64,000 bases of DNA. Source: a virus. Of the stretch, positions 1 to 64,000 are shown piece after piece. A model generated the notes under the pieces. It was not told where the DNA came from and did no database searches. It saw only the letters and a program-made list of their open reading frames with translations. A program made the translations under genes and the position numbers. The stretch is taken from positions 1 through 64,000 of IMG/VR virus record IMGVR_UViG_3300037189_005847; one strand, written 5' to 3'. Each line of letters starts with the position of its first letter. Position 1 is the first letter of the stretch.

Positions 1-2053
1 CGGCAGCTAGTTCTACAACGCCTTTGATAACAGATCTAAATGCACCAGCAGCAGCTAGTGGGTTAGAAGCACTGAATGCGCTCAGAGTACCGTCACCGCG
101 TAGGATAGCTTTGTCGATACCACGTGCTAGACGACGAGTAGCAGCTTGACGTAGGAAGTCGATTAGAGGAAGAATTGTATCTTCTTCTTCGTCCTTGGCA
201 ATGTGAGTTGCAACCATGAATTTCTTTGGTTGTAGTTCTACCGCACCAATTTGAGCCTGACGGCTTGTTGGTATTGTGGTAAAATCAGTTACGCCAGCAG
301 CAAATGAGCCTGATGGGAACTGAGCAACGAAATCGCTTGTATCTTCGTCAGCTACTGGAATACGGAAGGATCCCGAACTTACTTCAACACGGTTAAATAG
401 TGGAGCAACCACTAGTTGTTGTTGCATTTCGTTGTATACGTTTGTGCTGAAAGCTTCATTTAGATTTGTGTCTGTTAGGACAGCTTTCATACGGTCGCCC
501 ATGCGTGTATTAAATACGTGCTTGTTTAGGGCTTTTGATAGGAATATAGCGTTTGATTTATCGCGATCTGAGAACTGCTCGTATGAACGATTGTTTTCAG
601 CATAGTGCATCTTGCTTGTTTGCATAGAATTTACTTGCTCACGATATGCTTTTAGCTGACCTTTTAGTTCAGCTAGTTCTTCCATTACGCGCGGATCGGC
701 TGAGCGGCCTGTTTGATCAGCTATATATTCTGCAGCCTCAGCTCTTAGAACAGCCTCACCGGCTTTTTCTACTAGCTGTGCAACGCGTGGTTCTGCAACA
801 GTAGCAACAGCAGCTTTGGTATCTACCTGGGCTGAAGCAGCTTTTGTGCTGATTGTGATTGGATCACCTACGTTTTCAGTAGTCATTTTGTTATTCTCCT
901 CTAGAGTTTTTTGTATATTATGGCCATATACATTCAGCATAAGATCTCTATTGCTCTCCACCGGAAGGCGTTTTAGAGTCTCTACAACCATACAAGTTTT
1001 ATTGGCTAAATAGAAATGAGATTCATTCCAATTAGTATAGTTTAGTGTGATAAGATTTAGTGTATCGTTTAATATTTTTTGTAAGTTCTTATCGTTTTTA
1101 ATATTTTCAGCAGATTTAAGCTGAAGTAATTCTATCTCTGATCTACTTATTAGAGACTTAAACTTAGATATTATATGAGTTTTTTCCTCGTCTAAGAATG
1201 TCTTTTCTTTAGTAACCAGTAATCTTAAATCGTATTCGCTATCTAAATCCCACTTGTTTATAATAGTAATATCTAGTGCATTTACTTCTAAAGTTCCACC
1301 CAGAGTATTACCTAAAGCATCGCATTTTTCAAATACAAAATTAGGATTTTCTGCAGTAGCTATTCTTGAGGTTTTATATCTGTAACCGTCTAATATAACA
1401 AAAGTCTTCTCGGTTATTTTACTAGTGTCTTCGCTTAGTAAATTGGTAAAAGGAATCTGTCTCATAGGATCTTGACCTGTTACGATTTCTTCCTCTTCTT
1501 CTTCATTGTCAACTACCTTAGAGGCTTTTTCCTTTGAAGAGGTAAATTGACCTTTGAATTCTTTATAAGTGTCGTCATTTTCAAAACTCTTACGAATAGA
1601 GAATAGTGAATTTTGGTTAGCTGGTACGCTAACTACAGATATTTCCAGCAGTTCTAGATCCTTAATTACAAAAGTATCGCTTCTCTTATCGTAGTCAGCA
1701 TCTTTGATTCTAAATCCTACGCTGAAGCTTTTTAATACTCCGTCTTTTATAAGTGTCTTTACTGCGTGTTGCTTTTCTGCGGCATCGCTCACACTTGCTT
1801 CTACAAATATACCTTTTTTATCTACAGTAATATTATTTACTCTACCAATAGGTTTACCGTGGTCGTGTTGATATAGAAGAATAGGATTTCTTCTAAAGTT
1901 TTCTACACCCTTAGCCCACGCATTTGATAGTACTATATCACCTGTTCTATCTTTGTCAGCAGTGTTAGCATAGCCAGCAATTTTTAAAGCTTTATTATCA
2001 GCAATACCCTTGACTGCAAAATCATCGGTATCAATGTAAAATGTTTTTTGCAT
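1..2053 (-). CDS. Prohead protease fused in frame to HK97-type major capsid protein (3' end outside window)
   Basis: One frame stays open from the ATG at 2053 to the window edge; I translated it line by line and found no stop. Residues 1-160 look like an HK97-family prohead protease: His63/His65 in QHDHGKPIG, Ser109/Ser111 in KSFSVGF, and an acidic LEISVVSVP segment. Residues 160-389 are a lysine/glutamate-rich linker. From Met390 (base 886) the protein reads as an HK97-like capsid protein: an N-terminal delta-like region, then segments such as NTRMGDRMKAVLTDTN and RRLARGIDKAILRGDG. Capsid and protease are normally separate genes. A Shine-Dalgarno sequence just before Met390 would allow free capsid protein to be made as well. 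Transcribed leftwards after portal. Function is well supported; whether the fusion is translated through is inference. Confidence 0.85.
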   Translation of the reverse strand, partial: MQKTFYIDTDDFAVKGIADNKALKIAGYANTADKDRTGDIVLSNAWAKGVENFRRNPILLYQHDHGKPIGRVNNITVDKKGIFVEASVSDAAEKQHAVKTLIKDGVLKSFSVGFRIKDADYDKRSDTFVIKDLELLEISVVSVPANQNSLFSIRKSFENDDTYKEFKGQFTSSKEKASKVVDNEEEEEEIVTGQDPMRQIPFTNLLSEDTSKITEKTFVILDGYRYKTSRIATAENPNFVFEKCDALGNTLGGTLEVNALDITIINKWDLDSEYDLRLLVTKEKTFLDEEKTHIISKFKSLISRSEIELLQLKSAENIKNDKNLQKILNDTLNLITLNYTNWNESHFYLANKTCMVVETLKRLPVESNRDLMLNVYGHNIQKTLEENNKMTTENVGDPITISTKAASAQVDTKAAVATVAEPRVAQLVEKAGEAVLRAEAAEYIADQTGRSADPRVMEELAELKGQLKAYREQVNSMQTSKMHYAENNRSYEQFSDRDKSNAIFLSKALNKHVFNTRMGDRMKAVLTDTNLNEAFSTNVYNEMQQQLVVAPLFNRVEVSSGSFRIPVADEDTSDFVAQFPSGSFAAGVTDFTTIPTSRQAQIGAVELQPKKFMVATHIAKDEEEDTILPLIDFLRQAATRRLARGIDKAILRGDGTLSAFSASNPLAAAGAFRSVIKGVVELAA
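884..903 (-). promoter_or_regulatory. Internal ribosome-binding site and start of the capsid part
   Basis: On the minus strand AGAGGAG lies about eight bases before an in-frame ATG at 886-884, inside the open frame shared by protease and capsid. It suggests independent initiation of major capsid protein, giving more capsid than protease from one frame. Confidence 0.7.
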
Positions 2054-2063
2054 TGTATGCTCC

Positions 2064-3314
2064 TTAAGTTTCTTTAGCTGCATCGTTTGGAATATCGTCT
2101 ACAGCTTCATTAGTAGGCCTGCCTCCAATAGATGGATTAGTAGCACTTCCTGTGATGTTTTGAGGCATCCTGATAGTGTTAGTATCGGCAGTGTCCATTT
2201 TAGCAAACCCAAGCTTTACTCTTGCTTCATCAGCAGTTATTATACCAGAATTAACTAAACTAACATAGTATTGACTCTGCGTCCTAAGATCTGGTTGTAA
2301 TGCAGTTATTACAGTTTTGTCAGGTCTGATAAGGCTAGAGTTAAAATATTGTGTAAATGCACTAGCGAACATAGAAACTATTGGAAGTATGGTATGCTCG
2401 TAAAACAGTACTTGGTTTGCAGCAATGTTAGCATTATTTCCGCTTTTCATAAGAACATATGGAACACCTAGGGCTTTTGCCATATCTTGTTCTAAACGCT
2501 CAATACTTGCTTCAAAGTCCAAACTCTGAAAGTTAACATCGCTAAACTTATCTACTTTTAATCCGCCATCTAATATGGCAGGGCTTCTAGCACCATCAAA
2601 CATAGTGGCATAGCTAGAGCGCCAGGACTGTAGAAGTCTATCTTTTACTTTTGTATTAAGTACCGAGTCAGTGGTTAACACAACTCCAGGTACTGCATTG
2701 TTTTTAAAGAACTGCTTCTGAAACTTTAATAGTGCGTTATAGATATTTATTATGTTATCTAAACTCTTTATAGGGCTCTTACCTCTAAATATGCTTTCAT
2801 CATTATCCATCTTAATGTGAATGATTTCTTCCGCGCTAAATTCAATAGAACTCTGATTCTTACTGTCTCTAGAGCCGGTAGCATAACTAGAATAGTTTGA
2901 GGTTACTAAGAAAAGATAACCTTTAATAAAAGTTTTTGGATCTGTTATTATCTGTACGTCGTTAGCTGGAAGTACATATAAGTTAGTTCCGTCATAATAG
3001 AAGAATGCGTTTCCGTCAATTATTAAATCAAAATAAGCTCTTCTAAATAGTTTTATTCTGTCTTCAAATGGGTTTGGTCTATCATTTAAAAGCTTATTAA
3101 GTTTTTTAGCCGGTCCGCCGTTAGTAATATCAAAAGGCACTTCTACACAAGCACTTACTATCATTTCTACAGCGCGATGTATAACCTCTATTTGATCATA
3201 TGCAGCTCTGTAATCTACGTTAGTTTGTGGGCTAGCAAAAGGCTGACGAGTGTGAATCTGCGGTTGTGCAGGATTAAGCTTCTCTACTAACCAATTTATA
3301 GGTCCTCTTGCCAT
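2064..3314 (-). CDS. Portal protein
   Basis: 416 aa, the usual length of HK97-type portals (Phage_portal family). Family-like segments include the N-terminal RAVEMIVSACVEVPFDI, the central GNAFFYYDGTNLYVLPA and KSGNNANIAANQVLFYEHTI, and a C-terminal DEARVKLG. It forms the dodecameric channel at the capsid vertex. Its start overlaps the end of the HNH gene by 19 bases and the protease-capsid gene follows, the normal packaging-module order. Confidence 0.9.
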   Translation of the reverse strand: MARGPINWLVEKLNPAQPQIHTRQPFASPQTNVDYRAAYDQIEVIHRAVEMIVSACVEVPFDITNGGPAKKLNKLLNDRPNPFEDRIKLFRRAYFDLIIDGNAFFYYDGTNLYVLPANDVQIITDPKTFIKGYLFLVTSNYSSYATGSRDSKNQSSIEFSAEEIIHIKMDNDESIFRGKSPIKSLDNIINIYNALLKFQKQFFKNNAVPGVVLTTDSVLNTKVKDRLLQSWRSSYATMFDGARSPAILDGGLKVDKFSDVNFQSLDFEASIERLEQDMAKALGVPYVLMKSGNNANIAANQVLFYEHTILPIVSMFASAFTQYFNSSLIRPDKTVITALQPDLRTQSQYYVSLVNSGIITADEARVKLGFAKMDTADTNTIRMPQNITGSATNPSIGGRPTNEAVDDIPNDAAKET

Positions 3315-3706
3315 TGTTGCTCATCTCCGTACTTATCTCGTTGTTTATAAATCCACTCTCTTACACGTTCACCCATGTAGTTTGAGTACGACTTCCCATA
3401 TATTTGATGTAGCTTTAAATGGTGTGTCTTGCACAAGGAATATAAATTATCGTTAGATAGCTTATCTAAATTGTCTTGTTCAAACTTGCCTCTGTTTAAA
3501 ACTACATCTTCATCGCACGAAATAAATACTCTGTTAACACGCAGCCAATTATTCCATAACTCACTTATGCTATAAATGTGATGAAGTTCTATATCTTGCT
3601 CGGCACCGCAAATAAAACAAGGCTCTTTATCCTTGTAGTTTTTCTTTATTCCGTCTCGTACCCACTTAACAGGTAGTCTAGTAAGTTTTTTATCGGGTTC
3701 TTTCAT
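3296..3706 (-). CDS. HNH endonuclease in the terminase-portal interval
   Basis: 136 aa. A Cys-x2-Cys (CFICG), then ELHHIYS, a downstream SLCKTHHLKLH and a conserved Asn in the core form a zinc-stabilised HNH fold. It sits between large terminase and portal, where HNH proteins of HK97-like phages often assist terminase in genome cutting. A free-standing homing endonuclease is the alternative; the sequence does not decide. Overlap with portal implies co-translation. Confidence 0.75.
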   Translation of the reverse strand: MKEPDKKLTRLPVKWVRDGIKKNYKDKEPCFICGAEQDIELHHIYSISELWNNWLRVNRVFISCDEDVVLNRGKFEQDNLDKLSNDNLYSLCKTHHLKLHQIYGKSYSNYMGERVREWIYKQRDKYGDEQQWQEDL

Positions 3707-3773
3707 TTCTTATCCTATTATAAGTCTAAAAATTCACAAAGTCAAAAATTAAAATGTAAAAAATATAAGTTGT

Positions 3774-5057
3774 TTATCCAGTATATATATCTACCGCACT
3801 AGACTTAGTGTAAGTATAAATTGCATATCTGATAGCATCACAAGCGTGGCTCGACCAGTCGTGCACAGGTTTTACTTTTTCAGTCCTTGAATTCCAGCGA
3901 TAGGCGGTCATACTTTTATGGCTGTGGTATGCATTATTCATATCAAATATTATCTTATCTTGAGTTACAAGGCTCTGTATGTGTGCTATACCGTCAGTAA
4001 CGCTTTTTACAGCATTGTCACAATATATATCGTACTCATAGGCTAGGTCTGCTTTTGTTTGTTGTGCGGCACTGTCTATGTATATCAGCTCAATGCCCCA
4101 GTGATCAATGAGTTCTCGTATGCGCTCAGCGTGTACACTGGTAGCAGCTTCACTGGCTATATATTCATCTACAACGAAAAAATTTATATCATCTGTGGCA
4201 ATAACTATAAATGCAGTATCATCACGGAAACCCATGTCCAAGCCTGCAAGGAAAGTAAAACGTTGATCCCCTGGGGTGATCTTATACGGCGCCTCTTCAC
4301 TGGTTAGGTCTACTAGATGCTTATCATCATCTATCTTATAAATCTGCCCCTCAAAGCTTGCCCATTCACAATAGTATTCTTGTCTGAATATGGCTTCTGG
4401 CAGAGAGCGCTTAGCCTCTTCAATGTCAGATTTTTGAAGTCTTGGATTTGAGTGCCAAGGATAAAGCCCACTACCCCAATCTTCAAACTCACTGCTCTGA
4501 CCACGTTGATAATACTCGTATAGATAGTTTTCCTTGCCGCGAGGAGTGCTGATAAATAGTGCCCGAGAATCGGGGAAGGTGGAAAGAGCCGGTCGGAGGT
4601 CTCGTGTAAAGTATTCGTCATCTGCTATCAGTGCGGCTTCGTCTACTATCAGGAAGTTAGCAGCACGACCAACTAGAGAACTACGATTTTCTGCAGACAA
4701 TAGACGAAGAGTACTGTCATTTATCAACTGAACTACGTGGTCTTTCTGGTTATACTTTTTTGTTTCAATACCGAAACTTTCAATTAGTTGAGCAGTATAA
4801 TCCCAGATAATCGAACTCAGGTTAAAGTTGGGTGCTACTACCAACACTTGTTGGTTAGGTTCTAGTAGCTTACTTAGAGCTAGTACAGCAGCTGCACTAG
4901 ACTTACCAGTACGGCGAGCACTGATATGAACCCAGAATCGTTTTTCTGATAGCCCGTCAATCATAGCTTGTTGACTTGGATTAAAATCTTTAAATCCATA
5001 CTTGTCTGGCAGCTTAGAGGCTAATTTGTTTATTGGTATCCTAAAGTAGTCTTGCAT
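3774..5057 (-). CDS. Terminase large subunit
   Basis: 427 aa. ATPase domain: Walker A at residues 46-53 (SARRTGKS), Walker B FLIVDE at 135-140, coupling motif STPRG at 170-174. RNase H-like nuclease domain: acidic residues Asp274 (LAGLDMGF), Asp328 (IYIDSAA) and Asp407 (SHACDAIRYAI). It packages DNA into the prohead through the portal. The small-terminase candidate is far away at 17743-18192, an unusual separation. Confidence 0.95.
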   Translation of the reverse strand: MQDYFRIPINKLASKLPDKYGFKDFNPSQQAMIDGLSEKRFWVHISARRTGKSSAAAVLALSKLLEPNQQVLVVAPNFNLSSIIWDYTAQLIESFGIETKKYNQKDHVVQLINDSTLRLLSAENRSSLVGRAANFLIVDEAALIADDEYFTRDLRPALSTFPDSRALFISTPRGKENYLYEYYQRGQSSEFEDWGSGLYPWHSNPRLQKSDIEEAKRSLPEAIFRQEYYCEWASFEGQIYKIDDDKHLVDLTSEEAPYKITPGDQRFTFLAGLDMGFRDDTAFIVIATDDINFFVVDEYIASEAATSVHAERIRELIDHWGIELIYIDSAAQQTKADLAYEYDIYCDNAVKSVTDGIAHIQSLVTQDKIIFDMNNAYHSHKSMTAYRWNSRTEKVKPVHDWSSHACDAIRYAIYTYTKSSAVDIYTG

Positions 5058-5065
5058 TATATTCC

Positions 5066-7504
5066 TTAAGTTATAGTGTAGCTCTGTACGAGCATTTTAT
5101 CGGACCCAGCTACGAAAAGCCTATCTCCATATGGAGTAATATGCATAGCTGCTATGTTAAAATCTCCACCCGACGAATAGGTGTTAGCCAGTGTTAAATT
5201 GAGTGCCATACTGGACACTGTAGCTAAGTCCCAAGCAGTAGCCAAAGTAATCCTGTATATTTGACCGGTAGAAGTGCTTACAAAAATATGTTTACCTGTA
5301 GTTGCAATTATCATATCTGTCCAAGAATTAGATCCTATACTATAGCTGGTACTAAGAGTTGCAGTAGATATTGACCAAGCAGTAGATAAGTTGTAAGCAT
5401 ATATCCTATTGTTAGATTTGCCTAAGGAGAACATTCTGGTGCCGTCATTACTGAATACTACTTTTACCATATTAGTATCGTCTGTTAGTTGTCTAGTTGT
5501 GGCGCTAGTAGATGATACACTCCACGGAGGGGCTACATTGTAAGGAGCTACAGATTCATAAGGAGAGCTAACTGATATATTATAATATGTGCCTCCGTTG
5601 GGTCTAAAAAATAACCCAACATTGGTAGTAGTACCGGTACTTCTAGTGTTACTTACTACTCCTCCGGATAAAGAACTTAGATTCCAAGAGTTGCTAAAAG
5701 TGCTCGAAAATACATATCTACTGCCATTCATAAAATATGCCTGCTTACCGTCAGGCTTGAAGTATATTCCAGTATAATCAGCTGTGCGCTCTCCGTCAGA
5801 TAAGTATCTATTTAAGTACAAGTAGCCAGCACCTGCCGAAGCAATACTTAAACTAATGGCATTGGCAGAAAAATCGTAAGTTATGTCTGATATAACTGTG
5901 CTTACATCATCATTAACATATAGATGAGTATTATCACCTTTAATAAATATACCTTCAGCCCTGTCAACTCCTGTAATGCTTGCAGTAGTGTTAGCAGAAG
6001 AAGGAGTTAGTAAAAATGGGGTACTCATAGGAAGTCGTACTAATATTCTACTGTTAAATATAGTAGTGAATATTGCACCGCCGTCTTCTTGTATAGCTAA
6101 ATTAGTTAAACTTCCAAATCCAATTCTAGGATTATAAACATTGGATGAGTACGCCAGCGAAGCTGTATTCATATAAGAACCCATTGTGTATTGGTATATG
6201 TTATCTGAAGATACGGTATACACACTCAAACCATTATTAGCTATGGCGAGTCCAGCAGCATTACTAGTCATTTGAGATAGATGTTGCATAGAAGTGGAAG
6301 TATTAGAGATCGTAGCTGATTGAACATTCCAAGATTCAGATAGCGAGTAAGCAAACATAAAATGTTCGTCTCCACTTGCAACATACATAGTATTTCCAGA
6401 ATTGTTAAAAGAAATACCTCCTAGGCCTGCGTAGCCTATATAATTTCCTATTCCTATTCTAGGGTTAAAAGTGCTAGTAGACGATATAGAGTTTACGTTC
6501 CATGGAGATGTTAATTTGTACTGTACAATACTGCTACTGCTAGCTTGTCCGTTACTCACGTATATATTAGCACCGTCGCTAGAAAAAGATAACGTTCTAG
6601 AAGTGCTGGCAGTTGCAGCTATACTGACATTAGAAGTTTTACTAGCTGAAGAAAAAACCCAAGGAGTGTCTGTAGTATACTGATCTAGGTTATTATTAAG
6701 ATCATCTATTGCATAGAAGTAATTGCCCTCAGGTGACATCCTGATACCTTTAGTGGTATAAGATGGCGGGAAACCAAAAGTAGTTGTGCCTGTTGATATG
6801 CTGCTTATATTCCATGCAGTGCTTAGTGGAAATCTTGCCAAAAAAGACTGACTAGTTATATACAGCACAGTCCCATCAGTTTTAAAGTCCATACCTTCTA
6901 AAGGAGTTATAGAGGTGTATGGTGCCATATCTATTGAATAGGTGAGAGAAATAGTAGATAAATCAAAAGGAGTACTAAGAGCATATTGATAAACGTATCT
7001 ACTTCCCAACCCTAAAACATATAAAATAGTGCCATCAGGTTTCATTACTACGTCTGATATAGAATTAAGTACTCCTGGTAAGGATGCGAACTTTGCATCA
7101 GGAGTAGGTTCTTGAACAGTAGACAAGTTCCATGCAGTACCTAGCCTATAGGTTACTAAGGTTTTATTTGTTAAAATTAGTAGTAAGGTCAAGCCATCAG
7201 AACTTATTGACCCTGAGTATATGTCAGTAAGCTTAGGCAAGAATATATTAGTAGCTGTATAACTTCTAGTAGCCAACTTCCAAGGAGTTCCTAAACTATA
7301 CTCTTCAACAGAGAAGTAGTTTACTATAAAAAGCTTAGTGCCGTCTCTACTAATTTGTATAGAAGCGGCACCAAAACTACTACACGCAGTGTATGGTACA
7401 TCATCATTGTAATCTGGTACTGCAGTGCTTAAGTTCCAAGCATTCGCAGTTCTTCTCTGACCTATACCTGCAGCGGACTGTATGTATTTACTTAATACAC
7501 TCAT
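5066..7504 (-). CDS. Beta-propeller-like repetitive virion protein
   Basis: 812 aa from the ATG at 7504, which overlaps the upstream stop as TAATG; a longer frame begins at 7540 but overlaps the neighbour. It consists of about fourteen repeats of roughly 50 residues. Each ends in a motif like (S/A)(T/P)(P/A)W(N/D)(L/I)ST and contains an element like SxDGTxLYV, the pattern of NHL/YncE-type propeller blades. Placement among tail-fibre genes suggests a receptor-binding or sugar-binding surface protein. Exact role unknown. Confidence 0.65.
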   Translation of the reverse strand: MSVLSKYIQSAAGIGQRRTANAWNLSTAVPDYNDDVPYTACSSFGAASIQISRDGTKLFIVNYFSVEEYSLGTPWKLATRSYTATNIFLPKLTDIYSGSISSDGLTLLLILTNKTLVTYRLGTAWNLSTVQEPTPDAKFASLPGVLNSISDVVMKPDGTILYVLGLGSRYVYQYALSTPFDLSTISLTYSIDMAPYTSITPLEGMDFKTDGTVLYITSQSFLARFPLSTAWNISSISTGTTTFGFPPSYTTKGIRMSPEGNYFYAIDDLNNNLDQYTTDTPWVFSSASKTSNVSIAATASTSRTLSFSSDGANIYVSNGQASSSSIVQYKLTSPWNVNSISSTSTFNPRIGIGNYIGYAGLGGISFNNSGNTMYVASGDEHFMFAYSLSESWNVQSATISNTSTSMQHLSQMTSNAAGLAIANNGLSVYTVSSDNIYQYTMGSYMNTASLAYSSNVYNPRIGFGSLTNLAIQEDGGAIFTTIFNSRILVRLPMSTPFLLTPSSANTTASITGVDRAEGIFIKGDNTHLYVNDDVSTVISDITYDFSANAISLSIASAGAGYLYLNRYLSDGERTADYTGIYFKPDGKQAYFMNGSRYVFSSTFSNSWNLSSLSGGVVSNTRSTGTTTNVGLFFRPNGGTYYNISVSSPYESVAPYNVAPPWSVSSTSATTRQLTDDTNMVKVVFSNDGTRMFSLGKSNNRIYAYNLSTAWSISTATLSTSYSIGSNSWTDMIIATTGKHIFVSTSTGQIYRITLATAWDLATVSSMALNLTLANTYSSGGDFNIAAMHITPYGDRLFVAGSDKMLVQSYTIT

Positions 7505-8376
7505 TAGGCCATAGACTCCCCAGCTAATAAACCAAACCAATTAGTACCCTGGTCGTAAGTGAAAAATACATATATGTCTGTCTCTCCAGTAGCAGGTGCT
7601 ATCGGCTGAGACCCGCTACTCCATCTTACGCTAGCAGGCCAAGTGAGAGAATGGCTGCCCCCAGCAGTAACTAGTAATGTAAAACCATAAGCAATGCCTG
7701 AAGCTGGAGGATTGGTAAATGTAAATGTTGTATTTCCACTAGTGGTTAGAGTAAATACTGTACCTGTTTGACCGTTTATAGCAACAGAAGTACCAGATAG
7801 CGTACCTCTAGTCTCATAGTATACGGTACTGTAAGTATTACCACTAACTTGAAGCTTGTAAGTGGGGGTAGCCGTACCTATACCCACATTTAAAGCACCA
7901 GTGTAATATACATAGCTATTATCAGTTTGCCATATATTAGCTGCTGTACTAGTTCCAGAACCTATTGCAATCAACGAGGTTCTAGATTCATTAACAAGAT
8001 AAAGTTTATCTTCATCACGTATTCTTACTATTTCACCACTCTGAAAGTAATTATTAGACAATGCCGAAGTTGCTTGCGCTAAGTTATTCTGCGTTATATG
8101 AGATATGCCTTCACGAGTATATCCAGAATATAACGGATGACTAGGACTATTAGTATCATATACAAATAGTCTTCCGTCTTGTGGCCTGGTACCGCCCTGC
8201 CTCCAAAGCATTCCATTTTGTAGACCTAGTACTCCTTCTAAATCTACTGATGCAGAAGCGGGTGCTGCAGTACTATAAAAATTCTGCAGTAGTGCTTGTA
8301 GAGATGAGTTGTGATTTACTCTGCCCCTACTAATAGTACTCACTGCTCTGGGTGTTACAAATACGTTTGATGTCAT
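7504..8376 (-). CDS. Tail fibre-associated protein
   Basis: 290 aa. Residues around 165-180 (VGIGTATPTYKLQVSG) match the VGIGTxxPxxxLxV motif common in phage fibres ahead of chaperone or knob domains. The C-terminal 90 residues are Thr/Gly/Ser-rich beta sequence. Preceded by about 100 bases of AT-rich intergenic DNA. Probably a fibre or adhesin subunit. Confidence 0.6.
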   Translation of the reverse strand: MTSNVFVTPRAVSTISRGRVNHNSSLQALLQNFYSTAAPASASVDLEGVLGLQNGMLWRQGGTRPQDGRLFVYDTNSPSHPLYSGYTREGISHITQNNLAQATSALSNNYFQSGEIVRIRDEDKLYLVNESRTSLIAIGSGTSTAANIWQTDNSYVYYTGALNVGIGTATPTYKLQVSGNTYSTVYYETRGTLSGTSVAINGQTGTVFTLTTSGNTTFTFTNPPASGIAYGFTLLVTAGGSHSLTWPASVRWSSGSQPIAPATGETDIYVFFTYDQGTNWFGLLAGESMA

Positions 8377-8476
8377 TTTATCTTCCTATTTAAGGTTATA
8401 ACCTAATATATAATTTACAATTTTTATAGCACTATGTCCAGCACTATTTTATAGTATTTAACTTGTCTCGTTACTA
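8377..8476 (-). other. AT-rich intergenic gap in the tail-fibre cluster
   Basis: No open frame. CTATAAAATAG- and CTATAAAAATTG-like sequences read on the minus strand, but no -35 at a normal spacing, so a promoter is possible, not shown. Confidence 0.3.
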
Positions 8477-11400
8477 TCAAAAGAAAGCAAAAAAAGCGCC
8501 AATGGCTGCAGCAATTATGGCTCCAAAGTCCCAACCAGAGTTTCCACCACCATCTACGTTTCCATTACTGGTATATGCTTGCCAAGTAGCACCGCCAGTA
8601 GCAGTAGAATCTACTATGTTAAGATAGCTCACTGAAACTGTGCCTGTACTTTTTGACAGTGTTGCGGGGCTGCCTGGTGTAGAGCTATTTAGCGTTACTA
8701 GATTACCGGCAGTACCAGATAGAGTAAAGTTTGTAACAGTTTGAGTTGTTCCCGACGTAAGTGTAATTGTAGACGCCCCTAATGATGGGGTTACCGTGAT
8801 ATCATTGAATGAGTTAGAACCTGTTATAATTAGCGTACCCGTATCATTCTGCTCTAGATTATAGTAGGTTTTACCGGCGCCCGCAAATGTTTTTGTAGAT
8901 GCGCTACCCATTCTTATAGTAGACGTGCCAGGAGTTATAACGCTTGATGCTCCAGTAGTCCACGAACCGCCAACACTCCATATACCAGATCCTAGATTTG
9001 CATTACCGTTAATAGTAATATTACTAGCGCTAACATTTGCATTTGCAACTATAGACCCACTAGTATCTCTAACAAGACTGGTAGAGCCACTATAATTATC
9101 TGTTAGAGTAACAGATCCTGTATTTGATAGAGTTACAGAACTAGGAAAGTTTTTTCCGTTACTAGTCAGTACGGCGTTGTAAGTACCAGAACTAAATGAG
9201 ATAGTTCCAAAAGTAACACCAAAGGTCATACCGCTACTGATTATTAAATCTCCGTATAAGTTAGCCCCTGTTGTATTAGTCCAAGCACCTGAGTAGCCTG
9301 TAAAATTTAAAGACTTAAATCCAGCGCCTAGTGGCGTTGTAATCGGGTAGGACCCGGCTGTAACCTCAAAATTAAAAGAAATAGTAGCACTACCAGTCCC
9401 AGGATTTATAGTAGTGGTTGTTCCAGTTCCTGTAGCAGTAAGTCTTACTAGGCTAGTTCCAGTATAAGTAAACCCAGCCGGGTTTACCAACCAAACAGTA
9501 GTACTTTTACCTGTTATTTCAACTAATCCAGACGTTCCAAATGCTATAGATCTGCCTGCATTTGAGTTATTGCTGGAGAATGCAAACATTGTTAAAGTTA
9601 CGTTGTCGTTGATTGTTATAGTTCCGTTAGTTAGTGTATAAGTTCCACTACATGCCAGAAGGTATCCAGATCCTACAGCCAGGTTGCCGCTAGTATGAGT
9701 TACAGTAGCACAGGTTGCTGTACCGTTTAACAATGCGTGAGTGCCTGTTGTAATGGTAAACACACCTAGGGCTGCGGAATATCCCGCCATATCAAAAGTT
9801 CCATTGGTGTAGGAAAATCTTTGTGTTGAGCCTTGAATAAAGGCATCGGCCAACTGTAAAGTCTGGCCCGCGCCACTTAAAGATATACCAAAGTTTGCAG
9901 TAACTCCGTTTGAAGTAATAGTACGAGTGCCGCTAGTAGAAACCCAAGCTAGTGTGTTAGTATTTGCAGTAGCACTGGTAGTCATGCCACTTCCTAGCGT
10001 TAAATTTCCATACATAGTATGAGTATTAGTAGAGAAGTCTATGCTACCTGTGAACCCCGTAAAATTTAAATCTCTAAAGCTATTTCCTGAAACTAGATTT
10101 AAAGCGTATGTACCGTTTATGAAAGCAAAGCTCATAGCGCTTGCCGCAGTTGCAGTATTAGTTACGTTTACGGCTGTAGAAGTATTATTATTTACTATAA
10201 TTTTACTCGTACCAGTAAAAGAAAATCCACTAACACCGGTGACGTTCCATACGTTAATAGTACCGGTAGTAGTTATAGTACCAGCAGCACCAAAAGCAAT
10301 AGATCTAGTATTGGTGTTGGCCGAGCTGAACGATCCAACTGATAAATTTACATCATTGTTTATAGTTATAGAACCTAGTACAAATGTATAAGCACCGGAG
10401 CAAATAACATTATAACCAGTACCTATCGACAAGTCACCGCTAGAATGAGTGGCTGAAGCACAATTTAAAGTGCCGTTAGTGATAGCATGAGTACCAGTAT
10501 TTATATTAAATATTCCTGCAGTAACAGACTGCGAATTAAGATCAAAAGTACCTGCTGTTAATATGAATACTTGAGTAGAGCCCTGATTGAATGTATCAGC
10601 AAACCTTAGAGTTCCACCAGTTCCGTTTACTCTAATTCCAAAATTAGAAGTTATTCCATTAGAAGTTATAATCTCAGTTCCAGTAGTGTGTGCCCATGTA
10701 ATATGAGTTTGACTAGCAGTACCTGTAGTTGTCATACCGGTCGCTAGTGTTAAGTTACCATACATAGTAATGTTAGTACTACCAAATGACATAGTACCTG
10801 CAAACCCTGTAAAGTCTATATCATTAAAAGAGCCGGCAGTACTTATTGTTAAAGTATATGTACCACTAACGATATTGAAGTTAACTGCGCTGGCAGCAGT
10901 TGCTGTATTATTTATAGATCCAGAGGTAGCAGTATTATTATTTATACGTACTGTTGGAGTGCCTGTATAGCTAAAACCTGTAGCCGCCGTCACGTTCCAC
11001 ATAGTTCCACTACCTGTAGTAGTTATATTGCCTGTGCCAAAAGCTATTACACGCGTATTGGTATTAACAGATGAAAAGGAACGTACAGATAGCGTGACAC
11101 CGTTGTTTATGTTTAGAGTTCCTGCAGTAAAAGTATATGAACCTGTAGTGACGATTAATGCACCAGTTCCAGTATTAACAGTTCCTGAGGTATGAATAAC
11201 GGAAGCAGGATTTAAAGTACCGCCATAATTTATATACGAGTTAGTACCAGAGGTGAACTCTAGAACACCTATTGAATAAATAACGTTATTGAAGTCAACA
11301 GTTCCATTTTGTATATTAAAATAACTAGTAGTGCCTTGAGTGAAGTTATCGGCTAACTGAAATGTGCCACCAACACCATTGAATCGTATGTTATTGTTTA

Positions 11401-13078
11401 CAGTAATGCCGTTTGTAGTTATAGTATCAGTACCGCTAGTTGCAGCCATTATTATAAAACCACTACCTGCTGTAGTAGACGTCGTCATTGTAGCAGAATA
11501 TACTAAATTCCCAAAAACAGATATAGAAGTAGCTGCCTGTGCGTAAGTGCCACTAAACCCTGTAAAATCTAAATTATTCATTGCACCACTAGTTGTGGTA
11601 GTTAGTGTGTATGTCCCAGCTGTTATAGCAAAGTTTTGAGCCTGAGCGGCAGACATAGACCCTGCAGTAATAGTTATAGCAGTAGAGCCCGAGTTAGTCA
11701 ATCTTATGTTACTAGTACCTGTATAACTAAAGTTTGTTACTGTGCCCGTATCCCACACAGTGCCAGTACCGGTAAGTCGCAACTCTCCTGAAGTGTTATA
11801 AGAAATTGATCTAGTACCGGTATTGGCAGAACTGAAGGCACCTACAGATAGAACAGCACTATTGCCAATATCTATTGATCCAGCTGTAAACGTGTAAGTA
11901 CCTGTAGTTACTATTGTGGCAGTAGAGGTAACAGCAATAGCACCACTAGTATGAGTGACGGATACGGCATTAATAGTGCCATTAGTAATTGCCTTTGTGC
12001 CAGTAACAATAGTAAGAATACCCACACTGGTTGTTTGTGAGTTTATGTCAAGGGTACCACTTGTCAGAGTGAATGCACGTGTAGAGGTTTGGGTTAATGT
12101 TCCGACTAGTCTTACAGTATTAGCGGAACCGTTGATGTTAACACTACACCCAATATTCTTGTCGGCAGTTGTAAGAGTTTGGGTTACACTCGTACCACCA
12201 AATGTAAGACTATTAGCAACAAGCGTACTGGTTGTTGTACTACTTAGAGTCAAATTGCCATAGAGTGTTACTGTGCCGCCAAGTGTAAACGATCCGCTAA
12301 AGCCTGTAAAATCTAAGTTGTTTATATTGCTGCCAGCACTTATGGTGAGAGCATATGTACCTGCAGTTATAGCAAAGTTCTGTGCTTGAGCTGCGGTAGC
12401 AGAACCTGGAGTTATGGTAATTGCTGTAGAACCCGCATTAGTCAATCTTACGTTACTAGTACCTGTGTAGCTAAAGTTAGTTAATGTACTGGTATTCCAA
12501 ACAGTGCCAGTACCTGTTATATTTATTATACCCGTGGACCCGTAAGCTATGGTGCGCGCTACTGATACGTTAGAAACAAATGTAGGACAAGTTAATGTAT
12601 AACCATTTAAATTTAACGTACCCGCACTCAGTGTTACTGCCGAACCGGTGGATGTTAGTGCATCTTGTAGTGCCCATGTACCTCCAGTTCCACTAAAAGT
12701 AATTGGCGAAGCGATTGTGACTGCATTTGATGTTATTGTTTGTGAGGTAGTAGCAGCAAAGGTTAAAGTACCTGTATTAGTCCAACTTAAATTTGCGGCT
12801 GGAAGTGACATGCTTGCAGACACGGTTATTCCAGTACTGCCAGCAAGAGTCATTGCACCATCAAGCCCAGATATAGTTAGGTTTAGGCACGGTCTAGTTG
12901 AAACACCTGTTGTAACAGTAAACGCACCAGTGCCAACATTACTACCGCTATCAAAAATTACGTTATCTGCAGCGGTAGGAACTGAAGCACCGCTGCTGCC
13001 GCCACTACTAGTAGACCAGTTAGTTGTAGAGACTGCGTTCCAAGTACCAGTGCCTCCTACCCAATATCTATCAGCCAT
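8477..13078 (-). CDS. Giant repetitive adhesin / tail fibre, 1533 aa
   Basis: Starts MADRYWVGGTGTWN, a fibre N-terminus I associate with marine phages. The body has at least five imperfect repeats of about 190 residues. Each contains an FSYTGTSxVRLTN-like segment, a Gly/Thr/Ala stretch, the signature (N/D)xxFTGFxG and YGNLTLxxxMTT. The protein is almost free of Cys and charged residues, typical of beta-solenoid fibres. It ends in a hydrophobic tail (AAAIGAFFAFF). Probably host-surface recognition. Confidence 0.7.
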   Translation of the reverse strand: MADRYWVGGTGTWNAVSTTNWSTSSGGSSGASVPTAADNVIFDSGSNVGTGAFTVTTGVSTRPCLNLTISGLDGAMTLAGSTGITVSASMSLPAANLSWTNTGTLTFAATTSQTITSNAVTIASPITFSGTGGTWALQDALTSTGSAVTLSAGTLNLNGYTLTCPTFVSNVSVARTIAYGSTGIINITGTGTVWNTSTLTNFSYTGTSNVRLTNAGSTAITITPGSATAAQAQNFAITAGTYALTISAGSNINNLDFTGFSGSFTLGGTVTLYGNLTLSSTTTSTLVANSLTFGGTSVTQTLTTADKNIGCSVNINGSANTVRLVGTLTQTSTRAFTLTSGTLDINSQTTSVGILTIVTGTKAITNGTINAVSVTHTSGAIAVTSTATIVTTGTYTFTAGSIDIGNSAVLSVGAFSSANTGTRSISYNTSGELRLTGTGTVWDTGTVTNFSYTGTSNIRLTNSGSTAITITAGSMSAAQAQNFAITAGTYTLTTTTSGAMNNLDFTGFSGTYAQAATSISVFGNLVYSATMTTSTTAGSGFIIMAATSGTDTITTNGITVNNNIRFNGVGGTFQLADNFTQGTTSYFNIQNGTVDFNNVIYSIGVLEFTSGTNSYINYGGTLNPASVIHTSGTVNTGTGALIVTTGSYTFTAGTLNINNGVTLSVRSFSSVNTNTRVIAFGTGNITTTGSGTMWNVTAATGFSYTGTPTVRINNNTATSGSINNTATAASAVNFNIVSGTYTLTISTAGSFNDIDFTGFAGTMSFGSTNITMYGNLTLATGMTTTGTASQTHITWAHTTGTEIITSNGITSNFGIRVNGTGGTLRFADTFNQGSTQVFILTAGTFDLNSQSVTAGIFNINTGTHAITNGTLNCASATHSSGDLSIGTGYNVICSGAYTFVLGSITINNDVNLSVGSFSSANTNTRSIAFGAAGTITTTGTINVWNVTGVSGFSFTGTSKIIVNNNTSTAVNVTNTATAASAMSFAFINGTYALNLVSGNSFRDLNFTGFTGSIDFSTNTHTMYGNLTLGSGMTTSATANTNTLAWVSTSGTRTITSNGVTANFGISLSGAGQTLQLADAFIQGSTQRFSYTNGTFDMAGYSAALGVFTITTGTHALLNGTATCATVTHTSGNLAVGSGYLLACSGTYTLTNGTITINDNVTLTMFAFSSNNSNAGRSIAFGTSGLVEITGKSTTVWLVNPAGFTYTGTSLVRLTATGTGTTTTINPGTGSATISFNFEVTAGSYPITTPLGAGFKSLNFTGYSGAWTNTTGANLYGDLIISSGMTFGVTFGTISFSSGTYNAVLTSNGKNFPSSVTLSNTGSVTLTDNYSGSTSLVRDTSGSIVANANVSASNITINGNANLGSGIWSVGGSWTTGASSVITPGTSTIRMGSASTKTFAGAGKTYYNLEQNDTGTLIITGSNSFNDITVTPSLGASTITLTSGTTQTVTNFTLSGTAGNLVTLNSSTPGSPATLSKSTGTVSVSYLNIVDSTATGGATWQAYTSNGNVDGGGNSGWDFGAIIAAAIGAFFAFF

Positions 13079-13080
13079 GA

Positions 13081-13314
13081 TTACTCCTGCACAGGAATGT
13101 CTTCAACCGATGGTTCATCGGGTAAAACATCTACTGGAGTTTCTTCAACTATAACAGGCGGAGCAGTAATAACTTCTAACCATCTGGCAAAGCGAGCCTG
13201 CTTCATCACTTCAATGTCCGCTTCTGTATAGGTGTGGTCGTCGGGTAGATGTAGAGCATCTCTATAAATCCACGCACCGTTATCACTTGTCATTTCAAAG
13301 TCTATTTTTATCAT
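13081..13314 (-). CDS. Small acidic virion-cluster protein
   Basis: 77 aa from the ATG at 13314 (MIKIDFEMTSDNGAW), preferred over 13359 because it avoids overlap. The C-terminal 30 residues are Pro/Glu/Val-rich and probably disordered. It lies between two fibre genes and may be a fibre-assembly chaperone; no family recognised. Confidence 0.55.
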   Translation of the reverse strand: MIKIDFEMTSDNGAWIYRDALHLPDDHTYTEADIEVMKQARFARWLEVITAPPVIVEETPVDVLPDEPSVEDIPVQE

Positions 13315-13325
13315 TGTGTCCTCAA

Positions 13326-14936
13326 TTAAAATCCAAAGTTCTTGGCTATCATGTGCCATTTAGTATCGGCAGTCATATACATGAAACCCATATAGTCTGT
13401 TTTTCCAGCACCGCTAGTGACAGTGGGGAGCGAACCATCTGTAGAGCCTGCAAAAACTCCATTCCAACTGAATGTCTGAACATTAGTGCTCTTTATTCTG
13501 AGAATAAATTTCTCTGAATCAGTTATAGTTCCTGTAGGAGCATTCACAGTTAGAGTTCCAACAGCTTGAGTATTATTTTGCTGAGCAACATCCGTCGTAT
13601 CTGTGTTCACAGTTATAGAAGTAGAGTCAGCTAGATACACTAGTCGAGGTCCTATGCTTGCGATTGTTATGCTATCAGCAGCAGCATTAGTAGTTAATGA
13701 AATGCCTGTACCGGCTACCAGAGTCACAGTGTCAGTGAAACCGTCTGCGACCACATCACTTTGCCCTGCTACTACGAAAGCATTAAAGCTTCGCACACTT
13801 GAGTATAGTGCAAAGTCATTTGCATAAGCAGATAACAGAGTTGCATAATCATTAGAACGCGCATTTAGTAAAGTAACTCCGTCATTGGCTTGCGCAGATA
13901 ACAGAGTTGCATAATCATTAGAACGCGCTGACAGCAGTGTGTTAAAATCATTAGCCTGCGCTGTTAATAACGTTGCATAGTCATTTGCATAGGCTGTCTG
14001 AAGTGTGTTAAAATCATTTGAACGAGCTGACAGTAGAGTGGAGTAGTCGTTTGCATTCACCCACGCATTAGAAGCGTCTCCACCACTAGAAGTGCTGGTA
14101 ATAGTTATAGTGTCAGTAGCAGCATCAGTAGTTAGTGAAATGCCTGTACCAGCAGCCAGAGTTAAAGTGTCGGTGCTTGAGTCTGCAACAACGTTGCTTT
14201 GGCCGCTTACGCTTATAGTTGTAAAACTGTTAGATGAGGCAGCAGCTACGTTTTTATTCTCAAAACGAGCATTAGCAGTAACATAAACTAGCGCTTGACC
14301 GTCAGATACACTCTCTAGGTGTACATCTTCGTTTTCATATAAGGTACTTCCGTATATAGGACGGACAAATAACTCGCCGGTACTAGCACTTTTATTTGTT
14401 ACAATAGCCAAGGTAACAATATTATTAGGAGCTATTGGGATGGTGTTAGACAAACCTCCATAAGTATTAGGACTAGCATATAAAATGTCGCCCTCACTAA
14501 ACATAGAGGTGTTAAGGTTTCTTACCTTACCAAATGATGTAACAAAACCGGTCTGCCCCGCTGCAATCTCTTCAGTGGTGATACCGAGTATATACTTGGG
14601 AGGTACGCTGCCATTAGCTATAGCAGGCTCTATGTGTATCCTATTGGCGCCCCCAACACCATTAGCCATTACCGCAGTACCATCAGGAATTGTAACTGCG
14701 GTATGATTACGAACATAGTAGTACTGCTCTTGACCTACCTGTAGTGTGGTATTAGCATTCACGCCTATGTCAAGAGTTCTGTCGGTAGTATTCCATGCAA
14801 GCTGACCAGCCCCGCCAACAGTCGCTGGCGAGGCTACGTTCATTTGAACAAGATCTACGCTTGTTATATTTCCTTCTATGTAAGCGTTAGCGCCTACGTG
14901 CAAGCCTAGCTTGACTCTAAAATCTTTATCTGCCAT
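13326..14936 (-). CDS. Tail fibre with AND-repeat shaft
   Basis: 536 aa. The middle (about residues 295-390) is a run of 13-residue repeats of the type SARSNDYATLLSAQ / AYANDFNTL. Flanking sequences SxQSxVVADSxTDTLTLAAGTGISLTT occur twice. This repeat type is seen in marine phage fibres and probably forms a trimeric shaft. The C-terminus (SEKFILRIKSTNVQTFSW) resembles a small fibre head. Shares its repeat with 14964-16709. Confidence 0.65.
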   Translation of the reverse strand: MADKDFRVKLGLHVGANAYIEGNITSVDLVQMNVASPATVGGAGQLAWNTTDRTLDIGVNANTTLQVGQEQYYYVRNHTAVTIPDGTAVMANGVGGANRIHIEPAIANGSVPPKYILGITTEEIAAGQTGFVTSFGKVRNLNTSMFSEGDILYASPNTYGGLSNTIPIAPNNIVTLAIVTNKSASTGELFVRPIYGSTLYENEDVHLESVSDGQALVYVTANARFENKNVAAASSNSFTTISVSGQSNVVADSSTDTLTLAAGTGISLTTDAATDTITITSTSSGGDASNAWVNANDYSTLLSARSNDFNTLQTAYANDYATLLTAQANDFNTLLSARSNDYATLLSAQANDGVTLLNARSNDYATLLSAYANDFALYSSVRSFNAFVVAGQSDVVADGFTDTVTLVAGTGISLTTNAAADSITIASIGPRLVYLADSTSITVNTDTTDVAQQNNTQAVGTLTVNAPTGTITDSEKFILRIKSTNVQTFSWNGVFAGSTDGSLPTVTSGAGKTDYMGFMYMTADTKWHMIAKNFGF

Positions 14937-14963
14937 CTGTTCCCTATCCCTAGATGACCGACA

Positions 14964-16709
14964 TTATACTAACAACGTTGATCTTACAACGCGTATGTTA
15001 TTAGTATTGTTGGTAGGAGTTACTAGAAGTCTAACATTTCCACCGCTTATGTCTGCGTTAAATGATGCCAGAGATACGCTTGTAAACACAATAGCATACT
15101 CAGTCATGTACACAGTAGCACCGTCATGGATCAGCAAGATCTCGCAAGAGTGGTAGTAGTTGTTGGCTGTATCGTGAACTTGGATGGTATATTTAGCAGT
15201 TCTAAAGGATGCGGCTGCAAACGAATCTAACACCTGGTTGGAGGTTGTTGTGGTAGTTGCAAGGAAGCTGGTATCAAAACCAACAGCTTCTACTTGTAGC
15301 GGAGCTAGTGGAGTTAGAGTGCGAACACCTACAAAGTTGTTAGTTGAGTCCACATGGAATGTGTTAGCGTCTACTGTTAGCCCACCAACGCTGATTGAGT
15401 GCGAAGATGAGTTTCCATTAGCTAACACACGATCTAGAGTTATAACACCAGTGTTTGTTAGGTTTCCAAAATCTAGATAGTAGGAACCGCTTTGGCCGTC
15501 TAGTTGATCAGCGTTAAGATTTGTGACCACTTGAGTGTTGGACACTATTAGAGTTCCAATGCGAAGAGCAGCATAGCTAGTAGGACTCACCACAGTGTTT
15601 GTTGCAGGATCAAGAGTGTTAACTAGAGCAAAGTATCCTTCACTCTGATCATAGTAGATTGCAGAGTTACCTTCGTTTCCGCGGTTCAGATAGATACCTA
15701 CGTCTCCACTAGGAACGCCAGTTGTATTAGAGGCTAGCTCGATAAACTTGTCTTCAACTAGAAGCGAAGTAGTACCAATTGTAGTAGTGTTGCCTTCAAC
15801 AGTAAGATCACCCGATATAACTACGCTGTCTGTAAAAGTTTTCAACCCGCCAATATTTTGAGCACCTGTGGTACGTACAACAGTAGAGTCTACTGATAGA
15901 GTTACGTTGCCCGTTAAAGCTCCGCCACCGCTAAGACCACTACCTGCTATAACATTAACATCTGAGTTAGCCTTGATGTTTGTGTACGAGTTTAGACCGT
16001 TCCAAGTGGCATAGTCGTTAGCGCGATATCCGTTTAACAGTGTGTTATATGTAGCACTGTCGTTAGCCTGGTACTCATTTACCAGAGTGGTGTAAGTTGA
16101 GTAGTCGTTTGAGCGTGCGTTAAGTAGGGTTACGCCATCATTGGCTTGTGCTGCGAGTAGAGTTGCATAATCGTTTGCACGAGCCGTATTAAGAGTCGAA
16201 ACATCATTTGCATAAGCGCTGAGCAGTGTAGCATAATCATTTGACTGATATGCGGAAACTAGTGTGGTATATGTCGAATAGTCGTTTGCACGAGCGGAAG
16301 CTAGTGTTACTCCGTCATTAGCCTGAGCAGCCAACCATGTCACATAATCGTTAGCTGAGTAGTTAGCTACGATAGAACCTACGTTGTTCTGAACAGTGTT
16401 GATTTGACCATTCAGAGTGGTATAGGTTGAGAAGTCGTTGGCCATAGCTGCCAGCCATGTCACATAGTCATTAGCTGAGTAATTAGCTACGAGGGACCCC
16501 ACGTTATCTTGAACAGTGTTGATTCTACCGTTCAGAGTTGTGAATGAGTTAAAATCGTTAGCTCGTAGTGTGTTTAGGGTAGCCACGTCGTTGGCGTAGG
16601 CACTAAGCAGTGTTACGCCATCATTAGCTAGAACATCAACTCCGTTGATGATTGCCTGAGTGTTTACTACCAGCCCGCGATTAACTACAAAATCTTTTAA
16701 TGTTGCCAT
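14964..16709 (-). CDS. Tail fibre with AND-repeat shaft, paralogous C-terminus
   Basis: 581 aa. The N-terminal 240 residues are ANDYATLLSA / ANDGVTLL repeats. A junction follows (DQLDGQSGSYYLDFGNLTN) like those linking fibre domains. The last 95 residues are homologous to the C-terminus of 16722-17369: both have FRxAKYxIQxH, LxIHDGAxxYxTEYAI and VRLLxxPT. The shared domain is probably a knob or assembly module. Confidence 0.65.
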   Translation of the reverse strand: MATLKDFVVNRGLVVNTQAIINGVDVLANDGVTLLSAYANDVATLNTLRANDFNSFTTLNGRINTVQDNVGSLVANYSANDYVTWLAAMANDFSTYTTLNGQINTVQNNVGSIVANYSANDYVTWLAAQANDGVTLASARANDYSTYTTLVSAYQSNDYATLLSAYANDVSTLNTARANDYATLLAAQANDGVTLLNARSNDYSTYTTLVNEYQANDSATYNTLLNGYRANDYATWNGLNSYTNIKANSDVNVIAGSGLSGGGALTGNVTLSVDSTVVRTTGAQNIGGLKTFTDSVVISGDLTVEGNTTTIGTTSLLVEDKFIELASNTTGVPSGDVGIYLNRGNEGNSAIYYDQSEGYFALVNTLDPATNTVVSPTSYAALRIGTLIVSNTQVVTNLNADQLDGQSGSYYLDFGNLTNTGVITLDRVLANGNSSSHSISVGGLTVDANTFHVDSTNNFVGVRTLTPLAPLQVEAVGFDTSFLATTTTTSNQVLDSFAAASFRTAKYTIQVHDTANNYYHSCEILLIHDGATVYMTEYAIVFTSVSLASFNADISGGNVRLLVTPTNNTNNIRVVRSTLLV

Positions 16710-16721
16710 TTTTGTTTTCCT

Positions 16722-17369
16722 TTATGTCGCGATAACAGTTCTAAACACCTTAACCGAGCTGGTTCCGTATGTTGGACTGCATAGAAGTCGCACTGTATTG
16801 TTAAATATTGAAGCGCTGTATTGCGCTAGTCTGACGCCTTGGTTTATGATAGCATACTCAGTCAAGTATGATTCTCCACCATTGTGAACTATAAACAGCT
16901 CACTTATCTCGTACTGGTCAACTGCAGGAGCGTGCAGCTGTATTTGATACTTAGCTGATCTAAAATCAAGAGCCGACCACTGATCTACGATCTGATTTGG
17001 AGTTCCGTTAGTTAGGTTGGCTGTGTACGATCCCAGACCAGCACTACCAATCTGAAGATCTATACGAGGATCAGTTTGGTTAATTCCTACACGAGCATTT
17101 GCATAGTCTAACCACAGAACCCCGCCTACGCGAGCAACAGAAGCATTTACAGCAACTGTTACGTTTGAAGAAATAGGGCCGCCACCAGTTAGGCCATCGC
17201 CAGCTATGAGAAATGTGTTAGCTGTGCCACTTACACCAGCAGGACCACGAGGACCTTGCTCAGCCACAGCCACTACTGTGGCTTGCGGACGTTCCACAGT
17301 TACGGTAGTAGGAGTGGGGGTATTGACCTCCACCACCATTTGGATGGGATTAGCAGTTACTTGATTCAT
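16722..17369 (-). CDS. Short tail fibre / fibre-cap protein
   Basis: 215 aa. A collagen-like GPRGPAG near residue 35 leads to a Ser/Thr-rich linker. The C-terminal 90 residues match the last domain of the 581-aa fibre downstream. Its start overlaps the stop of 17366-17746 (ATGA). Likely a short fibre sharing a docking domain with the longer one. Confidence 0.6.
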   Translation of the reverse strand: MNQVTANPIQMVVEVNTPTPTTVTVERPQATVVAVAEQGPRGPAGVSGTANTFLIAGDGLTGGGPISSNVTVAVNASVARVGGVLWLDYANARVGINQTDPRIDLQIGSAGLGSYTANLTNGTPNQIVDQWSALDFRSAKYQIQLHAPAVDQYEISELFIVHNGGESYLTEYAIINQGVRLAQYSASIFNNTVRLLCSPTYGTSSVKVFRTVIAT

Positions 17370-17746
17370 CTAGTGATCTCAGGTTCTACACGGAACTGAC
17401 CTTCAAGCAGGCGGGTCACATAACCGCTAGCATCACGAAGTTCTAGATCATAACGACCTGCAAAACGAGGCAGCGCAGCTGTGTTAGCAGCAGTCATGTA
17501 CACACGAACATTACCGTTAGCTCCGTCTTCACGATTTTCAGCTGATCCAGTCAACCATATGAATCCGTTAGCGGTGAGTGTCGAGTTGAACTCAACAAGC
17601 AGACTGCTAGCAGGAGCTTCGCGAACCTGCATCTTGGCCGAATAACCAGTCAGGTTAACAGCCACTCCGGCAGGAGTGCGATAACGGAGAGGAAGATCAA
17701 ATGTGGCTCCCTGTTCTAGTGTTATGTCATAGCGTCCGGCACTCAT
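17366..17746 (-). CDS. Baseplate/fibre-attachment-like virion protein
   Basis: 126 aa beta-rich protein: begins YDITLEQGATFDLPLRY, has a central SAKMQVREAPAS and a C-terminal GRYDLELRD. This resembles the N-terminal attachment domain of BppU-type baseplate proteins. ATGA overlaps on both sides place it in a translationally coupled set with the small-terminase-like gene and the short fibre. Confidence 0.5.
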   Translation of the reverse strand: MSAGRYDITLEQGATFDLPLRYRTPAGVAVNLTGYSAKMQVREAPASSLLVEFNSTLTANGFIWLTGSAENREDGANGNVRVYMTAANTAALPRFAGRYDLELRDASGYVTRLLEGQFRVEPEITR

Positions 17747-18192
17747 TTGCCATCTCCTTTAAACAGATCTTGCATAAGGGTGGTATAGTTAGTAGTGTTG
17801 TTTACCTGCACAGCAGTTGTCGGCTGTTTAGGACGAGCATCACGATCCATATCATTTAGCAGCTTGATCCAGTCAAATAAGTCTTTTTTAGAGTACATGC
17901 CTGTCTCGGCAGCCTCTTGAAGTTTTTCGTCGATAACTTTATTGATGATCGAGAGACGACGAGAACGGTGTAGATATCCTTGATTCATGATCACAGTATC
18001 CACATATCGCTTGGTATCACTACGCTCCACAATCGCGGTTACGCGATCCGCCGAGATACCGAAATCATCAGCGATTTGTGGAATCGTCTTACCGGCTAAC
18101 AGTTCATTAGCTATAAGCAGGTGTTGTGGGTCTAGCTCAGGGGCGTCTAGACTAGAGTTCAGATTGTCTGAGTAGGTTGTTAATTCATTCAT
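17743..18192 (-). CDS. Terminase small subunit-like HTH protein
   Basis: 149 aa. Residues 30-55 (KTIPQIADDFGISADRVTAIVE) form a helix-turn-helix like those of small terminases that bind pac/cos DNA. A helical middle (RRLSIINKVIDEKLQEA) could be an oligomerisation region, followed by an Asn/Thr-rich tail. It is 13 kb from large terminase. A transcriptional regulator is the alternative. Confidence 0.6.
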   Translation of the reverse strand: MNELTTYSDNLNSSLDAPELDPQHLLIANELLAGKTIPQIADDFGISADRVTAIVERSDTKRYVDTVIMNQGYLHRSRRLSIINKVIDEKLQEAAETGMYSKKDLFDWIKLLNDMDRDARPKQPTTAVQVNNTTNYTTLMQDLFKGDGK

Positions 18193-18622
18193 GTCTATAC
18201 ACCATGGTTCCTTGGACTATGACAGCTCCTAGAGGTGCGTTGAGTCCTTCATCTGTTTGTAGCGTGTCAAGTCTGACCTCGTCAAACTCTGGATTGTCTT
18301 GTCTAACATAGGAGAGAGCATGTTCAATGTCATCAGCCAACAGCTCACCAGCATCTTCAACACTTTCATCCCAAGTGATTCCACGGATTCGAAAACTACT
18401 AACCACATAACGTTCGCCACCGCCGATGTGACGAATCTGGGTGTCGGTAATGATAATCATCACACAAGGAAACGAGTTGATGTTGTCTACGTATTCGTCA
18501 TGGTCAAGTACGTTGTCGTGTACGTCCACATTAAAAGTGTATGAGGGATTCCACGGACTTGTGCGTCCGTCTATTCGCTTGAGCGAGTCGATGATTTTTA
18601 GTTGAGATTCACGTCTGTTCAT
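18185..18622 (-). CDS. Neck / tail-completion protein
   Basis: 145 aa. Starts MNRRESQLKIIDSLKRIDG, with CVMIIITDTQIRHI and ELLADDIEHALSY. Its length and layout resemble tail-terminator/neck proteins, and its place at the head of the virion operon fits. The ATG at 18622 lies only six bases after the promoter -10 box, so its mRNA is probably leaderless. Confidence 0.55.
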   Translation of the reverse strand: MNRRESQLKIIDSLKRIDGRTSPWNPSYTFNVDVHDNVLDHDEYVDNINSFPCVMIIITDTQIRHIGGGERYVVSSFRIRGITWDESVEDAGELLADDIEHALSYVRQDNPEFDEVRLDTLQTDEGLNAPLGAVIVQGTMVYRHE

Positions 18623-18628
18623 ACAATA

Positions 18629-18657
18629 ATTATATGATGAACTGCGAACGAAGTCAA
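18629..18657 (-). promoter_or_regulatory. Strong promoter of the virion operon (leaderless)
   Basis: On the minus strand: TTGACT, 17-base spacer, TATAAT, then six bases to the ATG at 18622. The predicted start site coincides with the initiation codon. An A-tract upstream of the -35 could act as an UP element. The arms AGTCAAAC / GTTTGACT at 18653-18684 form an inverted repeat over the -35, a possible operator. Confidence 0.85.
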
Positions 18658-18697
18658 ACTTCTTTTTTTTAAATTTAGTTTGACACCCGAAGAGCGG

Positions 18698-18735
18698 GTG
18701 TGAGCGGTTGTGAGAGGGTGTGAGACAGTTGTGAG
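18698..18735 (-). promoter_or_regulatory. Four helically phased TGTGAG repeats upstream of the virion promoter
   Basis: (G/T)TGTGAG begins at 18698, 18708, 18718 and 18729, that is at 10, 10 and 11 bases, so all copies face one side of the helix. The nearest is about 40 bases upstream of the -35. TGTGA is the half-site of CRP/FNR-type regulators, though these are direct repeats. Likely an activator array. Confidence 0.6.
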
Positions 18736-19124
18736 ACGAGTTAAACAGGTTGAAACCTGTGCGCAGGCGGCTGGGATGAATCCTAGAATTTCTTGTGTCA
18801 CTTGGTCGTCGGATTTTGACGAAACGAAATTGACATCAAGTCTAGGTAAGGTTGTATCGGTTTGAACGGGTCGGTATCGGTTTGAACGGAGTTCAACGGC
18901 GTTCTGGGAAAGTTTGAAAAAATACCTGATGGTTTTCGTGGCGAAGGGCCCCGCGAATCACCGAATCAGCAAGTCCTAAGAACCGCCCTAGGTTGTAATA
19001 GATTAAAATCTAGCATGATTTTAAGCTAATCAAATTGTTAACTGCCCTTATAACTGCCCCGATAACTGCCCTAATATCCGCCCCCCTATTAAGCGAGGGC
19101 AATACTGCCCCCGCCTTAATCTAA
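18736..19124. other. Non-coding junction between virion module and cassette region
   Basis: No credible gene. It contains TATCGGTTTGAACGG twice (18855-18869 and 18875-18889, 20-base period). It also holds a 12-base tandem repeat, TAACTGCCCNNN, three full copies plus one diverged (19039-19086). Composition shifts here from CTAG-rich virion DNA to GC-richer DNA. Confidence 0.6.
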
Positions 19125-19502
19125 TTAGAGCGGCGCGCTAAAAGGCGCGGGCCGCTTATAAGGATTCTGTTTTGCCTTTCCCTTAATAACCCGATCCTCT
19201 GCATCCCAATACCGGATTTCCAAATCGCAATAAGCAAACCACGCGGCGCGATTAGTTTCTACTACGGCGCGAGCGCCATCGTTCGGGGTCGCGTAGCGGG
19301 CGAATTGGCAATTCGCATTGCGGATGGCCCCATTGCAGCGATCGCACATCAACCGCAGGTTGGACAGGTCAAGCGACCCGCCGCGCGACTCGGCAATCAT
19401 GTGGCCCGTGTCGAAAGCGTCATAGGTTCCGCAGCACACGCAACCCGCGTAGGATGCGCGGACCGCCAGTTTAACCTTGTCAGAGATGCGAGCCTTGGCC
19501 AT
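19125..19502 (-). CDS. HNH endonuclease
   Basis: 125 aa. CVCCG at residues 21-25, GHMIAESRGG and LRLMCDRCN form a zinc-bound HNH motif. The N-terminus MAKARISDKVK matches that of the plus-strand HNH at 21694-22038 (MAKAKISDTVR), so the two are paralogs. It is the only protein gene facing left in the cassette region. It has its own promoter at 19534-19562. Role unknown; homing or DNA-processing activity is possible. Confidence 0.75.
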   Translation of the reverse strand: MAKARISDKVKLAVRASYAGCVCCGTYDAFDTGHMIAESRGGSLDLSNLRLMCDRCNGAIRNANCQFARYATPNDGARAVVETNRAAWFAYCDLEIRYWDAEDRVIKGKAKQNPYKRPAPFSAPL

Positions 19503-19533
19503 GATTCGGGTTTCCTTTGTTGCCTACCCTTAC

Positions 19534-19562
19534 TTTATACGCCATGCGATCCGGCATGGCAA
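19534..19562 (-). promoter_or_regulatory. Promoter for the HNH gene
   Basis: Minus strand TTGCCA, 17 bases, TATAAA, about 30 bases before the ATG, which has AAGGAAA as ribosome-binding site. Confidence 0.65.
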
Positions 19563-19654
19563 GCGAAAGATTCCGCTTGCAAGGCGCGGCGGATTCGTGC
19601 ATTGTATAGGCATAGGGAAGGCAAGACGCCAAGCCCGCGAATCGGAGAACTGCC

Positions 19655-19900
19655 ATGCTGAACCTGACCGGATACATTGTTCGCGAAACTGAAGCCGCCA
19701 TTGCTTTCGTGCGTCAAGCCGATGCAGGCGTCGCAGGCGTCAAGCCGATTTGGTTCCCGCGCAAGAAACTGGGTCGCGTGCGCGAGTCGGATTGCGCGGG
19801 TCGCCGGATCCAAACCGCGCAGGATGGTGAGCGGGTCGGCATTCCCGCGACCCTCGAGGTGGATCCGGCTTTCCTTGATCGGATCGGCGTGCTGGCCTAA
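19655..19900 (+). CDS. Small cassette protein, paralog of 21283-21528
   Basis: 81 aa. Shares TGYIVRETEAA(I/V)AFV, AGVKP(I/L)W and TAQDG(E/D)RVGIP with the protein at 21283-21528, so the pair arose by duplication. No known family recognised. A TTGCAA with GATTC in the following spacer lies at about 19588, but the -10 is unclear. A terminator follows. Confidence 0.7.
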   Translation: MLNLTGYIVRETEAAIAFVRQADAGVAGVKPIWFPRKKLGRVRESDCAGRRIQTAQDGERVGIPATLEVDPAFLDRIGVLA

Positions 19901-19916
19901 GCCAGCGCCTAGGCGG

Positions 19917-19942
19917 GGCGGGCAGCTTGCCCGCCTTTTCTT
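19917..19942 (+). terminator. Rho-independent terminator after 19655-19900
   Basis: GGCGGGCAGCTTGCCCGCC hairpin followed by TTTTCTTT on the plus strand. Confidence 0.8.
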
Positions 19943-19970
19943 TGCCGTCCGTGTTCACGTTTTGTTCCCC

Positions 19971-20000
19971 TTGACAGCAGGTGATTCGCCATGCTATAAT
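19971..20000 (+). promoter_or_regulatory. Near-consensus promoter
   Basis: TTGACA, 18 bases containing GATTC, TATAAT. No open frame follows for 180 bases; the transcript would run through a GC-rich palindrome and the next promoter into 20180-20344. Possibly a short leader RNA. Confidence 0.6.
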
Positions 20001-20038
20001 GAGGTAGGACGCGCCGACTGGGCGATTCGCCGAATCAG

Positions 20039-20145
20039 GCGCCGATTTTATAGCGATTCGCTAACCTTGTCAAGCGAAATCGGGGTCTAGCGTGAAAAGA
20101 TATTTGAACAAAGGTCTTGCGAATCACGGCGGGGCGTGCGATAAA
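20039..20145. promoter_or_regulatory. Divergent promoter repeat, copy 1
   Basis: Minus strand: TTGACA, 17 bases with GAATC, TAAAAT (20045-20073). Plus strand: TTGCGA, 17 bases, GATAAA (20117-20145), driving 20180-20344. Here GAATC overlaps the plus -35 and another GAATC follows the -10 directly. The same arrangement recurs at 21149 and 21561. Confidence 0.7.
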
Positions 20146-20179
20146 GAATCATCGAAACGAGAGAGACAAGGAGCTTCTC

Positions 20180-20344
20180 ATGACCCGCATCGCTTACAAA
20201 GGTTGGACCATCACCGCCGCTTACGTCGGCTTCGTCGCCACCCATGACGACCGCTTCGACGGCGAGTCGCACGACTGGCAGGTCAACGCCGACTCGGTCG
20301 AGGAAGTGAAAGCCGAAATCGACGAACGGGAGGATCTGGCCTAA
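20180..20344 (+). CDS. Small cassette protein, 54 aa
   Basis: Starts MTRIAYKGWTITAAY at 20180, after AAGGAG. An earlier in-frame start at 20117 would lie inside the promoter. Acidic C-terminus (SVEEVKAEIDEREDLA). No family recognised. Confidence 0.65.
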   Translation: MTRIAYKGWTITAAYVGFVATHDDRFDGESHDWQVNADSVEEVKAEIDEREDLA

Positions 20345-20355
20345 CGGCCAGGTCA

Positions 20356-20400
20356 CAGTCTGAAACCGATCAGTCTGAAACCGACCAGTCTGAAACCGAA
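20356..20400 (+). repeat. Three tandem copies of a 15-base repeat
   Basis: CAGTCTGAAACCGA plus one variable base, at 20356, 20371 and 20386, between two genes and just before the ribosome-binding site of 20414-20599. Possibly a regulator site array or slippage product. Confidence 0.9.
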
Positions 20401-20413
20401 AAGGAATCCTAAA

Positions 20414-20599
20414 ATGAAGCAACATATTTTAGACGCAATCCGCGCAGATGGATTGGTTTACTTTATCTTTCATTTTAAGTATTGCATGGCACATTGCAGA
20501 AATCAAAAGCGCCTTGCAGATAATGCAAAAGATCCGATCCGCCAAGCCGCAATCGCTAAATATGTCGACGCATTATATGCTAATGCCGACCTCAAATAA
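20414..20599 (+). CDS. Small cassette protein, 61 aa
   Basis: MKQHILDAIRADGLVYF start with AAGGA upstream. A hydrophobic/aromatic stretch (LVYFIFHFKYCMAH) precedes a basic helical part. No family recognised; cotranscribed with its neighbours. Confidence 0.6.
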   Translation: MKQHILDAIRADGLVYFIFHFKYCMAHCRNQKRLADNAKDPIRQAAIAKYVDALYANADLK

Positions 20600-20610
20600 G
20601 GAATCAAGAA

Positions 20611-20796
20611 ATGCCCTTCGCTCTCATCCTCACAGTGTTTGGATTCAATTCACCTGATATGTTTTATGCCATTGAAACTGGTATGACAGCCGAGTCTTGC
20701 GCCGTTCGAATCGAGGAACAGCAGATCTTGCTGGAAAAGACGTTCAACGTCAATGACTTCGCGCTGACGTGTGAGATGGACATGGCAACTGAGTGA
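20611..20796 (+). CDS. Small cassette protein, 61 aa
   Basis: ATG follows an AAGGAA-type site 11 bases after the previous stop. N-terminus hydrophobic (MPFALILTVFGF); two Cys. No family recognised. Confidence 0.55.
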   Translation: MPFALILTVFGFNSPDMFYAIETGMTAESCAVRIEEQQILLEKTFNVNDFALTCEMDMATE

Positions 20797-20815
20797 CCGG
20801 AAAACCCTTGCTAAT

Positions 20816-20908
20816 CAATGAGTTAGCAAGGGGGCCGCCGCCGAGGCTAACTGCTTGATAACACACAGTTTTTTAGCCGTAGACACGCCAAGCGAATCGC
20901 ACTAAGGT
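20816..20908 (+). promoter_or_regulatory. Palindrome P1 (20816-20858) plus promoter
   Basis: Arms CAATGAGTTAGC and GGCTAACTGCTTG surround a GC-rich core. The promoter TAGACA, 17 bases with GAATC, TAAGGT ends at 20908 and drives 20933-21115. A hairpin at 20805-20832 overlapping the left arm has a T-run only on the minus strand. Confidence 0.65.
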
Positions 20909-20932
20909 TAGATAACAGAAAAGGAGATCACC

Positions 20933-21115
20933 ATGCAGACCTATGACGCCGTCCAACGTGCCTCGATCCAGCGCAGCGAAACCTACCTGCGCAAGAAAGA
21001 GCGCAATGCTTTGATTAACAGCGGGAATCGGCAGGATCTCGTTCTGACTCTCCTTGTGGTTGCTATGATCGCCGTGTCGGCTGTCGGCTTGGTTGCCTCT
21101 GTCCTTGGAATATGA
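20933..21115 (+). CDS. Small membrane protein, 60 aa
   Basis: Basic N-terminal half, then one transmembrane helix at the C-terminus (LLVVAMIAVSAVGLVASVL). AAGGAG precedes the ATG. Probably an inner-membrane host-interaction peptide; no family recognised. Confidence 0.65.
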   Translation: MQTYDAVQRASIQRSETYLRKKERNALINSGNRQDLVLTLLVVAMIAVSAVGLVASVLGI

Positions 21116-21122
21116 GGTGACC

Positions 21123-21253
21123 GATTCGGGCGCAAGCCCGAATCACGCGCCGATTATACGGGCTGGCTGGAATCTTGTCAAGGGAAATCGGCACTGACAC
21201 ATAAAATGTTATCTGAGAAAGGTCTTGCGAATCGCTGCGACTCATGCGATAAA
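21123..21253. promoter_or_regulatory. Divergent promoter repeat, copy 2, with adjoining hairpin
   Basis: GATTCGGGC/GCCCGAATC hairpin with GCAA loop at 21123-21144. Minus strand TTGACA, 17 bases, TATAAT (21153-21181), close to perfect and facing the 3' end of 20933-21115. Plus strand TTGCGA, 17 bases, GATAAA (21225-21253), driving 21283-21528. Confidence 0.75.
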
Positions 21254-21282
21254 GAATCATCGAAACAGGGAAGGAACCCACC

Positions 21283-21528
21283 ATGCAGACCACCGGTTAC
21301 ATCGTCCGCGAAACTGAAGCCGCCGTTGCCTTCGTCGCGCGTCGCGACATGAAAGCTGGCGTCAAGCCGCTCTGGGTTCCCAAGGCCAAGATTCTTGTCC
21401 GTCACGAGCAAGACCGCGCTAGCGTGGTGATTGCCACCGCGCAGGACGGCGACCGAGTCGGCATCCCGACGGTTCTGGTTCTGGATGACGCGTGGGCTGT
21501 CAAGGTCGGGATCCTTGCCGCCGCATGA
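21283..21528 (+). CDS. Small cassette protein, paralog of 19655-19900
   Basis: 81 aa, clearly homologous to 19655-19900 along its whole length. AAGGAA precedes the ATG. An inverted repeat GGTGTGGC/GCCACACC at 21537-21559 may end transcription. Function unknown. Confidence 0.7.
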   Translation: MQTTGYIVRETEAAVAFVARRDMKAGVKPLWVPKAKILVRHEQDRASVVIATAQDGDRVGIPTVLVLDDAWAVKVGILAAA

Positions 21529-21560
21529 CGGCAAGGGGTGTGGCAGATTAGCCACACCTG

Positions 21561-21668
21561 GCGCCGATTTTACAGCGATTCGCAAACCGTGTCAATAGCG
21601 TGAGGCAAAAAATAAGATTGAAAAAAGCGCAGATAGTCCTTGCGAATCGCGTGACGGCGTGCGATAAA
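21561..21668. promoter_or_regulatory. Divergent promoter repeat, copy 3
   Basis: Minus strand TTGACA, 17 bases with GAATC, TAAAAT (21567-21595). Plus strand TTGCGA, 17 bases, GATAAA (21640-21668), driving the HNH gene. Begins with the same GCGCCGATTTTA as copy 1. Confidence 0.7.
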
Positions 21669-21693
21669 GAATCATCAGCAAGGGAGACGGAAG

Positions 21694-22038
21694 ATGGCAA
21701 AGGCAAAGATCTCGGATACGGTTCGCGCAAAGGTTCTGGCGCGTGACAATCACATCTGCCGCGCTTGCGGGTTTGGCGGTTCTGCAAACTATGCGCCCTA
21801 TCTGGACTGTGACCACGTAATTGCTGAAATGAATGGCGGCAAGGCTAAAATCGAGAATCTGCAATGCCTTTGCAAAGGATGCAACGTTGCTAAAAGCGGC
21901 AATGATTGGTCCTTTGCAATTCGCACTGCAACTGTAATTGAAAGCGTTTGGGCCGTTAATCAAAAGATCGTAAATACCGCTTTCACGGTCGGGATTAAGG
22001 AGGGAAAAGTCGCCGCAACTCTTAAAAGGTTGCGGTGA
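21694..22038 (+). CDS. HNH endonuclease
   Basis: 114 aa. CRACG, LDCDHVIAEMNGG and LQCLCKGCN form the HNH/zinc motif. Paralog of the minus-strand HNH at 19125-19502. Its last codons lie in the first copy of a 44-base direct repeat. A small nuclease of unknown target. Confidence 0.8.
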   Translation: MAKAKISDTVRAKVLARDNHICRACGFGGSANYAPYLDCDHVIAEMNGGKAKIENLQCLCKGCNVAKSGNDWSFAIRTATVIESVWAVNQKIVNTAFTVGIKEGKVAATLKRLR

Positions 22039-22100
22039 TTTTAAGAATTGCCCCATCGCCGCAACTCTTAAAAGGTTGCGGTGATTTTAAGAATTGCCCC
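22011..22100 (+). repeat. Perfect 44-base direct repeat with internal hairpin
   Basis: Copies at 22011-22054 and 22057-22100 are identical. Each holds a CCGCAACTCTTAAAAGGTTGCGG hairpin-forming segment then TGATTTTAAGAATTGCCCC. The first copy encodes the end of the HNH gene including its stop. Confidence 0.95.
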
Positions 22101-22284
22101 GTGGCGGCCCGATAAAATATCCTAGGTCGGGCGAGTTACAAATCGAAGTTATTTTTCGATCAGTTCATTTTTTGGTCTTGACGAATCACCGCCGCCCGTG
22201 CTATCATAGCGCAGGCGAAGCCTGCGCCGGTGGTAAAATTGTGGTATTTTTGTGTGTTTTTTAGGTGAAAAAACTGTGCGAAAA
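22101..22284 (+). other. Gene-free stretch with promoter and hairpin repeat
   Basis: TTGACG, 18 bases with GAATC, TATCAT at 22178-22207 is followed not by a gene but by a GCGCAGGC/GCCTGCGC hairpin and CGGTGGTAAAATTGTG. That hairpin unit recurs near 23133 and 24945, each just before a palindrome. A short RNA is possible. Confidence 0.5.
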
Positions 22285-22377
22285 CAACGGGTTACAGGTC
22301 TCTCCGCCGCCGAGGCTAAACTGTTGACAACAAACACTTATTTCAGGCTTGCACATCGCTTGCGAATCAGCTATAGT
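22285..22377 (+). promoter_or_regulatory. Palindrome P2 (22285-22327) plus promoter
   Basis: Arms CAACGGGTTA / CTAAACTGTTG. Promoter TTGCAC, 17 bases ending GAATCAGC, TATAGT (22349-22377), for 22403-22693. Confidence 0.75.
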
Positions 22378-22402
22378 TAACAAGACATCAAAGGAGATTG
22401 CT

Positions 22403-22693
22403 ATGGACTACACTATCCGCACGGCTCGCAACGGCTACATCCTCACCGACTGGAACGGGGACGAACACATCGCCCTGACGCTGGTCGAGGCTGCCCGCAT
22501 TGTGGGCGAGATCCTGCCCGACAACACCTACACCAAATACGCCAGCGGCGAGAATCGCTTGGCCTTGGAAAAGGCTCGCTTGTCGTTTCGGGCTGGCCAG
22601 AAGATTGAGGCGATCAAATATGTTCGCAACGCCTTCACGCCTCGGCTGGGTTTGCTGGAAGCAAAAGAGTTGGTTGAGACTTTCATAGGATGA
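22403..22693 (+). CDS. Small protein with ribosomal L7/L12 C-terminal-like segment
   Basis: 96 aa from the ATG at 22403 after AAGGAG. Residues 66-95 (KIEAIKYVRNAF...GLLEAKELVET) resemble the L7/L12 C-terminal domain, which recruits translation factors to the ribosome. The first 60 residues are unrelated. Inference: a translation-factor or ribosome-stalk mimic; the match is short. Confidence 0.55.
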   Translation: MDYTIRTARNGYILTDWNGDEHIALTLVEAARIVGEILPDNTYTKYASGENRLALEKARLSFRAGQKIEAIKYVRNAFTPRLGLLEAKELVETFIG

Positions 22694-22709
22694 AAAAGCC
22701 CTTGCTAAT

Positions 22710-22802
22710 CAATAGGTTAGCAAGGGCGGCGCCCCCGGGGCTAACCCATTGAAACTACACGCTTTTTTAGTTGTTGACGAGCCTACGGCTTTGACGTATG
22801 TT
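22710..22802 (+). promoter_or_regulatory. Palindrome P3 (22710-22752) plus promoter
   Basis: Arms CAATAGGTTAGC / GCTAACCCATTG, almost perfect. Promoter TTGACG, 17 bases, TATGTT (22774-22802), without GANTC. Overlapping hairpin CCCTTGCTAA/TTAGCAAGGG directly after the previous stop. Confidence 0.7.
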
Positions 22803-22829
22803 GATCTTAACCCAGATAGGAGAATCACT

Positions 22830-23108
22830 ATGGCTAAAGTTTCCTTCGACCTCGACGCGATGAAGGCCCAGTTTGCAGCACGTGGTGGCAAGGCCACCGT
22901 GGTTGATTCGGGCGTGCGCGCTATCGAGTCGGATCGGACCATCTACGCCGCCATGCGCGAAGGCAAGCGCGCGCAGGCGGATGCGGTGCGCGAGTCCCGC
23001 GCGTCCGAGTCCCGTCACGAAATCATGGTGGGCGCATATCACGCTGCGCGGGCGATGGGTTGGTCCAACGAGGACGCGCTGGAATACGGCGCGACCGCGG
23101 TTGATTGA
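22830..23108 (+). CDS. Small cassette protein, 92 aa
   Basis: Start MAKVSFDLDAMKAQFAARGG at 22830 after AGGAGAAT. Rich in Arg, Ala and Glu; the C-terminal part is helical (AYHAARAMGWSNEDALEYG). No family recognised. Confidence 0.6.
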   Translation: MAKVSFDLDAMKAQFAARGGKATVVDSGVRAIESDRTIYAAMREGKRAQADAVRESRASESRHEIMVGAYHAARAMGWSNEDALEYGATAVD

Positions 23109-23192
23109 GGCGGATCGGGCTTGCACTGTGGTGCAGGCTTCGCCTGCGCCGGTGCGAAGTTGAAAGTAAACAGTCGAAATTCTGTGTGAATT

Positions 23193-23285
23193 CAAGGGGT
23201 TAGACGTGCCGCCGCCGGTCGGGCTAAGTAACTGATAACGCAACGAAAAATAGCTCTTGCACGATGCTGCGAATCAGGCTATTGT
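23193..23285 (+). promoter_or_regulatory. Palindrome P4 (23193-23235) plus promoter
   Basis: CAAGGGGTTAG / GGCTAAGTAACTGA around a GCCGCCGCCGG core. Promoter TTGCAC, 17 bases with GAATC, TATTGT (23257-23285). Preceded by a GCAGGC/GCCTGC hairpin at about 23133. Confidence 0.7.
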
Positions 23286-23309
23286 TAATTATCAGCTAAG
23301 GAGATAGCT

Positions 23310-23489
23310 ATGGAAAAGATCGAGTTCATCCGCCAGCGTTACCAAGAAGCGCGCAATGCTTATAATACCAGCAAGAATAATGCCTATTATGAGGGTAAAA
23401 TGGTTGGCATTGTTGAGGCGGTTGCTTCAATTAAGGGAATCTCTTGGATTGAAGCTGACATTCTGATGAATAAAAGCGAGGAGAATTAA
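23310..23489 (+). CDS. Small cassette protein, 59 aa
   Basis: MEKIEFIRQRYQEARNAY, predicted mostly helical and Tyr/Asn-rich, ending MNKSEEN. AAGGAG ribosome-binding site. First of three tightly packed small genes. No family recognised. Confidence 0.6.
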   Translation: MEKIEFIRQRYQEARNAYNTSKNNAYYEGKMVGIVEAVASIKGISWIEADILMNKSEEN

Positions 23490-23490
23490 T

Positions 23491-23544
23491 ATGGTTTGGG
23501 CAATCGGTATCTTGATTTGCGCTGCTATTATCTGGGTTGTGTGA
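23491..23544 (+). CDS. 17-residue membrane peptide
   Basis: MVWAIGILICAAIIWVV, one hydrophobic helix. AGGAG lies at 23479-23483 inside the end of the preceding gene, and the TGA overlaps the next ATG (TGATG), so translational coupling supports it. Tiny size keeps confidence moderate. Confidence 0.5.
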   Translation: MVWAIGILICAAIIWVV

Positions 23545-23690
23545 TGAAAAAACAACCAAAACCGCGCGACCCTTTTGTGCAGCACCTTGTTAAGAAAAAA
23601 CAAGGTGCTATGGGTCCAACCCCCAAACAGCTAAAGAAACGTAACCGCATCGCCCTAAAAGCCTCAATGAAATCAGAGGCTTACGGGTAG
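23544..23690 (+). CDS. Small basic protein, 48 aa
   Basis: ATG overlaps the TGA of the membrane peptide. Very Lys/Arg-rich (QHLVKKKQG, PKQLKKRNRIALK); may bind nucleic acid. No family recognised. Confidence 0.6.
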   Translation: MKKQPKPRDPFVQHLVKKKQGAMGPTPKQLKKRNRIALKASMKSEAYG

Positions 23691-23766
23691 CGGCGCCCCG
23701 GCGGCTAAGCCACTGAAAACACACGATAATTTAGCTGTTGCAATGCCAAACGAATCACGCTATGTA
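23681..23766 (+). promoter_or_regulatory. Palindrome P5 (23681-23715) plus promoter
   Basis: TTACGGGTAGC / GCGGCTAAGCCACTGA, left arm overlapping the end of the previous gene. Promoter TTGCAA, 17 bases with GAATC, TATGTA (23738-23766). Confidence 0.65.
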
Positions 23767-23791
23767 TAATCATCAACTGAAGGAAGCTACC

Positions 23792-24271
23792 ATGAAACGC
23801 GTCGTGATCTTTGACCTTGATGAAACGATCATCAACTCCAAACATCGCACCCCGAATCGTCCTGACGGGACTCTGGACCTAGACCGCTATTTCGCGATGA
23901 AAAACCGCGAAAGCATTTTCCGCGATACACTCTTGCCTCTGGCCGATACGTTCAAGGCTCTGGACCGTTCCGAAAATTACGTTGTCATCTGCACGGCTCG
24001 TGCCATGAATCAAGACGACCGCGACTATCTCGCCCATCACGGGCTTGACGCTCACCTTGTTTTGTGCCGTCCTGAAGATGGCTCCGAGAATCACATCAAA
24101 GATGCCACCCTCAAGGCGCGCAAGATTCAGCGGCTCCGCAACCTAAAGCAGTTCCGTGGCAAGCCCGTCTATATGTTTGACGACGCTATCCCAGTGATTC
24201 GCAAGATGCGCGAGATTGGCATTGCCTGCCTGAACGCTGTCAAGGTAAATCAGCGGCTTGAGGGCTGTTGA
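23792..24271 (+). CDS. HAD-family phosphatase, polynucleotide 3'-phosphatase-like
   Basis: 159 aa from the ATG at 23792. DxDxT motif in VIFDLDETI (residues 5-13), motif II Thr in VICTARAMNQ, and acidic motif IV in YMFDDAIPVI. The layout matches the phosphatase half of T4 PseT-type end-healing enzymes and related phage HADs. Could repair RNA or DNA ends or act on nucleotides; substrate not decided by sequence. Confidence 0.75.
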   Translation: MKRVVIFDLDETIINSKHRTPNRPDGTLDLDRYFAMKNRESIFRDTLLPLADTFKALDRSENYVVICTARAMNQDDRDYLAHHGLDAHLVLCRPEDGSENHIKDATLKARKIQRLRNLKQFRGKPVYMFDDAIPVIRKMREIGIACLNAVKVNQRLEGC

Positions 24272-24285
24272 TTTCCCAACAAAAT

Positions 24286-24378
24286 CAAGGAGTTAGGAGG
24301 GGCGGCGCCCCGCGATCCAAGGCATTGAAAAGACACGCTTTTTATATGCTTGACAACACCGACGAATCGCGCTACAAA
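24286..24378 (+). promoter_or_regulatory. Palindrome P6 (24286-24328) plus promoter
   Basis: CAAGGAGTTAG / CCAAGGCATTGA around GGGGCGGCGCCCC. Promoter TTGACA, 17 bases with GAATC, TACAAA (24350-24378). Confidence 0.7.
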
Positions 24379-24406
24379 GATCTCACCGAAGCAAGGAGAT
24401 ACGGTC

Positions 24407-24598
24407 ATGGAAGGCAACTATCTGTTCACTTGGGAAGCTGTCGCGGCCACGGGCGTTATCGAAGGCAAATACGAGCAGACGATTTACGCAAAACATCTTC
24501 AAGATGCGTGCGACTATTTCACATATCATCACGGCGATCTGTCGCCTGATGAAAACGGCGTTTGCCTTGTCATCACAGGTATTACTTGGCAACCCTGA
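24407..24598 (+). CDS. Small cassette protein, 63 aa
   Basis: MEGNYLFTWEAVAATGVIEG start at 24407. Pattern suggests a small alpha/beta fold (TIYAKHLQDACDYFTYHHGD). No family recognised. Confidence 0.6.
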   Translation: MEGNYLFTWEAVAATGVIEGKYEQTIYAKHLQDACDYFTYHHGDLSPDENGVCLVITGITWQP

Positions 24599-24614
24599 AA
24601 AAAGCCTTGCTGCT

Positions 24615-24707
24615 CAATGAGTTAGGAAGGGCGGCGCTCCGCAACTTAACCTACTGAAACTACACACGATTTTAGCTGTTGCACAGCGCGGCGAGTTATG
24701 CGATAAA
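24615..24707 (+). promoter_or_regulatory. Palindrome P7 (24615-24657) plus promoter
   Basis: CAATGAGTTAGG / CTTAACCTACTGA. Promoter TTGCAC, 17 bases, GATAAA (24679-24707). The GANTC position reads GAGTTA, one base off. Confidence 0.65.
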
Positions 24708-24731
24708 TAATAATCAGCAATGGAGATGCAA

Positions 24732-24914
24732 ATGGACCTGACTGGCCTGACCTTCAAGACTACGATTTACGAATCGGTTGTAGGCAAGATTGAAATCGAA
24801 AATGAAATCCTGACTGACGGTAGTATCTCGACTACTCTATGGGTTGTATTTCCCGACGGGGTTGGCGATGAAATCGCTACGGTCCAGGAAGGCTTTGACA
24901 AGTTGGAGTTGTAA
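24732..24914 (+). CDS. Small cassette protein, 60 aa
   Basis: Start at 24732 chosen for spacing from GGAGA; 24720 and 24726 are in-frame alternatives. Acidic, beta-rich (VVGKIEIENEILTDGSIS). No family recognised. Confidence 0.55.
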   Translation: MDLTGLTFKTTIYESVVGKIEIENEILTDGSISTTLWVVFPDGVGDEIATVQEGFDKLEL

Positions 24915-25006
24915 AACGAGGTATAAAGTTGAGCCTGCCATAGCGCAGGCTCACGCCTGCGCCGGTGGTAAAATTGTGAAAAGTAGGTGTAAAAACTGTA
25001 TCGAAT

Positions 25007-25098
25007 CAATCAGTTAGCGATTTAGGCGCTGAGTCTGCTAACATGCTGGCAACAAAAGAAACTTTGCGCTTGCTTGATGCCTGAGAATCGCTTATAAA
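25007..25098 (+). promoter_or_regulatory. Palindrome P8 (25007-25048, diverged) plus promoter
   Basis: CAATCAGTTAGC / GCTAACATGCTGG with an untypical AT-richer core. Promoter TTGCTT, 17 bases ending GAATCGCT, TATAAA (25070-25098). A GCGCAGGC/GCCTGCGC hairpin precedes it. Confidence 0.65.
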
Positions 25099-25120
25099 TA
25101 TATTAACAAAGGAGACGCCT

Positions 25121-25324
25121 ATGAGCAAACTTGATTTCCGTAAACTGGATCCTTCCGGTAAATGCCCAACCTGCGGAATTAATTGCTGGTCAGAGACGAG
25201 CAACGAACCCGCAATCTGGCCGTGTGGCGTGCCTAGCTGCCCATATCCTCACAAGCCGCAGCGTCCGTTTGAACGGTCCACCGTCGGTTCTAGCCTGAGC
25301 ATGATCGTTTACAGCGGGAGCTAA
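25121..25324 (+). CDS. Small zinc-binding protein, 67 aa
   Basis: CPTCGINC at residues 15-22 and CGVPSC at 36-41 give a Cys4-type zinc ribbon. Precedes the RMF-like gene by two bases, so both are probably cotranslated. Function unknown; ribosome association would fit the neighbour but is speculative. Confidence 0.6.
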   Translation: MSKLDFRKLDPSGKCPTCGINCWSETSNEPAIWPCGVPSCPYPHKPQRPFERSTVGSSLSMIVYSGS

Positions 25325-25326
25325 CA

Positions 25327-25497
25327 ATGGTATATCTGCACGCTAATCGTCAAGTGGCTTACAATGCTGGCCGCGATATGTATCTCAAGGGGTGGGAGTT
25401 CTCCTGCCCCTATACTAAAGGTCACATCTACGCCAAATGTTGGTTCCGTGGATGGTATGACGCAGAGAGAAAAAACCCTAGAGTTTCAAGCACTTAG
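25327..25497 (+). CDS. Ribosome modulation factor-like protein
   Basis: 56 aa. The pattern NAGRDMYLKGWEF, CPY and CWFRGWYDAERK matches RMF (small basic protein with G-x-x-A-x-x-x-G, N/CPY and W-x-x-GW-x-x-A). Known RMF dimerises 70S ribosomes into inactive 100S particles. A phage copy could silence host translation or protect ribosomes. Call by motif order and length. Confidence 0.7.
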   Translation: MVYLHANRQVAYNAGRDMYLKGWEFSCPYTKGHIYAKCWFRGWYDAERKNPRVSST

Positions 25498-25599
25498 GAG
25501 GTGCGGCGCCCCGGCGGCTAAGTCATTGATTTCAAAGGATTCTTTCCTAGTAGCCGCCGCAAATTTCTTCTTGCACACCCGCTGAGAATCGCCTATAAA
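25488..25599 (+). promoter_or_regulatory. Palindrome P9 (25488-25529) plus promoter
   Basis: CAAGCACTTAGG / CGGCTAAGTCATTGA; the left arm overlaps the RMF-like stop. Promoter TTGCAC, 17 bases ending GAATCGCC, TATAAA (25571-25599). About 19 bases longer than the standard arrangement. Confidence 0.7.
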
Positions 25600-25637
25600 G
25601 ATTGTATTGAAGAAGCCAAGAAGCGAAGGAGAAAGCA

Positions 25638-26003
25638 ATGGCTGATGCAAAAACCTCGAAAGTGAACTACACGGAAGCTATGGTGGAAACCATGCTCCAA
25701 ATGTATGCGGACCTCGGCAACGAAGGTCTGGATACGATTGCTGAGACTCTCGGCAAGCCCGTCCGTTCGGTCCGCTCGAAGCTGGTGCGCGAAGGCGTTT
25801 ACGTCGCCGCGGCTGAAAAGCCCAAGGCGAAGAAGGAAGAAGGTCCGACGAAGAAGGAACTTCTGAATCAGCTCGAGTCGCTGGTTGGCTTCGACGTGTC
25901 GGGACTGATGGGTGCCACGAAGGAAGCCATCGCGCACGTTATCGCGCTGGCTGAGTCGCAGGACGAAGCGCCCGCCGATGAGGATGAAACCGAATCGGCC
26001 TGA
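25638..26003 (+). CDS. HTH DNA-binding protein, paralog of 28691-29017
   Basis: 121 aa. Residues 10-55 (NYTEAMVETMLQMYADLG...ETLGKPVRSVRSKLVREG) form a Myb/SANT-like or helix-turn-helix unit in which RSVRSK is the likely recognition helix. A Lys-rich linker and a helical domain follow (KKELLNQLESLVGFDV, ATKEAIAHVIALA). Inference: regulator, possibly of the cassette promoters. Confidence 0.7.
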   Translation: MADAKTSKVNYTEAMVETMLQMYADLGNEGLDTIAETLGKPVRSVRSKLVREGVYVAAAEKPKAKKEEGPTKKELLNQLESLVGFDVSGLMGATKEAIAHVIALAESQDEAPADEDETESA

Positions 26004-26010
26004 CCGTCAA

Positions 26011-26041
26011 GGGGGAACCGCACAGGTTCCCCCACATTTTT
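26011..26041 (+). terminator. Rho-independent terminator
   Basis: GGGGGAACC/GGTTCCCCC hairpin then ACATTTTTC, on the plus strand after the HTH gene. Confidence 0.85.
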
Positions 26042-26052
26042 CTGAATGATTT

Positions 26053-26144
26053 CAACAACTTACGGGGCGGGGCGCCCCCGCGGCTAACCCATTGATTCAC
26101 AACGATTCTTTTCTGTTGTAATGCCCAACGAATCGGCCTATACA
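26053..26144 (+). promoter_or_regulatory. Palindrome P10 (26053-26095) plus promoter
   Basis: CAACAACTTACG / CGGCTAACCCATTGA. Promoter TTGTAA, 17 bases with GAATC, TATACA (26116-26144). Confidence 0.7.
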
Positions 26145-26176
26145 TAATCATCGGCAAGAGAGAAAAGGAACCTGCC

Positions 26177-26623
26177 ATGAAATTCTACACCGCTGGCAAA
26201 ATCTGGCACGCTGACAAATTCAAAATGTTGCGTGACACGCTGGGTCTGCCTGTTCAGGCTCGCTGGATCGACTTGAACCAGAATGATCCGATTGTCACCA
26301 ATCACAAAGACCAACTGTGGCAAATGTGCTACGAAGATGTGCGCGACTCGGACTTCGTGCTGCTCTACTCTGAGGATCAATCGGAAGAACAGCGCGGCGC
26401 TCTGGTTGAAATCGGTATGGCCTACGGTATGGGCAAGCCGGTGTATGCTGTCGGTAGCTGCCGCTCTATCAAGCCGAATGCAATTTCGGATGTGGCATTT
26501 ACGCATCACCACCTCTGGACTTGGCTTGATACTGACAATCTGGTGAAAGGCGCGTATCACGCCATTGCCTCCGAAATTGGCCGCCGTGGTCGCAATGTTG
26601 AAACCCTGAGAAAGGTCGCTTAA
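26177..26623 (+). CDS. Nucleoside 2-deoxyribosyltransferase-like protein
   Basis: 148 aa Rossmann-like protein: N-terminal FYTAGKIWHADKF, then DVRDSDFVLLYSEDQSEEQRG and GALVEIGMAYGMGKPVYAVG, which carries the conserved glutamate of this superfamily. Related folds hydrolyse or transfer nucleobase-deoxyribose bonds. A second, more divergent member is at 41995-42483. Could recycle nucleotides or remove modified ones. Confidence 0.7.
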   Translation: MKFYTAGKIWHADKFKMLRDTLGLPVQARWIDLNQNDPIVTNHKDQLWQMCYEDVRDSDFVLLYSEDQSEEQRGALVEIGMAYGMGKPVYAVGSCRSIKPNAISDVAFTHHHLWTWLDTDNLVKGAYHAIASEIGRRGRNVETLRKVA

Positions 26624-26624
26624 A

Positions 26625-26915
26625 ATGCCGTATATCCCCGAACAACAGCGCGAAGATATTCATCTTGATATGCAAGATGTTGGAATTGATTGGATTCCTG
26701 AAAATGCGGGTGAATTGAACTTCGTGGTTTCCACATTCATCGCCAATTATATCCGCACTAAAGGGCTGAAATACGCCGTGGTCAATGAAATGGTTGGCGC
26801 TCTGGAATGCGCTAAAATGGAACTGAACCGCGTTATCGTCGGCCCGTATGAGGATATTAAAATCGCGGAAAATGGTCCTGTATATCAAAACATCTTGCCG
26901 AGTGGAGAATACTAA
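26625..26915 (+). CDS. Cassette protein, 96 aa
   Basis: Starts MPYIPEQQREDIHLDMQ; helical (ATFIANYIRTKGLKYA-like centre, EMVGALECAKMEL). One base between it and the preceding stop, and its TAATG overlaps the next gene. Pattern resembles small phage proteins of unknown role. Confidence 0.6.
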   Translation: MPYIPEQQREDIHLDMQDVGIDWIPENAGELNFVVSTFIANYIRTKGLKYAVVNEMVGALECAKMELNRVIVGPYEDIKIAENGPVYQNILPSGEY

Positions 26916-27100
26916 TGAAGATTAAAATGGGTTATAGCATGGGATATGCCGGAACTGATACAGAATGGATCGAGGAAATTCCTGAGGAAGTAATTGCCCA
27001 AGGGGCGGGTGCTATCGACCTCTATATCGAAGGCGTGAACAATAGCTTATATGATGAGGCTTGCCAGAAGATTTCGGTGTGGACAGAAATCATTGAATAA
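26915..27100 (+). CDS. Cassette protein, 61 aa
   Basis: MKIKMGYSMGYAGTDTEWIEE, acidic, small alpha/beta fold. TAATG overlap with the preceding gene; palindrome P11 starts at its stop. No family recognised. Confidence 0.6.
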   Translation: MKIKMGYSMGYAGTDTEWIEEIPEEVIAQGAGAIDLYIEGVNNSLYDEACQKISVWTEIIE

Positions 27101-27193
27101 CAAGGGGTTAACCACCCCGGCGCCCCCGCCGCTAACCCCTTGATTTTGCTGCGTTTTTTAGTTGTTGCATCCCCCTGCGAATCACCGTATAAA
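27101..27193 (+). promoter_or_regulatory. Palindrome P11 (27101-27142) plus promoter
   Basis: CAAGGGGTTAAC / GCTAACCCCTTG, near-perfect with compensating changes relative to other copies. Promoter TTGCAT, 17 bases with GAATC, TATAAA (27165-27193). Confidence 0.75.
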
Positions 27194-27230
27194 GATCATA
27201 AGGAAGCGCAGACAACGAAGGAAACCTGCC

Positions 27231-27953
27231 ATGACCCATAAGCCCACCCTGTTCGTCGTGACTGACATTGAAACCACCATGAAAAAACGCATCGCGTTTG
27301 ATGTGGCATGGAAAACCATTGACAAGCGTGGCCGCGAATATGGTCGCGGGTCGTATGTGATTCGCGAGGCGTTCCGCCATGATGTGCCTTTCTTCGCTGA
27401 AAAGCTGGGCCACTACTTTGACGACGCATATGGCAAGCTGATTCAGCCTGCGGATGTGCTGGACGTTCGCGCGGAGTATAACCGCCAAATTGGCGAATTT
27501 CAGGTGGCAGGCCATCGAGTGATCTGCGCGGCCTACAATTCTGCCTTTGATTTCAAATACTTGCCTGAAACCGTCTCTGTCTTGACGGGCGGCACGGTTA
27601 CGCGGTGGCTTGACAAGCGCGTGGAACTGATGGACATTTGGGATTTCTGGGGCGAATCGGTGCCGCGTCATTATGGCACGGTCGCCGCTGCCAGCGCGTC
27701 TGGCCGATTCGTTTCGACCTCTGCCGAGTCCGCTTACAAATACGAATTTTGTCAAGCGGAATTTGTAGAGCGGCATATCGCTTGGTCCGACGTGGAAATC
27801 GAATCGGATTTGCTGGTGCGGACGCTGTCGCGCAAGAAACGAATGCCTGTTGTCAAGTCCCCTGCCGAACTGGCTGGCGCGGTGTGGAAGAAAATCAACA
27901 CCCGACTCGGCATCGACGGCAAGGCACAGTTGCCGCAGGTTGTCAACGCCTAA
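27231..27953 (+). CDS. DEDD-type 3'-5' exonuclease
   Basis: 240 aa from the ATG at 27231. First acidic motif VVTDIETTM (residues 9-17), second region AAYNSAFDFKYL carrying the conserved Asp, third region near VELMDIWDF. Layout resembles RNase T/DnaQ exonucleases. Probably degrades or trims DNA or RNA. No polymerase domain is attached. A terminator follows. Confidence 0.7.
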   Translation: MTHKPTLFVVTDIETTMKKRIAFDVAWKTIDKRGREYGRGSYVIREAFRHDVPFFAEKLGHYFDDAYGKLIQPADVLDVRAEYNRQIGEFQVAGHRVICAAYNSAFDFKYLPETVSVLTGGTVTRWLDKRVELMDIWDFWGESVPRHYGTVAAASASGRFVSTSAESAYKYEFCQAEFVERHIAWSDVEIESDLLVRTLSRKKRMPVVKSPAELAGAVWKKINTRLGIDGKAQLPQVVNA

Positions 27954-27955
27954 GT

Positions 27956-27980
27956 GAGGGGCTTCGGCCCCTCATTTTTC
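27956..27980 (+). terminator. Rho-independent terminator
   Basis: GAGGGGCTTCGGCCCCTC hairpin with UUCG-type loop, then ATTTTTC. Confidence 0.9.
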
Positions 27981-27990
27981 TCAACTAAAT

Positions 27991-28083
27991 CAAGCACTTA
28001 GCGGGCGGGGCGCTGCCGATTCTAACTCATTGATAACGCACACAAATTTGCCTATTGTCCGCACTAACGAATCACGTTATATA
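27991..28083 (+). promoter_or_regulatory. Palindrome P12 (27991-28032) plus promoter
   Basis: CAAGCACTTAGC / TTCTAACTCATTGA. Promoter TTGTCC, 17 bases with GAATC, TATATA (28055-28083). Confidence 0.7.
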
Positions 28084-28104
28084 CGATCATCACAGGAGGT
28101 TGCT

Positions 28105-28296
28105 ATGACTAAAGTTTTCGTCCCTGACTGGTATGACCCGCCAAGCGGCTGGCGGTATGGATTTCCCAAAACATGGCCGAAAGGCTTGACTCGTTCTGAT
28201 GAAACCCTGGCTTCACAACTCAAAGCTGATGGATATCCCACGCACGAAATTCCTGTAGCTATCGGCCACACTCGATTTGGAGGACACTTTGAATGA
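28105..28296 (+). CDS. Small cassette protein, 63 aa
   Basis: Starts MTKVFVPDWYDPPSGWRYGF after AGGAGG. Rich in Trp, Pro and Gly in the first half. Overlaps the next ATG. No family recognised. Confidence 0.6.
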   Translation: MTKVFVPDWYDPPSGWRYGFPKTWPKGLTRSDETLASQLKADGYPTHEIPVAIGHTRFGGHFE

Positions 28297-28496
28297 CTAT
28301 AACCTATGAAGAATGGATGACGCAGGTTGATCGCATTCTCGTCAAGCGGACTGGCGGGCTTGACAGTATGATGCTGCCCGACTGGCTTAGCCGTGACTCC
28401 TATGAGTGCGGCATGACTCCAGAAGAAGGCGCAGACTCGTGTCTGATGAACGCCGCTTGGGAGGGTGACGACGAAACTCTCGTTGACGAACTGTAA
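28293..28496 (+). CDS. Small conserved phage protein, 67 aa
   Basis: MTITYEEWMTQVDRILVKR start and TPEEGADSCLMNA end resemble a short family of unknown function common in phages (YEEFMxxVD...LPD...GxTPEEA; DUF5419-like by memory). ATGA overlap with its neighbour. Confidence 0.6.
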   Translation: MTITYEEWMTQVDRILVKRTGGLDSMMLPDWLSRDSYECGMTPEEGADSCLMNAAWEGDDETLVDEL

Positions 28497-28514
28497 CAAA
28501 AAACCCAGCTATTT

Positions 28515-28649
28515 CAATGAGATAGCTGGGGCGGCGCCCCGGCGGCTAACCCATTGATTTCATTGCATAATTTAGTCACTTCAAGACCCCATTTTGTGCG
28601 TGTCAAGCGAAAAATTACTCTTGCTGCCTGCCCGCGAATCGTCTATATA
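28515..28649 (+). promoter_or_regulatory. Palindrome P13 (28515-28556) plus promoter
   Basis: CAATGAGATAGC / CGGCTAACCCATTGA around GGGGCGGCGCCCC. Promoter TTGCTG, 17 bases ending GAATCGTC, TATATA (28621-28649), about 40 bases further away than usual. The hairpin CCCAGCTATTTC/GATAGCTGGG has its T-run on the minus strand. Confidence 0.65.
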
Positions 28650-28690
28650 TATTGAACGGAAAGCGAAACAGCCCATCTGAGGAGAAAATC

Positions 28691-29017
28691 ATGGCTGAAG
28701 CAAAAGTGAACTACACCGAGTCGATGGTCGAGCAAATGTTGCAGATGTATGCCGAGTTGGGCAATGACGGCATCGAAAAGATTGCCGAAACCTTGGGCAA
28801 GCCTGTCCGGTCCGTCCGGTCCAAGCTGGTCCGCGAGGGTGCCTATGTGGCCGAGCCGAAGGCTCCGAAGGCTGCCAAGGTCGAAGGCCCGACCAAAAAG
28901 GAACTGCTCAACGAACTGGAGTCGCTGGTCGATTTTCCCGTTGACGGTTTGCTGGGTGCGACTAAAGAGGCAATCGCCTCTGTGATCGCTCTGGCGCAGG
29001 CGGTGAAAGCCGCCTGA
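28691..29017 (+). CDS. HTH DNA-binding protein, paralog of 25638-26003
   Basis: 108 aa, start at 28691 after GAGGAG. Nearly the same N-terminal NYTESMVEQMLQMYAELG and RSVRSKLVREGAYV as its paralog; the acidic tail is missing. Two copies in one array suggest regulators with related but different targets. Confidence 0.7.
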   Translation: MAEAKVNYTESMVEQMLQMYAELGNDGIEKIAETLGKPVRSVRSKLVREGAYVAEPKAPKAAKVEGPTKKELLNELESLVDFPVDGLLGATKEAIASVIALAQAVKAA

Positions 29018-29225
29018 GCCTAACGGGTGTGGCAGAAATGTCACACCCAACTATCGTCTCGGTTCAGATAAGACTCCAGACCCGACGTTAAATGGTCAAA
29101 ACAAATCCGTGTCGGTTGCGTCACCCGCCGGTTGATCGTGCTAGACAGTATGCACGCTTAAAGCCCTCGCAGCAATGCGGGGGCTTTTTTGTTGCACGAA
29201 AGACACGGAAAATGTGTAATGATTT
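29018..29225 (+). other. Gene-free stretch with two hairpins
   Basis: GGGTGTG/CACACCC inverted repeat at 29024-29047, then about 110 bases without a frame. GCCCTCGC/GCGGGGGC with TTTTTT at 29161-29190 is a strong terminator. A weak TTGCGT-N17-TGCTAG precedes the terminator, so a short RNA cannot be excluded. Confidence 0.55.
29161..29190 (+). terminator. Rho-independent terminator
   Basis: GC-rich hairpin with GCAA-type loop followed by six T on the plus strand. Confidence 0.9.
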
Positions 29226-29319
29226 CAACAGGTTAGCGGGTGGGGCGGCCGGGCAGCTAACTCATTGATTTCTATCGTCTTTAAACGATATTGACGACTT
29301 ATAGTTTAGCAGCTATAAA
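29226..29319 (+). promoter_or_regulatory. Palindrome P14 (29226-29267) plus promoter
   Basis: CAACAGGTTAGC / CAGCTAACTCATTGA. Promoter TTGACG, 17 bases, TATAAA (29291-29319), without GANTC. Confidence 0.7.
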
Positions 29320-29344
29320 CAAGGTAACAGAAAAGGAAGCAACC

Positions 29345-29767
29345 ATGAAACTCTATGCTGTCACTTACGAAGGTTTTGGAATTACCAAAATCGGTGTAAC
29401 TCGCGGAAGTGTTACGTCCCGAGCAAAACAAATCGGGTTTCTAAAGTCTGATCGCATTCGCATGGCTAGCATTGAGATTGAAGATTCCGATGCTGAAGTG
29501 CTTGCACATATGCTTGCAGAAAAGAAAGGCGGCAAAGCATACGAGGTGGTTGTATCAGGTAACTTTCAAGACCCTAAGACCGGCCAAGGGTTTAAAATGA
29601 ATAGCGGGCAAACTGAGGTTTTTGCAATTACTTTCCTACAAGCCAAACACGTGCTCAAGGAGGTCAAGTCTTTTCTGAAATACAATAAAAAGACAGAATC
29701 TCCTCTGCTAGAAATTTCTGGTTCTAGGTCTTTTAAATGGGAATATCTACCTGTTGAAGAATTATAA
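29345..29767 (+). CDS. Cassette protein, 140 aa, possible GIY-YIG/T5orf172-like
   Basis: Starts MKLYAVTYEGFGITKIGVTRG. The short KIGVT element followed by SRAKQIGFL resembles the core of T5orf172/GIY-YIG proteins (KIGxTxxxxxR). Catalytic residues are not all visible, so nuclease activity is uncertain. Confidence 0.45.
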   Translation: MKLYAVTYEGFGITKIGVTRGSVTSRAKQIGFLKSDRIRMASIEIEDSDAEVLAHMLAEKKGGKAYEVVVSGNFQDPKTGQGFKMNSGQTEVFAITFLQAKHVLKEVKSFLKYNKKTESPLLEISGSRSFKWEYLPVEEL

Positions 29768-29770
29768 TAA

Positions 29771-29864
29771 CAAGGGGTTAACCACCCCGGCGCCCCGCAG
29801 CATAACCCGTTGAGAACACACAGAAACTTTGTGCTTGCACTGTCCTCATGATTCGGGCTATAGT
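29771..29864 (+). promoter_or_regulatory. Palindrome P15 (29771-29812) plus promoter
   Basis: CAAGGGGTTAAC / CATAACCCGTTGA. Promoter TTGCAC, 18 bases with GATTC, TATAGT (29835-29864). Confidence 0.7.
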
Positions 29865-29888
29865 TAATCATCAAAAGGAGAAACAAAG

Positions 29889-30116
29889 ATGGAAGCAAAT
29901 CATGTATACATCGTCCACTACCAAGGTCGGGACGTGGAGTGCTATGGCACTTTGGAAGAGGATTCTAATTTCAGCGTTGTCTGCGATGATGAATCTGATG
30001 ATAGTGTTTGGTGTGATGGTGATCCTGCTGGAGGATCATTTACCACTTGGGAAGATGTGGTAAATACTCTGCAACCGCAATTTAACTCTGACATTCTTGA
30101 AATCGGGAGCTGCTAA
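29889..30116 (+). CDS. Highly acidic small protein, 75 aa
   Basis: Very rich in Asp/Glu (VVCDDESDDSVWCDGD) with few basic residues. Size and charge resemble DNA-mimic inhibitors of restriction or CRISPR, but this is inference from composition only. First of three packed genes. Confidence 0.55.
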   Translation: MEANHVYIVHYQGRDVECYGTLEEDSNFSVVCDDESDDSVWCDGDPAGGSFTTWEDVVNTLQPQFNSDILEIGSC

Positions 30117-30117
30117 A

Positions 30118-30201
30118 ATGAGGATTAAAGTTCGACTGAGCAAGCCCAAGCGTAGCCGTTGGGCGCGCCTGAAACAACTGATCAGGGAGATCAAAGCATG
30201 A
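30118..30201 (+). CDS. 27-residue basic peptide
   Basis: MRIKVRLSKPK...KQLIREIKA. CGGGAG before the ATG; its TGA overlaps the next ATG (ATGA). Ten Lys/Arg in 27 residues; may bind nucleic acid or the acidic protein encoded just upstream. Confidence 0.5.
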   Translation: MRIKVRLSKPKRSRWARLKQLIREIKA

Positions 30202-30395
30202 GCAAACTTTACACCTTTTCAATGCCGTTCAGCGGGCGGCAAACAGTCTGGCTTGAAGCCGAATCAGAAGAAGAGGCTAGGGCTATGGTCCGCAATGGTG
30301 ATTGGGAAGATTCGGAAGAGCAAACCTTTGATTCGCATAATTTAGATGCGAAACTAATCGAGGTTGAAGACATCCCAGAGGAAGAAACTGAATAA
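30198..30395 (+). CDS. Small acidic cassette protein, 65 aa
   Basis: Starts MSKLYTFSMPFSGRQTVWLEA at 30198 with AGGGAGATC upstream. Contains EAESEEEARAMVRNGDW, a pattern common in small phage proteins of beta-alpha-beta type. Acidic tail. Confidence 0.6.
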   Translation: MSKLYTFSMPFSGRQTVWLEAESEEEARAMVRNGDWEDSEEQTFDSHNLDAKLIEVEDIPEEETE

Positions 30396-30398
30396 TAA

Positions 30399-30491
30399 CA
30401 AGGGGTTAACCACCCCGGCGCCCCGGGTCGTAACTCATTGATATTACGCAGTAATTTAGGGCTTGCAACGCGTAACGAATCAGCCTATACA
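30399..30491 (+). promoter_or_regulatory. Palindrome P16 (30399-30440) plus promoter
   Basis: CAAGGGGTTAAC / TCGTAACTCATTGA. Promoter TTGCAA, 17 bases with GAATC, TATACA (30463-30491). Confidence 0.75.
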
Positions 30492-30514
30492 TAATCATCG
30501 AAAGGAAAAACAAA

Positions 30515-30637
30515 ATGGACCTGACCTACGAAGAATACATCGACTACCTGAATCATTTGACTATGCAAATTCTGCTTGACTTTGGTTACCATTTGGCAGA
30601 AGATGAATCCACTGTCGAATCACTCACAATCCTCTGA
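30515..30637 (+). CDS. Small cassette protein, 40 aa
   Basis: MDLTYEEYIDYLNHLTMQILL, helical and acidic, with AAAGGAAA upstream. No family recognised. Confidence 0.55.
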   Translation: MDLTYEEYIDYLNHLTMQILLDFGYHLAEDESTVESLTIL

Positions 30638-30648
30638 AAGGAAAAGAC

Positions 30649-30879
30649 ATGAAAAACTACACTGTAGTCTGGCGTGATGGCGGTGACCATTATATGCTCA
30701 CCGAAGTTGAAACCGATGTTGATCCCAATCTCATGACCAGTGCCGCTTGGGTGTCACTCGCTGGCGAAGTCGAATACGCTGAATGGGACGAGGTTGACCG
30801 CGTTGCCGCTCTGGCTGATCTGCTCGACGGCTATGACCTTCTGGTTGTGTTGTTCGGCCATCCTCAATCTGTTTTCTGA
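30649..30879 (+). CDS. Small cassette protein, 76 aa
   Basis: MKNYTVVWRDGGDHYMLTEVE, acidic, ending DLLDGYDLLVVLFGHPQSVF. GAAAGGAA precedes the ATG. No family recognised. Confidence 0.6.
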   Translation: MKNYTVVWRDGGDHYMLTEVETDVDPNLMTSAAWVSLAGEVEYAEWDEVDRVAALADLLDGYDLLVVLFGHPQSVF

Positions 30880-30890
30880 AAGGAAATAAA

Positions 30891-31112
30891 ATGTATGTGC
30901 TGATCTATACGGAGGATGAAGTGCCTTGTTTTATACAAGGCACACTTCCGCAAATCAATGCTGAATTCCGTAAACTCTGGGAAGGCGGGGCCATTGATAA
31001 AAAGGACTGGGACGCTTACAGCAATTGGAAAATGCTCGGCATTGAAGATGGCGAGTTGACTGAGCTGTCTAATGTTGAATGGGCTTTAGTCCCACAATTC
31101 GAGGCGCACTAA
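30891..31112 (+). CDS. Small cassette protein, 73 aa
   Basis: MYVLIYTEDEVPCFIQG, helical middle (EFRKLWEGGAIDKKDWDAY). GAAAGGAAA precedes the ATG. Last plus-strand gene of the array, converging with the minus-strand RNA. Confidence 0.6.
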   Translation: MYVLIYTEDEVPCFIQGTLPQINAEFRKLWEGGAIDKKDWDAYSNWKMLGIEDGELTELSNVEWALVPQFEAH

Positions 31113-31143
31113 AAAACCCTGTATGTTCAAGGACATACAGGGC
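31113..31143 (-). terminator. Terminator of the minus-strand RNA, overlapping palindrome P17
   Basis: Minus strand CCCTGTATGT/ACATACAGGG hairpin followed by TTTTTT. P17 (31128-31170) shares its sequence. A weak plus-strand TTGGTA-N17-TATTCG at 31185-31213 may be a decayed cassette promoter. Confidence 0.75.
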
Positions 31144-31187
31144 GGGGCGCCTCTGATTCCAAGTTACTGAAATCAAAGAGTTTATTG

Positions 31188-31345
31188 GTAGGCACTAAGG
31201 AGAAGCCTATTCGATTGGCAGGGGATGCGCATCTCTACCCCGCTTCATCTGACCAACCCGTATCATCCGTGCAAGCCGCCTGTCATGAACAGTGTAAGCG
31301 GTGCAGTCTATCGCGGCATCGGCTAGGCTTCTCTTTACTGCCTAC
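31188..31345 (-). ncRNA. Structured RNA of unknown class, about 158 nt plus terminator tail
   Basis: The ends pair in a 20-bp helix with two mismatches: GTAGGCA-g-TAA-a-GAGAAGCCTA against TAGGCTTCTC-c-TTA-g-TGCCTAC. Inside are a TGCA-CCGC-CTGT/ACAG-GCGG-TGCA hairpin and a GGGG/CCCC hairpin with GATGCGCATC. The first paired G lies seven bases after the -10, exactly where transcription should begin. No credible frame. Long closed ends and size recall 6S RNA, but the central bubble is not evident. Confidence 0.75.
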
Positions 31346-31351
31346 TCATAC

Positions 31352-31445
31352 GTTATACATGATTCTCAGCACTGATGCAAATGAAAAATAACCATTGGAT
31401 TTCAACAGGTTAACAGTCGGGGCGCCCGGCCTCCCAAGCAATTGA
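31352..31445 (-). promoter_or_regulatory. Promoter of the structured RNA with palindrome P18 (31403-31445)
   Basis: Minus strand TTGCAT, 17 bases ending GAATCATG, TATAAC (31352-31380). The palindrome lies 22 bases upstream, the same geometry as on the plus strand, so P18 serves this promoter. Confidence 0.8.
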
Positions 31446-31501
31446 TTTCATTCATCTTTTCCACCACAACCACCACGCGATTTCGCCGCAACCGCAGGCA
31501 T

Positions 31502-31844
31502 AGCTGGCAAGCGCAGCTTGCGCCAAGTAGAAAGTAGACTTTCGACCATGCGGCCGTCGAGTGCAATTTCGATTAGGTCCGTGTTGACGGTCAGTCTGTG
31601 TGCGCGGCCCTGCGCCAGTAGGCATTTGGCAAGTACAAAGTAAATTTTAAACGCGGGATTCGGTCCAGCTGCTGTTTAATTGCAAGTGTGTGCGTGCACC
31701 AGTAGGCAAATGGCAAGTACAAAATCAAAGCGCGTGGCGGGGTTCGTGCGATTCGAAACTACGTTTCAAAGTCCTGCAACGGTGCATCACTTCGTGATGT
31801 GGGTGGGTGCGAAGCACCAGTAGGCAAACGGCAAGTAGAATTTT
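31502..31844 (+). repeat. Hairpin-plus-CAGTAGGCAAAYGGCAAGTA repeat family
   Basis: Copies at about 31612-31640, 31696-31724 and 31814-31844, with a diverged one at 31502-31541. Each has a short GYGC/GCRC hairpin directly followed by CCAGTAGGCAnnnGGCAAGTA and an A/T-rich tail. No protein frame is conserved among them. Confidence 0.8.
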
Positions 31845-31923
31845 GATGCGTGTGGTAGGATTTTGACTAGTGAATGATTGAAACAAGGTCCTGGGTACGC
31901 CACAGGCTACCGAATCATACTAA

Positions 31924-31957
31924 AAAGGCCCCTAGGATCACTCCTAGGGGCCTTTTG
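31924..31957. terminator. Bidirectional terminator-like hairpin
   Basis: AAAAAGGCCCCTAGGA/TCCTAGGGGCCTTTT: nearly perfect stem with A-run on one side and T-run on the other. Confidence 0.85.
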
Positions 31958-32252
31958 CACTTCGTGCAACGCCATATTCGGTATGAAACGTAGTTTCACG
32001 GGTCTGACGGGCAGGGGTCAAGCAATTAACGGTTGTTTTTTGAAATATTTTTGAGGAATCCTACTTTTTAAATGATTATTTGGCAAGACCACTGGTACCA
32101 ACCTGTTTTTATGAATTTCTGGCGCGGTCGGCTACCGATAGTATACGTTACTAGACTAAAATCTCTCTTATTTGAAAAATAATCACTAGACAGAGTCCTG
32201 GATCCGAAGAGAGTCTAAAAAATAGACGGAATCCTAGTAGGAAAACCTAAAA

Positions 32253-32410
32253 ACCCCGAGCCATTTCATGGCCCACCAGTGCAAATACTTTGCACGATGT
32301 AAGGGCCCCGAGCCATTTCATGGACCACCAGTGCAACTTCGTTGCAACCAATGCAACGGAATCAACCCCGAGCCATTTCATGGCAGGCCAGTACAACCCA
32401 ATGCAACTAC
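32253..32410. repeat. Three direct repeats CCCCGAGCCATTTCATGG
   Basis: Copies start at 32253, 32305 and 32365, each continuing into CCAGTRCAA and a GCAA-type hairpin. The core CCATTTCATGG is itself nearly palindromic. Possible protein-binding or RNA units. Confidence 0.85.
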
Positions 32411-32865
32411 GTTGCAACGCAGGCTGGGATAGTATCACTTGCCGCCTGTGCCAATTCTTGGCAGGCCTGAATGTGCCTGAATAATAATACTATAAACTAG
32501 AATACGACGTAAACAGGTTAAAATACGTTTAAACAATCTAACACAGTGATTTAAACGTAAGTACGACTCAAATATCCGCTTCGATCACCACTAATTCACT
32601 TCGTGATGCTGTCAGCAGCGCTCGCTAACGCTCGTAGCCTGCTGCTGGCCCCGCCGTTTCACTGCGTGATCTTAGTACGCACGGCAATTCCATTGCCTAT
32701 CTCGTTCTCCCTGCTCTTTTGTCTACCTCTCAATCGTACACCTAAATGAATAAAAAGTCTAGTAGCAAAGTTGTCAAAAACAATGGTTGACGACCATTTT
32801 AAAAATATTCTTTAATGCCCTGCCCCCAGCGCAACTCCGTTGCTGCACTTTTTAGACGATTATGC

Positions 32866-32894
32866 TTGACCTCAGCTGGTGACCGTGGTATTCT
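32866..32894 (+). promoter_or_regulatory. Promoter of the 32915-35700 operon
   Basis: TTGACC, 17 bases, TATTCT, about 20 bases before the ATG with AAAGGAG between. A second possible promoter, TTGACG-N18-TTTAAT, lies at about 32787. Confidence 0.7.
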
Positions 32895-32914
32895 AAATCA
32901 AAGGAGAAAATCGA

Positions 32915-33157
32915 ATGTATACAATTACAACAAATGCTGACTGGCGTGTAGCCTCAGCCAACTCAACTGTAGCTTTTCAGATCACTGGATCGGGTGCAGT
33001 TTTCGTAGGACTAGGAACTAACGTATCACCTGCGGCCGGATTTGTCTATGAGGCTAACCAAGGAGACCGCGGAGCTTTAACTGACATATTCCCAACTGCT
33101 AGTGGAAATGTGGTTTGGGTTCGTTCCAGCTTCCCAAGTGAGGTTACTCTAGGATGA
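32915..33157 (+). CDS. Small virion-like protein, 80 aa
   Basis: Beta-rich and Gly/Ser/Val-rich (FQITGSGAVFVGLGTN). Its stop overlaps the next ATG (ATGA). Probably a structural protein coupled to 33154-33957. Confidence 0.5.
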   Translation: MYTITTNADWRVASANSTVAFQITGSGAVFVGLGTNVSPAAGFVYEANQGDRGALTDIFPTASGNVVWVRSSFPSEVTLG

Positions 33158-33957
33158 TATCACCTTTCGACACCTTCGGAGTTAACTCTTGGGTGCCTGG
33201 AGGAGGTGGGACAGTTTTGGGCGAACTACGTTCGCTGGCTAGAACGCTCTCCTCGGTCACTGCCAACGCCACTGCCGTGGCTGCGGCTGTCACAGCTGTA
33301 GAGCTACGTGGATATTCAGCGTGGGCAGTTCCCGTCCCCACACTCATGAGTGAGTCAATGACAGGAGTTCAGACCATTCCTGGCGCAGGTAACTTCCGTT
33401 ACCGTGCTAGCGGTCCTCTCGGGGTTCGTGATCTGGGAACTCTAACTGGGACGGCTGCTGCTAGCGGATTACCTTGGAGCGCTATGGCATTCTGGGATGG
33501 AACTCAATTCCGTGGGATCCTAGTTTGGGCTTGGACAGGCGCTACGATAGACTCTGGGGGAACTGTCGTTCCTTCTGCTCGACCTGTTACCACACCAGCC
33601 ACCATGTTCTCACCTCAAACTGGTGATGGACTGTTCCGTCAATATCGTCCGATCATCATATCTAACACTGGAGACATCATCCTAGATGGCAGCAATGAAA
33701 CTAGTGGATTTCAGTTTTCATCGGCTCAAGATCCTACTGCCAACGGTTATCATACAACCTCATTCTTCTCTCGTGATGACGGAGTTTGGGGAATCCAGCC
33801 GGGAGCTCGTCTTGACGGCGACACTCCAGGACCTGCTCTTACCACTGGTGGATATGGTATCTCAGCGTTCCAAGCTAGTGAACCGGTCACCACATATTTC
33901 TGGGGTGGAGCCTCCCAGGCCTCTGCAAATTATGTTGGGGTCGTGTTTAGCGCATAA
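33154..33957 (+). CDS. Virion/fibre-like protein, 267 aa
   Basis: An Ala/Val/Thr-rich helix after residue 25 (RTLSSVTANATAVAAAVTAVE) suggests a trimeric coiled coil, followed by a Gly/Ser-rich beta domain. Resembles a short fibre or decoration protein. TAATG overlap with the PlcP-like gene. Confidence 0.5.
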   Translation: MISPFDTFGVNSWVPGGGGTVLGELRSLARTLSSVTANATAVAAAVTAVELRGYSAWAVPVPTLMSESMTGVQTIPGAGNFRYRASGPLGVRDLGTLTGTAAASGLPWSAMAFWDGTQFRGILVWAWTGATIDSGGTVVPSARPVTTPATMFSPQTGDGLFRQYRPIIISNTGDIILDGSNETSGFQFSSAQDPTANGYHTTSFFSRDDGVWGIQPGARLDGDTPGPALTTGGYGISAFQASEPVTTYFWGGASQASANYVGVVFSA

Positions 33958-34715
33958 TGCATTACACCAGCATTTTCATATCGGACATTCACCTAGGAGC
34001 TCGCGGTTGTCAAGCAGACGCGCTGTGTGCGTTTCTAAAGCAGCACACATGCGATCGACTGTTTCTGGTTGGAGACATTGTCGACGGCTGGCAACTTAGC
34101 CGTCGGTGGTGGTTTCCTCAAAGCCATGCGAATGTGATACGTCGTATCCTTACCGCAGCGAAAAGAGGAACTGAGGTCACATACACGACCGGAAACCACG
34201 ATGAGGTGTTTCGCAAGTTCACTCAATTCGACATTGAAGTTGGCAACATCCGTCTGGTAGATCGTTGTGACTATCACTCTGTGAGCGGACAGCGGCTGCT
34301 GGTGATTCATGGAGACTTCTTTGACTCGCTGATGGTTGACAAACGTTGGCTGATGCACATCGGTGATGTGGCATACAACGCGGCCATCGTCGCGAACATT
34401 CAATTTAACCGAGTGAGAGGTTGGTTTGGTCTAGAATACTGGAGTTTGAGCAACTGGCTCAAACAGACTACAAAACAAGCTGTATCATTCATCACACACT
34501 TTGAAACTCACGTTTCTGCATATTGCAAACGTGAAGGCTATGACGGGATCATCTGCGGACACATTCACACAGCTGTGATCAAGCAGATTGATGGGGTTGC
34601 ATACATGAATTGCGGTGATTGGGTTGAAAGCGCAACTGCCCTTGTAGAACACTCAGACGGTCGGTTTGAAATCATAGAGTTTAGGTTAGATGGCACGAAT
34701 ACTTCTGATAACTGA
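33957..34715 (+). CDS. PlcP-like metallophosphoesterase (phospholipase C of lipid remodelling)
   Basis: 252 aa calcineurin-fold enzyme. Metal ligands: D10/H12 (SDIHLG), D40 (GDIVDGW), N80/H81 (GNHDE), H118 (VIHGD), H202/H204 (GHIHT). The segments RGCQAD, VGDIVDGWQLSRRWWFPQSHANV and MNCGDWVESATALVEH are characteristic of the family that includes PlcP. PlcP of rhizobia and marine bacteria removes head groups from phospholipids in phosphate starvation. Relatives are often annotated LpxH-like. Overlaps the glycosyltransferase gene by 26 bases, and PlcP genes commonly neighbour Agt. Activity is inferred. Confidence 0.75.
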   Translation: MHYTSIFISDIHLGARGCQADALCAFLKQHTCDRLFLVGDIVDGWQLSRRWWFPQSHANVIRRILTAAKRGTEVTYTTGNHDEVFRKFTQFDIEVGNIRLVDRCDYHSVSGQRLLVIHGDFFDSLMVDKRWLMHIGDVAYNAAIVANIQFNRVRGWFGLEYWSLSNWLKQTTKQAVSFITHFETHVSAYCKREGYDGIICGHIHTAVIKQIDGVAYMNCGDWVESATALVEHSDGRFEIIEFRLDGTNTSDN

Positions 34716-35700
34716 TGCTTGGCATCCGCAAACTAATGGAGTGGTCACAACCCTAACGAACCTCGTTCGTGAAGCTAGAAACCATGGAGATGTGGTACAC
34801 GTTTATCATCCTGGACGCTGTACTGTCCGGTTCTCGCTTCCTCAGTATCCTGAGGTTACGGTAGGAATCCCAAATCCTCTGCACATTCGTAGACTGCTCA
34901 AGCGTCAACGCTGGGATCACATTCACATTGCAACTCTAGAAGGCCCACTTGGAATTGCATTTGCTAGAACTTGTCGCAGACTGCGCATCCCGTTCTCAGC
35001 ATCATGCCATACCAAATTTCCTGAGTTTGTCAATGCTCGTTGGCCTTGGATCAGTGTTGAGCGGGGTTGGCGGCTGATGCGTTGGGCTTATCGTGATGCT
35101 ACTGCGGTTTTAACCACAACTGAATCAATGGTTCGAGAGCTGCGCGGTCACGGATTCACTCAGCCAGTTCACTCATGGACACGCGGAGTTGATACTGCCA
35201 CGTTCTATCCATACACGGGAGAGGCTGGGTCTACTAAGATTGTGTTGTGCGTGAGCCGTGTGAGCCATGAAAAAGGTCTGGACGACTTTTGCAGTCTTGA
35301 CATTCCAGGCACTCAAAAGGTGCTAGTAGGTGATGGACCATATCTGGAGGCTTTGAAGGCTCGGTATCCAGATGTTCTTTTTGCTGGAAAGCGAACAGGG
35401 CACGAGCTTGGTGACTGGTATAGACGAGCATCAGTGTTCGTATTTCCTTCTCGATCTGATACATTTGGAGTTGTAAACATTGAGGCGCTGGCTTGTGGAA
35501 CTCCTGTAGCTGCATATCCTGTTACTGGGCCTATAGACATATTAACTCAAGGAGTTAATGGGTACTTAAGTGATGATCTACATGAAGCTGTGGTTGAAGC
35601 AATGAAACTGAGCAGGCAGGATGCTTATGATAGTTCTACGCGTTGGACATGGAAATCGTGTTATGAACAGTTCTCTCGCATACTCATACCAGCTAAATAA
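34690..35700 (+). CDS. GT4 glycosyltransferase, Agt-like
   Basis: 336 aa, complete GT-B fold. N-terminal DAWHPQTNGVVTTL; acceptor region SCHTKFPEFVNAR; C-terminal nucleotide-sugar site PSRSDTFGVVNIEALACGTPVAAYPVTGP, with the Asp-for-Glu variant of the E-x7-E motif seen in diacylglycerol glycosyltransferases. In marine alphaproteobacteria Agt adds sugar or uronic acid to the diacylglycerol made by PlcP. Co-occurrence with the preceding gene supports this. LPS or capsid glycosylation is the alternative. Confidence 0.75.
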   Translation: MARILLITDAWHPQTNGVVTTLTNLVREARNHGDVVHVYHPGRCTVRFSLPQYPEVTVGIPNPLHIRRLLKRQRWDHIHIATLEGPLGIAFARTCRRLRIPFSASCHTKFPEFVNARWPWISVERGWRLMRWAYRDATAVLTTTESMVRELRGHGFTQPVHSWTRGVDTATFYPYTGEAGSTKIVLCVSRVSHEKGLDDFCSLDIPGTQKVLVGDGPYLEALKARYPDVLFAGKRTGHELGDWYRRASVFVFPSRSDTFGVVNIEALACGTPVAAYPVTGPIDILTQGVNGYLSDDLHEAVVEAMKLSRQDAYDSSTRWTWKSCYEQFSRILIPAK

Positions 35701-35727
35701 AAAAGGGCCCATTACGGGCCCTTTTTG
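35699..35727. terminator. Bidirectional terminator between convergent operons
   Basis: AAAAAAGGGCCC, five-base loop, GGGCCCTTTTT. It serves the glycosyltransferase on the plus strand and the end of 35712-36245 on the minus strand. Confidence 0.9.
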
Positions 35728-36245
35728 GTAGATGCTTGTTCAATTGCACGACGTTCTACTCGTGCTAGGATACCTTCAAACGCTCGGTAGATGTGACGAT
35801 ATACAGCGCGGATAGGACGATTAATCAGATCCCATGCTAGACCCCACGGCCACATGATGGCCCAGCTAGCAATTCGGTCACCGTTCCATGAGGCTGTATA
35901 CTCCCGGAAACGATACGACTGACGAAACTCTTCGTGGGAATAGTCGGTTGGATTTGCCTTCACATAGTCGTCCCACAGGCTAGAGATTTGAGGGCCGCAC
36001 GCATTAATCCAACGAGGAAAGCGAATGAGAGTTGAGTATGAGAGTCCAATGATCACATAGAGGACTAAGGCTGCCACAATGAGCAGCGGGTTTGCAACTA
36101 ACGTTGCCCACACTGGAAGTGCAAACCACCACTGAACAACAGCTAGAGTTCCAACAAATGTTACAAAAGCTCCAAACGAGTTGTCCCATTCAACTGATGC
36201 AATTCCTAGAATGGCAATGATAAGTAAGGCTACGATTTCAATCAA
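35712..36245 (-). CDS. Membrane protein, 177 aa
   Basis: Three or so transmembrane helices in the first 75 residues (IVALLIIAILGIASV, AFVTFVGTLAVVQWW, PLLIVAALVLYVIIGL), then a cytoplasmic Trp/Arg-rich domain. Last gene of the minus-strand arm. No family recognised. Confidence 0.65.
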   Translation of the reverse strand: MIEIVALLIIAILGIASVEWDNSFGAFVTFVGTLAVVQWWFALPVWATLVANPLLIVAALVLYVIIGLSYSTLIRFPRWINACGPQISSLWDDYVKANPTDYSHEEFRQSYRFREYTASWNGDRIASWAIMWPWGLAWDLINRPIRAVYRHIYRAFEGILARVERRAIEQASTKKGP

Positions 36246-36780
36246 GTTGAGGCTCCAAGGCTATGCGGCGTACCGCGCTTCTTAATGTGTTTAGGTCGTG
36301 ATCATTAGTGATGACGCTATCAGCTAGATGCCGAATATCTTGCTCGCTAGCGTGTCCATCACTCTTAGTTCCAGGACGGTCAATCCAGATGAGCCGGCCC
36401 CCTACCGCACGAAGTGCGTCCACTTCGTGAGGAAAGCGCACATCACTACAGCAGACCGAGTTTGGTTTGAGCATTCTCACTCGACGCTGCCACATTGGTA
36501 TCCAGAGGTTTGGATGGATCGAGTTTCGCCACTCAGTACCCAGCTGTTGCATTGCATGGCGCGGTGTTTGACCGATCAACCATTCATCTGGCTGCTCTTT
36601 TAGATCCCCTTCTAGACGACGTTCCACTTCGTCGTGTGTTAGACCGCAATACTGATACATAATTCTCAGCATCTGTTTTAGCGGTGCTGCCATCTTCACA
36701 TCTACGAAACCTAACTGTTCAAGTGTTGCGACGGCTTCGCTCTTTCCGCTTCCTTTAAACCCTGCGAAGGCTATAATCAT
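36238..36780 (-). CDS. Deoxynucleoside monophosphate kinase
   Basis: 180 aa, start at 36780 chosen for the ATGA overlap. P-loop FAGFKGSGKSEA near the N-terminus, a helical lid region, and VCCSDVRFPHEVDAL then WIDRPG, as in T4 gp1-type dNMP kinases. Converts dNMPs, including modified ones, to dNDPs for phage DNA synthesis. Confidence 0.8.
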   Translation of the reverse strand: MIIAFAGFKGSGKSEAVATLEQLGFVDVKMAAPLKQMLRIMYQYCGLTHDEVERRLEGDLKEQPDEWLIGQTPRHAMQQLGTEWRNSIHPNLWIPMWQRRVRMLKPNSVCCSDVRFPHEVDALRAVGGRLIWIDRPGTKSDGHASEQDIRHLADSVITNDHDLNTLRSAVRRIALEPQLD

Positions 36781-37037
36781 TGTAGGCGTTCCCATGTTTG
36801 TTCGATAACTCGTTGTGATCGCTGATCTGGATGTTCTGGACTGTGGTCAACTCCGTTGACAATGAGAGGCTTCCAATCGTTGTCCCACATCTTGAACTCG
36901 TTACGAATCATACGTCCTAGGCTGTCGTGATATTTCACTAGGCTGTCACGAGAGCTGTCAACGAATTGAACTACAAACGTTGGACCTAGTGCGTTGATTT
37001 TACGGACCAACCATCCGATCATCTCTTCTTCAATCAT
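36777..37037 (-). CDS. Hypothetical protein, 86 aa
   Basis: MIEEEMIGWLVRKINALGP; mixed alpha/beta with a TWERLQ end. ATGA-coupled on both sides. No family recognised. Confidence 0.6.
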   Translation of the reverse strand: MIEEEMIGWLVRKINALGPTFVVQFVDSSRDSLVKYHDSLGRMIRNEFKMWDNDWKPLIVNGVDHSPEHPDQRSQRVIEQTWERLQ

Positions 37038-37282
37038 TCAATATCTCCTAGACTATTTAGGGCTTCTTGCATAGCCCAGGCTACTCTCTCATTATCTTCG
37101 TCGTCTAGTGCTCCGAGTAGGTCTATGAGCGCTGATTTAATATCTCTAAAGTGTCGAAGTTGTTCGTTATTGATGCTCTCAAATATCGCATCCAATGCAG
37201 CATCTAGATTGCGGGGATGTGGCAGTCCTCCTTCAGCTACCTGCGTTACCACCCGTGCGACTTCGTCGCGAGATTCGCTCAT
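37034..37282 (-). CDS. Hypothetical acidic helical protein, 82 aa
   Basis: Predicted all-helical and acidic (LIDLLGALDDEDNERVAWAM). ATGA overlaps with neighbours. No family recognised. Confidence 0.6.
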   Translation of the reverse strand: MSESRDEVARVVTQVAEGGLPHPRNLDAALDAIFESINNEQLRHFRDIKSALIDLLGALDDEDNERVAWAMQEALNSLGDIE

Positions 37283-37443
37283 CGTGTAATCCTATCTACA
37301 ATCCACTCGCCTAAGACCATGCCCGCAAAGTAAAAGCAGGCGGACAGAATGATACTAGTAAAGATGTAACCAGTAACTGCCCAGAGCGCTACTGCTCCCA
37401 ACGCGACCATCGTCACATCATAAAGCCCAATGTTAGACGTCAT
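37279..37443 (-). CDS. Small membrane protein, 54 aa
   Basis: Two hydrophobic helices (MVALGAVALWAVTGYIF and SIILSACFYFAGMVLG), ending EWIVDRITR. Overlaps both neighbours by start/stop, which supports it as a real gene. Confidence 0.6.
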   Translation of the reverse strand: MTSNIGLYDVTMVALGAVALWAVTGYIFTSIILSACFYFAGMVLGEWIVDRITR

Positions 37444-37696
37444 CTTTTTCACTCCGATCTCTCAACTCAGTTCCTACTCGACGAGACTTGCGATACATTG
37501 AACGTAGTGGGTATCCTAAGGCTTCCGCAGCTACCATGTATGCATAAGCCTTACCAACAAACTCGGCGGTGCTCATCTTGTTGTTCGCGACACGCTTGAG
37601 AACATGATTGATGTGTGCATATGCCACATCATTAACCTCGTCTACAAATTCTTTATCTTTATCGTTCACGTTCCAGTCTCCATTGACACCAATCAT
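37433..37696 (-). CDS. Hypothetical protein, 87 aa
   Basis: Start MIGVNGDWN at 37696 preferred over 37723, whose first residues (MCICFLCYG) are out of keeping. Helical, ending in a charged RKSRRVGTELRDRSEKDDV. No family recognised. Confidence 0.5.
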   Translation of the reverse strand: MIGVNGDWNVNDKDKEFVDEVNDVAYAHINHVLKRVANNKMSTAEFVGKAYAYMVAAEALGYPLRSMYRKSRRVGTELRDRSEKDDV

Positions 37697-37838
37697 CCCA
37701 TAACACAAAAAGCATATACACACAAGCTACACTCAGCGCTGATTGCCACCACACTGCTGCTGTTACAGATGCAATTGCTGAAGCTACAATCCAATCAGCT
37801 ACAAATACAGCTACTGCCCAATCATACCACCTAATCAT
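37659..37838 (-). CDS. Small membrane protein, 59 aa
   Basis: Very hydrophobic, Ala/Val/Trp-rich (AVAVFVADWIVASAIASVTAAVWW, described in parts; ALSVACVYMLFVLW), with a basic end RLERER. Probably two membrane helices. Overlaps both neighbours. Confidence 0.55.
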   Translation of the reverse strand: MIRWYDWAVAVFVADWIVASAIASVTAAVWWQSALSVACVYMLFVLWDDWCQWRLERER

Positions 37839-38061
37839 CTAACCAACACTGTCCCACAGCTTCACAAAGGTCCATACGAGGACAGTCGCATTCAGCCATA
37901 GTTTGGTAGATGCTCTGTCTCCATCCTTTAGGAGCCTGTTTGATTACATCAAATCCTTCCATCCGCAGAACGGCAAGTATGCCTTGAGCGAGATCAGGTA
38001 CATCACCTGTCTCGCAAGTCTTTAAGGCTAGTCGAATTGCTTCAAGGGCTGGTTCACTCAT
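37831..38061 (-). CDS. Hypothetical protein, 76 aa
   Basis: Start MSEPALEAIRLALKTCETG at 38061, overlapping the end of 38054-38416. Four Cys in the C-terminal half (ECDCPRMDLCEAVGQCW) could bind metal. No family recognised. Confidence 0.55.
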   Translation of the reverse strand: MSEPALEAIRLALKTCETGDVPDLAQGILAVLRMEGFDVIKQAPKGWRQSIYQTMAECDCPRMDLCEAVGQCWLDD

Positions 38062-38416
38062 GCTTTGGTTTCCATAGTTTTGCGAATTTGAGTACGTTAG
38101 GCAGTTCTTCGCGTGGGCAAACAACTGCACACGATTTACGGCCTTCAAGAACTGTGCTTTCATGCGCTAGATATACGTTAGGTAGAGCTGCAATCTTGTC
38201 AAACTCTCGTTGGTTGACTCGCACTACACACTTCTTGAACGACTGAGAAATCCACCGTTCGTAGTTTTTTAAGTTTTCAGTTTGCTCTTCATCGAAAATA
38301 TTTAGTATTTCAATGTCAGCCATGAAGTTTAGATGTGCTCCTAACATAGCATGAGCTACAAGAGTTGGCGTCATGTAGTCTGGAAATTCGTCAAGAATTG
38401 CGATGTATAGTTTCAT
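38054..38416 (-). CDS. Peptidyl-tRNA hydrolase 2 (PTH2)-like protein
   Basis: 120 aa. KLYIAILDEF start, then HAMLGAHLNF, WISQSFKKCVVRVNQREFDKIA and AVVCPREELPNVLKFAKLW follow the order of the PTH2 fold (conserved His, W-xx-x-KVVV, final APxExx). PTH2 recycles peptidyl-tRNA, which would fit the phage tmRNA. Divergent; catalytic competence uncertain. Confidence 0.55.
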   Translation of the reverse strand: MKLYIAILDEFPDYMTPTLVAHAMLGAHLNFMADIEILNIFDEEQTENLKNYERWISQSFKKCVVRVNQREFDKIAALPNVYLAHESTVLEGRKSCAVVCPREELPNVLKFAKLWKPKHE

Positions 38417-38817
38417 TTCTCAACTCTCTCTACAATCTTACGCCCGTGCGTTAGCGTAATACGATGGGTGTCTGTATCTTCTGTCCAAGTTTTAGCCCAA
38501 GGCCCACGAACAGTAAAACACCAAGATGTGCGATCTGCTAGCACTCTATGGTTTCTACTGCGGCGTGTGACCTTGGGAAGTAGTGAACGCTTGTAAAACT
38601 TGTACTTAATCCAGCCATCATCGTCTAGATGTTCTTCTAGCAGCTCTCCGCTAATAAACCAAGTCCAAGCGTTGAACGCATGAGTGTGAGACGCTTCACG
38701 GCTTCCAGGATTAAAACGTAGAAAGGCTACGCTGCACACACTCTTAATCTCAAATAGGAAGAAGGCATCTACTGGAGATTCTGGACCTCCATCTTTTGCC
38801 CATGTAAAAAACTTCAT
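38413..38817 (-). CDS. Cupin-fold protein, 134 aa
   Basis: FLRFNPGSREASHTHAFNAWTWFISGELLEEH is split by a His-x-His typical of cupin metal sites, with a second motif around SRNHRVL. Small cupins of unknown substrate recur in phages. ATGA-coupled. Confidence 0.6.
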   Translation of the reverse strand: MKFFTWAKDGGPESPVDAFFLFEIKSVCSVAFLRFNPGSREASHTHAFNAWTWFISGELLEEHLDDDGWIKYKFYKRSLLPKVTRRSRNHRVLADRTSWCFTVRGPWAKTWTEDTDTHRITLTHGRKIVERVEK

Positions 38818-39047
38818 TGTTTCATCCTCGTTACCATACCGACACGTTCAAATCTACGAGTGTCGATACGTTCTAGTTCTTCATCTGGAGCCATAATCAT
38901 TATGCGATGGCCGTCAGCATGAAGAACTCGCATCCAGTTAATTCCTCGGTGAGTAAAAATCTTGTATCCTCGACTCAGCCAGTAGTCAATCTCTTGGCGC
39001 ATCATAGGAGTGAAAGAGATTTCTGTATCTTTAAAGTGTAGCTTCAT
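38814..39047 (-). CDS. Hypothetical protein, 77 aa
   Basis: MKLHFKDTEISFTPMMRQEID; small alpha/beta protein with IMIMAPDEELERIDTRRF. No family recognised. Confidence 0.55.
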   Translation of the reverse strand: MKLHFKDTEISFTPMMRQEIDYWLSRGYKIFTHRGINWMRVLHADGHRIMIMAPDEELERIDTRRFERVGMVTRMKQ

Positions 39048-39302
39048 TTATGGCTTCTTTCCTGGAAACGTTTCTAGCCAATCTTCAATCCGGTCTAGAC
39101 GTCTGCGATATCGCATCACCTGACCCATCAACTGCTCTCGTGTCATGTCTTGCAGGTCTTTAGCTTGACAACCTTCTAGAGGATTATCGCTGCGAGGGCT
39201 TGCTGATCTACCAAACCAATCACGAGCTCCGCAAGTATCACACTTGTACCAGTACTCGCCGTTATGGTCTGATAAGAAGTCAAATGTTACGTGGCACGGC
39301 AT
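39048..39302 (-). CDS. Small zinc-binding protein, 84 aa
   Basis: N-terminal CxxH-type element, then YKCDTCGARDWFG and a helical C-terminus (RYRRRLDRIEDWL). Likely a zinc ribbon; role unknown. Confidence 0.55.
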   Translation of the reverse strand: MPCHVTFDFLSDHNGEYWYKCDTCGARDWFGRSASPRSDNPLEGCQAKDLQDMTREQLMGQVMRYRRRLDRIEDWLETFPGKKP

Positions 39303-39472
39303 CGCATGTACTCCAGCATTTGTAAGGTTAATTCACGAATACGAGGCTTAACTGTAGCATCATTTCTAAAAATCATGCGTTCCATCAGCTGTTTACGCTC
39401 TCGGCGCATATCGCCATACTCAGAGCCGATGTACTTGCCGTTTAGGGTGTCGTAGTCTTTATCATCCATCAT
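39287..39472 (-). CDS. Hypothetical protein, 61 aa
   Basis: Charged helical protein (MRRERKQLMERMIFRND). Overlaps both neighbours. No family recognised. Confidence 0.5.
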   Translation of the reverse strand: MMDDKDYDTLNGKYIGSEYGDMRRERKQLMERMIFRNDATVKPRIRELTLQMLEYMRCRAT

Positions 39473-39687
39473 AACAGCTCCAAAAACCTTTGCTTGACTA
39501 GCTGACGTTCACGTTCTTCTGCTGCTAAGTACCGAGACCACATTCCACGACCGTGTGCGTCTTCTACGTGGCTTTTCAAGCCGCCTACATACTTTCCGCA
39601 AATGCGGCACTCCGTGCCGACCTTGCCTCGACGGATCTTAGGATTGCTCTCTTTATCTTCTTTCCAAGCCTGATAAAAATTAATCAT
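39469..39687 (-). CDS. C2H2-type zinc-finger protein, 72 aa
   Basis: CRICGKYVGGLKSHVEDAHGRG (residues 27-48, shown in parts: CRICG, then LKSHVEDAH) is a classical Cys2His2 finger. Could bind DNA. ATGA-coupled. Confidence 0.65.
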   Translation of the reverse strand: MINFYQAWKEDKESNPKIRRGKVGTECRICGKYVGGLKSHVEDAHGRGMWSRYLAAEERERQLVKQRFLELL

Positions 39688-39995
39688 CGTCTGCCTATCT
39701 CGTAAACGTCTGAAGTCTTACGACCATCTAGCTTTTCTACGGCTGTGTGCATGTAATCTTGGTGCGCATCAGCAAACTGGTATTTACTGTCTGGAGTAGT
39801 GAACTCTACACGAAATGAATACTCTACCTGAACAAGCCTACCATCACCATCACATCTAGCACATAGCTCATTCCAGTAATCATAGTCTGCTTTGTGGTAA
39901 GATGTACACTCGGACCGCTCAACAACCCCAGTACCTTTACATGTCATGCAAGGAACTATCTTAGAGTACTTTTTCCAATCAGGATCAATCTTCAT
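39684..39995 (-). CDS. DnaJ-type zinc-finger protein, 103 aa
   Basis: Start at 39995 (MKIDPDWKKYSK) overlaps the stop of the upstream gene. CMTCKGTG and CARCDGDG repeat the CxxCxGxG zinc motif of DnaJ-like proteins. Client or nucleic-acid role unknown. Confidence 0.65.
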   Translation of the reverse strand: MKIDPDWKKYSKIVPCMTCKGTGVVERSECTSYHKADYDYWNELCARCDGDGRLVQVEYSFRVEFTTPDSKYQFADAHQDYMHTAVEKLDGRKTSDVYEIGRR

Positions 39996-40144
39996 TCTAT
40001 TAGTACTCCTTGTGTTCCCCAGGAGTTTAGATTGTTTACTGAGTGGATGCGTCGCCAATCATCAGCATAATCTCCGCCATCACGAAATACAACGGCATCT
40101 TGAGGCATCTTTTTTAGTAACTCAATTAGTTGTGCTACAGTCAT
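39992..40144 (-). CDS. Small phage protein, 50 aa
   Basis: MTVAQLIELLKKMPQDAVVFRDGG: the TVxELIxxLxxxPxDxxV pattern is a common short phage family of unknown function. ATGA overlaps at both ends. Confidence 0.6.
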   Translation of the reverse strand: MTVAQLIELLKKMPQDAVVFRDGGDYADDWRRIHSVNNLNSWGTQGVLIE

Positions 40145-40341
40145 TCTTCAACCTCGCCTACATACTCACAACCTAATGCTTTAGCCAGATCACGAGCATA
40201 TTGTTCTGCTGCTTCCCACTCATCATCATCAAAACCGCGAGACCAGCAGTTACTAGTACCACGATCATCTTCGATGCGAATTACTACATCTATAACCTCA
40301 AAGTCGAAATCTGGAATAGTCGCTACTGTTACCTTAATCAT
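40141..40341 (-). CDS. Hypothetical acidic protein, 66 aa
   Basis: Beta strand then helix (VIRIEDDRGTSNCW; DDDEWEAAEQYARDLAKAL). No family recognised. Confidence 0.55.
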   Translation of the reverse strand: MIKVTVATIPDFDFEVIDVVIRIEDDRGTSNCWSRGFDDDEWEAAEQYARDLAKALGCEYVGEVEE

Positions 40342-40489
40342 CTTTCACCATCGTTTGTGCCCACTTTTCTCGCCCACCCTCTGCTGTGAAAGCTACTCCA
40401 CCATAAGGCCGCCAACCATTTTTAATATAGTCGTTAACTAGAATGACGAGTTCATTTGAAGAATACGCTACTGCTATATGATACCTCAT
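40334..40489 (-). CDS. DUF1737-like protein, 51 aa
   Basis: VILVNDYIKNGWRPYGGVAF and ending WAQTMVK matches the short WxPxGGxxF...AMV pattern of DUF1737. Overlaps neighbours by start/stop. Confidence 0.6.
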   Translation of the reverse strand: MRYHIAVAYSSNELVILVNDYIKNGWRPYGGVAFTAEGGREKWAQTMVKDD

Positions 40490-40683
40490 CGTAAATACCA
40501 CTCCCCTTCATATTGCACACAGTGGTGCCTGAAATTGCTCCAACGTTCACAAGGTAGAATGACTGTTTTACCAGTTTCGCAGTCAATGCCGTGTGACACT
40601 AATACAGTACCCTTCTCTTCAATAATGCGACCGTTGTAATCATACTCAGTACGTTCAGCTGTGTGTAGAATCACTAGAATCAT
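40486..40683 (-). CDS. Hypothetical protein, 65 aa
   Basis: MILVILHTAERTEYDYNGR; small beta-rich protein with two Cys. No family recognised. Confidence 0.5.
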   Translation of the reverse strand: MILVILHTAERTEYDYNGRIIEEKGTVLVSHGIDCETGKTVILPCERWSNFRHHCVQYEGEWYLR

Positions 40684-40888
40684 TTTCTTTACGCTCTTCT
40701 GCTTCTTTTAAAATATATCGGGAGGCTTCACCGTTTGTATCTTCAATGTCGCACGATACCATAGCTGCACACACATACCAATCCGGTGTTTGACCGTACC
40801 AGTGCATACCTTCGCCATATACTTCATCCAGTCTGGCTAGTAGATTGGAAATACAAGCCGCAACAACTTCGTCTGTATAGTTTTTCAT
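40655..40888 (-). CDS. Hypothetical protein, 77 aa
   Basis: MKNYTDEVVAACISNLLARLDEV; helical, acidic. AAAGGAG before the ATG and a promoter at 40907-40935. First gene of a transcription unit. Confidence 0.6.
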   Translation of the reverse strand: MKNYTDEVVAACISNLLARLDEVYGEGMHWYGQTPDWYVCAAMVSCDIEDTNGEASRYILKEAEERKENDSSDSTHS

Positions 40889-40906
40889 TATTATCTCCTT
40901 TATAAG

Positions 40907-40950
40907 ATAATAGCATATGAAAAGAAGAGCAGCAAGCGCTACTCTTCCTT
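40907..40950 (-). promoter_or_regulatory. Terminator overlapping a promoter
   Basis: Promoter: TTGCTG, 17 bases, TATTAT (40907-40935). The AAGAGTAGC/GCTGCTCTT hairpin with TTTTC that ends 40939-41112 shares the same DNA, so one unit ends where the next begins. Confidence 0.7.
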
Positions 40951-41112
40951 AACTACTAGGTATCGACCTTTCCAAATAGAAAATGTTCCTAGATCTGCCG
41001 GATTTGGAAGTCTACGTGTCTCTACACATTTCTGTGTTGCAACATCCCAAACTTCTACAACGACAACATAGCTAGAGGTATCTGCGTTCTCAACGCGAAC
41101 ATTCTTAGTCAT
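40939..41112 (-). CDS. Hypothetical protein, 57 aa
   Basis: MTKNVRVENADTSSYVVVVEV, beta-rich, ending FSIWKGRYLVVKEE. AAGGAG before the ATG. No family recognised. Confidence 0.55.
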   Translation of the reverse strand: MTKNVRVENADTSSYVVVVEVWDVATQKCVETRRLPNPADLGTFSIWKGRYLVVKEE

Positions 41113-41123
41113 TTATTCACTCC

Positions 41124-41438
41124 TTAACAAGTAGGTTTTATGAAAGTTGGGCAATGGCTATCGCTACACACATAACCCATTACACCTTCTAGGCTTATTC
41201 CACAACGAGAGCAGGTGCGTTTAGGCTGAACAAACACAGGAGCTTTAGTTGGGCTAGGAAATAGTTGCTCAAACACATTAATCTGTTGAGCGTCCCTAGC
41301 GCCTTGATTATACGCAGCACGAAGCCAATCCTTAACTCGTTGCGGGTCACTACACTCTAGGTCTTCCCAGAAACGTTCAGAGCGAGTTGAGTATCCTTCT
41401 AGCTCGTTGAACCACCGTTCAAAATTATCGGTCGTCAT
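41124..41438 (-). CDS. Zinc-ribbon protein, 104 aa
   Basis: Helical N-terminal half (EDLECSDPQRVKDWLRAAY), then CSRCGISLEGVMGYVCSD, a Cys4 zinc ribbon. Role unknown. Confidence 0.6.
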   Translation of the reverse strand: MTTDNFERWFNELEGYSTRSERFWEDLECSDPQRVKDWLRAAYNQGARDAQQINVFEQLFPSPTKAPVFVQPKRTCSRCGISLEGVMGYVCSDSHCPTFIKPTC

Positions 41439-41610
41439 GAGGGTTGATACTCCTTGTAACCTTATAGCTGTCTAGACCGATCTTAATTCGTTGTTCTGGT
41501 CCGACAGTATGAATCTTATCGTTTTTGCTCAGCTTGCCTTGTTCAAAATCCCCAACAGGGTCTTCTGTAATTCGTAGTGAGCCATCTGGAGATACAATTA
41601 GATATTTCAC
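41425..41610 (-). CDS. Hypothetical protein, 61 aa
   Basis: MKYLIVSPDGSLRITEDPVGD; small beta protein. Overlaps both neighbours. No family recognised. Confidence 0.5.
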   Translation of the reverse strand: MKYLIVSPDGSLRITEDPVGDFEQGKLSKNDKIHTVGPEQRIKIGLDSYKVTRSINPHDDR

Positions 41611-42008
41611 TGGCCAAACTCCACTGTCGGGCAGATTTTGCTCTTATATGCTGTATACTGCTTACCGACTAGAGTTTTTGGTTCAGGGTTCTTTTCCTTG
41701 TAACCTTGCAGGTATTCGTGACCTATAGCAAGGCCAATGATTGTTGCAAAGAATCCTACAACACCTACAATAGTGTATCCAGCTGCGGCAGGGTTTGACA
41801 CAACGGCGGCAGCAAGCATAGCACCTAGACTAATTAGAAACAGGCTCACAAGTGCAACGCCTATCATGCGAAATACAGTAGCACGCCAGTAGGCGCAAAA
41901 GTTAGAGTGTTTACGTTCCCAAGGTTCCATATAGTGCTCGTTCTCATTCCAGCAAGAACGGTTTAGTCGATAGTGCCAAGAGTTGCGATTAATCTTAAAT
42001 GTCTGCAT
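41607..42008 (-). CDS. Two-helix membrane protein, 133 aa
   Basis: Start at 42008. Two transmembrane helices (MIGVALVSLFLISLGAMLAA, then TIVGVVGFFATIIGLAIG) after an aromatic N-terminal segment. Could be inner-membrane or lysis-related; no family recognised. Confidence 0.6.
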   Translation of the reverse strand: MQTFKINRNSWHYRLNRSCWNENEHYMEPWERKHSNFCAYWRATVFRMIGVALVSLFLISLGAMLAAAVVSNPAAAGYTIVGVVGFFATIIGLAIGHEYLQGYKEKNPEPKTLVGKQYTAYKSKICPTVEFGQ

Positions 42009-42483
42009 TGTCAGGCTCCGCATCTATGGCTGCACGAAGATGAGAAACCATATCCTCGTAGCTCTCTACCATGTCAATTCCATAACGCCTACACACCATC
42101 TTCACATTACCATAGCGATAGAATGACGGAGGGCAGCAGACTAGAACATGATCGCCTGAAAATAGGCCCATTTCTAGAAGAGTGATTGGCGCTTTAGAAT
42201 CTGCAGCGAAGTAGTAAACGATTAGATCAGCTTGGTCTTGCCAACGTAGTTCCCAGTCTACTTGCTCATAGAACTGAGTGCCTGGAGTTGGGTCTTGCGT
42301 CCAAGATGAATCCCAATCATCACGACGAGGATTTAGTAGAACTAGATTGTCATAGTCTTCTAGATCTTTAACTAGTCGGTCTTGCCAGAGTTCTGCAGCC
42401 CCCATGTCAATAGAACCACCTAGGAACACGGTTACACGATCGTCTAATTCGTGTGGTTCTGGAGCTTTAATTACTGTTGCCAT
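41995..42483 (-). CDS. Nucleoside 2-deoxyribosyltransferase-like protein
   Basis: 162 aa. VTVFLGGSIDMG at the N-terminus, NPRRDDWDSSW, and PITLLEMGLF with the conserved Glu are typical of the second deoxyribosyltransferase-like family found in many phages. Likely acts on N-glycosidic bonds of nucleotides. Confidence 0.75.
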   Translation of the reverse strand: MATVIKAPEPHELDDRVTVFLGGSIDMGAAELWQDRLVKDLEDYDNLVLLNPRRDDWDSSWTQDPTPGTQFYEQVDWELRWQDQADLIVYYFAADSKAPITLLEMGLFSGDHVLVCCPPSFYRYGNVKMVCRRYGIDMVESYEDMVSHLRAAIDAEPDNADI

Positions 42484-42815
42484 TATTCTTTTCCTTTAAT
42501 TACTGTTAGTCGTGGTTTACGCCGTACTGGAGGTACTTTGAATGAGCCTTTAGATCCTAAATACATAACACCGTTCTCTACCCAATTGACTCTCGCCAAT
42601 TCAACTCCGTTGTGACGCTCATGACCGCTTATGGAATCTTGTTTAACTGTATCTTTCGCTCGACGTTTTCCACAGCATGAACATTGCTGATACCACACCA
42701 TGTGATGACGAGGCTCCCAACGCGGCATATCGTTGTAGGTGGTTGCAAAGCAGTTCGTCGCGTCTACAGTGTACCAACGATGAAAGCCTAGAGCGCATAC
42801 GATTTTACGAAACAT
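42483..42815 (-). CDS. Zinc-binding protein, 110 aa
   Basis: CALGFHRW near the N-terminus and WYQQCSCCGKRRAKD form a split Cys/His zinc site. Basic C-terminus (PPVRRKPRLTVIKGK). Common small phage protein of unknown role. Confidence 0.55.
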   Translation of the reverse strand: MFRKIVCALGFHRWYTVDATNCFATTYNDMPRWEPRHHMVWYQQCSCCGKRRAKDTVKQDSISGHERHNGVELARVNWVENGVMYLGSKGSFKVPPVRRKPRLTVIKGKE

Positions 42816-43167
42816 ATTTATACCTATCTAGGAAGTTTCTCATGTACGACCGGATGTTTTCAGCACCTACAGGGTTCATACTATGAACATGAAAATTGAA
42901 ACGAGACCCAAGATCAACGTCATTATCAATAACCCAATCACAAAACCACTTAGCAAAAGTGTAGCCAGTCTTTTCTCCGTCACCAATAATATAGTGTACA
43001 TCTGCCAGATCATGATCAAAGCTAATAAAGCGGGGAGCGCCATGATGTTTTACTGTCCAAACTGCATCATCAAAACTACGACATACAATTACGTTAGAGT
43101 AGTGTCCATAGGGGTACTTGACATCTTCTGGAAATCTGATGTCGTCTAAGAAAAGAGTGTATGTCAT
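42805..43167 (-). CDS. Cyclic-phosphate-processing receiver (cREC) domain protein
   Basis: 120 aa. LFLDDIRFPED, RSFDDAVWTV, RFISFDHDLAD, GYTFAKWFCDWV and FHVHSMNPVGAENI follow the cREC family motif by motif. The family is predicted to act on cyclic or 2',3'-cyclic phosphates and is found with RNA-repair and conflict systems. A counter-defence role is possible. Confidence 0.75.
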   Translation of the reverse strand: MTYTLFLDDIRFPEDVKYPYGHYSNVIVCRSFDDAVWTVKHHGAPRFISFDHDLADVHYIIGDGEKTGYTFAKWFCDWVIDNDVDLGSRFNFHVHSMNPVGAENIRSYMRNFLDRYKYVS

Positions 43168-43538
43168 ATGAGCACTGCTACTATCATTAATCCAAAGAGG
43201 ACTGCGGACAACACTCTCCAGAGAGCTACATTAATTCTTAGTCCGCTATTCTCACTTTGGAGCTTCTGGCTGCGTTTGGATTCGTCGAGATATTTGTCCA
43301 GATACTCAGAGGCCAGACGCCTGTGTATCGCAGCTTGATTGTCATAACCCTGAGCCATACGAAGATACTTTTCAGCCACTTCACGCCAGTAAAGTTCTTT
43401 ACTTTGCTGTGCTGCCGTAGGTTTTACATCTACTGCCTCGCCTGTATGTCGTTTACGAGCCAAGCGCAAACATGAGATTGCTTCCTCTTCACTTTGAGTG
43501 GAGAGAGCTTTCTCAAGAAGCTGATTCACCTTCGTCAT
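43164..43538 (-). CDS. DUF2786-like protein with C-terminal membrane helix
   Basis: 124 aa from 43538. VNQLLEKALSTQSEEEAISCL at the start matches the DUF2786 pattern (AxsTxxxEEAxxxLxkA). A helical middle and a final membrane helix (VLSAVLFGLMIVAVLI) follow. Confidence 0.6.
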   Translation of the reverse strand: MTKVNQLLEKALSTQSEEEAISCLRLARKRHTGEAVDVKPTAAQQSKELYWREVAEKYLRMAQGYDNQAAIHRRLASEYLDKYLDESKRSQKLQSENSGLRINVALWRVLSAVLFGLMIVAVLI

Positions 43539-43731
43539 GTTGCATTTCCCACTCTGGGCGGGCATCTACCCACCAACGTTTAATTGACCCGTCTACTTGT
43601 CCGCCATAGAACTCTGGAACAAAACCTTCGAGTTCATATTGTAATACTAACACATATTTAGGCCGAAACCAACCTAATTTTTGCACACGGTGCCTGCGGC
43701 GACCAGTAAATTTAGGTGTTAGTGGGTCCAT
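43513..43731 (-). CDS. Hypothetical protein, 72 aa
   Basis: Trp/Arg-rich (KRWWVDARPEWEMQHD); overlaps both neighbours. No family recognised. Confidence 0.5.
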   Translation of the reverse strand: MDPLTPKFTGRRRHRVQKLGWFRPKYVLVLQYELEGFVPEFYGGQVDGSIKRWWVDARPEWEMQHDEGESAS

Positions 43732-43900
43732 AGGCCTTCTCCAATTGCTTAGCTAGATGCTCTCTTACTACAGCGTGTGCAAACTGATATAGATCGTTTG
43801 CTGTCATAACAGTAAATGTATCTTCAGTTTCATCGTTTTCACACGGAAACCGCCCGCCGAACTGTCGTTCGTAGATTTGTGCTACTTCATCAATGGTCAT
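43712..43900 (-). CDS. Hypothetical protein, 62 aa
   Basis: MTIDEVAQIYERQFGGRFPCEN; helical with ANDLYQFAHAVVREHL. Overlaps both neighbours. No family recognised. Confidence 0.5.
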   Translation of the reverse strand: MTIDEVAQIYERQFGGRFPCENDETEDTFTVMTANDLYQFAHAVVREHLAKQLEKAYGPTNT

Positions 43901-44366
43901 ATAAGATTCCCCAATCTTTTAGTTGACGAATAGAGTCAGCTGCGCTAGTGTGGTGTATGAAATTACCTTTAGCCTCTGTCCACAGGTCACGATATTTTAG
44001 ATAGTCGTCAATGAGGAAGTCCCCAGGCTTGCAGTAGTCACGCTTGTTCTTGCTCATGCAAGTGACCATTGGAATACCTGGAAAGTGTTTGTCCCTCCAG
44101 CGCATCTTCTGAAGTTCAGCCCAGCCGCCAAACGGGCACCCTGTTAGAATGATTGGGCGTAGATGTTCGACCGCCTCAAACAATTCACGAGCGTCAGGCA
44201 TGAGCGGAAGGTTTTGGTAGAAATTACCAGAAGTACGGATGTTATGCCAGAAAGTATTACTGCCATACTTTTCTTCATATTTTCTAGGGTCCATACCAAA
44301 TTGCTGACGAAACCCATCGTCAAAGTCAGCTAGAACTCCGTCACAGTCTAAATAAATTCTTGTCAT
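43890..44366 (-). CDS. HAD 5'(3')-deoxyribonucleotidase-like phosphatase
   Basis: 158 aa. Catalytic DCDGVLADFDDGF (DxDxV) at residues 7-19, LTGCPFGGWAELQKMRW with motif II Thr, and FLIDDYLKYRDLW with the acidic motif IV. This is the layout of NT5C enzymes that dephosphorylate dNMPs. Probably tunes nucleotide pools. Confidence 0.75.
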   Translation of the reverse strand: MTRIYLDCDGVLADFDDGFRQQFGMDPRKYEEKYGSNTFWHNIRTSGNFYQNLPLMPDARELFEAVEHLRPIILTGCPFGGWAELQKMRWRDKHFPGIPMVTCMSKNKRDYCKPGDFLIDDYLKYRDLWTEAKGNFIHHTSAADSIRQLKDWGILYDH

Positions 44367-44740
44367 AGTTTATCCGTGTAAAAAATGTGTTTACCATATT
44401 GACCGAGACGGGTCATATGCTTTGCCCATGATGGGTGAATGGAAGCTTTGTGATAGTGATTAGCTCCGCTACCGAGTAGCGAGTGTGGATCAGTAAGAGC
44501 TTGATTAGCTAGGATAACAGACTGTGCATATGCGTCTAGATCTTTTGGGCGATCACTCTTTCCGTCGTTGGTCCAACTGAATTGATCGTCTTCCCACACT
44601 ACCTCGCACACAGTTTTATGCTCTTCTTGAGCACGATTGAGCGTTACTTCTGCTACTAACATTTGTGCATCAATGCTTTCACCACGAGCTTCGTGATAAA
44701 TATTAAGGGCTAGGCAAGTTACGATGGCCATTTCTAGCAT
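44363..44740 (-). CDS. SleB-like cell-wall hydrolase (candidate endolysin)
   Basis: 125 aa, one Hydrolase_2/SleB domain: LNIYHEARGESIDAQMLVAEVTLNR (in parts: YHEARGE, AEVTLNR) carries the catalytic Glu, followed by FSWTNDGKSDRP and GANHYH. Cleaves peptidoglycan. The N-terminal hydrophobic stretch MLEMAIVTCLALNIY could be a signal-arrest segment. A possible holin lies upstream at 44804-44980. Confidence 0.8.
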   Translation of the reverse strand: MLEMAIVTCLALNIYHEARGESIDAQMLVAEVTLNRAQEEHKTVCEVVWEDDQFSWTNDGKSDRPKDLDAYAQSVILANQALTDPHSLLGSGANHYHKASIHPSWAKHMTRLGQYGKHIFYTDKL

Positions 44741-44766
44741 TGGTTATTCCTTTGTTTGTATTACCT

Positions 44767-44795
44767 ATAATACAAAATGTGTGCCTGACAAGCAA
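44767..44795 (-). promoter_or_regulatory. Promoter before the endolysin candidate
   Basis: Minus strand TTGCTT, 17 bases, TATTAT, about 30 bases before the gene. Confidence 0.7.
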
Positions 44796-44803
44796 GCACA
44801 CAC

Positions 44804-44980
44804 TTAAAGCACTATCCACAATAGCGCATAAAAAATCCAACTAGCGACAGTAGCTCCTGCCGCTGCAAATGCCCAAAGCTGTCCTAGCACTGGGTCTTTT
44901 CTATCTTGTAAGTAAGCCCACAGCCATATAATAACAGTTATTGCAGCGGGTATGGCCCATAATCCAATAGTTATTGTCAT
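44804..44980 (-). CDS. Two-helix membrane protein, holin candidate
   Basis: 58 aa: helix MTITIGLWAIPAAITVIIW, a short charged turn LQDRKDPVLG, helix FAAAGATVASWIFYALLW. This is the topology of small class II holins, and it adjoins the SleB-like hydrolase. Function is inferred from topology and position. Confidence 0.55.
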   Translation of the reverse strand: MTITIGLWAIPAAITVIIWLWAYLQDRKDPVLGQLWAFAAAGATVASWIFYALLWIVL

Positions 44981-45002
44981 TCGTACCTATACTGTCTTAG
45001 TT

Positions 45003-45287
45003 TTATCGGTCTATAAAATCTTCTGATTCAGACCAAGTGATATAGTCGCTAACCCAATCGAAGAGTTCTTCTAGGGGTATGCTTTGACGCTCTGCAAAGC
45101 GTGTTAGTTTGCCGAAATGCTCTGGATACAGCTTGATAATGTCAACTATACCTGGTTTAGCTATTGATCCTAACTGCATTGCACGATACACGGTTTCAGG
45201 ATTTTGTAGCGTTCGTTTATACCCATCAGCTGTTAGTGTCTCACAACTATATTCTTCTGTACCACTCATAACCATATCCCAATCCAT
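45003..45287 (-). CDS. Hypothetical protein, 94 aa
   Basis: Start MDWDMVMSGTEEYSCE at 45287 avoids overlap with 45331-45906. Helical C-terminal half (ERQSIPLEELFDWVSDYI). No family recognised. Confidence 0.5.
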   Translation of the reverse strand: MDWDMVMSGTEEYSCETLTADGYKRTLQNPETVYRAMQLGSIAKPGIVDIIKLYPEHFGKLTRFAERQSIPLEELFDWVSDYITWSESEDFIDR

Positions 45288-45330
45288 CTGTGCGCTCCAT
45301 ATGAGAATTGCCAGCTCAAGGCTGGCAATC

Positions 45331-45906
45331 TTAGCTAGTAATTTCTTTGTATATCTCTCGCCAAGTGCGTACACGAGAGTCTGTATCGAATGTCCGATTG
45401 TAGTGCTGATCTACTAGAATACTGTTAAGACCTAGATCATTGCCAAGATGGAAGTTGCTTAGATGATCTTCTATCCAAACACAACCACTGCCTGCATACT
45501 GTTTGAGTACAGATGCTTTAGATACAGAAGGGTCTAGACAAGTGATACGGTAGAAAGGGCTTACACCAAACACGTTATGTAAGTTCCTTACACGCCCTTC
45601 TACGATTTCTGGTTCATCACCGATGCTAGTAATTACATGAAATACATAACCGTGCTCTTCGTGCAGCTTGCGAACATATTTGATAGCATCACGATACGGA
45701 GGTAGGTTAGTCACAAACACAGTTTCGTTAAACATCTTGACGAGTTCTTCGGCTTTTGTACGGTTAATGTTATAGCACTTGTCAATGTCGTATGCGCCTT
45801 CAGAATGTTTCACATATCCGTGATTTGACATCCAGCGATCAAACGACCACTCCCAATGTAGCAAAACTCCGTCGCAGTCAGTGAGAATTAGTTTCTCGTT
45901 AATCAT
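45331..45906 (-). CDS. HAD-family phosphatase
   Basis: 191 aa. LILTDCDGVLLHWEW (DxDxV), HVITSIGDEPEI with motif II Ser/Thr, and CVWIEDHLSNFHLG as acidic motif IV. Similar small HADs of nucleotide type occur in T4-like marine phages. Start overlaps 45903-46607. Confidence 0.7.
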   Translation of the reverse strand: MINEKLILTDCDGVLLHWEWSFDRWMSNHGYVKHSEGAYDIDKCYNINRTKAEELVKMFNETVFVTNLPPYRDAIKYVRKLHEEHGYVFHVITSIGDEPEIVEGRVRNLHNVFGVSPFYRITCLDPSVSKASVLKQYAGSGCVWIEDHLSNFHLGNDLGLNSILVDQHYNRTFDTDSRVRTWREIYKEITS

Positions 45907-46607
45907 TTAATATCCAATATCTCTTTTAATTGATGATAAGTATCCTGCCACCCGGTAGTGTGAAACACACGATCTTTGGGCCGAAGTGAAAGTTCTTGTG
46001 CTAGAGTGTAATCGTTACCGCCTGCGCGACATTCGTCGCCCCAAAACCACACATCATCATCTCTGTCTGCTAGAACCACGTGCTTACCCTTACCACGCTC
46101 TGTAACATCAATACCAGTTTTTCCACCTAGTGTTGCGTGTGCTAGTGGGTATTTACGGTTTATTTCGTCTGCGATACGGCGACGAACGCCTGTTTTCTCA
46201 TCCCAAGCAGTGAAACTCTCTCGTTGTGCTTGAGTAGCATTTCTGCCAGGGATAGACAGATTTACCATACCAGTTCTTATCTCTACGTGGTTTCCTGTTT
46301 GTTCCGGGTACCCGCTGCGCTGAAGTGCAGAGTGTAGATCAAGAATTAGTTGTACTGGAGGATTCCATTGGTCAGCTTTAAACCGCACAGGACCAAACCA
46401 CAGCTCTGCTCCTGCACAGCAATATACACGATCTGCAGCATTAAATAGCTTACCTACTTGCTCACGACACTTTGGTTCGTCGCTTCCAGTAATTAACCAG
46501 ACTGCTTCTTTAGCACATATGTCTAGCATCAGATCTAGCATAAGAGGGTCGATTGGTCGTCTAGCGTTTGTTATGGTTCCGTCAACGTCAAATGCTAGTA
46601 TTGCCAT
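45903..46607 (-). CDS. Phosphomannomutase-like HAD protein
   Basis: 234 aa. LAFDVDGTITNARRPID has the DxDGT motif. GMVNLSIPGRNATQAQRESF and HATLGGKTGIDVTERGKGKH parallel the substrate and cap segments of eukaryotic-type PMM. This enzyme interconverts mannose-6-P and mannose-1-P. Adjacent sugar-nucleotide genes support a glycan role. Confidence 0.7.
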   Translation of the reverse strand: MAILAFDVDGTITNARRPIDPLMLDLMLDICAKEAVWLITGSDEPKCREQVGKLFNAADRVYCCAGAELWFGPVRFKADQWNPPVQLILDLHSALQRSGYPEQTGNHVEIRTGMVNLSIPGRNATQAQRESFTAWDEKTGVRRRIADEINRKYPLAHATLGGKTGIDVTERGKGKHVVLADRDDDVWFWGDECRAGGNDYTLAQELSLRPKDRVFHTTGWQDTYHQLKEILDIK

Positions 46608-46773
46608 GCTTATTATGTGCTGCTACTAATTGGTCTAGATAATTATGCACTTCTGCGATATTCATAAATACCATACGTTTTGTTTGATAATCATCACGAT
46701 CATCCCGATATGAGAAGCTTAGCACAAACCCATTATCATAAAAACCGATGGTAACTTCTTCAATATTTTTCAT
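46588..46773 (-). CDS. Hypothetical protein, 61 aa
   Basis: Start MKNIEEVTIGFYDNGFVLSF at 46773 by ATGA overlap with the upstream stop. Small alpha/beta protein common in phages. No family recognised. Confidence 0.6.
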   Translation of the reverse strand: MKNIEEVTIGFYDNGFVLSFSYRDDRDDYQTKRMVFMNIAEVHNYLDQLVAAHNKHGNTSI

Positions 46774-47072
46774 TGTAGTGATCCTATTGCTCCGACGCAA
46801 GCTATGAAAGTGCTAACGCCTAATTGTTCTGGGGGTAGTCCATCTGCTTCTGTATACATGTACTCTACAGTAGAGGCCAGCATACCGGACCACGGTTCTA
46901 CATAGGGTAGATCAGCGACCCAATCAATAGCATTATCATGCTCTAGTCCAAACTCTTTGGCTACTGCGATGATTTCTGCATGTTCAGCTAGTACCTTGCA
47001 ACCTTCTTCTGTTGTAAGAGCATAGCCGATTGTAGGCATTACTAGCAGGAAGGCTGCAAGGTATTTAAGCAT
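46770..47072 (-). CDS. Exported protein, 100 aa
   Basis: Signal peptide MLKYLAAFLLVMPTIGYA then mature acidic protein with three Cys. Probably periplasmic. No family recognised; superinfection exclusion or lysis timing are possibilities only. Confidence 0.6.
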   Translation of the reverse strand: MLKYLAAFLLVMPTIGYALTTEEGCKVLAEHAEIIAVAKEFGLEHDNAIDWVADLPYVEPWSGMLASTVEYMYTEADGLPPEQLGVSTFIACVGAIGSLQ

Positions 47073-47073
47073 A

Positions 47074-47343
47074 TTAGTGTACCAATGCTGGTTTATTTAC
47101 CAGCTCCCGGCAAGATGCAACGAGAGCGGAGAAGGCATCACGAACGCTCATAGTGCCTTTCTGCATATTAACTTCACGACCATCTTCTAGACGGGCTAGA
47201 AGTACGATTCCAAAGATTTTATCAATCATATCCACCTGGATACGGTTGCGCTTGAGGAAGCGCTCATCTTCTTGTTTCAGCACTTCTACCTCGATAGTGT
47301 CTTGTAGGCCATGAGGTTCACGATACAGATTTACGTTAAACAA
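47074..47343 (-). CDS. Hypothetical protein, 89 aa
   Basis: Beta-rich start MFNVNLYREPHGLQDTIEVEV, then IFGIVLLARLEDGREVNM. No family recognised. Confidence 0.55.
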   Translation of the reverse strand: MFNVNLYREPHGLQDTIEVEVLKQEDERFLKRNRIQVDMIDKIFGIVLLARLEDGREVNMQKGTMSVRDAFSALVASCRELVNKPALVH

Positions 47344-47348
47344 GTGTA

Positions 47349-48155
47349 TTATTCCTTAAATTTGATGTTTTGTTCGAGTTCACGAGATTCAGGTTCATAA
47401 AGTGATCTAAGGTAATTATTACTTTCTATCACAGTTTTAAGTATAGACAAATCAGGAGCTTCATGCAAGAGGGCTTTTGAATCTTTTGGGAAGCAGGCTC
47501 CGCCAAATCCTCTTTTACCATCTAGTCCTGGCACTAACCAATGGCTTGTTCCAAGACGAGCATCAGTTTGTAGTGAGTTGACTACATGATGCCAGCTTTG
47601 CTTATCATCAAAATAGTTATACAGTTCGTTTAGGTATGCAACTTTCATTGCAAGCATTGTGTTGGTAATATATTTAACCCAGCAGGCTTCTTCACCACTA
47701 ACATGCTGATACCGATATGCAAAGCATATAGAGTACTTACGATAGTATTCCTCTATTAAATCAGTGGCATACTCAGTACCGCCTAAAATAACGGTACTGG
47801 CTCCGATCATGTCGGCTACAGCGTTACGCTCAGTTAAGAACTCAGGATTGAACACTACGCGTTCGCTCTTAGCAAATTGCGCTGCAAAGCTGGGAGGAAC
47901 AGTACTTTTTACTACTACAAGACCGTATGTATTCTGAAGTAGGTATTGAATTGCCTCTAGAGTTATTTTAGTACTTGCCTGACCATCTTCTGATGATGGA
48001 GTAGGAGTACACACAAAACTAACATTAGGCTCAAAATCTACTACAGCAGATATGTCTACTCCCAGCTTTGGGTCAACTAGTAAAAGTTTATTAGTTTGGA
48101 ATGCTGCTGCAACTGCATTGCCAACAAATCCAACGCCTACAATAGCTATTTTCAT
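47349..48155 (-). CDS. UDP-glucose/GDP-mannose dehydrogenase-like (short form)
   Basis: 268 aa. Rossmann GVGFVGNAVA at the N-terminus, VKSTVPP, NPEFLTERNAV, the central EEACWVKYITNTMLA, and the catalytic Cys in GFGGACFPKDS. The usual C-terminal substrate-binding domain is missing (full enzymes are about 400 aa or more), as in other phage versions. It would oxidise the sugar to a uronic acid; the substrate, UDP-glucose or GDP-mannose, is undecided. Confidence 0.75.
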   Translation of the reverse strand: MKIAIVGVGFVGNAVAAAFQTNKLLLVDPKLGVDISAVVDFEPNVSFVCTPTPSSEDGQASTKITLEAIQYLLQNTYGLVVVKSTVPPSFAAQFAKSERVVFNPEFLTERNAVADMIGASTVILGGTEYATDLIEEYYRKYSICFAYRYQHVSGEEACWVKYITNTMLAMKVAYLNELYNYFDDKQSWHHVVNSLQTDARLGTSHWLVPGLDGKRGFGGACFPKDSKALLHEAPDLSILKTVIESNNYLRSLYEPESRELEQNIKFKE

Positions 48156-48574
48156 TTTGTTTCCATTTCCGATACTCTAGCGCGTAATCCGCTAGAACTA
48201 AATCTATGGTCTCTAGTGTTGAAGTAGAGACTTATGTCACGCTTCTTGCATATGTCTTTTCCAGTAAAATCTTTATCCTTATACTCTTCTCCTAGTACTC
48301 GAACGTTTATTGGAAAGAGACTGAGTATATCTTCTAGATCTTGCTCTGTGTGATATACTATGATCTCGTCTACATACTTAACTGCTGAAAGCTGAATATA
48401 CCGTTCGACCAGTGTCTGAACAGGTTTATTTTTATTATTTCGGTCTACAGAAGGGTCTACTTGCAACCCTGCTATAAGCCAATCACATTGACTCTTTGCT
48501 TCTCTCAACATTGCTATATGGCCAGCATGTAACAAGTCAAAAGTAGAGCAAGTAAATCCTACAGTGTCAGACAT
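48152..48574 (-). CDS. Cytidylyltransferase-like protein
   Basis: 140 aa. CSTFDLLHAGHIAMLREAKS has the HxGH motif; SSSGLRARV corresponds to the second (ISSTxLR-like) motif. TagD/glycerol-3-phosphate cytidylyltransferase family. ATGA-coupled to the dehydrogenase, so both probably serve one sugar or alcohol activation route. Confidence 0.7.
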   Translation of the reverse strand: MSDTVGFTCSTFDLLHAGHIAMLREAKSQCDWLIAGLQVDPSVDRNNKNKPVQTLVERYIQLSAVKYVDEIIVYHTEQDLEDILSLFPINVRVLGEEYKDKDFTGKDICKKRDISLYFNTRDHRFSSSGLRARVSEMETK

Positions 48575-48654
48575 AGGTATAGAGTCTACTGATTATGGAT
48601 AGTAGCCGACCGTCCGATAACCATTGGGCTAGGCAGTGAAATAGTGGCATATTG

Positions 48655-49302
48655 TTATATACGATTTTGGTCATTTATTAAAAATCCTTTTCTCTTTACG
48701 TCCAAAAATCCATTGGCATCGTCTTCATTCTCTATGAATGTGTAGCCTTGCTGTATGTATCTGTATACAATTTCTTCATTATCTTCCCAGACTGGTATGA
48801 ACTCATCATAATCTGGGTCGGGAGATTCTCTAAAATGAACCTCTATTAGCTTTCCGTCTATAAATTCTGCGTTTATATCTGCAACGTCTGACATACTTCT
48901 AAACGGTTCTGGTAGCTCAATTAGTTTGTCAGTGCGAGACCATCTTGAAAATCTTATACCATCTTCCGATTTTTCACCTAACCAAGAGACTACGGGGTTA
49001 TGTACTCCATTATCAAGAGTGTAGTTTACACTCACATGATCGCCTGTAAATAATTCGCACCAGAAATATCCTGGAGGAACTTTAGTATAATCTCCAGACT
49101 GTATGTAAACAATCTTAGCTCCTACACTCATTCCTGCTAGGTTATATGTGGGTCTCACTATATATTTAGCTGACGCTTTTGGTGCTACTCCGCTAGGACC
49201 ACAACAGTATCCTAAAAACATAGACAGGTGTAGTTTATCAAACCACTTTCTGTGTTGCGGGTATAGCTCCCACGAATCAAAATCTTCCAGTAACCTTCTC
49301 AC
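48655..49302 (-). CDS. Conserved phage protein, ATP-grasp-like
   Basis: 215 aa. MRRLLEDFDSWELYPQHRKW, LSMFLGYCCGPSGVAP, IVRPTYNLAGMSVGAKI, GYFWCELFTGDHVSVNY and ADINAEFIDGKLIEVHFR match a family I know from marine phages with an ATP-grasp-like arrangement. Substrate unknown. Confidence 0.55.
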   Translation of the reverse strand: MRRLLEDFDSWELYPQHRKWFDKLHLSMFLGYCCGPSGVAPKASAKYIVRPTYNLAGMSVGAKIVYIQSGDYTKVPPGYFWCELFTGDHVSVNYTLDNGVHNPVVSWLGEKSEDGIRFSRWSRTDKLIELPEPFRSMSDVADINAEFIDGKLIEVHFRESPDPDYDEFIPVWEDNEEIVYRYIQQGYTFIENEDDANGFLDVKRKGFLINDQNRI

Positions 49303-49332
49303 TAAAAAGGAGCTGCCCGAAGGCAGCCCCTA
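49303..49332 (-). terminator. Rho-independent terminator
   Basis: Minus strand GGGGCTGCC-TTCG-GGCAGCTCC then TTTTT, ending the 49337-49693 transcript. Confidence 0.9.
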
Positions 49333-49336
49333 TAAA

Positions 49337-49693
49337 TTAGAACTTTACAGACAGTTCAACAAAAGCCTGTTCTTTTTCAAAGTTGTTGTCTAGAGTCATG
49401 TAAGTAGTAGCAGTTAGATACTTGAGCTGCGATGGTGCGTACACTACGCCAAACTCAGAACCAGTAAACTCACCGGCTTTAACATCTGCATACAGCGTGC
49501 CGTAAGCCGATAGATCTGCGGTAGCTTGGAAGGCTAGTCCAGTTTCAAAATCAGTGCCGAATAATTCATTTGATACGTCATAAGTAGTGGTAAGCTCGGT
49601 GTTCCAAGCTAGTTTATCAGTTAGATCTGCAGCCATTGCTGAGCCTGCGCTGATGGCTAGTACTGCGGTAGCTGCGATTAGTAGTTTATTCAT
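49337..49693 (-). CDS. Exported small outer-membrane-like beta protein
   Basis: 118 aa: signal peptide MNKLLIAATAVLAISAGSAMA, then alternating beta strands (WNTELTTTYDV, ATADLSAYGTLYADV, FVELSVKF) and a C-terminal Phe, the BAM recognition residue. Looks host-derived. A phage surface barrel could mask receptors or block superinfection; inferred. Confidence 0.65.
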   Translation of the reverse strand: MNKLLIAATAVLAISAGSAMAADLTDKLAWNTELTTTYDVSNELFGTDFETGLAFQATADLSAYGTLYADVKAGEFTGSEFGVVYAPSQLKYLTATTYMTLDNNFEKEQAFVELSVKF

Positions 49694-49729
49694 TATTTAC
49701 TCCAATTGTTTTAGTTCGGGTTTTTAGCA

Positions 49730-49900
49730 TTACACTTTCGTAATCACAATAGAATGATTCTCTACTGAGACGGATAGAGTATCGCCGGGAACCCAACCAG
49801 TGACGTCTAATACTTCTTGTGGAATTACCATAAGGCAGAGGTCTTCATCGTCCTCAATGTCTTGAAATATATCATCCACACTATATGTTCTTGTAATCAT
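49730..49900 (-). CDS. AbrB/SpoVT-like DNA-binding protein, 56 aa
   Basis: Start MITRTYSVDDIFQDIED; C-terminal IPQEVLDVTGWVPGDTLSVSV is the swapped-hairpin AbrB signature. Could regulate transcription or act as an antitoxin-type regulator. Confidence 0.65.
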   Translation of the reverse strand: MITRTYSVDDIFQDIEDDEDLCLMVIPQEVLDVTGWVPGDTLSVSVENHSIVITKV

Positions 49901-49909
49901 CATATCCTT

Positions 49910-49939
49910 AATATAGCATACACTATCCGATCTAAGCAA
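49910..49939 (-). promoter_or_regulatory. Promoter for the AbrB-like gene
   Basis: Minus strand TTGCTT, 18 bases, TATATT, directly before AAGGA and the start codon. Confidence 0.75.
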
Positions 49940-49972
49940 TATTAATATTACTTTGTCTGATAAGTTTATAAG

Positions 49973-50226
49973 GTGGGCCCGTTCTGTTTCTAGGTGGAAC
50001 CCATACCCACTTAAATTAAGCTACTAGAGCTAATTTAACAGGTGCTGAATTTTCATTTGCACTTATTGATTTTCTTGCGGTTACAGTCGCTTGCTCACTG
50101 GCTCCTCACGCATTGCTACAACGTATGTCGATCCCTTTTACCCCCATAATTAATATGGTTGGTGGAGGTAACGGCATCCGAGAGCCGTGTCCATTCCATC
50201 TTCACAACTTGCTACAAACGGAGCAC
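49973..50226 (-). ncRNA. ssrA: Circularly permuted (two-piece) tmRNA
   Basis: Order on the minus strand: acceptor piece (about 50226-50160) with T-arm ACGGC/GCCGT at 50188-50171 and TACCTCC-A-CCA ending at 50160; a 14-base intervening segment (50159-50146); then GGGGGTA (50145-50139), the 5' acceptor strand. The acceptor stem pairs completely with G3.U70 and discriminator A, the alanyl-tRNA synthetase identity. GGGATCGAC follows as D-loop. The tag frame at 50060-50016 encodes ANENSAPVKLALVA and ends with TAA in a hairpin. The RNA closes with a GTGGG/CCCAC hairpin. The T-loop (TCTCGGAT) is unusual. Two-piece tmRNA is typical of alphaproteobacteria. Confidence 0.9.
50016..50060 (-). other. tmRNA tag-peptide reading frame
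   Basis: Resume codon GCA then 13 codons and TAA: ANENSAPVKLALVA. AATAAGT stands before the resume codon as in other tmRNAs. The hydrophobic end (ALVA) would direct tagged proteins to ClpXP-type proteases. The stop lies in a TTAAATTAGCT/AGCTTAATTTAA hairpin. Confidence 0.85.
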
Positions 50227-50853
50227 TTAAATTATATATTCTGGATGCAATCCATAGTGTATTTCTCTATGGCAGTTGGCACATACTAAAATACACTTTT
50301 CTAACTCTAGTACTATAATATCTTCTTTATGCGTACTTAGATCAGATATTTTGTATTCTTTAATCTGCGGGTCCACATGGTGAAACTCTAGAGCCTGTTT
50401 ACATTTACTATACCCACATATATTACATGAGTAAGACCCGACTACTTTTAATATTATATCTTCTTTTCTAGAATCGTTTTGCACTATTTGGCAGTTTTTG
50501 CATTTTGATTTATACTTTTTCTTACCACTAGGTTGATACCCATTAGAGTAAAACTCCGTTATTGGTAACTCTCTGTTGCAAGCAGAGCATGTCTTTATTG
50601 TGTCTTCTTCTATTCCTAAAATTTCTTCCCTGTACTGTTTTAGAAAATAAAAATTAAAAGATGTATTCTTGTCTTTGTGTGCCTTCTCTCCGAAGATTTT
50701 CGTGAGTCCAACACTAACTTTTTGTTTAGTTAATTTATTTTCTAGGTAAGTACTAGGTGCCACAGATGTTTGTAGCATAGCCTCTATCAGAAGCTCATAA
50801 TTATCTACTTTTTTATCTATTACATTAGATAGTATGTATTCTTCATAAGTCAT
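50227..50853 (-). CDS. HNH endonuclease next to the tmRNA
   Basis: 208 aa. Two zinc knuckles, CSACNRELP and CKNC, then CNICGYSKCKQALEFHHVDP and CANCHREIHYG, the HNH core. Its stop lies directly before the tmRNA acceptor piece and its start after a 300-base structured region. It is probably a mobile homing endonuclease inserted beside or into the tmRNA locus. Confidence 0.8.
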   Translation of the reverse strand: MTYEEYILSNVIDKKVDNYELLIEAMLQTSVAPSTYLENKLTKQKVSVGLTKIFGEKAHKDKNTSFNFYFLKQYREEILGIEEDTIKTCSACNRELPITEFYSNGYQPSGKKKYKSKCKNCQIVQNDSRKEDIILKVVGSYSCNICGYSKCKQALEFHHVDPQIKEYKISDLSTHKEDIIVLELEKCILVCANCHREIHYGLHPEYII

Positions 50854-51155
50854 TTCTCCTCCAAGAAAAGGCTAGATAATGTGGAGGCATTATCAGGAGC
50901 CGTCGCTCTTTTCGCCTACAGTATAGATTATATTTGTGTGGTTAGGCATCTAACAGACGATCTTAATAGGTATTTTAGGGTTTCTGGGTTGTGCCTACTA
51001 ATATAAACCCTTTTTCGTTTCCACACTAGGCGGAACCCTTATACTACATGGGAGACCCCAAGTTGGTCGAGCTATGCCCAAATCTCCAGAGTATCAGTCT
51101 GGCGTATTTTAGTAGGTCGTCAAACCTACAAGCCCTAGTTCATTTCATGAACAAC
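50854..51155 (-). ncRNA. Structured non-coding segment upstream of the HNH gene
   Basis: No frame. Successive minus-strand hairpins: GTTCAT/ATGAAC, GTAGGT/ACCTAC, CCAGA-CTGATAC-TCTGG (51102-51086, tRNA anticodon-arm-like), TTCC/GGAA, AGGGTTT/AAACCCT. GGGTTCCGCCTAG resembles GGGTTCCACCTAG of the tmRNA 3' hairpin. Could be a decayed intron, an RNA duplicate or a leader. I cannot assign a class. Confidence 0.45.
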
Positions 51156-51353
51156 TTAGTTGACGCTAGATTGTTCATTAGCCTCTAAAGATAGAATTTC
51201 AGTTCTCACAGCTAGTCTTTGCTTTTTTAAGTCTACCAGAAGTGATTTATGTACTACGTCACGATTCAAGTTTCGTTCAGCTTCTAATTGACTTACCTGA
51301 TAGTCCAATTCGCGGTGCTTTTTGCTTAGCCATTCTTTACGAGTCATCTTCAC
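51156..51353 (-). CDS. Small coiled-coil protein, 65 aa
   Basis: Lys/Glu/Leu-rich helix (REWLSKKHRELDYQVSQLEAE in parts). No family recognised; ATG overlaps the end of 51337-51510. Confidence 0.55.
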   Translation of the reverse strand: MKMTRKEWLSKKHRELDYQVSQLEAERNLNRDVVHKSLLVDLKKQRLAVRTEILSLEANEQSSVN

Positions 51354-51510
51354 ACTCTTTTTCTATATGAACTCTGAATAGTTTTGTATCTCTATTTCTG
51401 AGAAGCTGCTCAGAGGTAAAATCTGGATTTTCGGTAGGTACTATAACAGGAGTACCACCAACCTCATGCGGTTGGTTAGTTTGTGTGTTAATTAACGTTA
51501 CTCGATACAT
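51337..51510 (-). CDS. Hypothetical protein, 57 aa
   Basis: MYRVTLINTQTNQPHEVGGTP, ending acidic (ECEDDS). Start overlaps the preceding stop (TAATG). No family recognised. Confidence 0.55.
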   Translation of the reverse strand: MYRVTLINTQTNQPHEVGGTPVIVPTENPDFTSEQLLRNRDTKLFRVHIEKECEDDS

Positions 51511-51719
51511 TATACTATACCCGATTCGTACACAACATGCAAATTATTTTTTAAATCAAAAATCTGTGCATCTGGCCAAATCTGAAGTAGTTCTTGGGCA
51601 CTCTTAATAGAATCGTAAGCTACCATCACCACACTAGAGTTTGCATAGTTATCGTTGCTAGCCTCAAAAACTACATGACGCACTAGCTCACCATTACGAC
51701 GAATTGCATATCTGCTCAA
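51510..51719 (-). CDS. Hypothetical protein, 69 aa
   Basis: MSRYAIRRNGELVRHVVFEAS; two-layer small fold with SAQELLQIWPDAQIF. No family recognised. Confidence 0.55.
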   Translation of the reverse strand: MSRYAIRRNGELVRHVVFEASNDNYANSSVVMVAYDSIKSAQELLQIWPDAQIFDLKNNLHVVYESGIV

Positions 51720-52027
51720 ACTTGTTCTCCTGTATCTGCATTAACTATAGCATTATGCAGAGTCATATAACCGCAGTCCATACCACGCATATACATAGAC
51801 CCATCAAAACCAAATACATCATATAGAATGTATCGGTAAGTTCCTTTGTCTATGATTTCACCTTTATAGATACGCTTTACTACAGCGTAAAACGCATCTT
51901 CACGTTCTTGCAGAGTAAGCCCATTCCACCAAGCGTCATTCTCGGCTTCATAAGAGTCTTGTTCTTTTTGCATATCCTGCCCTAGCTCAGATATGATAGC
52001 TAGTAGATTACTAGTAGTTTCACGCAT
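51716..52027 (-). CDS. Hypothetical protein, 103 aa
   Basis: Start MRETTSNLLAIISELGQDMQ at 52027, just after the upstream stop. Acidic and aromatic (YEAENDAWWNGLTLQERED). No family recognised. Confidence 0.6.
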   Translation of the reverse strand: MRETTSNLLAIISELGQDMQKEQDSYEAENDAWWNGLTLQEREDAFYAVVKRIYKGEIIDKGTYRYILYDVFGFDGSMYMRGMDCGYMTLHNAIVNADTGEQV

Positions 52028-52029
52028 CG

Positions 52030-52764
52030 TTAATCCCAAAGCCCCTGATAGTATTTTCCAAATAGTCGAAATCCGTTTTGGATACGAGCGGCATAAGCCT
52101 TTTGCCCATCCCAGTCGATTTTGTAAGTGTCTTCTTCATCTCTAACCATTTCACTGGTTCCATCTTCGCTAATCTTTTTAAATCGAAAACGAGAGCTACC
52201 GCTTCTAAACTGATCTTCCCAATCTTGTAGCGTTCCTGCCTTAGTTTCAAAGGCGTGAATCATTTCGTCTAGAACCCAATCCCAACGAGCGAAGTGGTGC
52301 TCATCTGGTGCGTGCATGTTCTTTTCTTCAGAAGTAAGAGCGCGAGCAGCAGTACTACGAAGATGTTCTGGTACATCTTCATCATCAACACTAGGTGCTC
52401 CGTGCTTATTCTCTTTAAGTTGTTTGAGCATAGGCAGCGCAATGTATGAGAGAGTGTTGTCCATTGACCAGGTGTCCCAACGGTCAATACGTACCTTAAT
52501 CTTACGCTCTTTGAACTTGTCAAGCCAAAGCAGAAAGCGATAGATTATAGTGTTTGGACGATAATCCATCATATCGTATATCTCCCCAACTTCAGGATCG
52601 GGGGCAATGCTTCCGTGAGCCAACCACTCTCCAAACTTGTGTACTCGGTCCGCAGTACGGGGAAATCCGTACTCATCCTTTTCTTTGGGAACCCAGAACA
52701 TTAGCTTTTCAGCTAGTTGATAAGGACCAAACCATTGGCGATAAGGGCCGATATATACTTTCAT
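52030..52764 (-). CDS. Conserved large-phage protein, 244 aa
   Basis: MKVYIGPYRQWFGPYQLAEKL start, KIDRWDTWSMDNTLSYIALP-like centre (VRIDRWDTWSMDN) and LLWLDKFKERKIKV. I know this family from many T4-like and marine phages without assigned function. Confidence 0.7.
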   Translation of the reverse strand: MKVYIGPYRQWFGPYQLAEKLMFWVPKEKDEYGFPRTADRVHKFGEWLAHGSIAPDPEVGEIYDMMDYRPNTIIYRFLLWLDKFKERKIKVRIDRWDTWSMDNTLSYIALPMLKQLKENKHGAPSVDDEDVPEHLRSTAARALTSEEKNMHAPDEHHFARWDWVLDEMIHAFETKAGTLQDWEDQFRSGSSRFRFKKISEDGTSEMVRDEEDTYKIDWDGQKAYAARIQNGFRLFGKYYQGLWD

Positions 52765-52871
52765 TTTCCACCTGTTATAATTGCGTAGACTATGTAGACC
52801 ACAGTCAAATAAAATCCAGCGAAGATTGCCAAAATAACTAATCCCGCTATTACAGATACTATTATACTCAT
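52761..52871 (-). CDS. Single-helix membrane peptide, 36 aa
   Basis: MSIIVSVIAGLVILAIFAGF plus YLTVVYIVYAII, one or two membrane passes. ATGA overlap with 52030-52764 supports translation. Confidence 0.5.
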   Translation of the reverse strand: MSIIVSVIAGLVILAIFAGFYLTVVYIVYAIITGGK

Positions 52872-52890
52872 AATTCAGCCCGTTGTCAAA

Positions 52891-53466
52891 TCAAATCTTA
52901 ATGCAGTCTGGAGATCCACCTACAGTAGTAGAGAACTTGATTGCAGCCCTGATGGAACCTATTACACAGGTTTCTGGCTTTGAAGCGCTATTAGCGTATG
53001 CAAACATAGCCCCCATAGCAAATTCCTGTCCACTACCTACAGCAGTATAATCGCAACTAGGCTCAAGCACTGAGAAATCCTCTTGCACGTGGAATAGTCT
53101 ACCACGCAAGCCCACTAGAAAGTTTCCTCCGCTCTTGTTACCTTCTTTTGTCTTTGCAAAAGAATGTTCATCAAAACACTTTATAAGCTCTGGAATAAAA
53201 TCTTTAACCAGATACTCATTTTCGTCTTCATCAGATTCGATTGGCGGCGGAGTAAAGTTATATCTAAGAATATCGCCCATCCTATAAGATGTAGTATATC
53301 CAATACCCATGCTAATTTTAGTTAGGCTAAGTTCTTTCTTTTCAAAAACGTCTAGTACGAGTAGTTTCGGCGTGCAATATACTTGCTTTACACCATTACC
53401 AGAGCCTAGCGAATCTGATCCAATGTATACGTCGCCTCCGTGTGCTAGACCTACAATACAAGTCAT
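52891..53466 (-). CDS. Proteasome/HslV-like Ntn hydrolase
   Basis: 191 aa. After Met, TCIVGLAHGGDVYIGSDSLG places Thr2 as the N-terminal nucleophile, followed by a conserved Asp and later GGNFLVGLRGRLFHV and AVGSGQEFAMGAM, as in proteasome beta subunits and HslV. Similar phage proteins exist in Bacillus phages. Possible virion or host-protein protease; no partner ATPase in this window. Confidence 0.7.
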   Translation of the reverse strand: MTCIVGLAHGGDVYIGSDSLGSGNGVKQVYCTPKLLVLDVFEKKELSLTKISMGIGYTTSYRMGDILRYNFTPPPIESDEDENEYLVKDFIPELIKCFDEHSFAKTKEGNKSGGNFLVGLRGRLFHVQEDFSVLEPSCDYTAVGSGQEFAMGAMFAYANSASKPETCVIGSIRAAIKFSTTVGGSPDCIKI

Positions 53467-53747
53467 TTATATTTTTCCTCTAACCGTTTAACCCACTTCA
53501 GTACATATTCATCGCTCCAACTATTCAAGTAGGCGTTATCTTGCCTAAACAGTTTGAGCATTTCTTCTTCAGAGACGATATAAGAATCAACAATAAGTTC
53601 GTCTACATGTTTCTGTGAAAACTCTTCCAGATCATCGCATGTGACTAGATCTGCTAGGTTCTCTAGAGTATCGCCTTCTTTCATTTCAACTACGTATCGG
53701 TGTTTGAACACAGATACAGTAGTAAAAGTAGCATAACGTTTTGTCAT
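53463..53747 (-). CDS. Hypothetical protein, 94 aa
   Basis: Start MTKRYATFTTVSVFKHRYVV at 53747. Acidic; ends LKWVKRLEEKYK. ATGA overlaps both sides. No family recognised. Confidence 0.55.
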   Translation of the reverse strand: MTKRYATFTTVSVFKHRYVVEMKEGDTLENLADLVTCDDLEEFSQKHVDELIVDSYIVSEEEMLKLFRQDNAYLNSWSDEYVLKWVKRLEEKYK

Positions 53748-54022
53748 AGCGCTTCCCATTCTCCAGTTACTGCATTTGTCCTGCACACGCTAAAACGATC
53801 CTTGACTTTAGATTGGTCAGGGTTTTCTACCCGTTCGTATCGACCACCAGTCCATTCATCCCAAAAAGCAAAATGGCTTTTAAAGTTGTCTTGATCCTTA
53901 CACCATTGTGCTGAAGCTTCGGTCCAAGGCCAATAAAACTTCGTTTTAGGCTTAAGGTTCTCGCGCTCCCAAGCTACATGCCTGCGAGCGCGAGCATATG
54001 ATTCTGCAAAAGTTTCTGTCAT
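53744..54022 (-). CDS. Hypothetical protein, 92 aa
   Basis: MTETFAESYARARRHVAWERE; aromatic and charged (HFAFWDEWTGGRYERVE). No family recognised. Confidence 0.55.
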   Translation of the reverse strand: MTETFAESYARARRHVAWERENLKPKTKFYWPWTEASAQWCKDQDNFKSHFAFWDEWTGGRYERVENPDQSKVKDRFSVCRTNAVTGEWEAL

Positions 54023-54023
54023 G

Positions 54024-54680
54024 TTATAGCTCTACATCCACATATTCTAAAATTCCAATACACCGAAACATAGTGCGTCCGTACTTGTGGTGCACGGTGT
54101 GATGCCAGTGTCCAAAATACCATTCTTCTGGTTGATGGATCTCAAATAGGCGTTGTAGGAAGTCGCCAGTACGAGTATTATATCGCGGACCTTTTAGAAG
54201 CCCTGTTTTCCAAAACATCTCATCTGCAATATTATGGGGGCAGTCGTGAGTAATCATTACACGGGGTTTGACGGTGCTATAGGTGTCCAACATCTGTGCA
54301 AACTGATCGTCTGAGCACTCTTCATCTTCCCACCAGTCTACGTTCTTCTGACGTTTATACCAGCCAGGAGGAGCCTGTGGGTTGTCAATAGACCAGGCCC
54401 CACCAACGAACATCACATCATTCTCTACACGACCGTCTGGAATCCAGCTCTGGAATGTTTTACACACAGCAGGATTGTCATGATTTCCACGAATGAAACG
54501 TCCATTACTAGCACACATATAACCGTCTACGCTTTCATGCCAATAATCGCTTTGACCAAAGCCTACACCAAAATCACCTACTTGAATGTGCGGACCTTCA
54601 AACTTGTCAACTGCATAAGCCTTATAGTCGTTGAACAGACCATGAATGTCTCCGACTAGACGAGTTAGTTGTTTAGTCAT
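54024..54680 (-). CDS. Calcineurin-like metallophosphoesterase
   Basis: 218 aa from 54680. VGDIHGLFNDYKAY, VGDFGVG, RGNHDNP, ITHDCP and GHWHHT provide the full metal-binding set. Probably a phosphodiesterase or protein/nucleotide phosphatase, as common in large phages. Confidence 0.75.
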   Translation of the reverse strand: MTKQLTRLVGDIHGLFNDYKAYAVDKFEGPHIQVGDFGVGFGQSDYWHESVDGYMCASNGRFIRGNHDNPAVCKTFQSWIPDGRVENDVMFVGGAWSIDNPQAPPGWYKRQKNVDWWEDEECSDDQFAQMLDTYSTVKPRVMITHDCPHNIADEMFWKTGLLKGPRYNTRTGDFLQRLFEIHQPEEWYFGHWHHTVHHKYGRTMFRCIGILEYVDVEL

Positions 54681-54843
54681 AGTAGTATTCTCCATTGATA
54701 GGATCAGTAATATCTTCTGGGTCGACTACTCTATACTTAACTACTTCTGCAACTGTACCAAACGACTGGGTAATCTCATGAGGGTCATTAACCCAATAAA
54801 CTTCTTCGTCTTCAGTCAGTACTTTATATACATATTCTGTCAT
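54673..54843 (-). CDS. Hypothetical acidic protein, 56 aa
   Basis: MTEYVYKVLTEDEEVYWVND, ending DPINGEYYYD. Overlaps both neighbours by start/stop. No family recognised. Confidence 0.55.
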   Translation of the reverse strand: MTEYVYKVLTEDEEVYWVNDPHEITQSFGTVAEVVKYRVVDPEDITDPINGEYYYD

Positions 54844-55070
54844 TCTGCTTTCCTATAGTCAATGACGCTATCGTGCTTGAAACTGCGCCACGCTTCTTTC
54901 TCCAAATCCCACACACAAGCAATGCCTTCTGGTCCTTGTGAGCGGCTATATGTTAGTGAATCAATCAAATCGCTACGCTGAGTGCATAGCATTTCACGAC
55001 GAGAACCATCCTTCTTAGTAAAGGTAACGATAACTCGTTCAGTTTTGAGTAGGTCCAGTAGACGATTCAT
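54840..55070 (-). CDS. DUF2693/WYL-like small protein, 76 aa
   Basis: VIVTFTKKDGSRREMLCTQ and CVWDLEKEAWRSFKHDSV follow the pattern of the small WYL_2/DUF2693 phage family (SH3-like). Possibly ligand-binding or regulatory. Confidence 0.65.
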   Translation of the reverse strand: MNRLLDLLKTERVIVTFTKKDGSRREMLCTQRSDLIDSLTYSRSQGPEGIACVWDLEKEAWRSFKHDSVIDYRKAE

Positions 55071-55078
55071 TTATATCC

Positions 55079-55390
55079 TCAAGTATGTTCTACATATTTA
55101 ATACCTGCTGCTCGAATAGCACTCTCACATACAGGACAGGGTTTAGCGTTTTTAGGCTCTCCATGAGAGCCAAATCTAGTAACTACAATACGATGCGCTC
55201 GATCAAGCTGACGACAACGTGCAATTGCATGAATCTCTGCGTGAAGAAACTGTTTATCAGGCAGACCCACTTTGCACGCATGATGATGCTGAAGCGGATG
55301 GGTTTTTACATAACTATTCTTACCGATGCTAAGAACACGACCACGCTTATCATAAATAATAGCAGTCATGTCAAATCTTTGCTTAGACAC
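55079..55390 (-). CDS. Cytidine/dCMP deaminase-like protein
   Basis: 103 aa. Zinc site: His and catalytic Glu in FLHAEIHAI, Cys pair in KPCPVCES. Shorter than classical dCMP deaminases; closer to small deaminase-fold proteins. Nucleotide or RNA substrate not clear. Confidence 0.7.
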   Translation of the reverse strand: MSKQRFDMTAIIYDKRGRVLSIGKNSYVKTHPLQHHHACKVGLPDKQFLHAEIHAIARCRQLDRAHRIVVTRFGSHGEPKNAKPCPVCESAIRAAGIKYVEHT

Positions 55391-55413
55391 AGTTTTCTCC
55401 TTGCTTACACACT

Positions 55414-55443
55414 AATATAGCGTATAACCAAGCAATTATGCAA
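55414..55443 (-). promoter_or_regulatory. Promoter for the deaminase unit
   Basis: Minus strand TTGCAT, 18 bases, TATATT, with AAGGAGAA downstream. Confidence 0.75.
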
Positions 55444-55639
55444 GTTGAATCTCTCTTCGAAAGTCGTCCATAACACTCAATACTTCCGAGCACTGAACGA
55501 CTGCATCCTCGTAGGTTTTACAGTCGCCGATGATTTCGTTGATGTACTCATCAGTCCAGCACTCTACTAGAATATCCCAGCCATCTTCGGTATAATGACA
55601 GGTTGCGTGTTGACGAATACGTTCAGCCCAAGTGTTCAT
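55436..55639 (-). CDS. Hypothetical protein, 67 aa
   Basis: Start MNTWAERIRQHATCHYTEDGW at 55639, TAATG overlap. Conserved-looking YTEDGWDILVECW pattern of phage proteins of unknown role. Confidence 0.6.
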   Translation of the reverse strand: MNTWAERIRQHATCHYTEDGWDILVECWTDEYINEIIGDCKTYEDAVVQCSEVLSVMDDFRREIQLA

Positions 55640-55839
55640 TACCATGTTCCTACATCAGTTATGTTAACGGTTCCAAGTATTTCAGATTTTTTAGGGAACT
55701 TCCAGACCAAAAACTTTGCTTCTGTATTGGGACCAATTCCTGATTCATTGGCCTTGTCAATAATAGAAACGTGAGTAGCGGTAGGGTATTCTTGTAGTAG
55801 TGTGTGGATCTTATTAATTTGGTCAACAGTGAATAACAT
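55639..55839 (-). CDS. Hypothetical protein, 66 aa
   Basis: MLFTVDQINKIHTLLQEYPT; small alpha/beta protein. Promoter at 55861-55889 directly upstream. No family recognised. Confidence 0.55.
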   Translation of the reverse strand: MLFTVDQINKIHTLLQEYPTATHVSIIDKANESGIGPNTEAKFLVWKFPKKSEILGTVNITDVGTW

Positions 55840-55860
55840 ATAAATTTCCTCTTATAAATA

Positions 55861-55889
55861 AATATAGCAATAAACAAACCTGCCAGCAA
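55861..55889 (-). promoter_or_regulatory. Promoter for 55639-55839
   Basis: Minus strand TTGCTG, 17 bases, TATATT; AAGAGGAAA ribosome-binding site downstream. It overlaps the 3' end of the preceding gene. Confidence 0.75.
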
Positions 55890-55891
55890 GT

Positions 55892-56434
55892 TCAATCTTC
55901 GTTGAACCGCTGGCAAAGGTCGTTAACATAGCCAAGTGGCGCATCACCTACATCATGCCAAGGCGAGATCTGAATGTGGTCATGAGCATATTTAGCTAGA
56001 CGTAGCCCTACGTGATCTCCGTCACAAAGTGCTACAACTCGTCTATGGCTTCTCAAAACACTAAGCCAATTAGCTGTAGTATCATTAACCTCAGTGCTGA
56101 AAACTGCTAGTGCGCTGTAACCTAGCCAAGTAACCTTACAAGCATCAAACACACCTTCACACAGGAATAGCGTGTCGCTGAACTGCCAGCTCTCTAATCC
56201 CCAAACGCCTACTCGGTCTCTGGCTAAGCGAGTAAAGTATCTACCCTCACGAGGATCGTTTTTAGCTTCTTTTGAAGCGTTAGGTCTATACTGTTGATAC
56301 CCAACTAGCTGCCCACTAAGATTCCATAGAGGAACGATAGCAGTATCTTCACCCAGCCAAGCACGGTGTAGATTCATACTAAAATACCGCCCATGCAGAT
56401 GCACGGCTATACTGTCTGGTCCCACAAGTTCCAT
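55892..56434 (-). CDS. Toprim-domain protein (primase-like)
   Basis: 180 aa. A primase-like N-terminal part (LVGYQQYRPN) and a Toprim core: LFLCEGVFDACKVTWLG with the Glu, and RRVVALCDGDHVGLRLA with DxD. No helicase domain follows, so it may be a stand-alone primase fragment or Toprim nuclease. Confidence 0.7.
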   Translation of the reverse strand: MELVGPDSIAVHLHGRYFSMNLHRAWLGEDTAIVPLWNLSGQLVGYQQYRPNASKEAKNDPREGRYFTRLARDRVGVWGLESWQFSDTLFLCEGVFDACKVTWLGYSALAVFSTEVNDTTANWLSVLRSHRRVVALCDGDHVGLRLAKYAHDHIQISPWHDVGDAPLGYVNDLCQRFNED

Positions 56435-56763
56435 GATATTAACTCGCCTTCTTTAAACTCACAGAGCACTGGCTTATTTACCAGATCACTTATCTTGGTA
56501 ACGTCTGCTTTATTCATCAGATGTGCTAAAAAACTAACTAGAAAAGCCACATTACCTTCGTCTTTACTCATGAAATGGTGAGGTACACTATCAAAAGATG
56601 TCACTGTCCAACTACTGTCTAGTTGACCATTATGTTGGCCTGCTCCCATAGTTAACAGCAGACCAAGTTCTGAGTTATACCTTCCTCCTAGGGAGATTTC
56701 TACAGTTATGATACGCCCTAGTTTATGCACTTTGTGAAGCCCACAATTCCTCTTGGAGTTCAT
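56407..56763 (-). CDS. Hypothetical protein, 118 aa
   Basis: Starts MNSKRNCGLHKVHKLGRI; a possible later start is not ruled out. GRYNSELGLLLTMGAGQHNG and KPVLCEFKEGELISW suggest a beta-rich nucleic-acid-related protein; its end overlaps the Toprim gene. Confidence 0.5.
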   Translation of the reverse strand: MNSKRNCGLHKVHKLGRIITVEISLGGRYNSELGLLLTMGAGQHNGQLDSSWTVTSFDSVPHHFMSKDEGNVAFLVSFLAHLMNKADVTKISDLVNKPVLCEFKEGELISWNLWDQTV

Positions 56764-56875
56764 CTAGGTCTACCATCAGAAGTTCAACTTCTAGTTCTTG
56801 CCCATCAACCTGAGCATACTTAATCTCTTGACGAAGTGCTTGAATGTCGCGTTTAATTTCTTCAACAGTTCGCAT
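56723..56875 (-). CDS. Small coiled-coil protein, 50 aa
   Basis: MRTVEEIKRDIQALRQEIKY, heptad-like helix throughout. Promoter at 56898-56926. Overlaps 56407-56763 by 40 bases. Confidence 0.55.
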   Translation of the reverse strand: MRTVEEIKRDIQALRQEIKYAQVDGQELEVELLMVDLDELQEELWASQSA

Positions 56876-56897
56876 ATTGATTCTCCTCTTATAAACC

Positions 56898-56926
56898 AAT
56901 ATAACAAAATTAAAGCAGGCGTGCAA
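56898..56926 (-). promoter_or_regulatory. Promoter for 56723-56875
   Basis: Minus strand TTGCAC, 17 bases, TATATT, then AAGAGGAG. Confidence 0.75.
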
Positions 56927-56928
56927 AT

Positions 56929-56957
56929 GAAAAAGGGCAGAGATTGCTCCCTGCCCT
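56929..56957 (-). terminator. Terminator of the SPFH gene
   Basis: Minus strand GGGCAGGGAG/CTCTGCCC hairpin then TTTTTC. Confidence 0.85.
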
Positions 56958-56962
56958 ACTAA

Positions 56963-58336
56963 TTATTTTACAGGCTGTTCCTGACGGTCCTTAAGCTCTT
57001 TCAACGCGCCTAGAGTAGTATATACGTCTAGACTGGTTGGGGCCGCCCCACTTGCAGTTGCTCCTGAGTAGAAGTCGGGCATGTCGATTTTTACATCCTT
57101 AAGAGCAGGATACATGACCTGAGCAATGTCACGCTGAATCTCTGCCATGTAGATGTCGGCAGCAGATTGCTTTGCGTTCAGCTTTGCACGTTCAACTTCT
57201 GCTTCTGCAAGACCTTTGGCCCGAATAGCATCCGCTTCGAATCGAGCAGCTTCTGCAGCAGCTTCCTGAATCCCGCGGTTCGCCTGAGCGATCTCGAGTT
57301 CACGCTGCTTGTCGATAACAGCTAGAGCCTTCTCTTTCTCACGCTGCACAGTTTCTTTTTGTGCGCGCTGACGTTCGACTTCAGTCTGCTGCTGCTCGCC
57401 GATGATAGCAAGTTCTTTCTGCTTCTGTGCATCCTGGATGTCACGCTGCTTCTGGATCTCGCGCTCTTGCTTTGCAGCCTCGGCTTCGGCCTGAGCGGTT
57501 TCGATCTGTTGTTGAGCAGAGATTTTCTTACCAACCAGCTTACGCTTTTCTTGCAACAGCACATTAAGTTGTTCATCAGGAATTGGATCGGCGGCAACAC
57601 TAACCTGGCTAACCTCAATACCATACTGCTCCATTGGGTTCTCAAGACGTTTAGGTAGTCCAGATGCGCTATCAATCTGAATTACGTTCTTCATAACCAG
57701 ACGAGTAGTCTCTTCTACCTTGCGGGAATCAGAGTTGGTAGAGCTTACCGGTGCATAACCGCTATCTTTGACTTCTACCTGTTCACGCTTAGTAACATAC
57801 AAACCATTACGAAGCTGATCTTCCATCTGAGCCTTGTAAGAGTTAACACCGCCTTGAATAAACTCTTCGCCAGTATACTGAGTTGCGGTAACTACAGCGA
57901 CGTTACGAGCATTGCTTACAAGAAGCGCATCAACTAGGTTCTCAAAGCTACGAAATTCTTGGTGCAACTTGCGGAAGTTGTTCTCGTCAATTGGAAGACG
58001 GAAGCGGAATGTCATCGGAACATCTGCGCCATACGTATCAGCAAAAGTAACACCGATCGCATCTAGATCACGAGTAAACTCAGTTGCAGCATCAGCCGAC
58101 ATATCAATTGTAGCTACTCGCTTGTACTCATAGATGTTAGTAAACATCGGCATCTTCAAGTGTAGGCCCGGCTCGGAATACACTTCGGTATTACCAGTCA
58201 GCTTATTCTGTACGTAGTAGATATAGCCTTCACTGGTAGTGAACCAAGTGGACGTTGCTACGAATAGGCCTGCTACACCTAGGGCTGTGCGCTTAGCAAT
58301 CTTTTTAAGCATAGAGATAAATTCTTGTTCGTTCAT
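56963..58336 (-). CDS. SPFH (prohibitin/HflC-like) membrane-scaffold protein
   Basis: 457 aa. N-terminal membrane helix (TALGVAGLFVATSTWF), SPFH domain (about 35-260; GLHLKMPMFTNIYEYKRV), then a long Ala/Glu/Gln/Arg coiled coil (270-400). This is the build of flotillin/prohibitin/HflC proteins, which form membrane cages around FtsH-type proteases. A phage copy might control lysogeny-type proteolysis or the membrane during takeover. Confidence 0.8.
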   Translation of the reverse strand: MNEQEFISMLKKIAKRTALGVAGLFVATSTWFTTSEGYIYYVQNKLTGNTEVYSEPGLHLKMPMFTNIYEYKRVATIDMSADAATEFTRDLDAIGVTFADTYGADVPMTFRFRLPIDENNFRKLHQEFRSFENLVDALLVSNARNVAVVTATQYTGEEFIQGGVNSYKAQMEDQLRNGLYVTKREQVEVKDSGYAPVSSTNSDSRKVEETTRLVMKNVIQIDSASGLPKRLENPMEQYGIEVSQVSVAADPIPDEQLNVLLQEKRKLVGKKISAQQQIETAQAEAEAAKQEREIQKQRDIQDAQKQKELAIIGEQQQTEVERQRAQKETVQREKEKALAVIDKQRELEIAQANRGIQEAAAEAARFEADAIRAKGLAEAEVERAKLNAKQSAADIYMAEIQRDIAQVMYPALKDVKIDMPDFYSGATASGAAPTSLDVYTTLGALKELKDRQEQPVK

Positions 58337-58337
58337 G

Positions 58338-58493
58338 TTAGTTATTTCCTTCGTTTTCTTTTACTTGTTCAATTGTGTTGCCGTGTTCATCGACATATTG
58401 TTCGTATGTGTAGCTTGCTGTACCGCCTGCCGCTCTACGAGCGAACCAGTATACAGCATATACTACAACTGCTAAAATTAGTAGTACTGTCAT
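58338..58493 (-). CDS. Small membrane-anchored protein, 51 aa
   Basis: MTVLLILAVVVYAVYWFARR is one membrane helix followed by a cytoplasmic QYVDEHGNTIEQVKENEGN tail. Two bases before the SPFH start; probably functions with it. Confidence 0.6.
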   Translation of the reverse strand: MTVLLILAVVVYAVYWFARRAAGGTASYTYEQYVDEHGNTIEQVKENEGNN

Positions 58494-58504
58494 TTAATCG
58501 TGCC

Positions 58505-58870
58505 TTATGAAAAATTAACATGAAATTCTTGCGAGAAACTCATATTACCAGGTTGATCAGCATGAGCCAACATATGTTTTAGTGCAGGCGGTATCATATT
58601 GTCAAAACGAGACAAGAATGTTTTACGATCTACTACCTCTGCACCTGTAGTCATGTATGCTCCGAATAGATCTTCGAACTCTCGCCGCGCTCGTTCAGCA
58701 GGTGTGTTCCTAGTCTCTGGTTCGTAGTGCCATTTTCCGTATTCGTCAAAGTGACTCTCTTTTACATAATCGCTACTTTTAGGATAGGCGCGAGTAACTA
58801 GCATACATACAGTACGTCCTTCTCCTGTTGCAAAATAATCTGCAACTACAAACTCATATAGCTCTATCAT
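58505..58870 (-). CDS. Hypothetical protein, 121 aa
   Basis: MIELYEFVVADYFATGEGRTV; ARREFEDLFGAYMTTGAEV in the middle. ATGA overlap with the next gene. No family recognised. Confidence 0.6.
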   Translation of the reverse strand: MIELYEFVVADYFATGEGRTVCMLVTRAYPKSSDYVKESHFDEYGKWHYEPETRNTPAERARREFEDLFGAYMTTGAEVVDRKTFLSRFDNMIPPALKHMLAHADQPGNMSFSQEFHVNFS

Positions 58871-59244
58871 AGCGATTTTCTCTTCTCAAAAGAAATTTTA
58901 TTAGCCCAAGCAGCAGCACAATAAAACGTATCTCCAGGTTCTAGCTGAAATCCGTTAAATCGAAAGCGTTTTAGAACTCGATCACCATTCCAACAAGCGT
59001 AAGGCGGAATTTCAATGTACCCACGTGATTTAAGTAGTCGACGCACTTCTGCAAAAGCTGGGTGGTCCTCGTGCGCTGCGGTAACTCCGTAATGACCTTC
59101 AAAGTCGTAACGAATCAAGCAGTCAGTAACTAGATGTTCTGGGATGTCCACGCGTGGATTTTCAATCGGTTTGCGCTCAGGGATGGGATTCTTAGCCATC
59201 CATTCATGCAGTACATCGTTAGGAATTACATTATTCCAAGACAT
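58867..59244 (-). CDS. Hypothetical protein, 125 aa
   Basis: Start MSWNNVIPNDVLHEWMAKNP at 59244. Contains DTFYCAAAWANKISF at the end. Found-looking phage protein of unknown role. Confidence 0.6.
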   Translation of the reverse strand: MSWNNVIPNDVLHEWMAKNPIPERKPIENPRVDIPEHLVTDCLIRYDFEGHYGVTAAHEDHPAFAEVRRLLKSRGYIEIPPYACWNGDRVLKRFRFNGFQLEPGDTFYCAAAWANKISFEKRKSL

Positions 59245-59245
59245 G

Positions 59246-59392
59246 TCAGTCTCCTTTAATAGCAGATATTGCAAACCATGAAAGACCCCAACCTAGAGCG
59301 GCGGATACCCAAGGCTGACTAAAACCGTCAGTAAATACTTGATAACTTGCTACAGCAAACACTACTGTAGTTAGTGCATAGATTAGTCTCAT
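59246..59392 (-). CDS. Small membrane protein, 48 aa
   Basis: Two hydrophobic stretches (MRLIYALTTVVFAVASYQVF and WVSAALGWGLSWFAISAI). Start overlaps the end of the phosphoesterase gene; AAAGGAG of the next gene lies in its tail. Confidence 0.55.
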   Translation of the reverse strand: MRLIYALTTVVFAVASYQVFTDGFSQPWVSAALGWGLSWFAISAIKGD

Positions 59393-59940
59393 TGCATTTT
59401 CCTTGCGATTGCAGCTAGATCTTCGATATTGACAGGGTAGTAATCAGTTTGCTCAACACAAACGCAGTGGTATGGTCCTTTCGGACTTAGGTTCTGGTGA
59501 ATATGCCCATGCACGTTAAGCATCTGCTTGCCTTCGCCCCCACCACGATACAGGCTACTCTCATGCAGTGGAACGTGGCTTAGGATAATACCAAACTCGC
59601 TAAATACCCGCCACATTTCAACTTTAGCAAACCAGCCACCGCTGGCAAGCATCTTGATATTATCGTGGTTTCCCACAACGAGACGCTTTTGACCCATTAG
59701 ACGGGGCCAATGGCGCTTCATCCAATCTTCTTGGTCGTTGCCCATAACTACGTCGCCAAGGTGATAAACCTTGTCTCCCGGCTTAATCATCGTATTCCAA
59801 CGATGAATCATAACCTCGTTCATTTCTTCTACGCACGAAAACCCCGGACGAATAAGCTCACCAGACTCAGAGTCGGTAAACTTGAGAATGTTAGAATGGT
59901 TAAAGTGTGTGTCGCTTACTAGCCAAATATTTCCTGACAT
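59389..59940 (-). CDS. Calcineurin-like metallophosphoesterase
   Basis: 183 aa from 59940. VSDTHFNHSNI, HLGDVVMG, VVGNHDN, LSHVPLH and NVHGHIH complete the metal site. Matches small phage/bacterial phosphoesterases of the YfcE-like type. Confidence 0.75.
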   Translation of the reverse strand: MSGNIWLVSDTHFNHSNILKFTDSESGELIRPGFSCVEEMNEVMIHRWNTMIKPGDKVYHLGDVVMGNDQEDWMKRHWPRLMGQKRLVVGNHDNIKMLASGGWFAKVEMWRVFSEFGIILSHVPLHESSLYRGGGEGKQMLNVHGHIHQNLSPKGPYHCVCVEQTDYYPVNIEDLAAIARKMQ

Positions 59941-59942
59941 TT

Positions 59943-60764
59943 TTATATAAATCCCCATTTTTCTGCACAGATTGGGCCAATCCCAAGATCAATGCTTTGT
60001 TTATTAGAAAGTACACGACCACAGCAAGCACACGAACCAGTACGACGACCATAACGAACAGCTGCTTCACGCGGGTTCTCTGCAATCACACTGAGAGCCG
60101 TCTTATGTTCGTCAGTAGCTTCGCGAGTACCAAAGAAACGACCGTCTGCAACCTTACCGATGTACTCGTCATTCTCAGTCTTGACATACAGAGCACCTGC
60201 ATTATTACCAGTAGCCGGAGCCAGAGAAATCTTCAAGCCTTCAGCACGGTACACAGGACGCTTGTAGCCTTTCTCCCGAGCATAATCAAACATATCAATG
60301 ATCGACTGAAGATTGACCTCTTTAGCCTCGGCTTCACGTTGGGCGCGACGCTCTTCCATGCGAACCAGCATAGCCTGAATAGCAGCTACCTGTTTTTCGC
60401 TCCAAGCCTTACCTGCGTTGTGCTGCTCAGCCAAGGACCGAGCCAGATCATTCCAACCGACCATAGCAAACACTTGAGCATAGATAGCAGTCTCGCGGTT
60501 CAACTGCTGTGCAGCTTCGACGGCATCTTGCTTTTTCTTAGCGCGCTGTTGACGAGCCTTCTCCAGCTTGCGAGGGTCGGTTTTGAAATAACCTTTACCG
60601 CGGCAAGCAAAGCACTCACGCTTGTCCTGATGCACACGCACACCACTGTACAAGCCCGTGCCAGCACACTGGCCGCACGGATAACGCTTTTCTGCCGACG
60701 CCTTCAGAGGGATAGGCGTGGTATCGTCTGTCAGTGAATCAACAAAGCTGTTCCAGTCGCTCAT
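59943..60764 (-). CDS. Zinc-binding coiled-coil protein, 273 aa
   Basis: N-terminal CGQCAGTGLYSG and CFACRGKGY (DnaJ-like zinc site), a charged coiled coil (60-150), and a C-terminal GSCACCGRVLSNKQSIDLGIGP (in parts) zinc ribbon. Such proteins (DUF6011-like) occur in many phages; function unknown. Confidence 0.65.
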   Translation of the reverse strand: MSDWNSFVDSLTDDTTPIPLKASAEKRYPCGQCAGTGLYSGVRVHQDKRECFACRGKGYFKTDPRKLEKARQQRAKKKQDAVEAAQQLNRETAIYAQVFAMVGWNDLARSLAEQHNAGKAWSEKQVAAIQAMLVRMEERRAQREAEAKEVNLQSIIDMFDYAREKGYKRPVYRAEGLKISLAPATGNNAGALYVKTENDEYIGKVADGRFFGTREATDEHKTALSVIAENPREAAVRYGRRTGSCACCGRVLSNKQSIDLGIGPICAEKWGFI

Positions 60765-60787
60765 CTCTCTCTCCTTCTTTATAATTA

Positions 60788-60817
60788 TTTATAACACAAA
60801 GAAAAGGAACTGAGCAA
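60788..60817 (-). promoter_or_regulatory. Promoter for 59943-60764
   Basis: Minus strand TTGCTC, 18 bases, TATAAA, then GAAGGAGAG. Confidence 0.7.
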
Positions 60818-60820
60818 AAG

Positions 60821-60850
60821 AAAACAGGCAGTGTTTCCACCGCCTGTTCA
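60821..60850 (-). terminator. Terminator after the NAD operon
   Basis: Minus strand AACAGGC...GTG/CAC...GCCTGTT hairpin followed by TTCTTTT. Confidence 0.85.
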
Positions 60851-60851
60851 T

Positions 60852-60986
60852 TTACTCTTGATTTGGGTCGTCGATTGGTGTGTAGCACTTCTTTGCCTCA
60901 GCTGCTTCTGCTGCTCGTCGCTTGTTGCGCTCGTCGTTTAGGCGCCATGCTTCTGCCATTAGACGTGCTTCATCACTACGATTCAT
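60852..60986 (-). CDS. Small charged helical protein, 44 aa
   Basis: MNRSDEARLMAEAWRLNDER, Ala/Arg/Glu-rich. ATGA overlap with the nicotinamide phosphoribosyltransferase stop. Last gene of the NAD operon; no family recognised. Confidence 0.55.
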   Translation of the reverse strand: MNRSDEARLMAEAWRLNDERNKRRAAEAAEAKKCYTPIDDPNQE

Positions 60987-62416
60987 CACACACCTTCCTT
61001 TGCACGTTCACGAATGTTTTCAAACGTATCTTCAACGAGTATAACGCCGTTCATGAACACGGGCTGCAACAGGTTTTCTGCGCTTGGACGCTCCCAGAAA
61101 TAGTCTGCTGGAACGGTGCGGATGTATGGAGCAATACCAAATCCAGCTTCTTTGACTAGAGCAATACGGCCTTCTTTAGAACGCTTACCGTGATCAGTTA
61201 CTGGGTCTTTTGAGAATCCAACCCAATCACTCTCATTAACACGAATAGCTGATGCCTTCATTGCATACTTGAGAGTATCACGGTTCCAAGCTTGTAGCAA
61301 CCCGCCGCCCATACCGAATGTGATGTTTTCTGCCGAGAACCCTGCCGTTTTCAGATTTTCTAGAATCTTAGGTAGCGAGTGTTCGTTGATACCATCGCCT
61401 TGAATAACTCTAACGCTTGGGTGCAGAACCTTAAACCCTTTCGAGTTTGTAGTAGTTCCAAACTTGCTAGCAAGGATTTTGACAATCTCTACAGGTACAG
61501 TTTCGGGATCACCACTATCAGGACGTACCACCAAGGTGCCGCCTGAATTGATTATCTTCTCACGAAGAACTTCACCCCATAGATGGCCAGCTGCGTGATA
61601 GATGTCGAAGCTATCAGATACGCAAGCATACAGCTTGCCTTCACCTGCGAACTGGTCGATCATGTTGTCATAAGCATCAGTTTCATGTGCACGACCCCAA
61701 GAAGTGATAGTGCTATGTTCACTAGCTGGGATGCTAAACCCAACAACCTCATCAGTGTTGTAGTATTCCATAACACCTACAAGAGCTTCGGCAGTATCAG
61801 TACCCATAAAGTTTACTAGGTGAGCCATGCCGCCGAGCATCGCAGTTTCACTAGACGATGCGCCACGAGCACCAAAGTCATGGAGCTTGAAATTGATCTG
61901 AGCTTCTACTGAAACGTCAGATGTTTCTTCAAGAGCACGCTTGATGATTTTCTTCATCTTGCGCGACTTCGTCGCCACAGTAGAAGGATACCACACACCA
62001 CGAAGCATAGCTGTTTCCAAGTACGAAGTCAACCACCACAGGCGCGGGTCTGTATTAACTACCTGAACCTGTACGTTATGGGTTGGCATAACCGTACCTT
62101 CTGGTACTGCTTCTACCAGCACTGGCAACATACCGTTATATTCGTTTACGATAATTTCCCAACCTTCGCGGTTGAAAGGTAGACCGTGTGCTAGAACAAT
62201 ACGTTCTGCACGATCTACGTCCGCCATTGTGATAGGCGTGGTCATATAGTCTTTCATAAACGCTTGCAGACCAAAGAACACACTCTCATCTTCGCCACCG
62301 CGGCTTTCAATGTACGAAGAAATGTGAGTAGTACCTGCTGGATACTGAACCCACTGAGAAAATTTGTAGCTATCGGTACGAAGGATAGCTGAGATAAGAT
62401 GTAGTACTGTTTTCAT
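60986..62416 (-). CDS. nadV: Nicotinamide phosphoribosyltransferase
   Basis: 476 aa, full length for NAMPT/NadV. TDSYKFSQWVQYP at the N-terminus, KLHDFGARGASSSE, VRPDSGDPE and QGDGINEHSLPKIL are family signatures; the last holds the PRPP/nicotinamide site. Makes NMN from nicotinamide and PRPP. With the adenylyltransferase at 62644-63717 it forms the two-step pathway that rebuilds NAD+. Confidence 0.93.
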   Translation of the reverse strand: MKTVLHLISAILRTDSYKFSQWVQYPAGTTHISSYIESRGGEDESVFFGLQAFMKDYMTTPITMADVDRAERIVLAHGLPFNREGWEIIVNEYNGMLPVLVEAVPEGTVMPTHNVQVQVVNTDPRLWWLTSYLETAMLRGVWYPSTVATKSRKMKKIIKRALEETSDVSVEAQINFKLHDFGARGASSSETAMLGGMAHLVNFMGTDTAEALVGVMEYYNTDEVVGFSIPASEHSTITSWGRAHETDAYDNMIDQFAGEGKLYACVSDSFDIYHAAGHLWGEVLREKIINSGGTLVVRPDSGDPETVPVEIVKILASKFGTTTNSKGFKVLHPSVRVIQGDGINEHSLPKILENLKTAGFSAENITFGMGGGLLQAWNRDTLKYAMKASAIRVNESDWVGFSKDPVTDHGKRSKEGRIALVKEAGFGIAPYIRTVPADYFWERPSAENLLQPVFMNGVILVEDTFENIRERAKEGV

Positions 62417-62440
62417 TTTAGAACTCCTCTAAAGTTAATG

Positions 62441-62459
62441 CCAGTTCTCTCTGAACTGG
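62441..62459 (-). promoter_or_regulatory. Conserved hairpin before nadV
   Basis: CCAGTTC-AGAG-AGAACTGG, 25 bases before the start codon. The same core, AGTTCAGAGAGAACT, occurs before the adenylyltransferase gene at 63745-63761 and nowhere else that I noticed. Confidence 0.7.
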
Positions 62460-62463
62460 ACTT

Positions 62464-62640
62464 TTATTTTGGCGTTAGTAGCGTATTACAAATTGGGCAG
62501 TTAAACCCACGGTAAATATCATGACCTCCACCATAGTCATAGTCATGGTACTCTTTTATATCACTGTGAGTGTACTCTAATACAGATTTACACTTGTGAC
62601 AGGTAACCTGTAAAGCACCCACTGAAATTACTTTAACCAT
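62464..62640 (-). CDS. Zinc-ribbon protein, 58 aa
   Basis: VTCHKCKSVLEY and FNCPICNTLL supply a Cys4 ribbon around a Tyr/Asp/Gly-rich loop. Between the two NAD genes and read with them. Role unknown. Confidence 0.65.
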   Translation of the reverse strand: MVKVISVGALQVTCHKCKSVLEYTHSDIKEYHDYDYGGGHDIYRGFNCPICNTLLTPK

Positions 62641-62643
62641 CTG

Positions 62644-63717
62644 TTATCCAATGTTGATAAAGTTGTCGATGATGTGGAAGTGGTCTTCAAACATCTTCTC
62701 TTGCTTCACATCCTTGAAAGGAACCCAGAATGCTTTTTCAGCATCATCAGAACCTTTAACCTTTGGAAGCTCGCCAACACCAAGGTCAATCAAGAATGCT
62801 TGAGTGATAGTACGGCCACGAGTAGAACGGTTAGGAGCGTCAAAAGTCTTGGAAGCTTTGATAGAACCTTTCAAAACCGGAGCAGGAACTTTGATCTTGG
62901 TTTCTTCTTTCAGTTCACGAATAGCCCCGTCAAGCATAGTTTCGTCTTGGTTCAAGAAACCACCTGGCAGTGCCCATTGACCTTTGCCAGGCATGTCGCC
63001 ACGCTTTACAAGAAGAATATGACCGCTTTGAATAACAACAGCGTCAACAGTCATGAAAGTAGGAGGGAACGGAGCGGCCTTCCACGCTTCTTTGTATTTT
63101 CGTACCATTTGGTATTCTTTGCAAATAGTGTCCCATGCACCGCCGATCTTGGCATTCTGATTGATAACGTCACACATCTTTCCGTGAGCTTCTTTAGGCA
63201 TCATTGTAGAAATAAAGTGCGAGCTTGTACCAGCGTCGTTACCTTCAAACATCAGCTTACGAATGTCAGTAGCATTAATACCACCAACATCATCAACTTC
63301 AATATGGTTCTTCCAGCGAGGGAAGATGTTCAGGTAGTAACTAGTGCTGTCTTTTGAGTGACCAATCAGACCAACATCTTGTGCATCAGGAACAGTCACA
63401 TCAACAATACGTTGAATTGCATTGACCCATTTATTGTCGTCATACGGGAAGTCAGAGACTGGAACAACTTTTACGCGAGACGTCTTCACTCGACCTTGAG
63501 CACCCTCATAAGCAAAGTGCTGTGGTTTGTTGAAACAGACTTCAATCATAGCCTTGCGTTCTTGGAACGTAAATGGATTTCGTATATTTCGAGCAGCAAA
63601 GCTAGAGCCGACTACTACAACTACCTCTTTAGCTTGCTCAAGTGCAGCATCAATAACTGCTTTGTGTCCATTGTGAAACGGCTGGAACCGACCGATAAAT
63701 ACTAGTGCATCACGCAT
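62644..63717 (-). CDS. nadM: Bifunctional NMN adenylyltransferase / Nudix hydrolase
   Basis: 357 aa. Residues 1-180: NMNAT domain with GRFQPFHNGHKAV (HxGH) and INATDIRKLM. Residues 220-357: Nudix domain with GGFLNQDETMLDG leading into AIRELKEETKI, the complete Nudix box. The first half makes NAD+ from NMN and ATP. The Nudix half of such fusions can hydrolyse ADP-ribose. Together with nadV it equals the NAMPT-NMNAT route used by phages against NAD+-depleting defences. Confidence 0.93.
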   Translation of the reverse strand: MRDALVFIGRFQPFHNGHKAVIDAALEQAKEVVVVVGSSFAARNIRNPFTFQERKAMIEVCFNKPQHFAYEGAQGRVKTSRVKVVPVSDFPYDDNKWVNAIQRIVDVTVPDAQDVGLIGHSKDSTSYYLNIFPRWKNHIEVDDVGGINATDIRKLMFEGNDAGTSSHFISTMMPKEAHGKMCDVINQNAKIGGAWDTICKEYQMVRKYKEAWKAAPFPPTFMTVDAVVIQSGHILLVKRGDMPGKGQWALPGGFLNQDETMLDGAIRELKEETKIKVPAPVLKGSIKASKTFDAPNRSTRGRTITQAFLIDLGVGELPKVKGSDDAEKAFWVPFKDVKQEKMFEDHFHIIDNFINIG

Positions 63718-63744
63718 TTGTAAAAACTCCTTTTACAGTTAATA

Positions 63745-63761
63745 TAGTTCTCTCTGAACTA
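63745..63761 (-). promoter_or_regulatory. Conserved hairpin at the start of the nadM transcript
   Basis: TAGTTC-AGAGA-GAACTA, placed at the predicted transcription start, so it could be an operator or a 5' RNA hairpin. Confidence 0.65.
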
Positions 63762-63768
63762 TACATAT

Positions 63769-63797
63769 AATATAGCACCTAACAAGCAGGCTGGCAA
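63769..63797 (-). promoter_or_regulatory. Promoter of the NAD operon
   Basis: Minus strand TTGCCA, 17 bases, TATATT, ahead of nadM. Confidence 0.75.
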
Positions 63798-63814
63798 GCT
63801 AAAAGTTAATTAAT

Positions 63815-64000
63815 TTAAACACCTTTCTCTTCTAGCATAGTTGCGTCAATGTGGGCTTGTGCAGCTTCTGCTGTTGCGAAATAGTACTTTCCAGAATCAA
63901 TCCACTGTTGAAAATCTTCTTCTGGAAATACATCAGTTTCTGCTTCTGGGCCTGAGCAGTACAGTACTGGCCCAGTAGTAAACCACTCACACGGCACTTG
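63815..64000 (-). CDS. Hypothetical protein, 5' end possibly outside window
   Basis: At least 60 aa. A GTG at 63997 could be the start, but the frame is open to the window edge. TEAETDVFPEEDFQQWIDSG-type acidic centre (ETDVFPEEDFQQWID). No family recognised. Confidence 0.5.
   Translation of the reverse strand, partial: QVPCEWFTTGPVLYCSGPEAETDVFPEEDFQQWIDSGKYYFATAEAAQAHIDATMLEEKGV

Follow-up and report, generated by a model that had tools for sequence, protein, structure and literature searches.

Whether a tmRNA gene and the endonuclease gene that abuts it on a phage genome are chance neighbours or arrived together is the question raised by this locus, which lies on the minus strand of a 64,000-nucleotide stretch (the window) of a 78,366-base linear metagenomic virus contig. 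The first-pass annotation had read the locus as a phage-borne, permuted tmRNA of the alphaproteobacterial type, and that reading stands; its suggestion that the kind was unreported does not, and it missed the neighbouring HNH gene as well as the apparent chimerism of the tRNA-like domain. We conclude that this is a two-piece phage tmRNA gene, and that the HNH gene beside it probably arrived along with a foreign tRNA-like domain.

Identity and relatives of the permuted tmRNA

Read directly and through Rfam alignments, the minus strand from 50226 to 49972 is a circularly permuted tmRNA of the alphaproteobacterial type. When the whole 64-kb window was compared with all 4227 Rfam families using cmscan (Infernal), exactly two matches exceeded threshold, both at this position and both to curated covariance models of permuted tmRNA, whose gathering scores were surpassed: RF04321, the permuted tmRNA model (81.7 bits, E 4.4e-14, cut-off 47), and RF01849, the alphaproteobacterial tmRNA model (59.9 bits, E 5.6e-14, cut-off 50). 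The Infernal comparison suggested in the first-pass annotation thus recovered the gene. Because these were the sole matches over threshold, and because the closest viral relatives carry a tmRNA at the syntenic place, the resemblance is not due to chance. The parts of the gene, all on the minus strand, are as follows.

50160..50226: acceptor RNA, the 3' half of the tRNA-like domain, 5' end approximate (RF04321 and RF01849 alignments, parser, direct reading)
50224-50220: P2 strand GCTCC, within the acceptor RNA
50188-50171: T-arm ACGGC/TCTCGGAT/GCCGT with an 8-nt loop, within the acceptor RNA
50170-50164: 3' acceptor strand TACCTCC (direct reading, parser)
50163-50160: encoded ACCA (direct reading, parser)
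50146..50159: intervening sequence accatattaattat, 14 nt, expected to be removed (direct reading, parser)
49972..50145: coding RNA with D-region, P2, tag and a 3' domain ending GTGGG...CCCACC (RF01849 alignment reaching 49972)
50145-50139: 5' acceptor strand GGGGGTA (direct reading, parser)
50016..50060: proteolysis-tag frame ANENSAPVKLALVA, GCA...GCT at 50060-50019, with the stop TAA at 50018-50016 (parser)

The permuted order, with the CCA-bearing 3' half upstream of the 5' half and 14 bases between them, had been described in the first-pass annotation and was recovered both by direct reading and by the parser, as were the seven acceptor pairs, all of which form, G3-U70 among them. The T-stem pairs at five of five positions. 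The tag frame, likewise read as first described, starts with Ala and closes with a hydrophobic degron end (ALVA) directly before the stop. The hairpin said to contain that stop found no folding-energy support of its own (40 nt, -3.3 kcal/mol, z 0.21 against shuffles). We also considered the 14-nt spacer as a remarkable feature and rejected it: the parser places the CCA-to-G1 spacer of other phage copies at 2-238 nt, with 12, 14 and 15 nt among them. The 2-nt case (L247) could be a parser artefact.

The notion that a permuted tmRNA was unrecorded in phages did not survive comparison with the literature. A two-piece tmRNA of phage Melnitz was published in 2022, and that report gives two-piece structures for 53 of 133 unique phage tmRNAs and a permuted tmRNA for 17 of 47 Melnitz-like contigs (PMC9004378). 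The RF04321 model itself derives from a study that counted 79 phage tmRNAs of all forms (PMC11915505), and it scored over its cut-off in 15 of 33 related viral records here. Taken alone, therefore, the window tmRNA is one more member of a known set. It shares with those of Melnitz and marine pelagimyophages a circularly permuted, alpha-type organization for which two-piece processing is expected; unlike the window, Melnitz has no HNH gene mentioned at its tmRNA in the part of the report available, and its tmRNA is said there to be under the control of a glutamine riboswitch (PMC9004378), whereas the Rfam scan of the window gave no riboswitch. With the alphaproteobacterial tmRNAs of RF01849 and RF04321 it has in common the acceptor-IVS-coding order, G3-U70, the 3' motif CCUAGAAACAGAA and a tag of the form ANxN...; it departs from them in its T-loop (GGCRGUA, 7 nt, in the bacterial RNAs) and in its RF01849 score, which is only 59.9 bits as against 232-235 bits for Kordiimonas and Eilatimonas. 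A permuted tmRNA was also seen, unannotated, in an isolate jumbo phage, Sinorhizobium phage Phosso (PV764938.1, L308 913-1515; RF04321, 113 bits), where the match spans 603 nt, so that the intervening sequence probably runs to several hundred bases.

Probable replacement of the tRNA-like domain beside an HNH gene

Less ordinary than the tmRNA itself is its setting. The HNH ORF stops 3 nt short of the tmRNA core with its acceptor half, and the features of the junction, all on the minus strand, are these.

50227..50853: HNH endonuclease ORF, 208 aa (PHROG 2255 HNH endonuclease, E 2.2e-35)
50862-50856: SD sequence ggaggag of the HNH ORF, upstream of 50853
50107..50930: replacement block of HNH gene, both tRNA-like halves and spacer, in place of L052 7856-8047 (blastn synteny breaks, identity drop)
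50941..50954: GTTAGATGCCTAAC, able to form a hairpin and conserved on the upstream side of the insertion; in L052 and L053 the acceptor half follows it directly

The two closest viral relatives, L052 (IMG/VR 3300028025_003217, its tmRNA also listed as L239) and L053 (3300016476_000584, also L238), carry a permuted tmRNA with the tag ANDNVAPVKLALAA at the syntenic position and have no HNH gene there, and thus represent empty-site alleles. By blastn, window positions 51731-50930 align to L052 at 79% and positions 50106-46001 at 89%; between these blocks the window has 823 nt where L052 has 192 nt. The conserved GTTAGATGCCTAAC is possibly the original leader, or the 5' end of the acceptor half.

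The replacement runs through the tmRNA gene. Compared with L239 and L238, respectively, the window is 0.94 and 0.91 identical in the tag and 3' domain, 0.64 and 0.64 in the acceptor half, and 0.57 and 0.60 in the 5' half of the coding RNA, whereas L238 and L239 agree with each other at 0.95, 0.83 and 0.85 over the same three parts. As the tRNA-like halves have diverged while the tag domain is conserved, the change took in the tRNA-like domain as a unit, and the acceptor and T-stem pairings of this domain are complete despite the change in sequence. When acceptor and coding halves were cofolded, every acceptor half did best with its own coding half (for the window, -45.1 kcal/mol versus -40.9, -39.3 and -35.7 kcal/mol with others). 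With P2 alone, duplex energies gave the native partner no consistent advantage: the acceptors of L052 and L053 did better with the window coding strand. The search for a donor of the swapped domain found none, the best match to either half being 0.68-0.74 identical, and an exact pattern across the window acceptor and spacer had no match in viral contigs. Since no donor was found, the domain may have diverged fast after the insertion instead of being swapped.

The HNH gene recurs in such settings. A full-length relative, 62% identical, ends about 10 nt before a permuted tmRNA in L176, and the same HNH-tmRNA junction is found on another contig (L151/L195). In a survey of 123 tmRNA-bearing viral stretches (1.05 Mb), the family of the window HNH had five matches, all abutting the tmRNA gene: upstream of it in the window, L176 and L195, and downstream of its 3' end in L216 and L257. 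From these positions, both ends of the tmRNA gene appear to be insertion sites for the HNH. More widely, the stop codon of family members lies within 40 nt of the edge of a tRNA or tmRNA gene in 12 of 26 non-identical loci, compared with 1.69 expected, and four of the five isolate phages examined (SA001, KoPa-4, SLAM_phiST45 and PcCB7V) carry a family HNH at an RNA-gene edge. The same-family ORFs in L216 (2055-2465) and L257 (1284-1691) start directly after the 3' end of the permuted tmRNA. Other HNH-family ORFs often end at or inside tRNA genes (L154, L156-L158, L162, L163, L167, L169-L172, L177, L180); in L162, L167, L170 and L172 the end falls 9 nt past the start of a tRNA-Asn gene.

This association bears on the simplest alternative, that the locus is an ordinary phage two-piece tmRNA with an incidental HNH neighbour and a tRNA-like domain that merely diverges fast. 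Permuted phage tmRNAs are common, as are HNH genes in phages, but the family HNHs found in tmRNA loci all abut the tmRNA, the family is associated with RNA genes, and identity is only about 0.6 in both halves but above 0.9 in the tag domain next to them, and we regard this alternative as unlikely.

For the window HNH, the best reading is instead a homing endonuclease of the free-standing kind, from a lineage attached to RNA genes and resembling T4 SegB. We considered the HNH as an intron ORF and rejected this, because the Rfam scan found no group I intron in the window. Hairpins sequestering the RBS before the HNH were likewise rejected, as the leader folds no better than shuffles (z -0.8 and -0.5). 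Pfam HNH models scored the protein only below cut-off. The PHROG 2255 HNHs of tRNA clusters in Salmonella phage SA001 and Pseudomonas phage KoPa-4 are about 50% identical to it in the C-terminal part; their ORF ends abut or overlap the 5' end of a tRNA gene, where the window has the acceptor half of a permuted tmRNA instead. Group-I-intron tmRNAs with LAGLIDADG genes likewise link a homing endonuclease to a tmRNA gene (PMC11915505), although there the endonuclease gene lies inside a self-splicing intron in the T-loop, whereas the window HNH has no intron and abuts the permuted acceptor half. SegB and other free-standing homing endonucleases of T4 reside among tRNA genes and co-convert their flanks (PMC2988022), and the window HNH resembles them, with the differences that SegB is a GIY-YIG enzyme near tRNAs, and the window protein an HNH near a tmRNA for which homing is only presumed. 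The literature on tmRNA and homing endonucleases, covered through titles and abstracts with subscription papers mostly outside, yielded intron and LAGLIDADG cases and no description of an HNH at a permuted tmRNA gene, which is weak evidence of novelty.

On the reading that HNH gene and tRNA-like domain came in together, a resident phage tmRNA gene would have been broken in its tRNA-like part and repaired from an HNH-bearing genome. The repair would have copied the HNH gene and the adjacent domain, leaving the resident tag and 3' domain in place, with a chimeric but still paired tmRNA as the outcome; such co-conversion would explain why a foreign tRNA-like domain lies beside a resident tag domain. 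Here the permutation of the gene matters: it sets both tRNA-like halves side by side, in a contiguous stretch of about 120 nt, so that a single short tract is enough to exchange the entire domain, pairing partners included. From the junction it seems that homing endonucleases target tmRNA genes as they do phage tRNA clusters, which would be a concrete way for mosaic phage tmRNAs to arise. More tentatively, an HNH lineage specialised on tRNA and tmRNA genes might drive a modular, permutation-enabled exchange of tRNA-like domains between phages, whose tmRNAs would then be chimeras of one phage's domain and another's tag; we consider this general scheme possible, though rather doubtful.

Predicted function and expression

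Processing by the host, alanylation and use of SmpB are established for the tmRNA family, and by analogy the window tmRNA most likely functions in the same way. Host enzymes of tRNA processing would cleave its precursor at the CCA end (50160) and at G1 (50145), and pairing in the acceptor stem and P2 would keep the resulting acceptor RNA and coding RNA together. Trans-translation would then rely on the AlaRS of the host, acting through G3-U70, and on SmpB, and would add the phage-encoded tag ending ALVA. SmpB is assumed to come from the host because no smpB gene was found on the contig.

The standard 7-nt T-loop, which is usual, if not strictly required, is absent from this RNA. Among 100 parsed viral copies the loop has 7 nt in 97 and 6 nt in two, and only the window has 8. 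ARAGORN gives no call for the tmRNA at 50226-49972, probably because of this loop, and the case shows that ARAGORN-based surveys overlook some phage copies. The 8-nt loop may be natural, may impair function or may be a sequence error. We therefore weighed whether the RNA, damaged by the HNH insertion and the altered loop, might be decaying and unable to tag, or might act as a decoy for SmpB. The unique loop, the missing ARAGORN call and an RF04321 score below the 90-123 bits of over-cut-off relatives would fit, and a phage RNA consisting of a tRNA-like domain only has been reported to inhibit tmRNA (PMC4131195, PMC11915505). Against this, the acceptor stem has all seven pairs with G3-U70, and CCA, 5-bp T-stem, tag frame and 3' domain are likewise intact, which is not a pattern of decay, and such a role seems distinctly improbable.

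One candidate promoter element lies at the junction itself.

50231..50236, minus strand: TATAAT box, putative -10 of a tmRNA promoter, inside the 3' end of the HNH ORF (last codons), at -76 from the CCA end

A sigma70 scan gave no minus-strand promoter over 49850-51150 and no -35/-10 pair at TATAAT; because no -35 was found, the box is only suggestive of a tmRNA promoter. In T4, a neighbour's promoter can be embedded in endonuclease genes, an arrangement argued to favour their retention (PMC2988022). Elsewhere, the T4-type late promoter box TATAAATA stands 66-80 nt upstream of the CCA end in 25 of 77 distinct permuted phage tmRNA loci (L187-L305 and others), against a background of about 0.02 per 160 nt; at this fixed position it would start transcription near the 5' end of the acceptor RNA. 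The window TATAAT, at -76, falls within the same interval.

Phage context and neighbouring genes

The tmRNA sits on a tailed-phage genome. That it is a bacterial fragment or a host tmRNA excised with a prophage is very improbable: alpha-type tmRNAs do resemble bacterial ones, but the same contig encodes a portal protein (PF04860, E 5e-53) and a large terminase subunit with about 40% identity to its counterparts in T5-like and related phages, the related L052 and L053 keep a tmRNA at the same place, and the degenerate DNA pattern of the tag had no match in the bacterial genome collection.

The alphaproteobacterial affinity proposed in the first-pass annotation is upheld by the RF01849 match and by an exact 21-base 3' motif, which in bacterial genomes occurs in only two contigs, of Kordiimonas and Eilatimonas, both alphaproteobacterial with alpha tmRNAs; the same motif has at least 119 matches in viral contigs.

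Directly downstream of the tmRNA, at 49337-49693 on the minus strand, is an ORF for a small, secreted-looking protein of 118 aa with a signal-peptide-like start and no Pfam or PHROG match, which also follows the tmRNA in L052 and L053 and is more diverged in L176. Further along the window, two minus-strand ORFs (60986-62416 and 62644-63717) read, from their translations, like a nicotinamide phosphoribosyltransferase and an NMN adenylyltransferase-Nudix fusion, which suggests a phage NAD salvage module.
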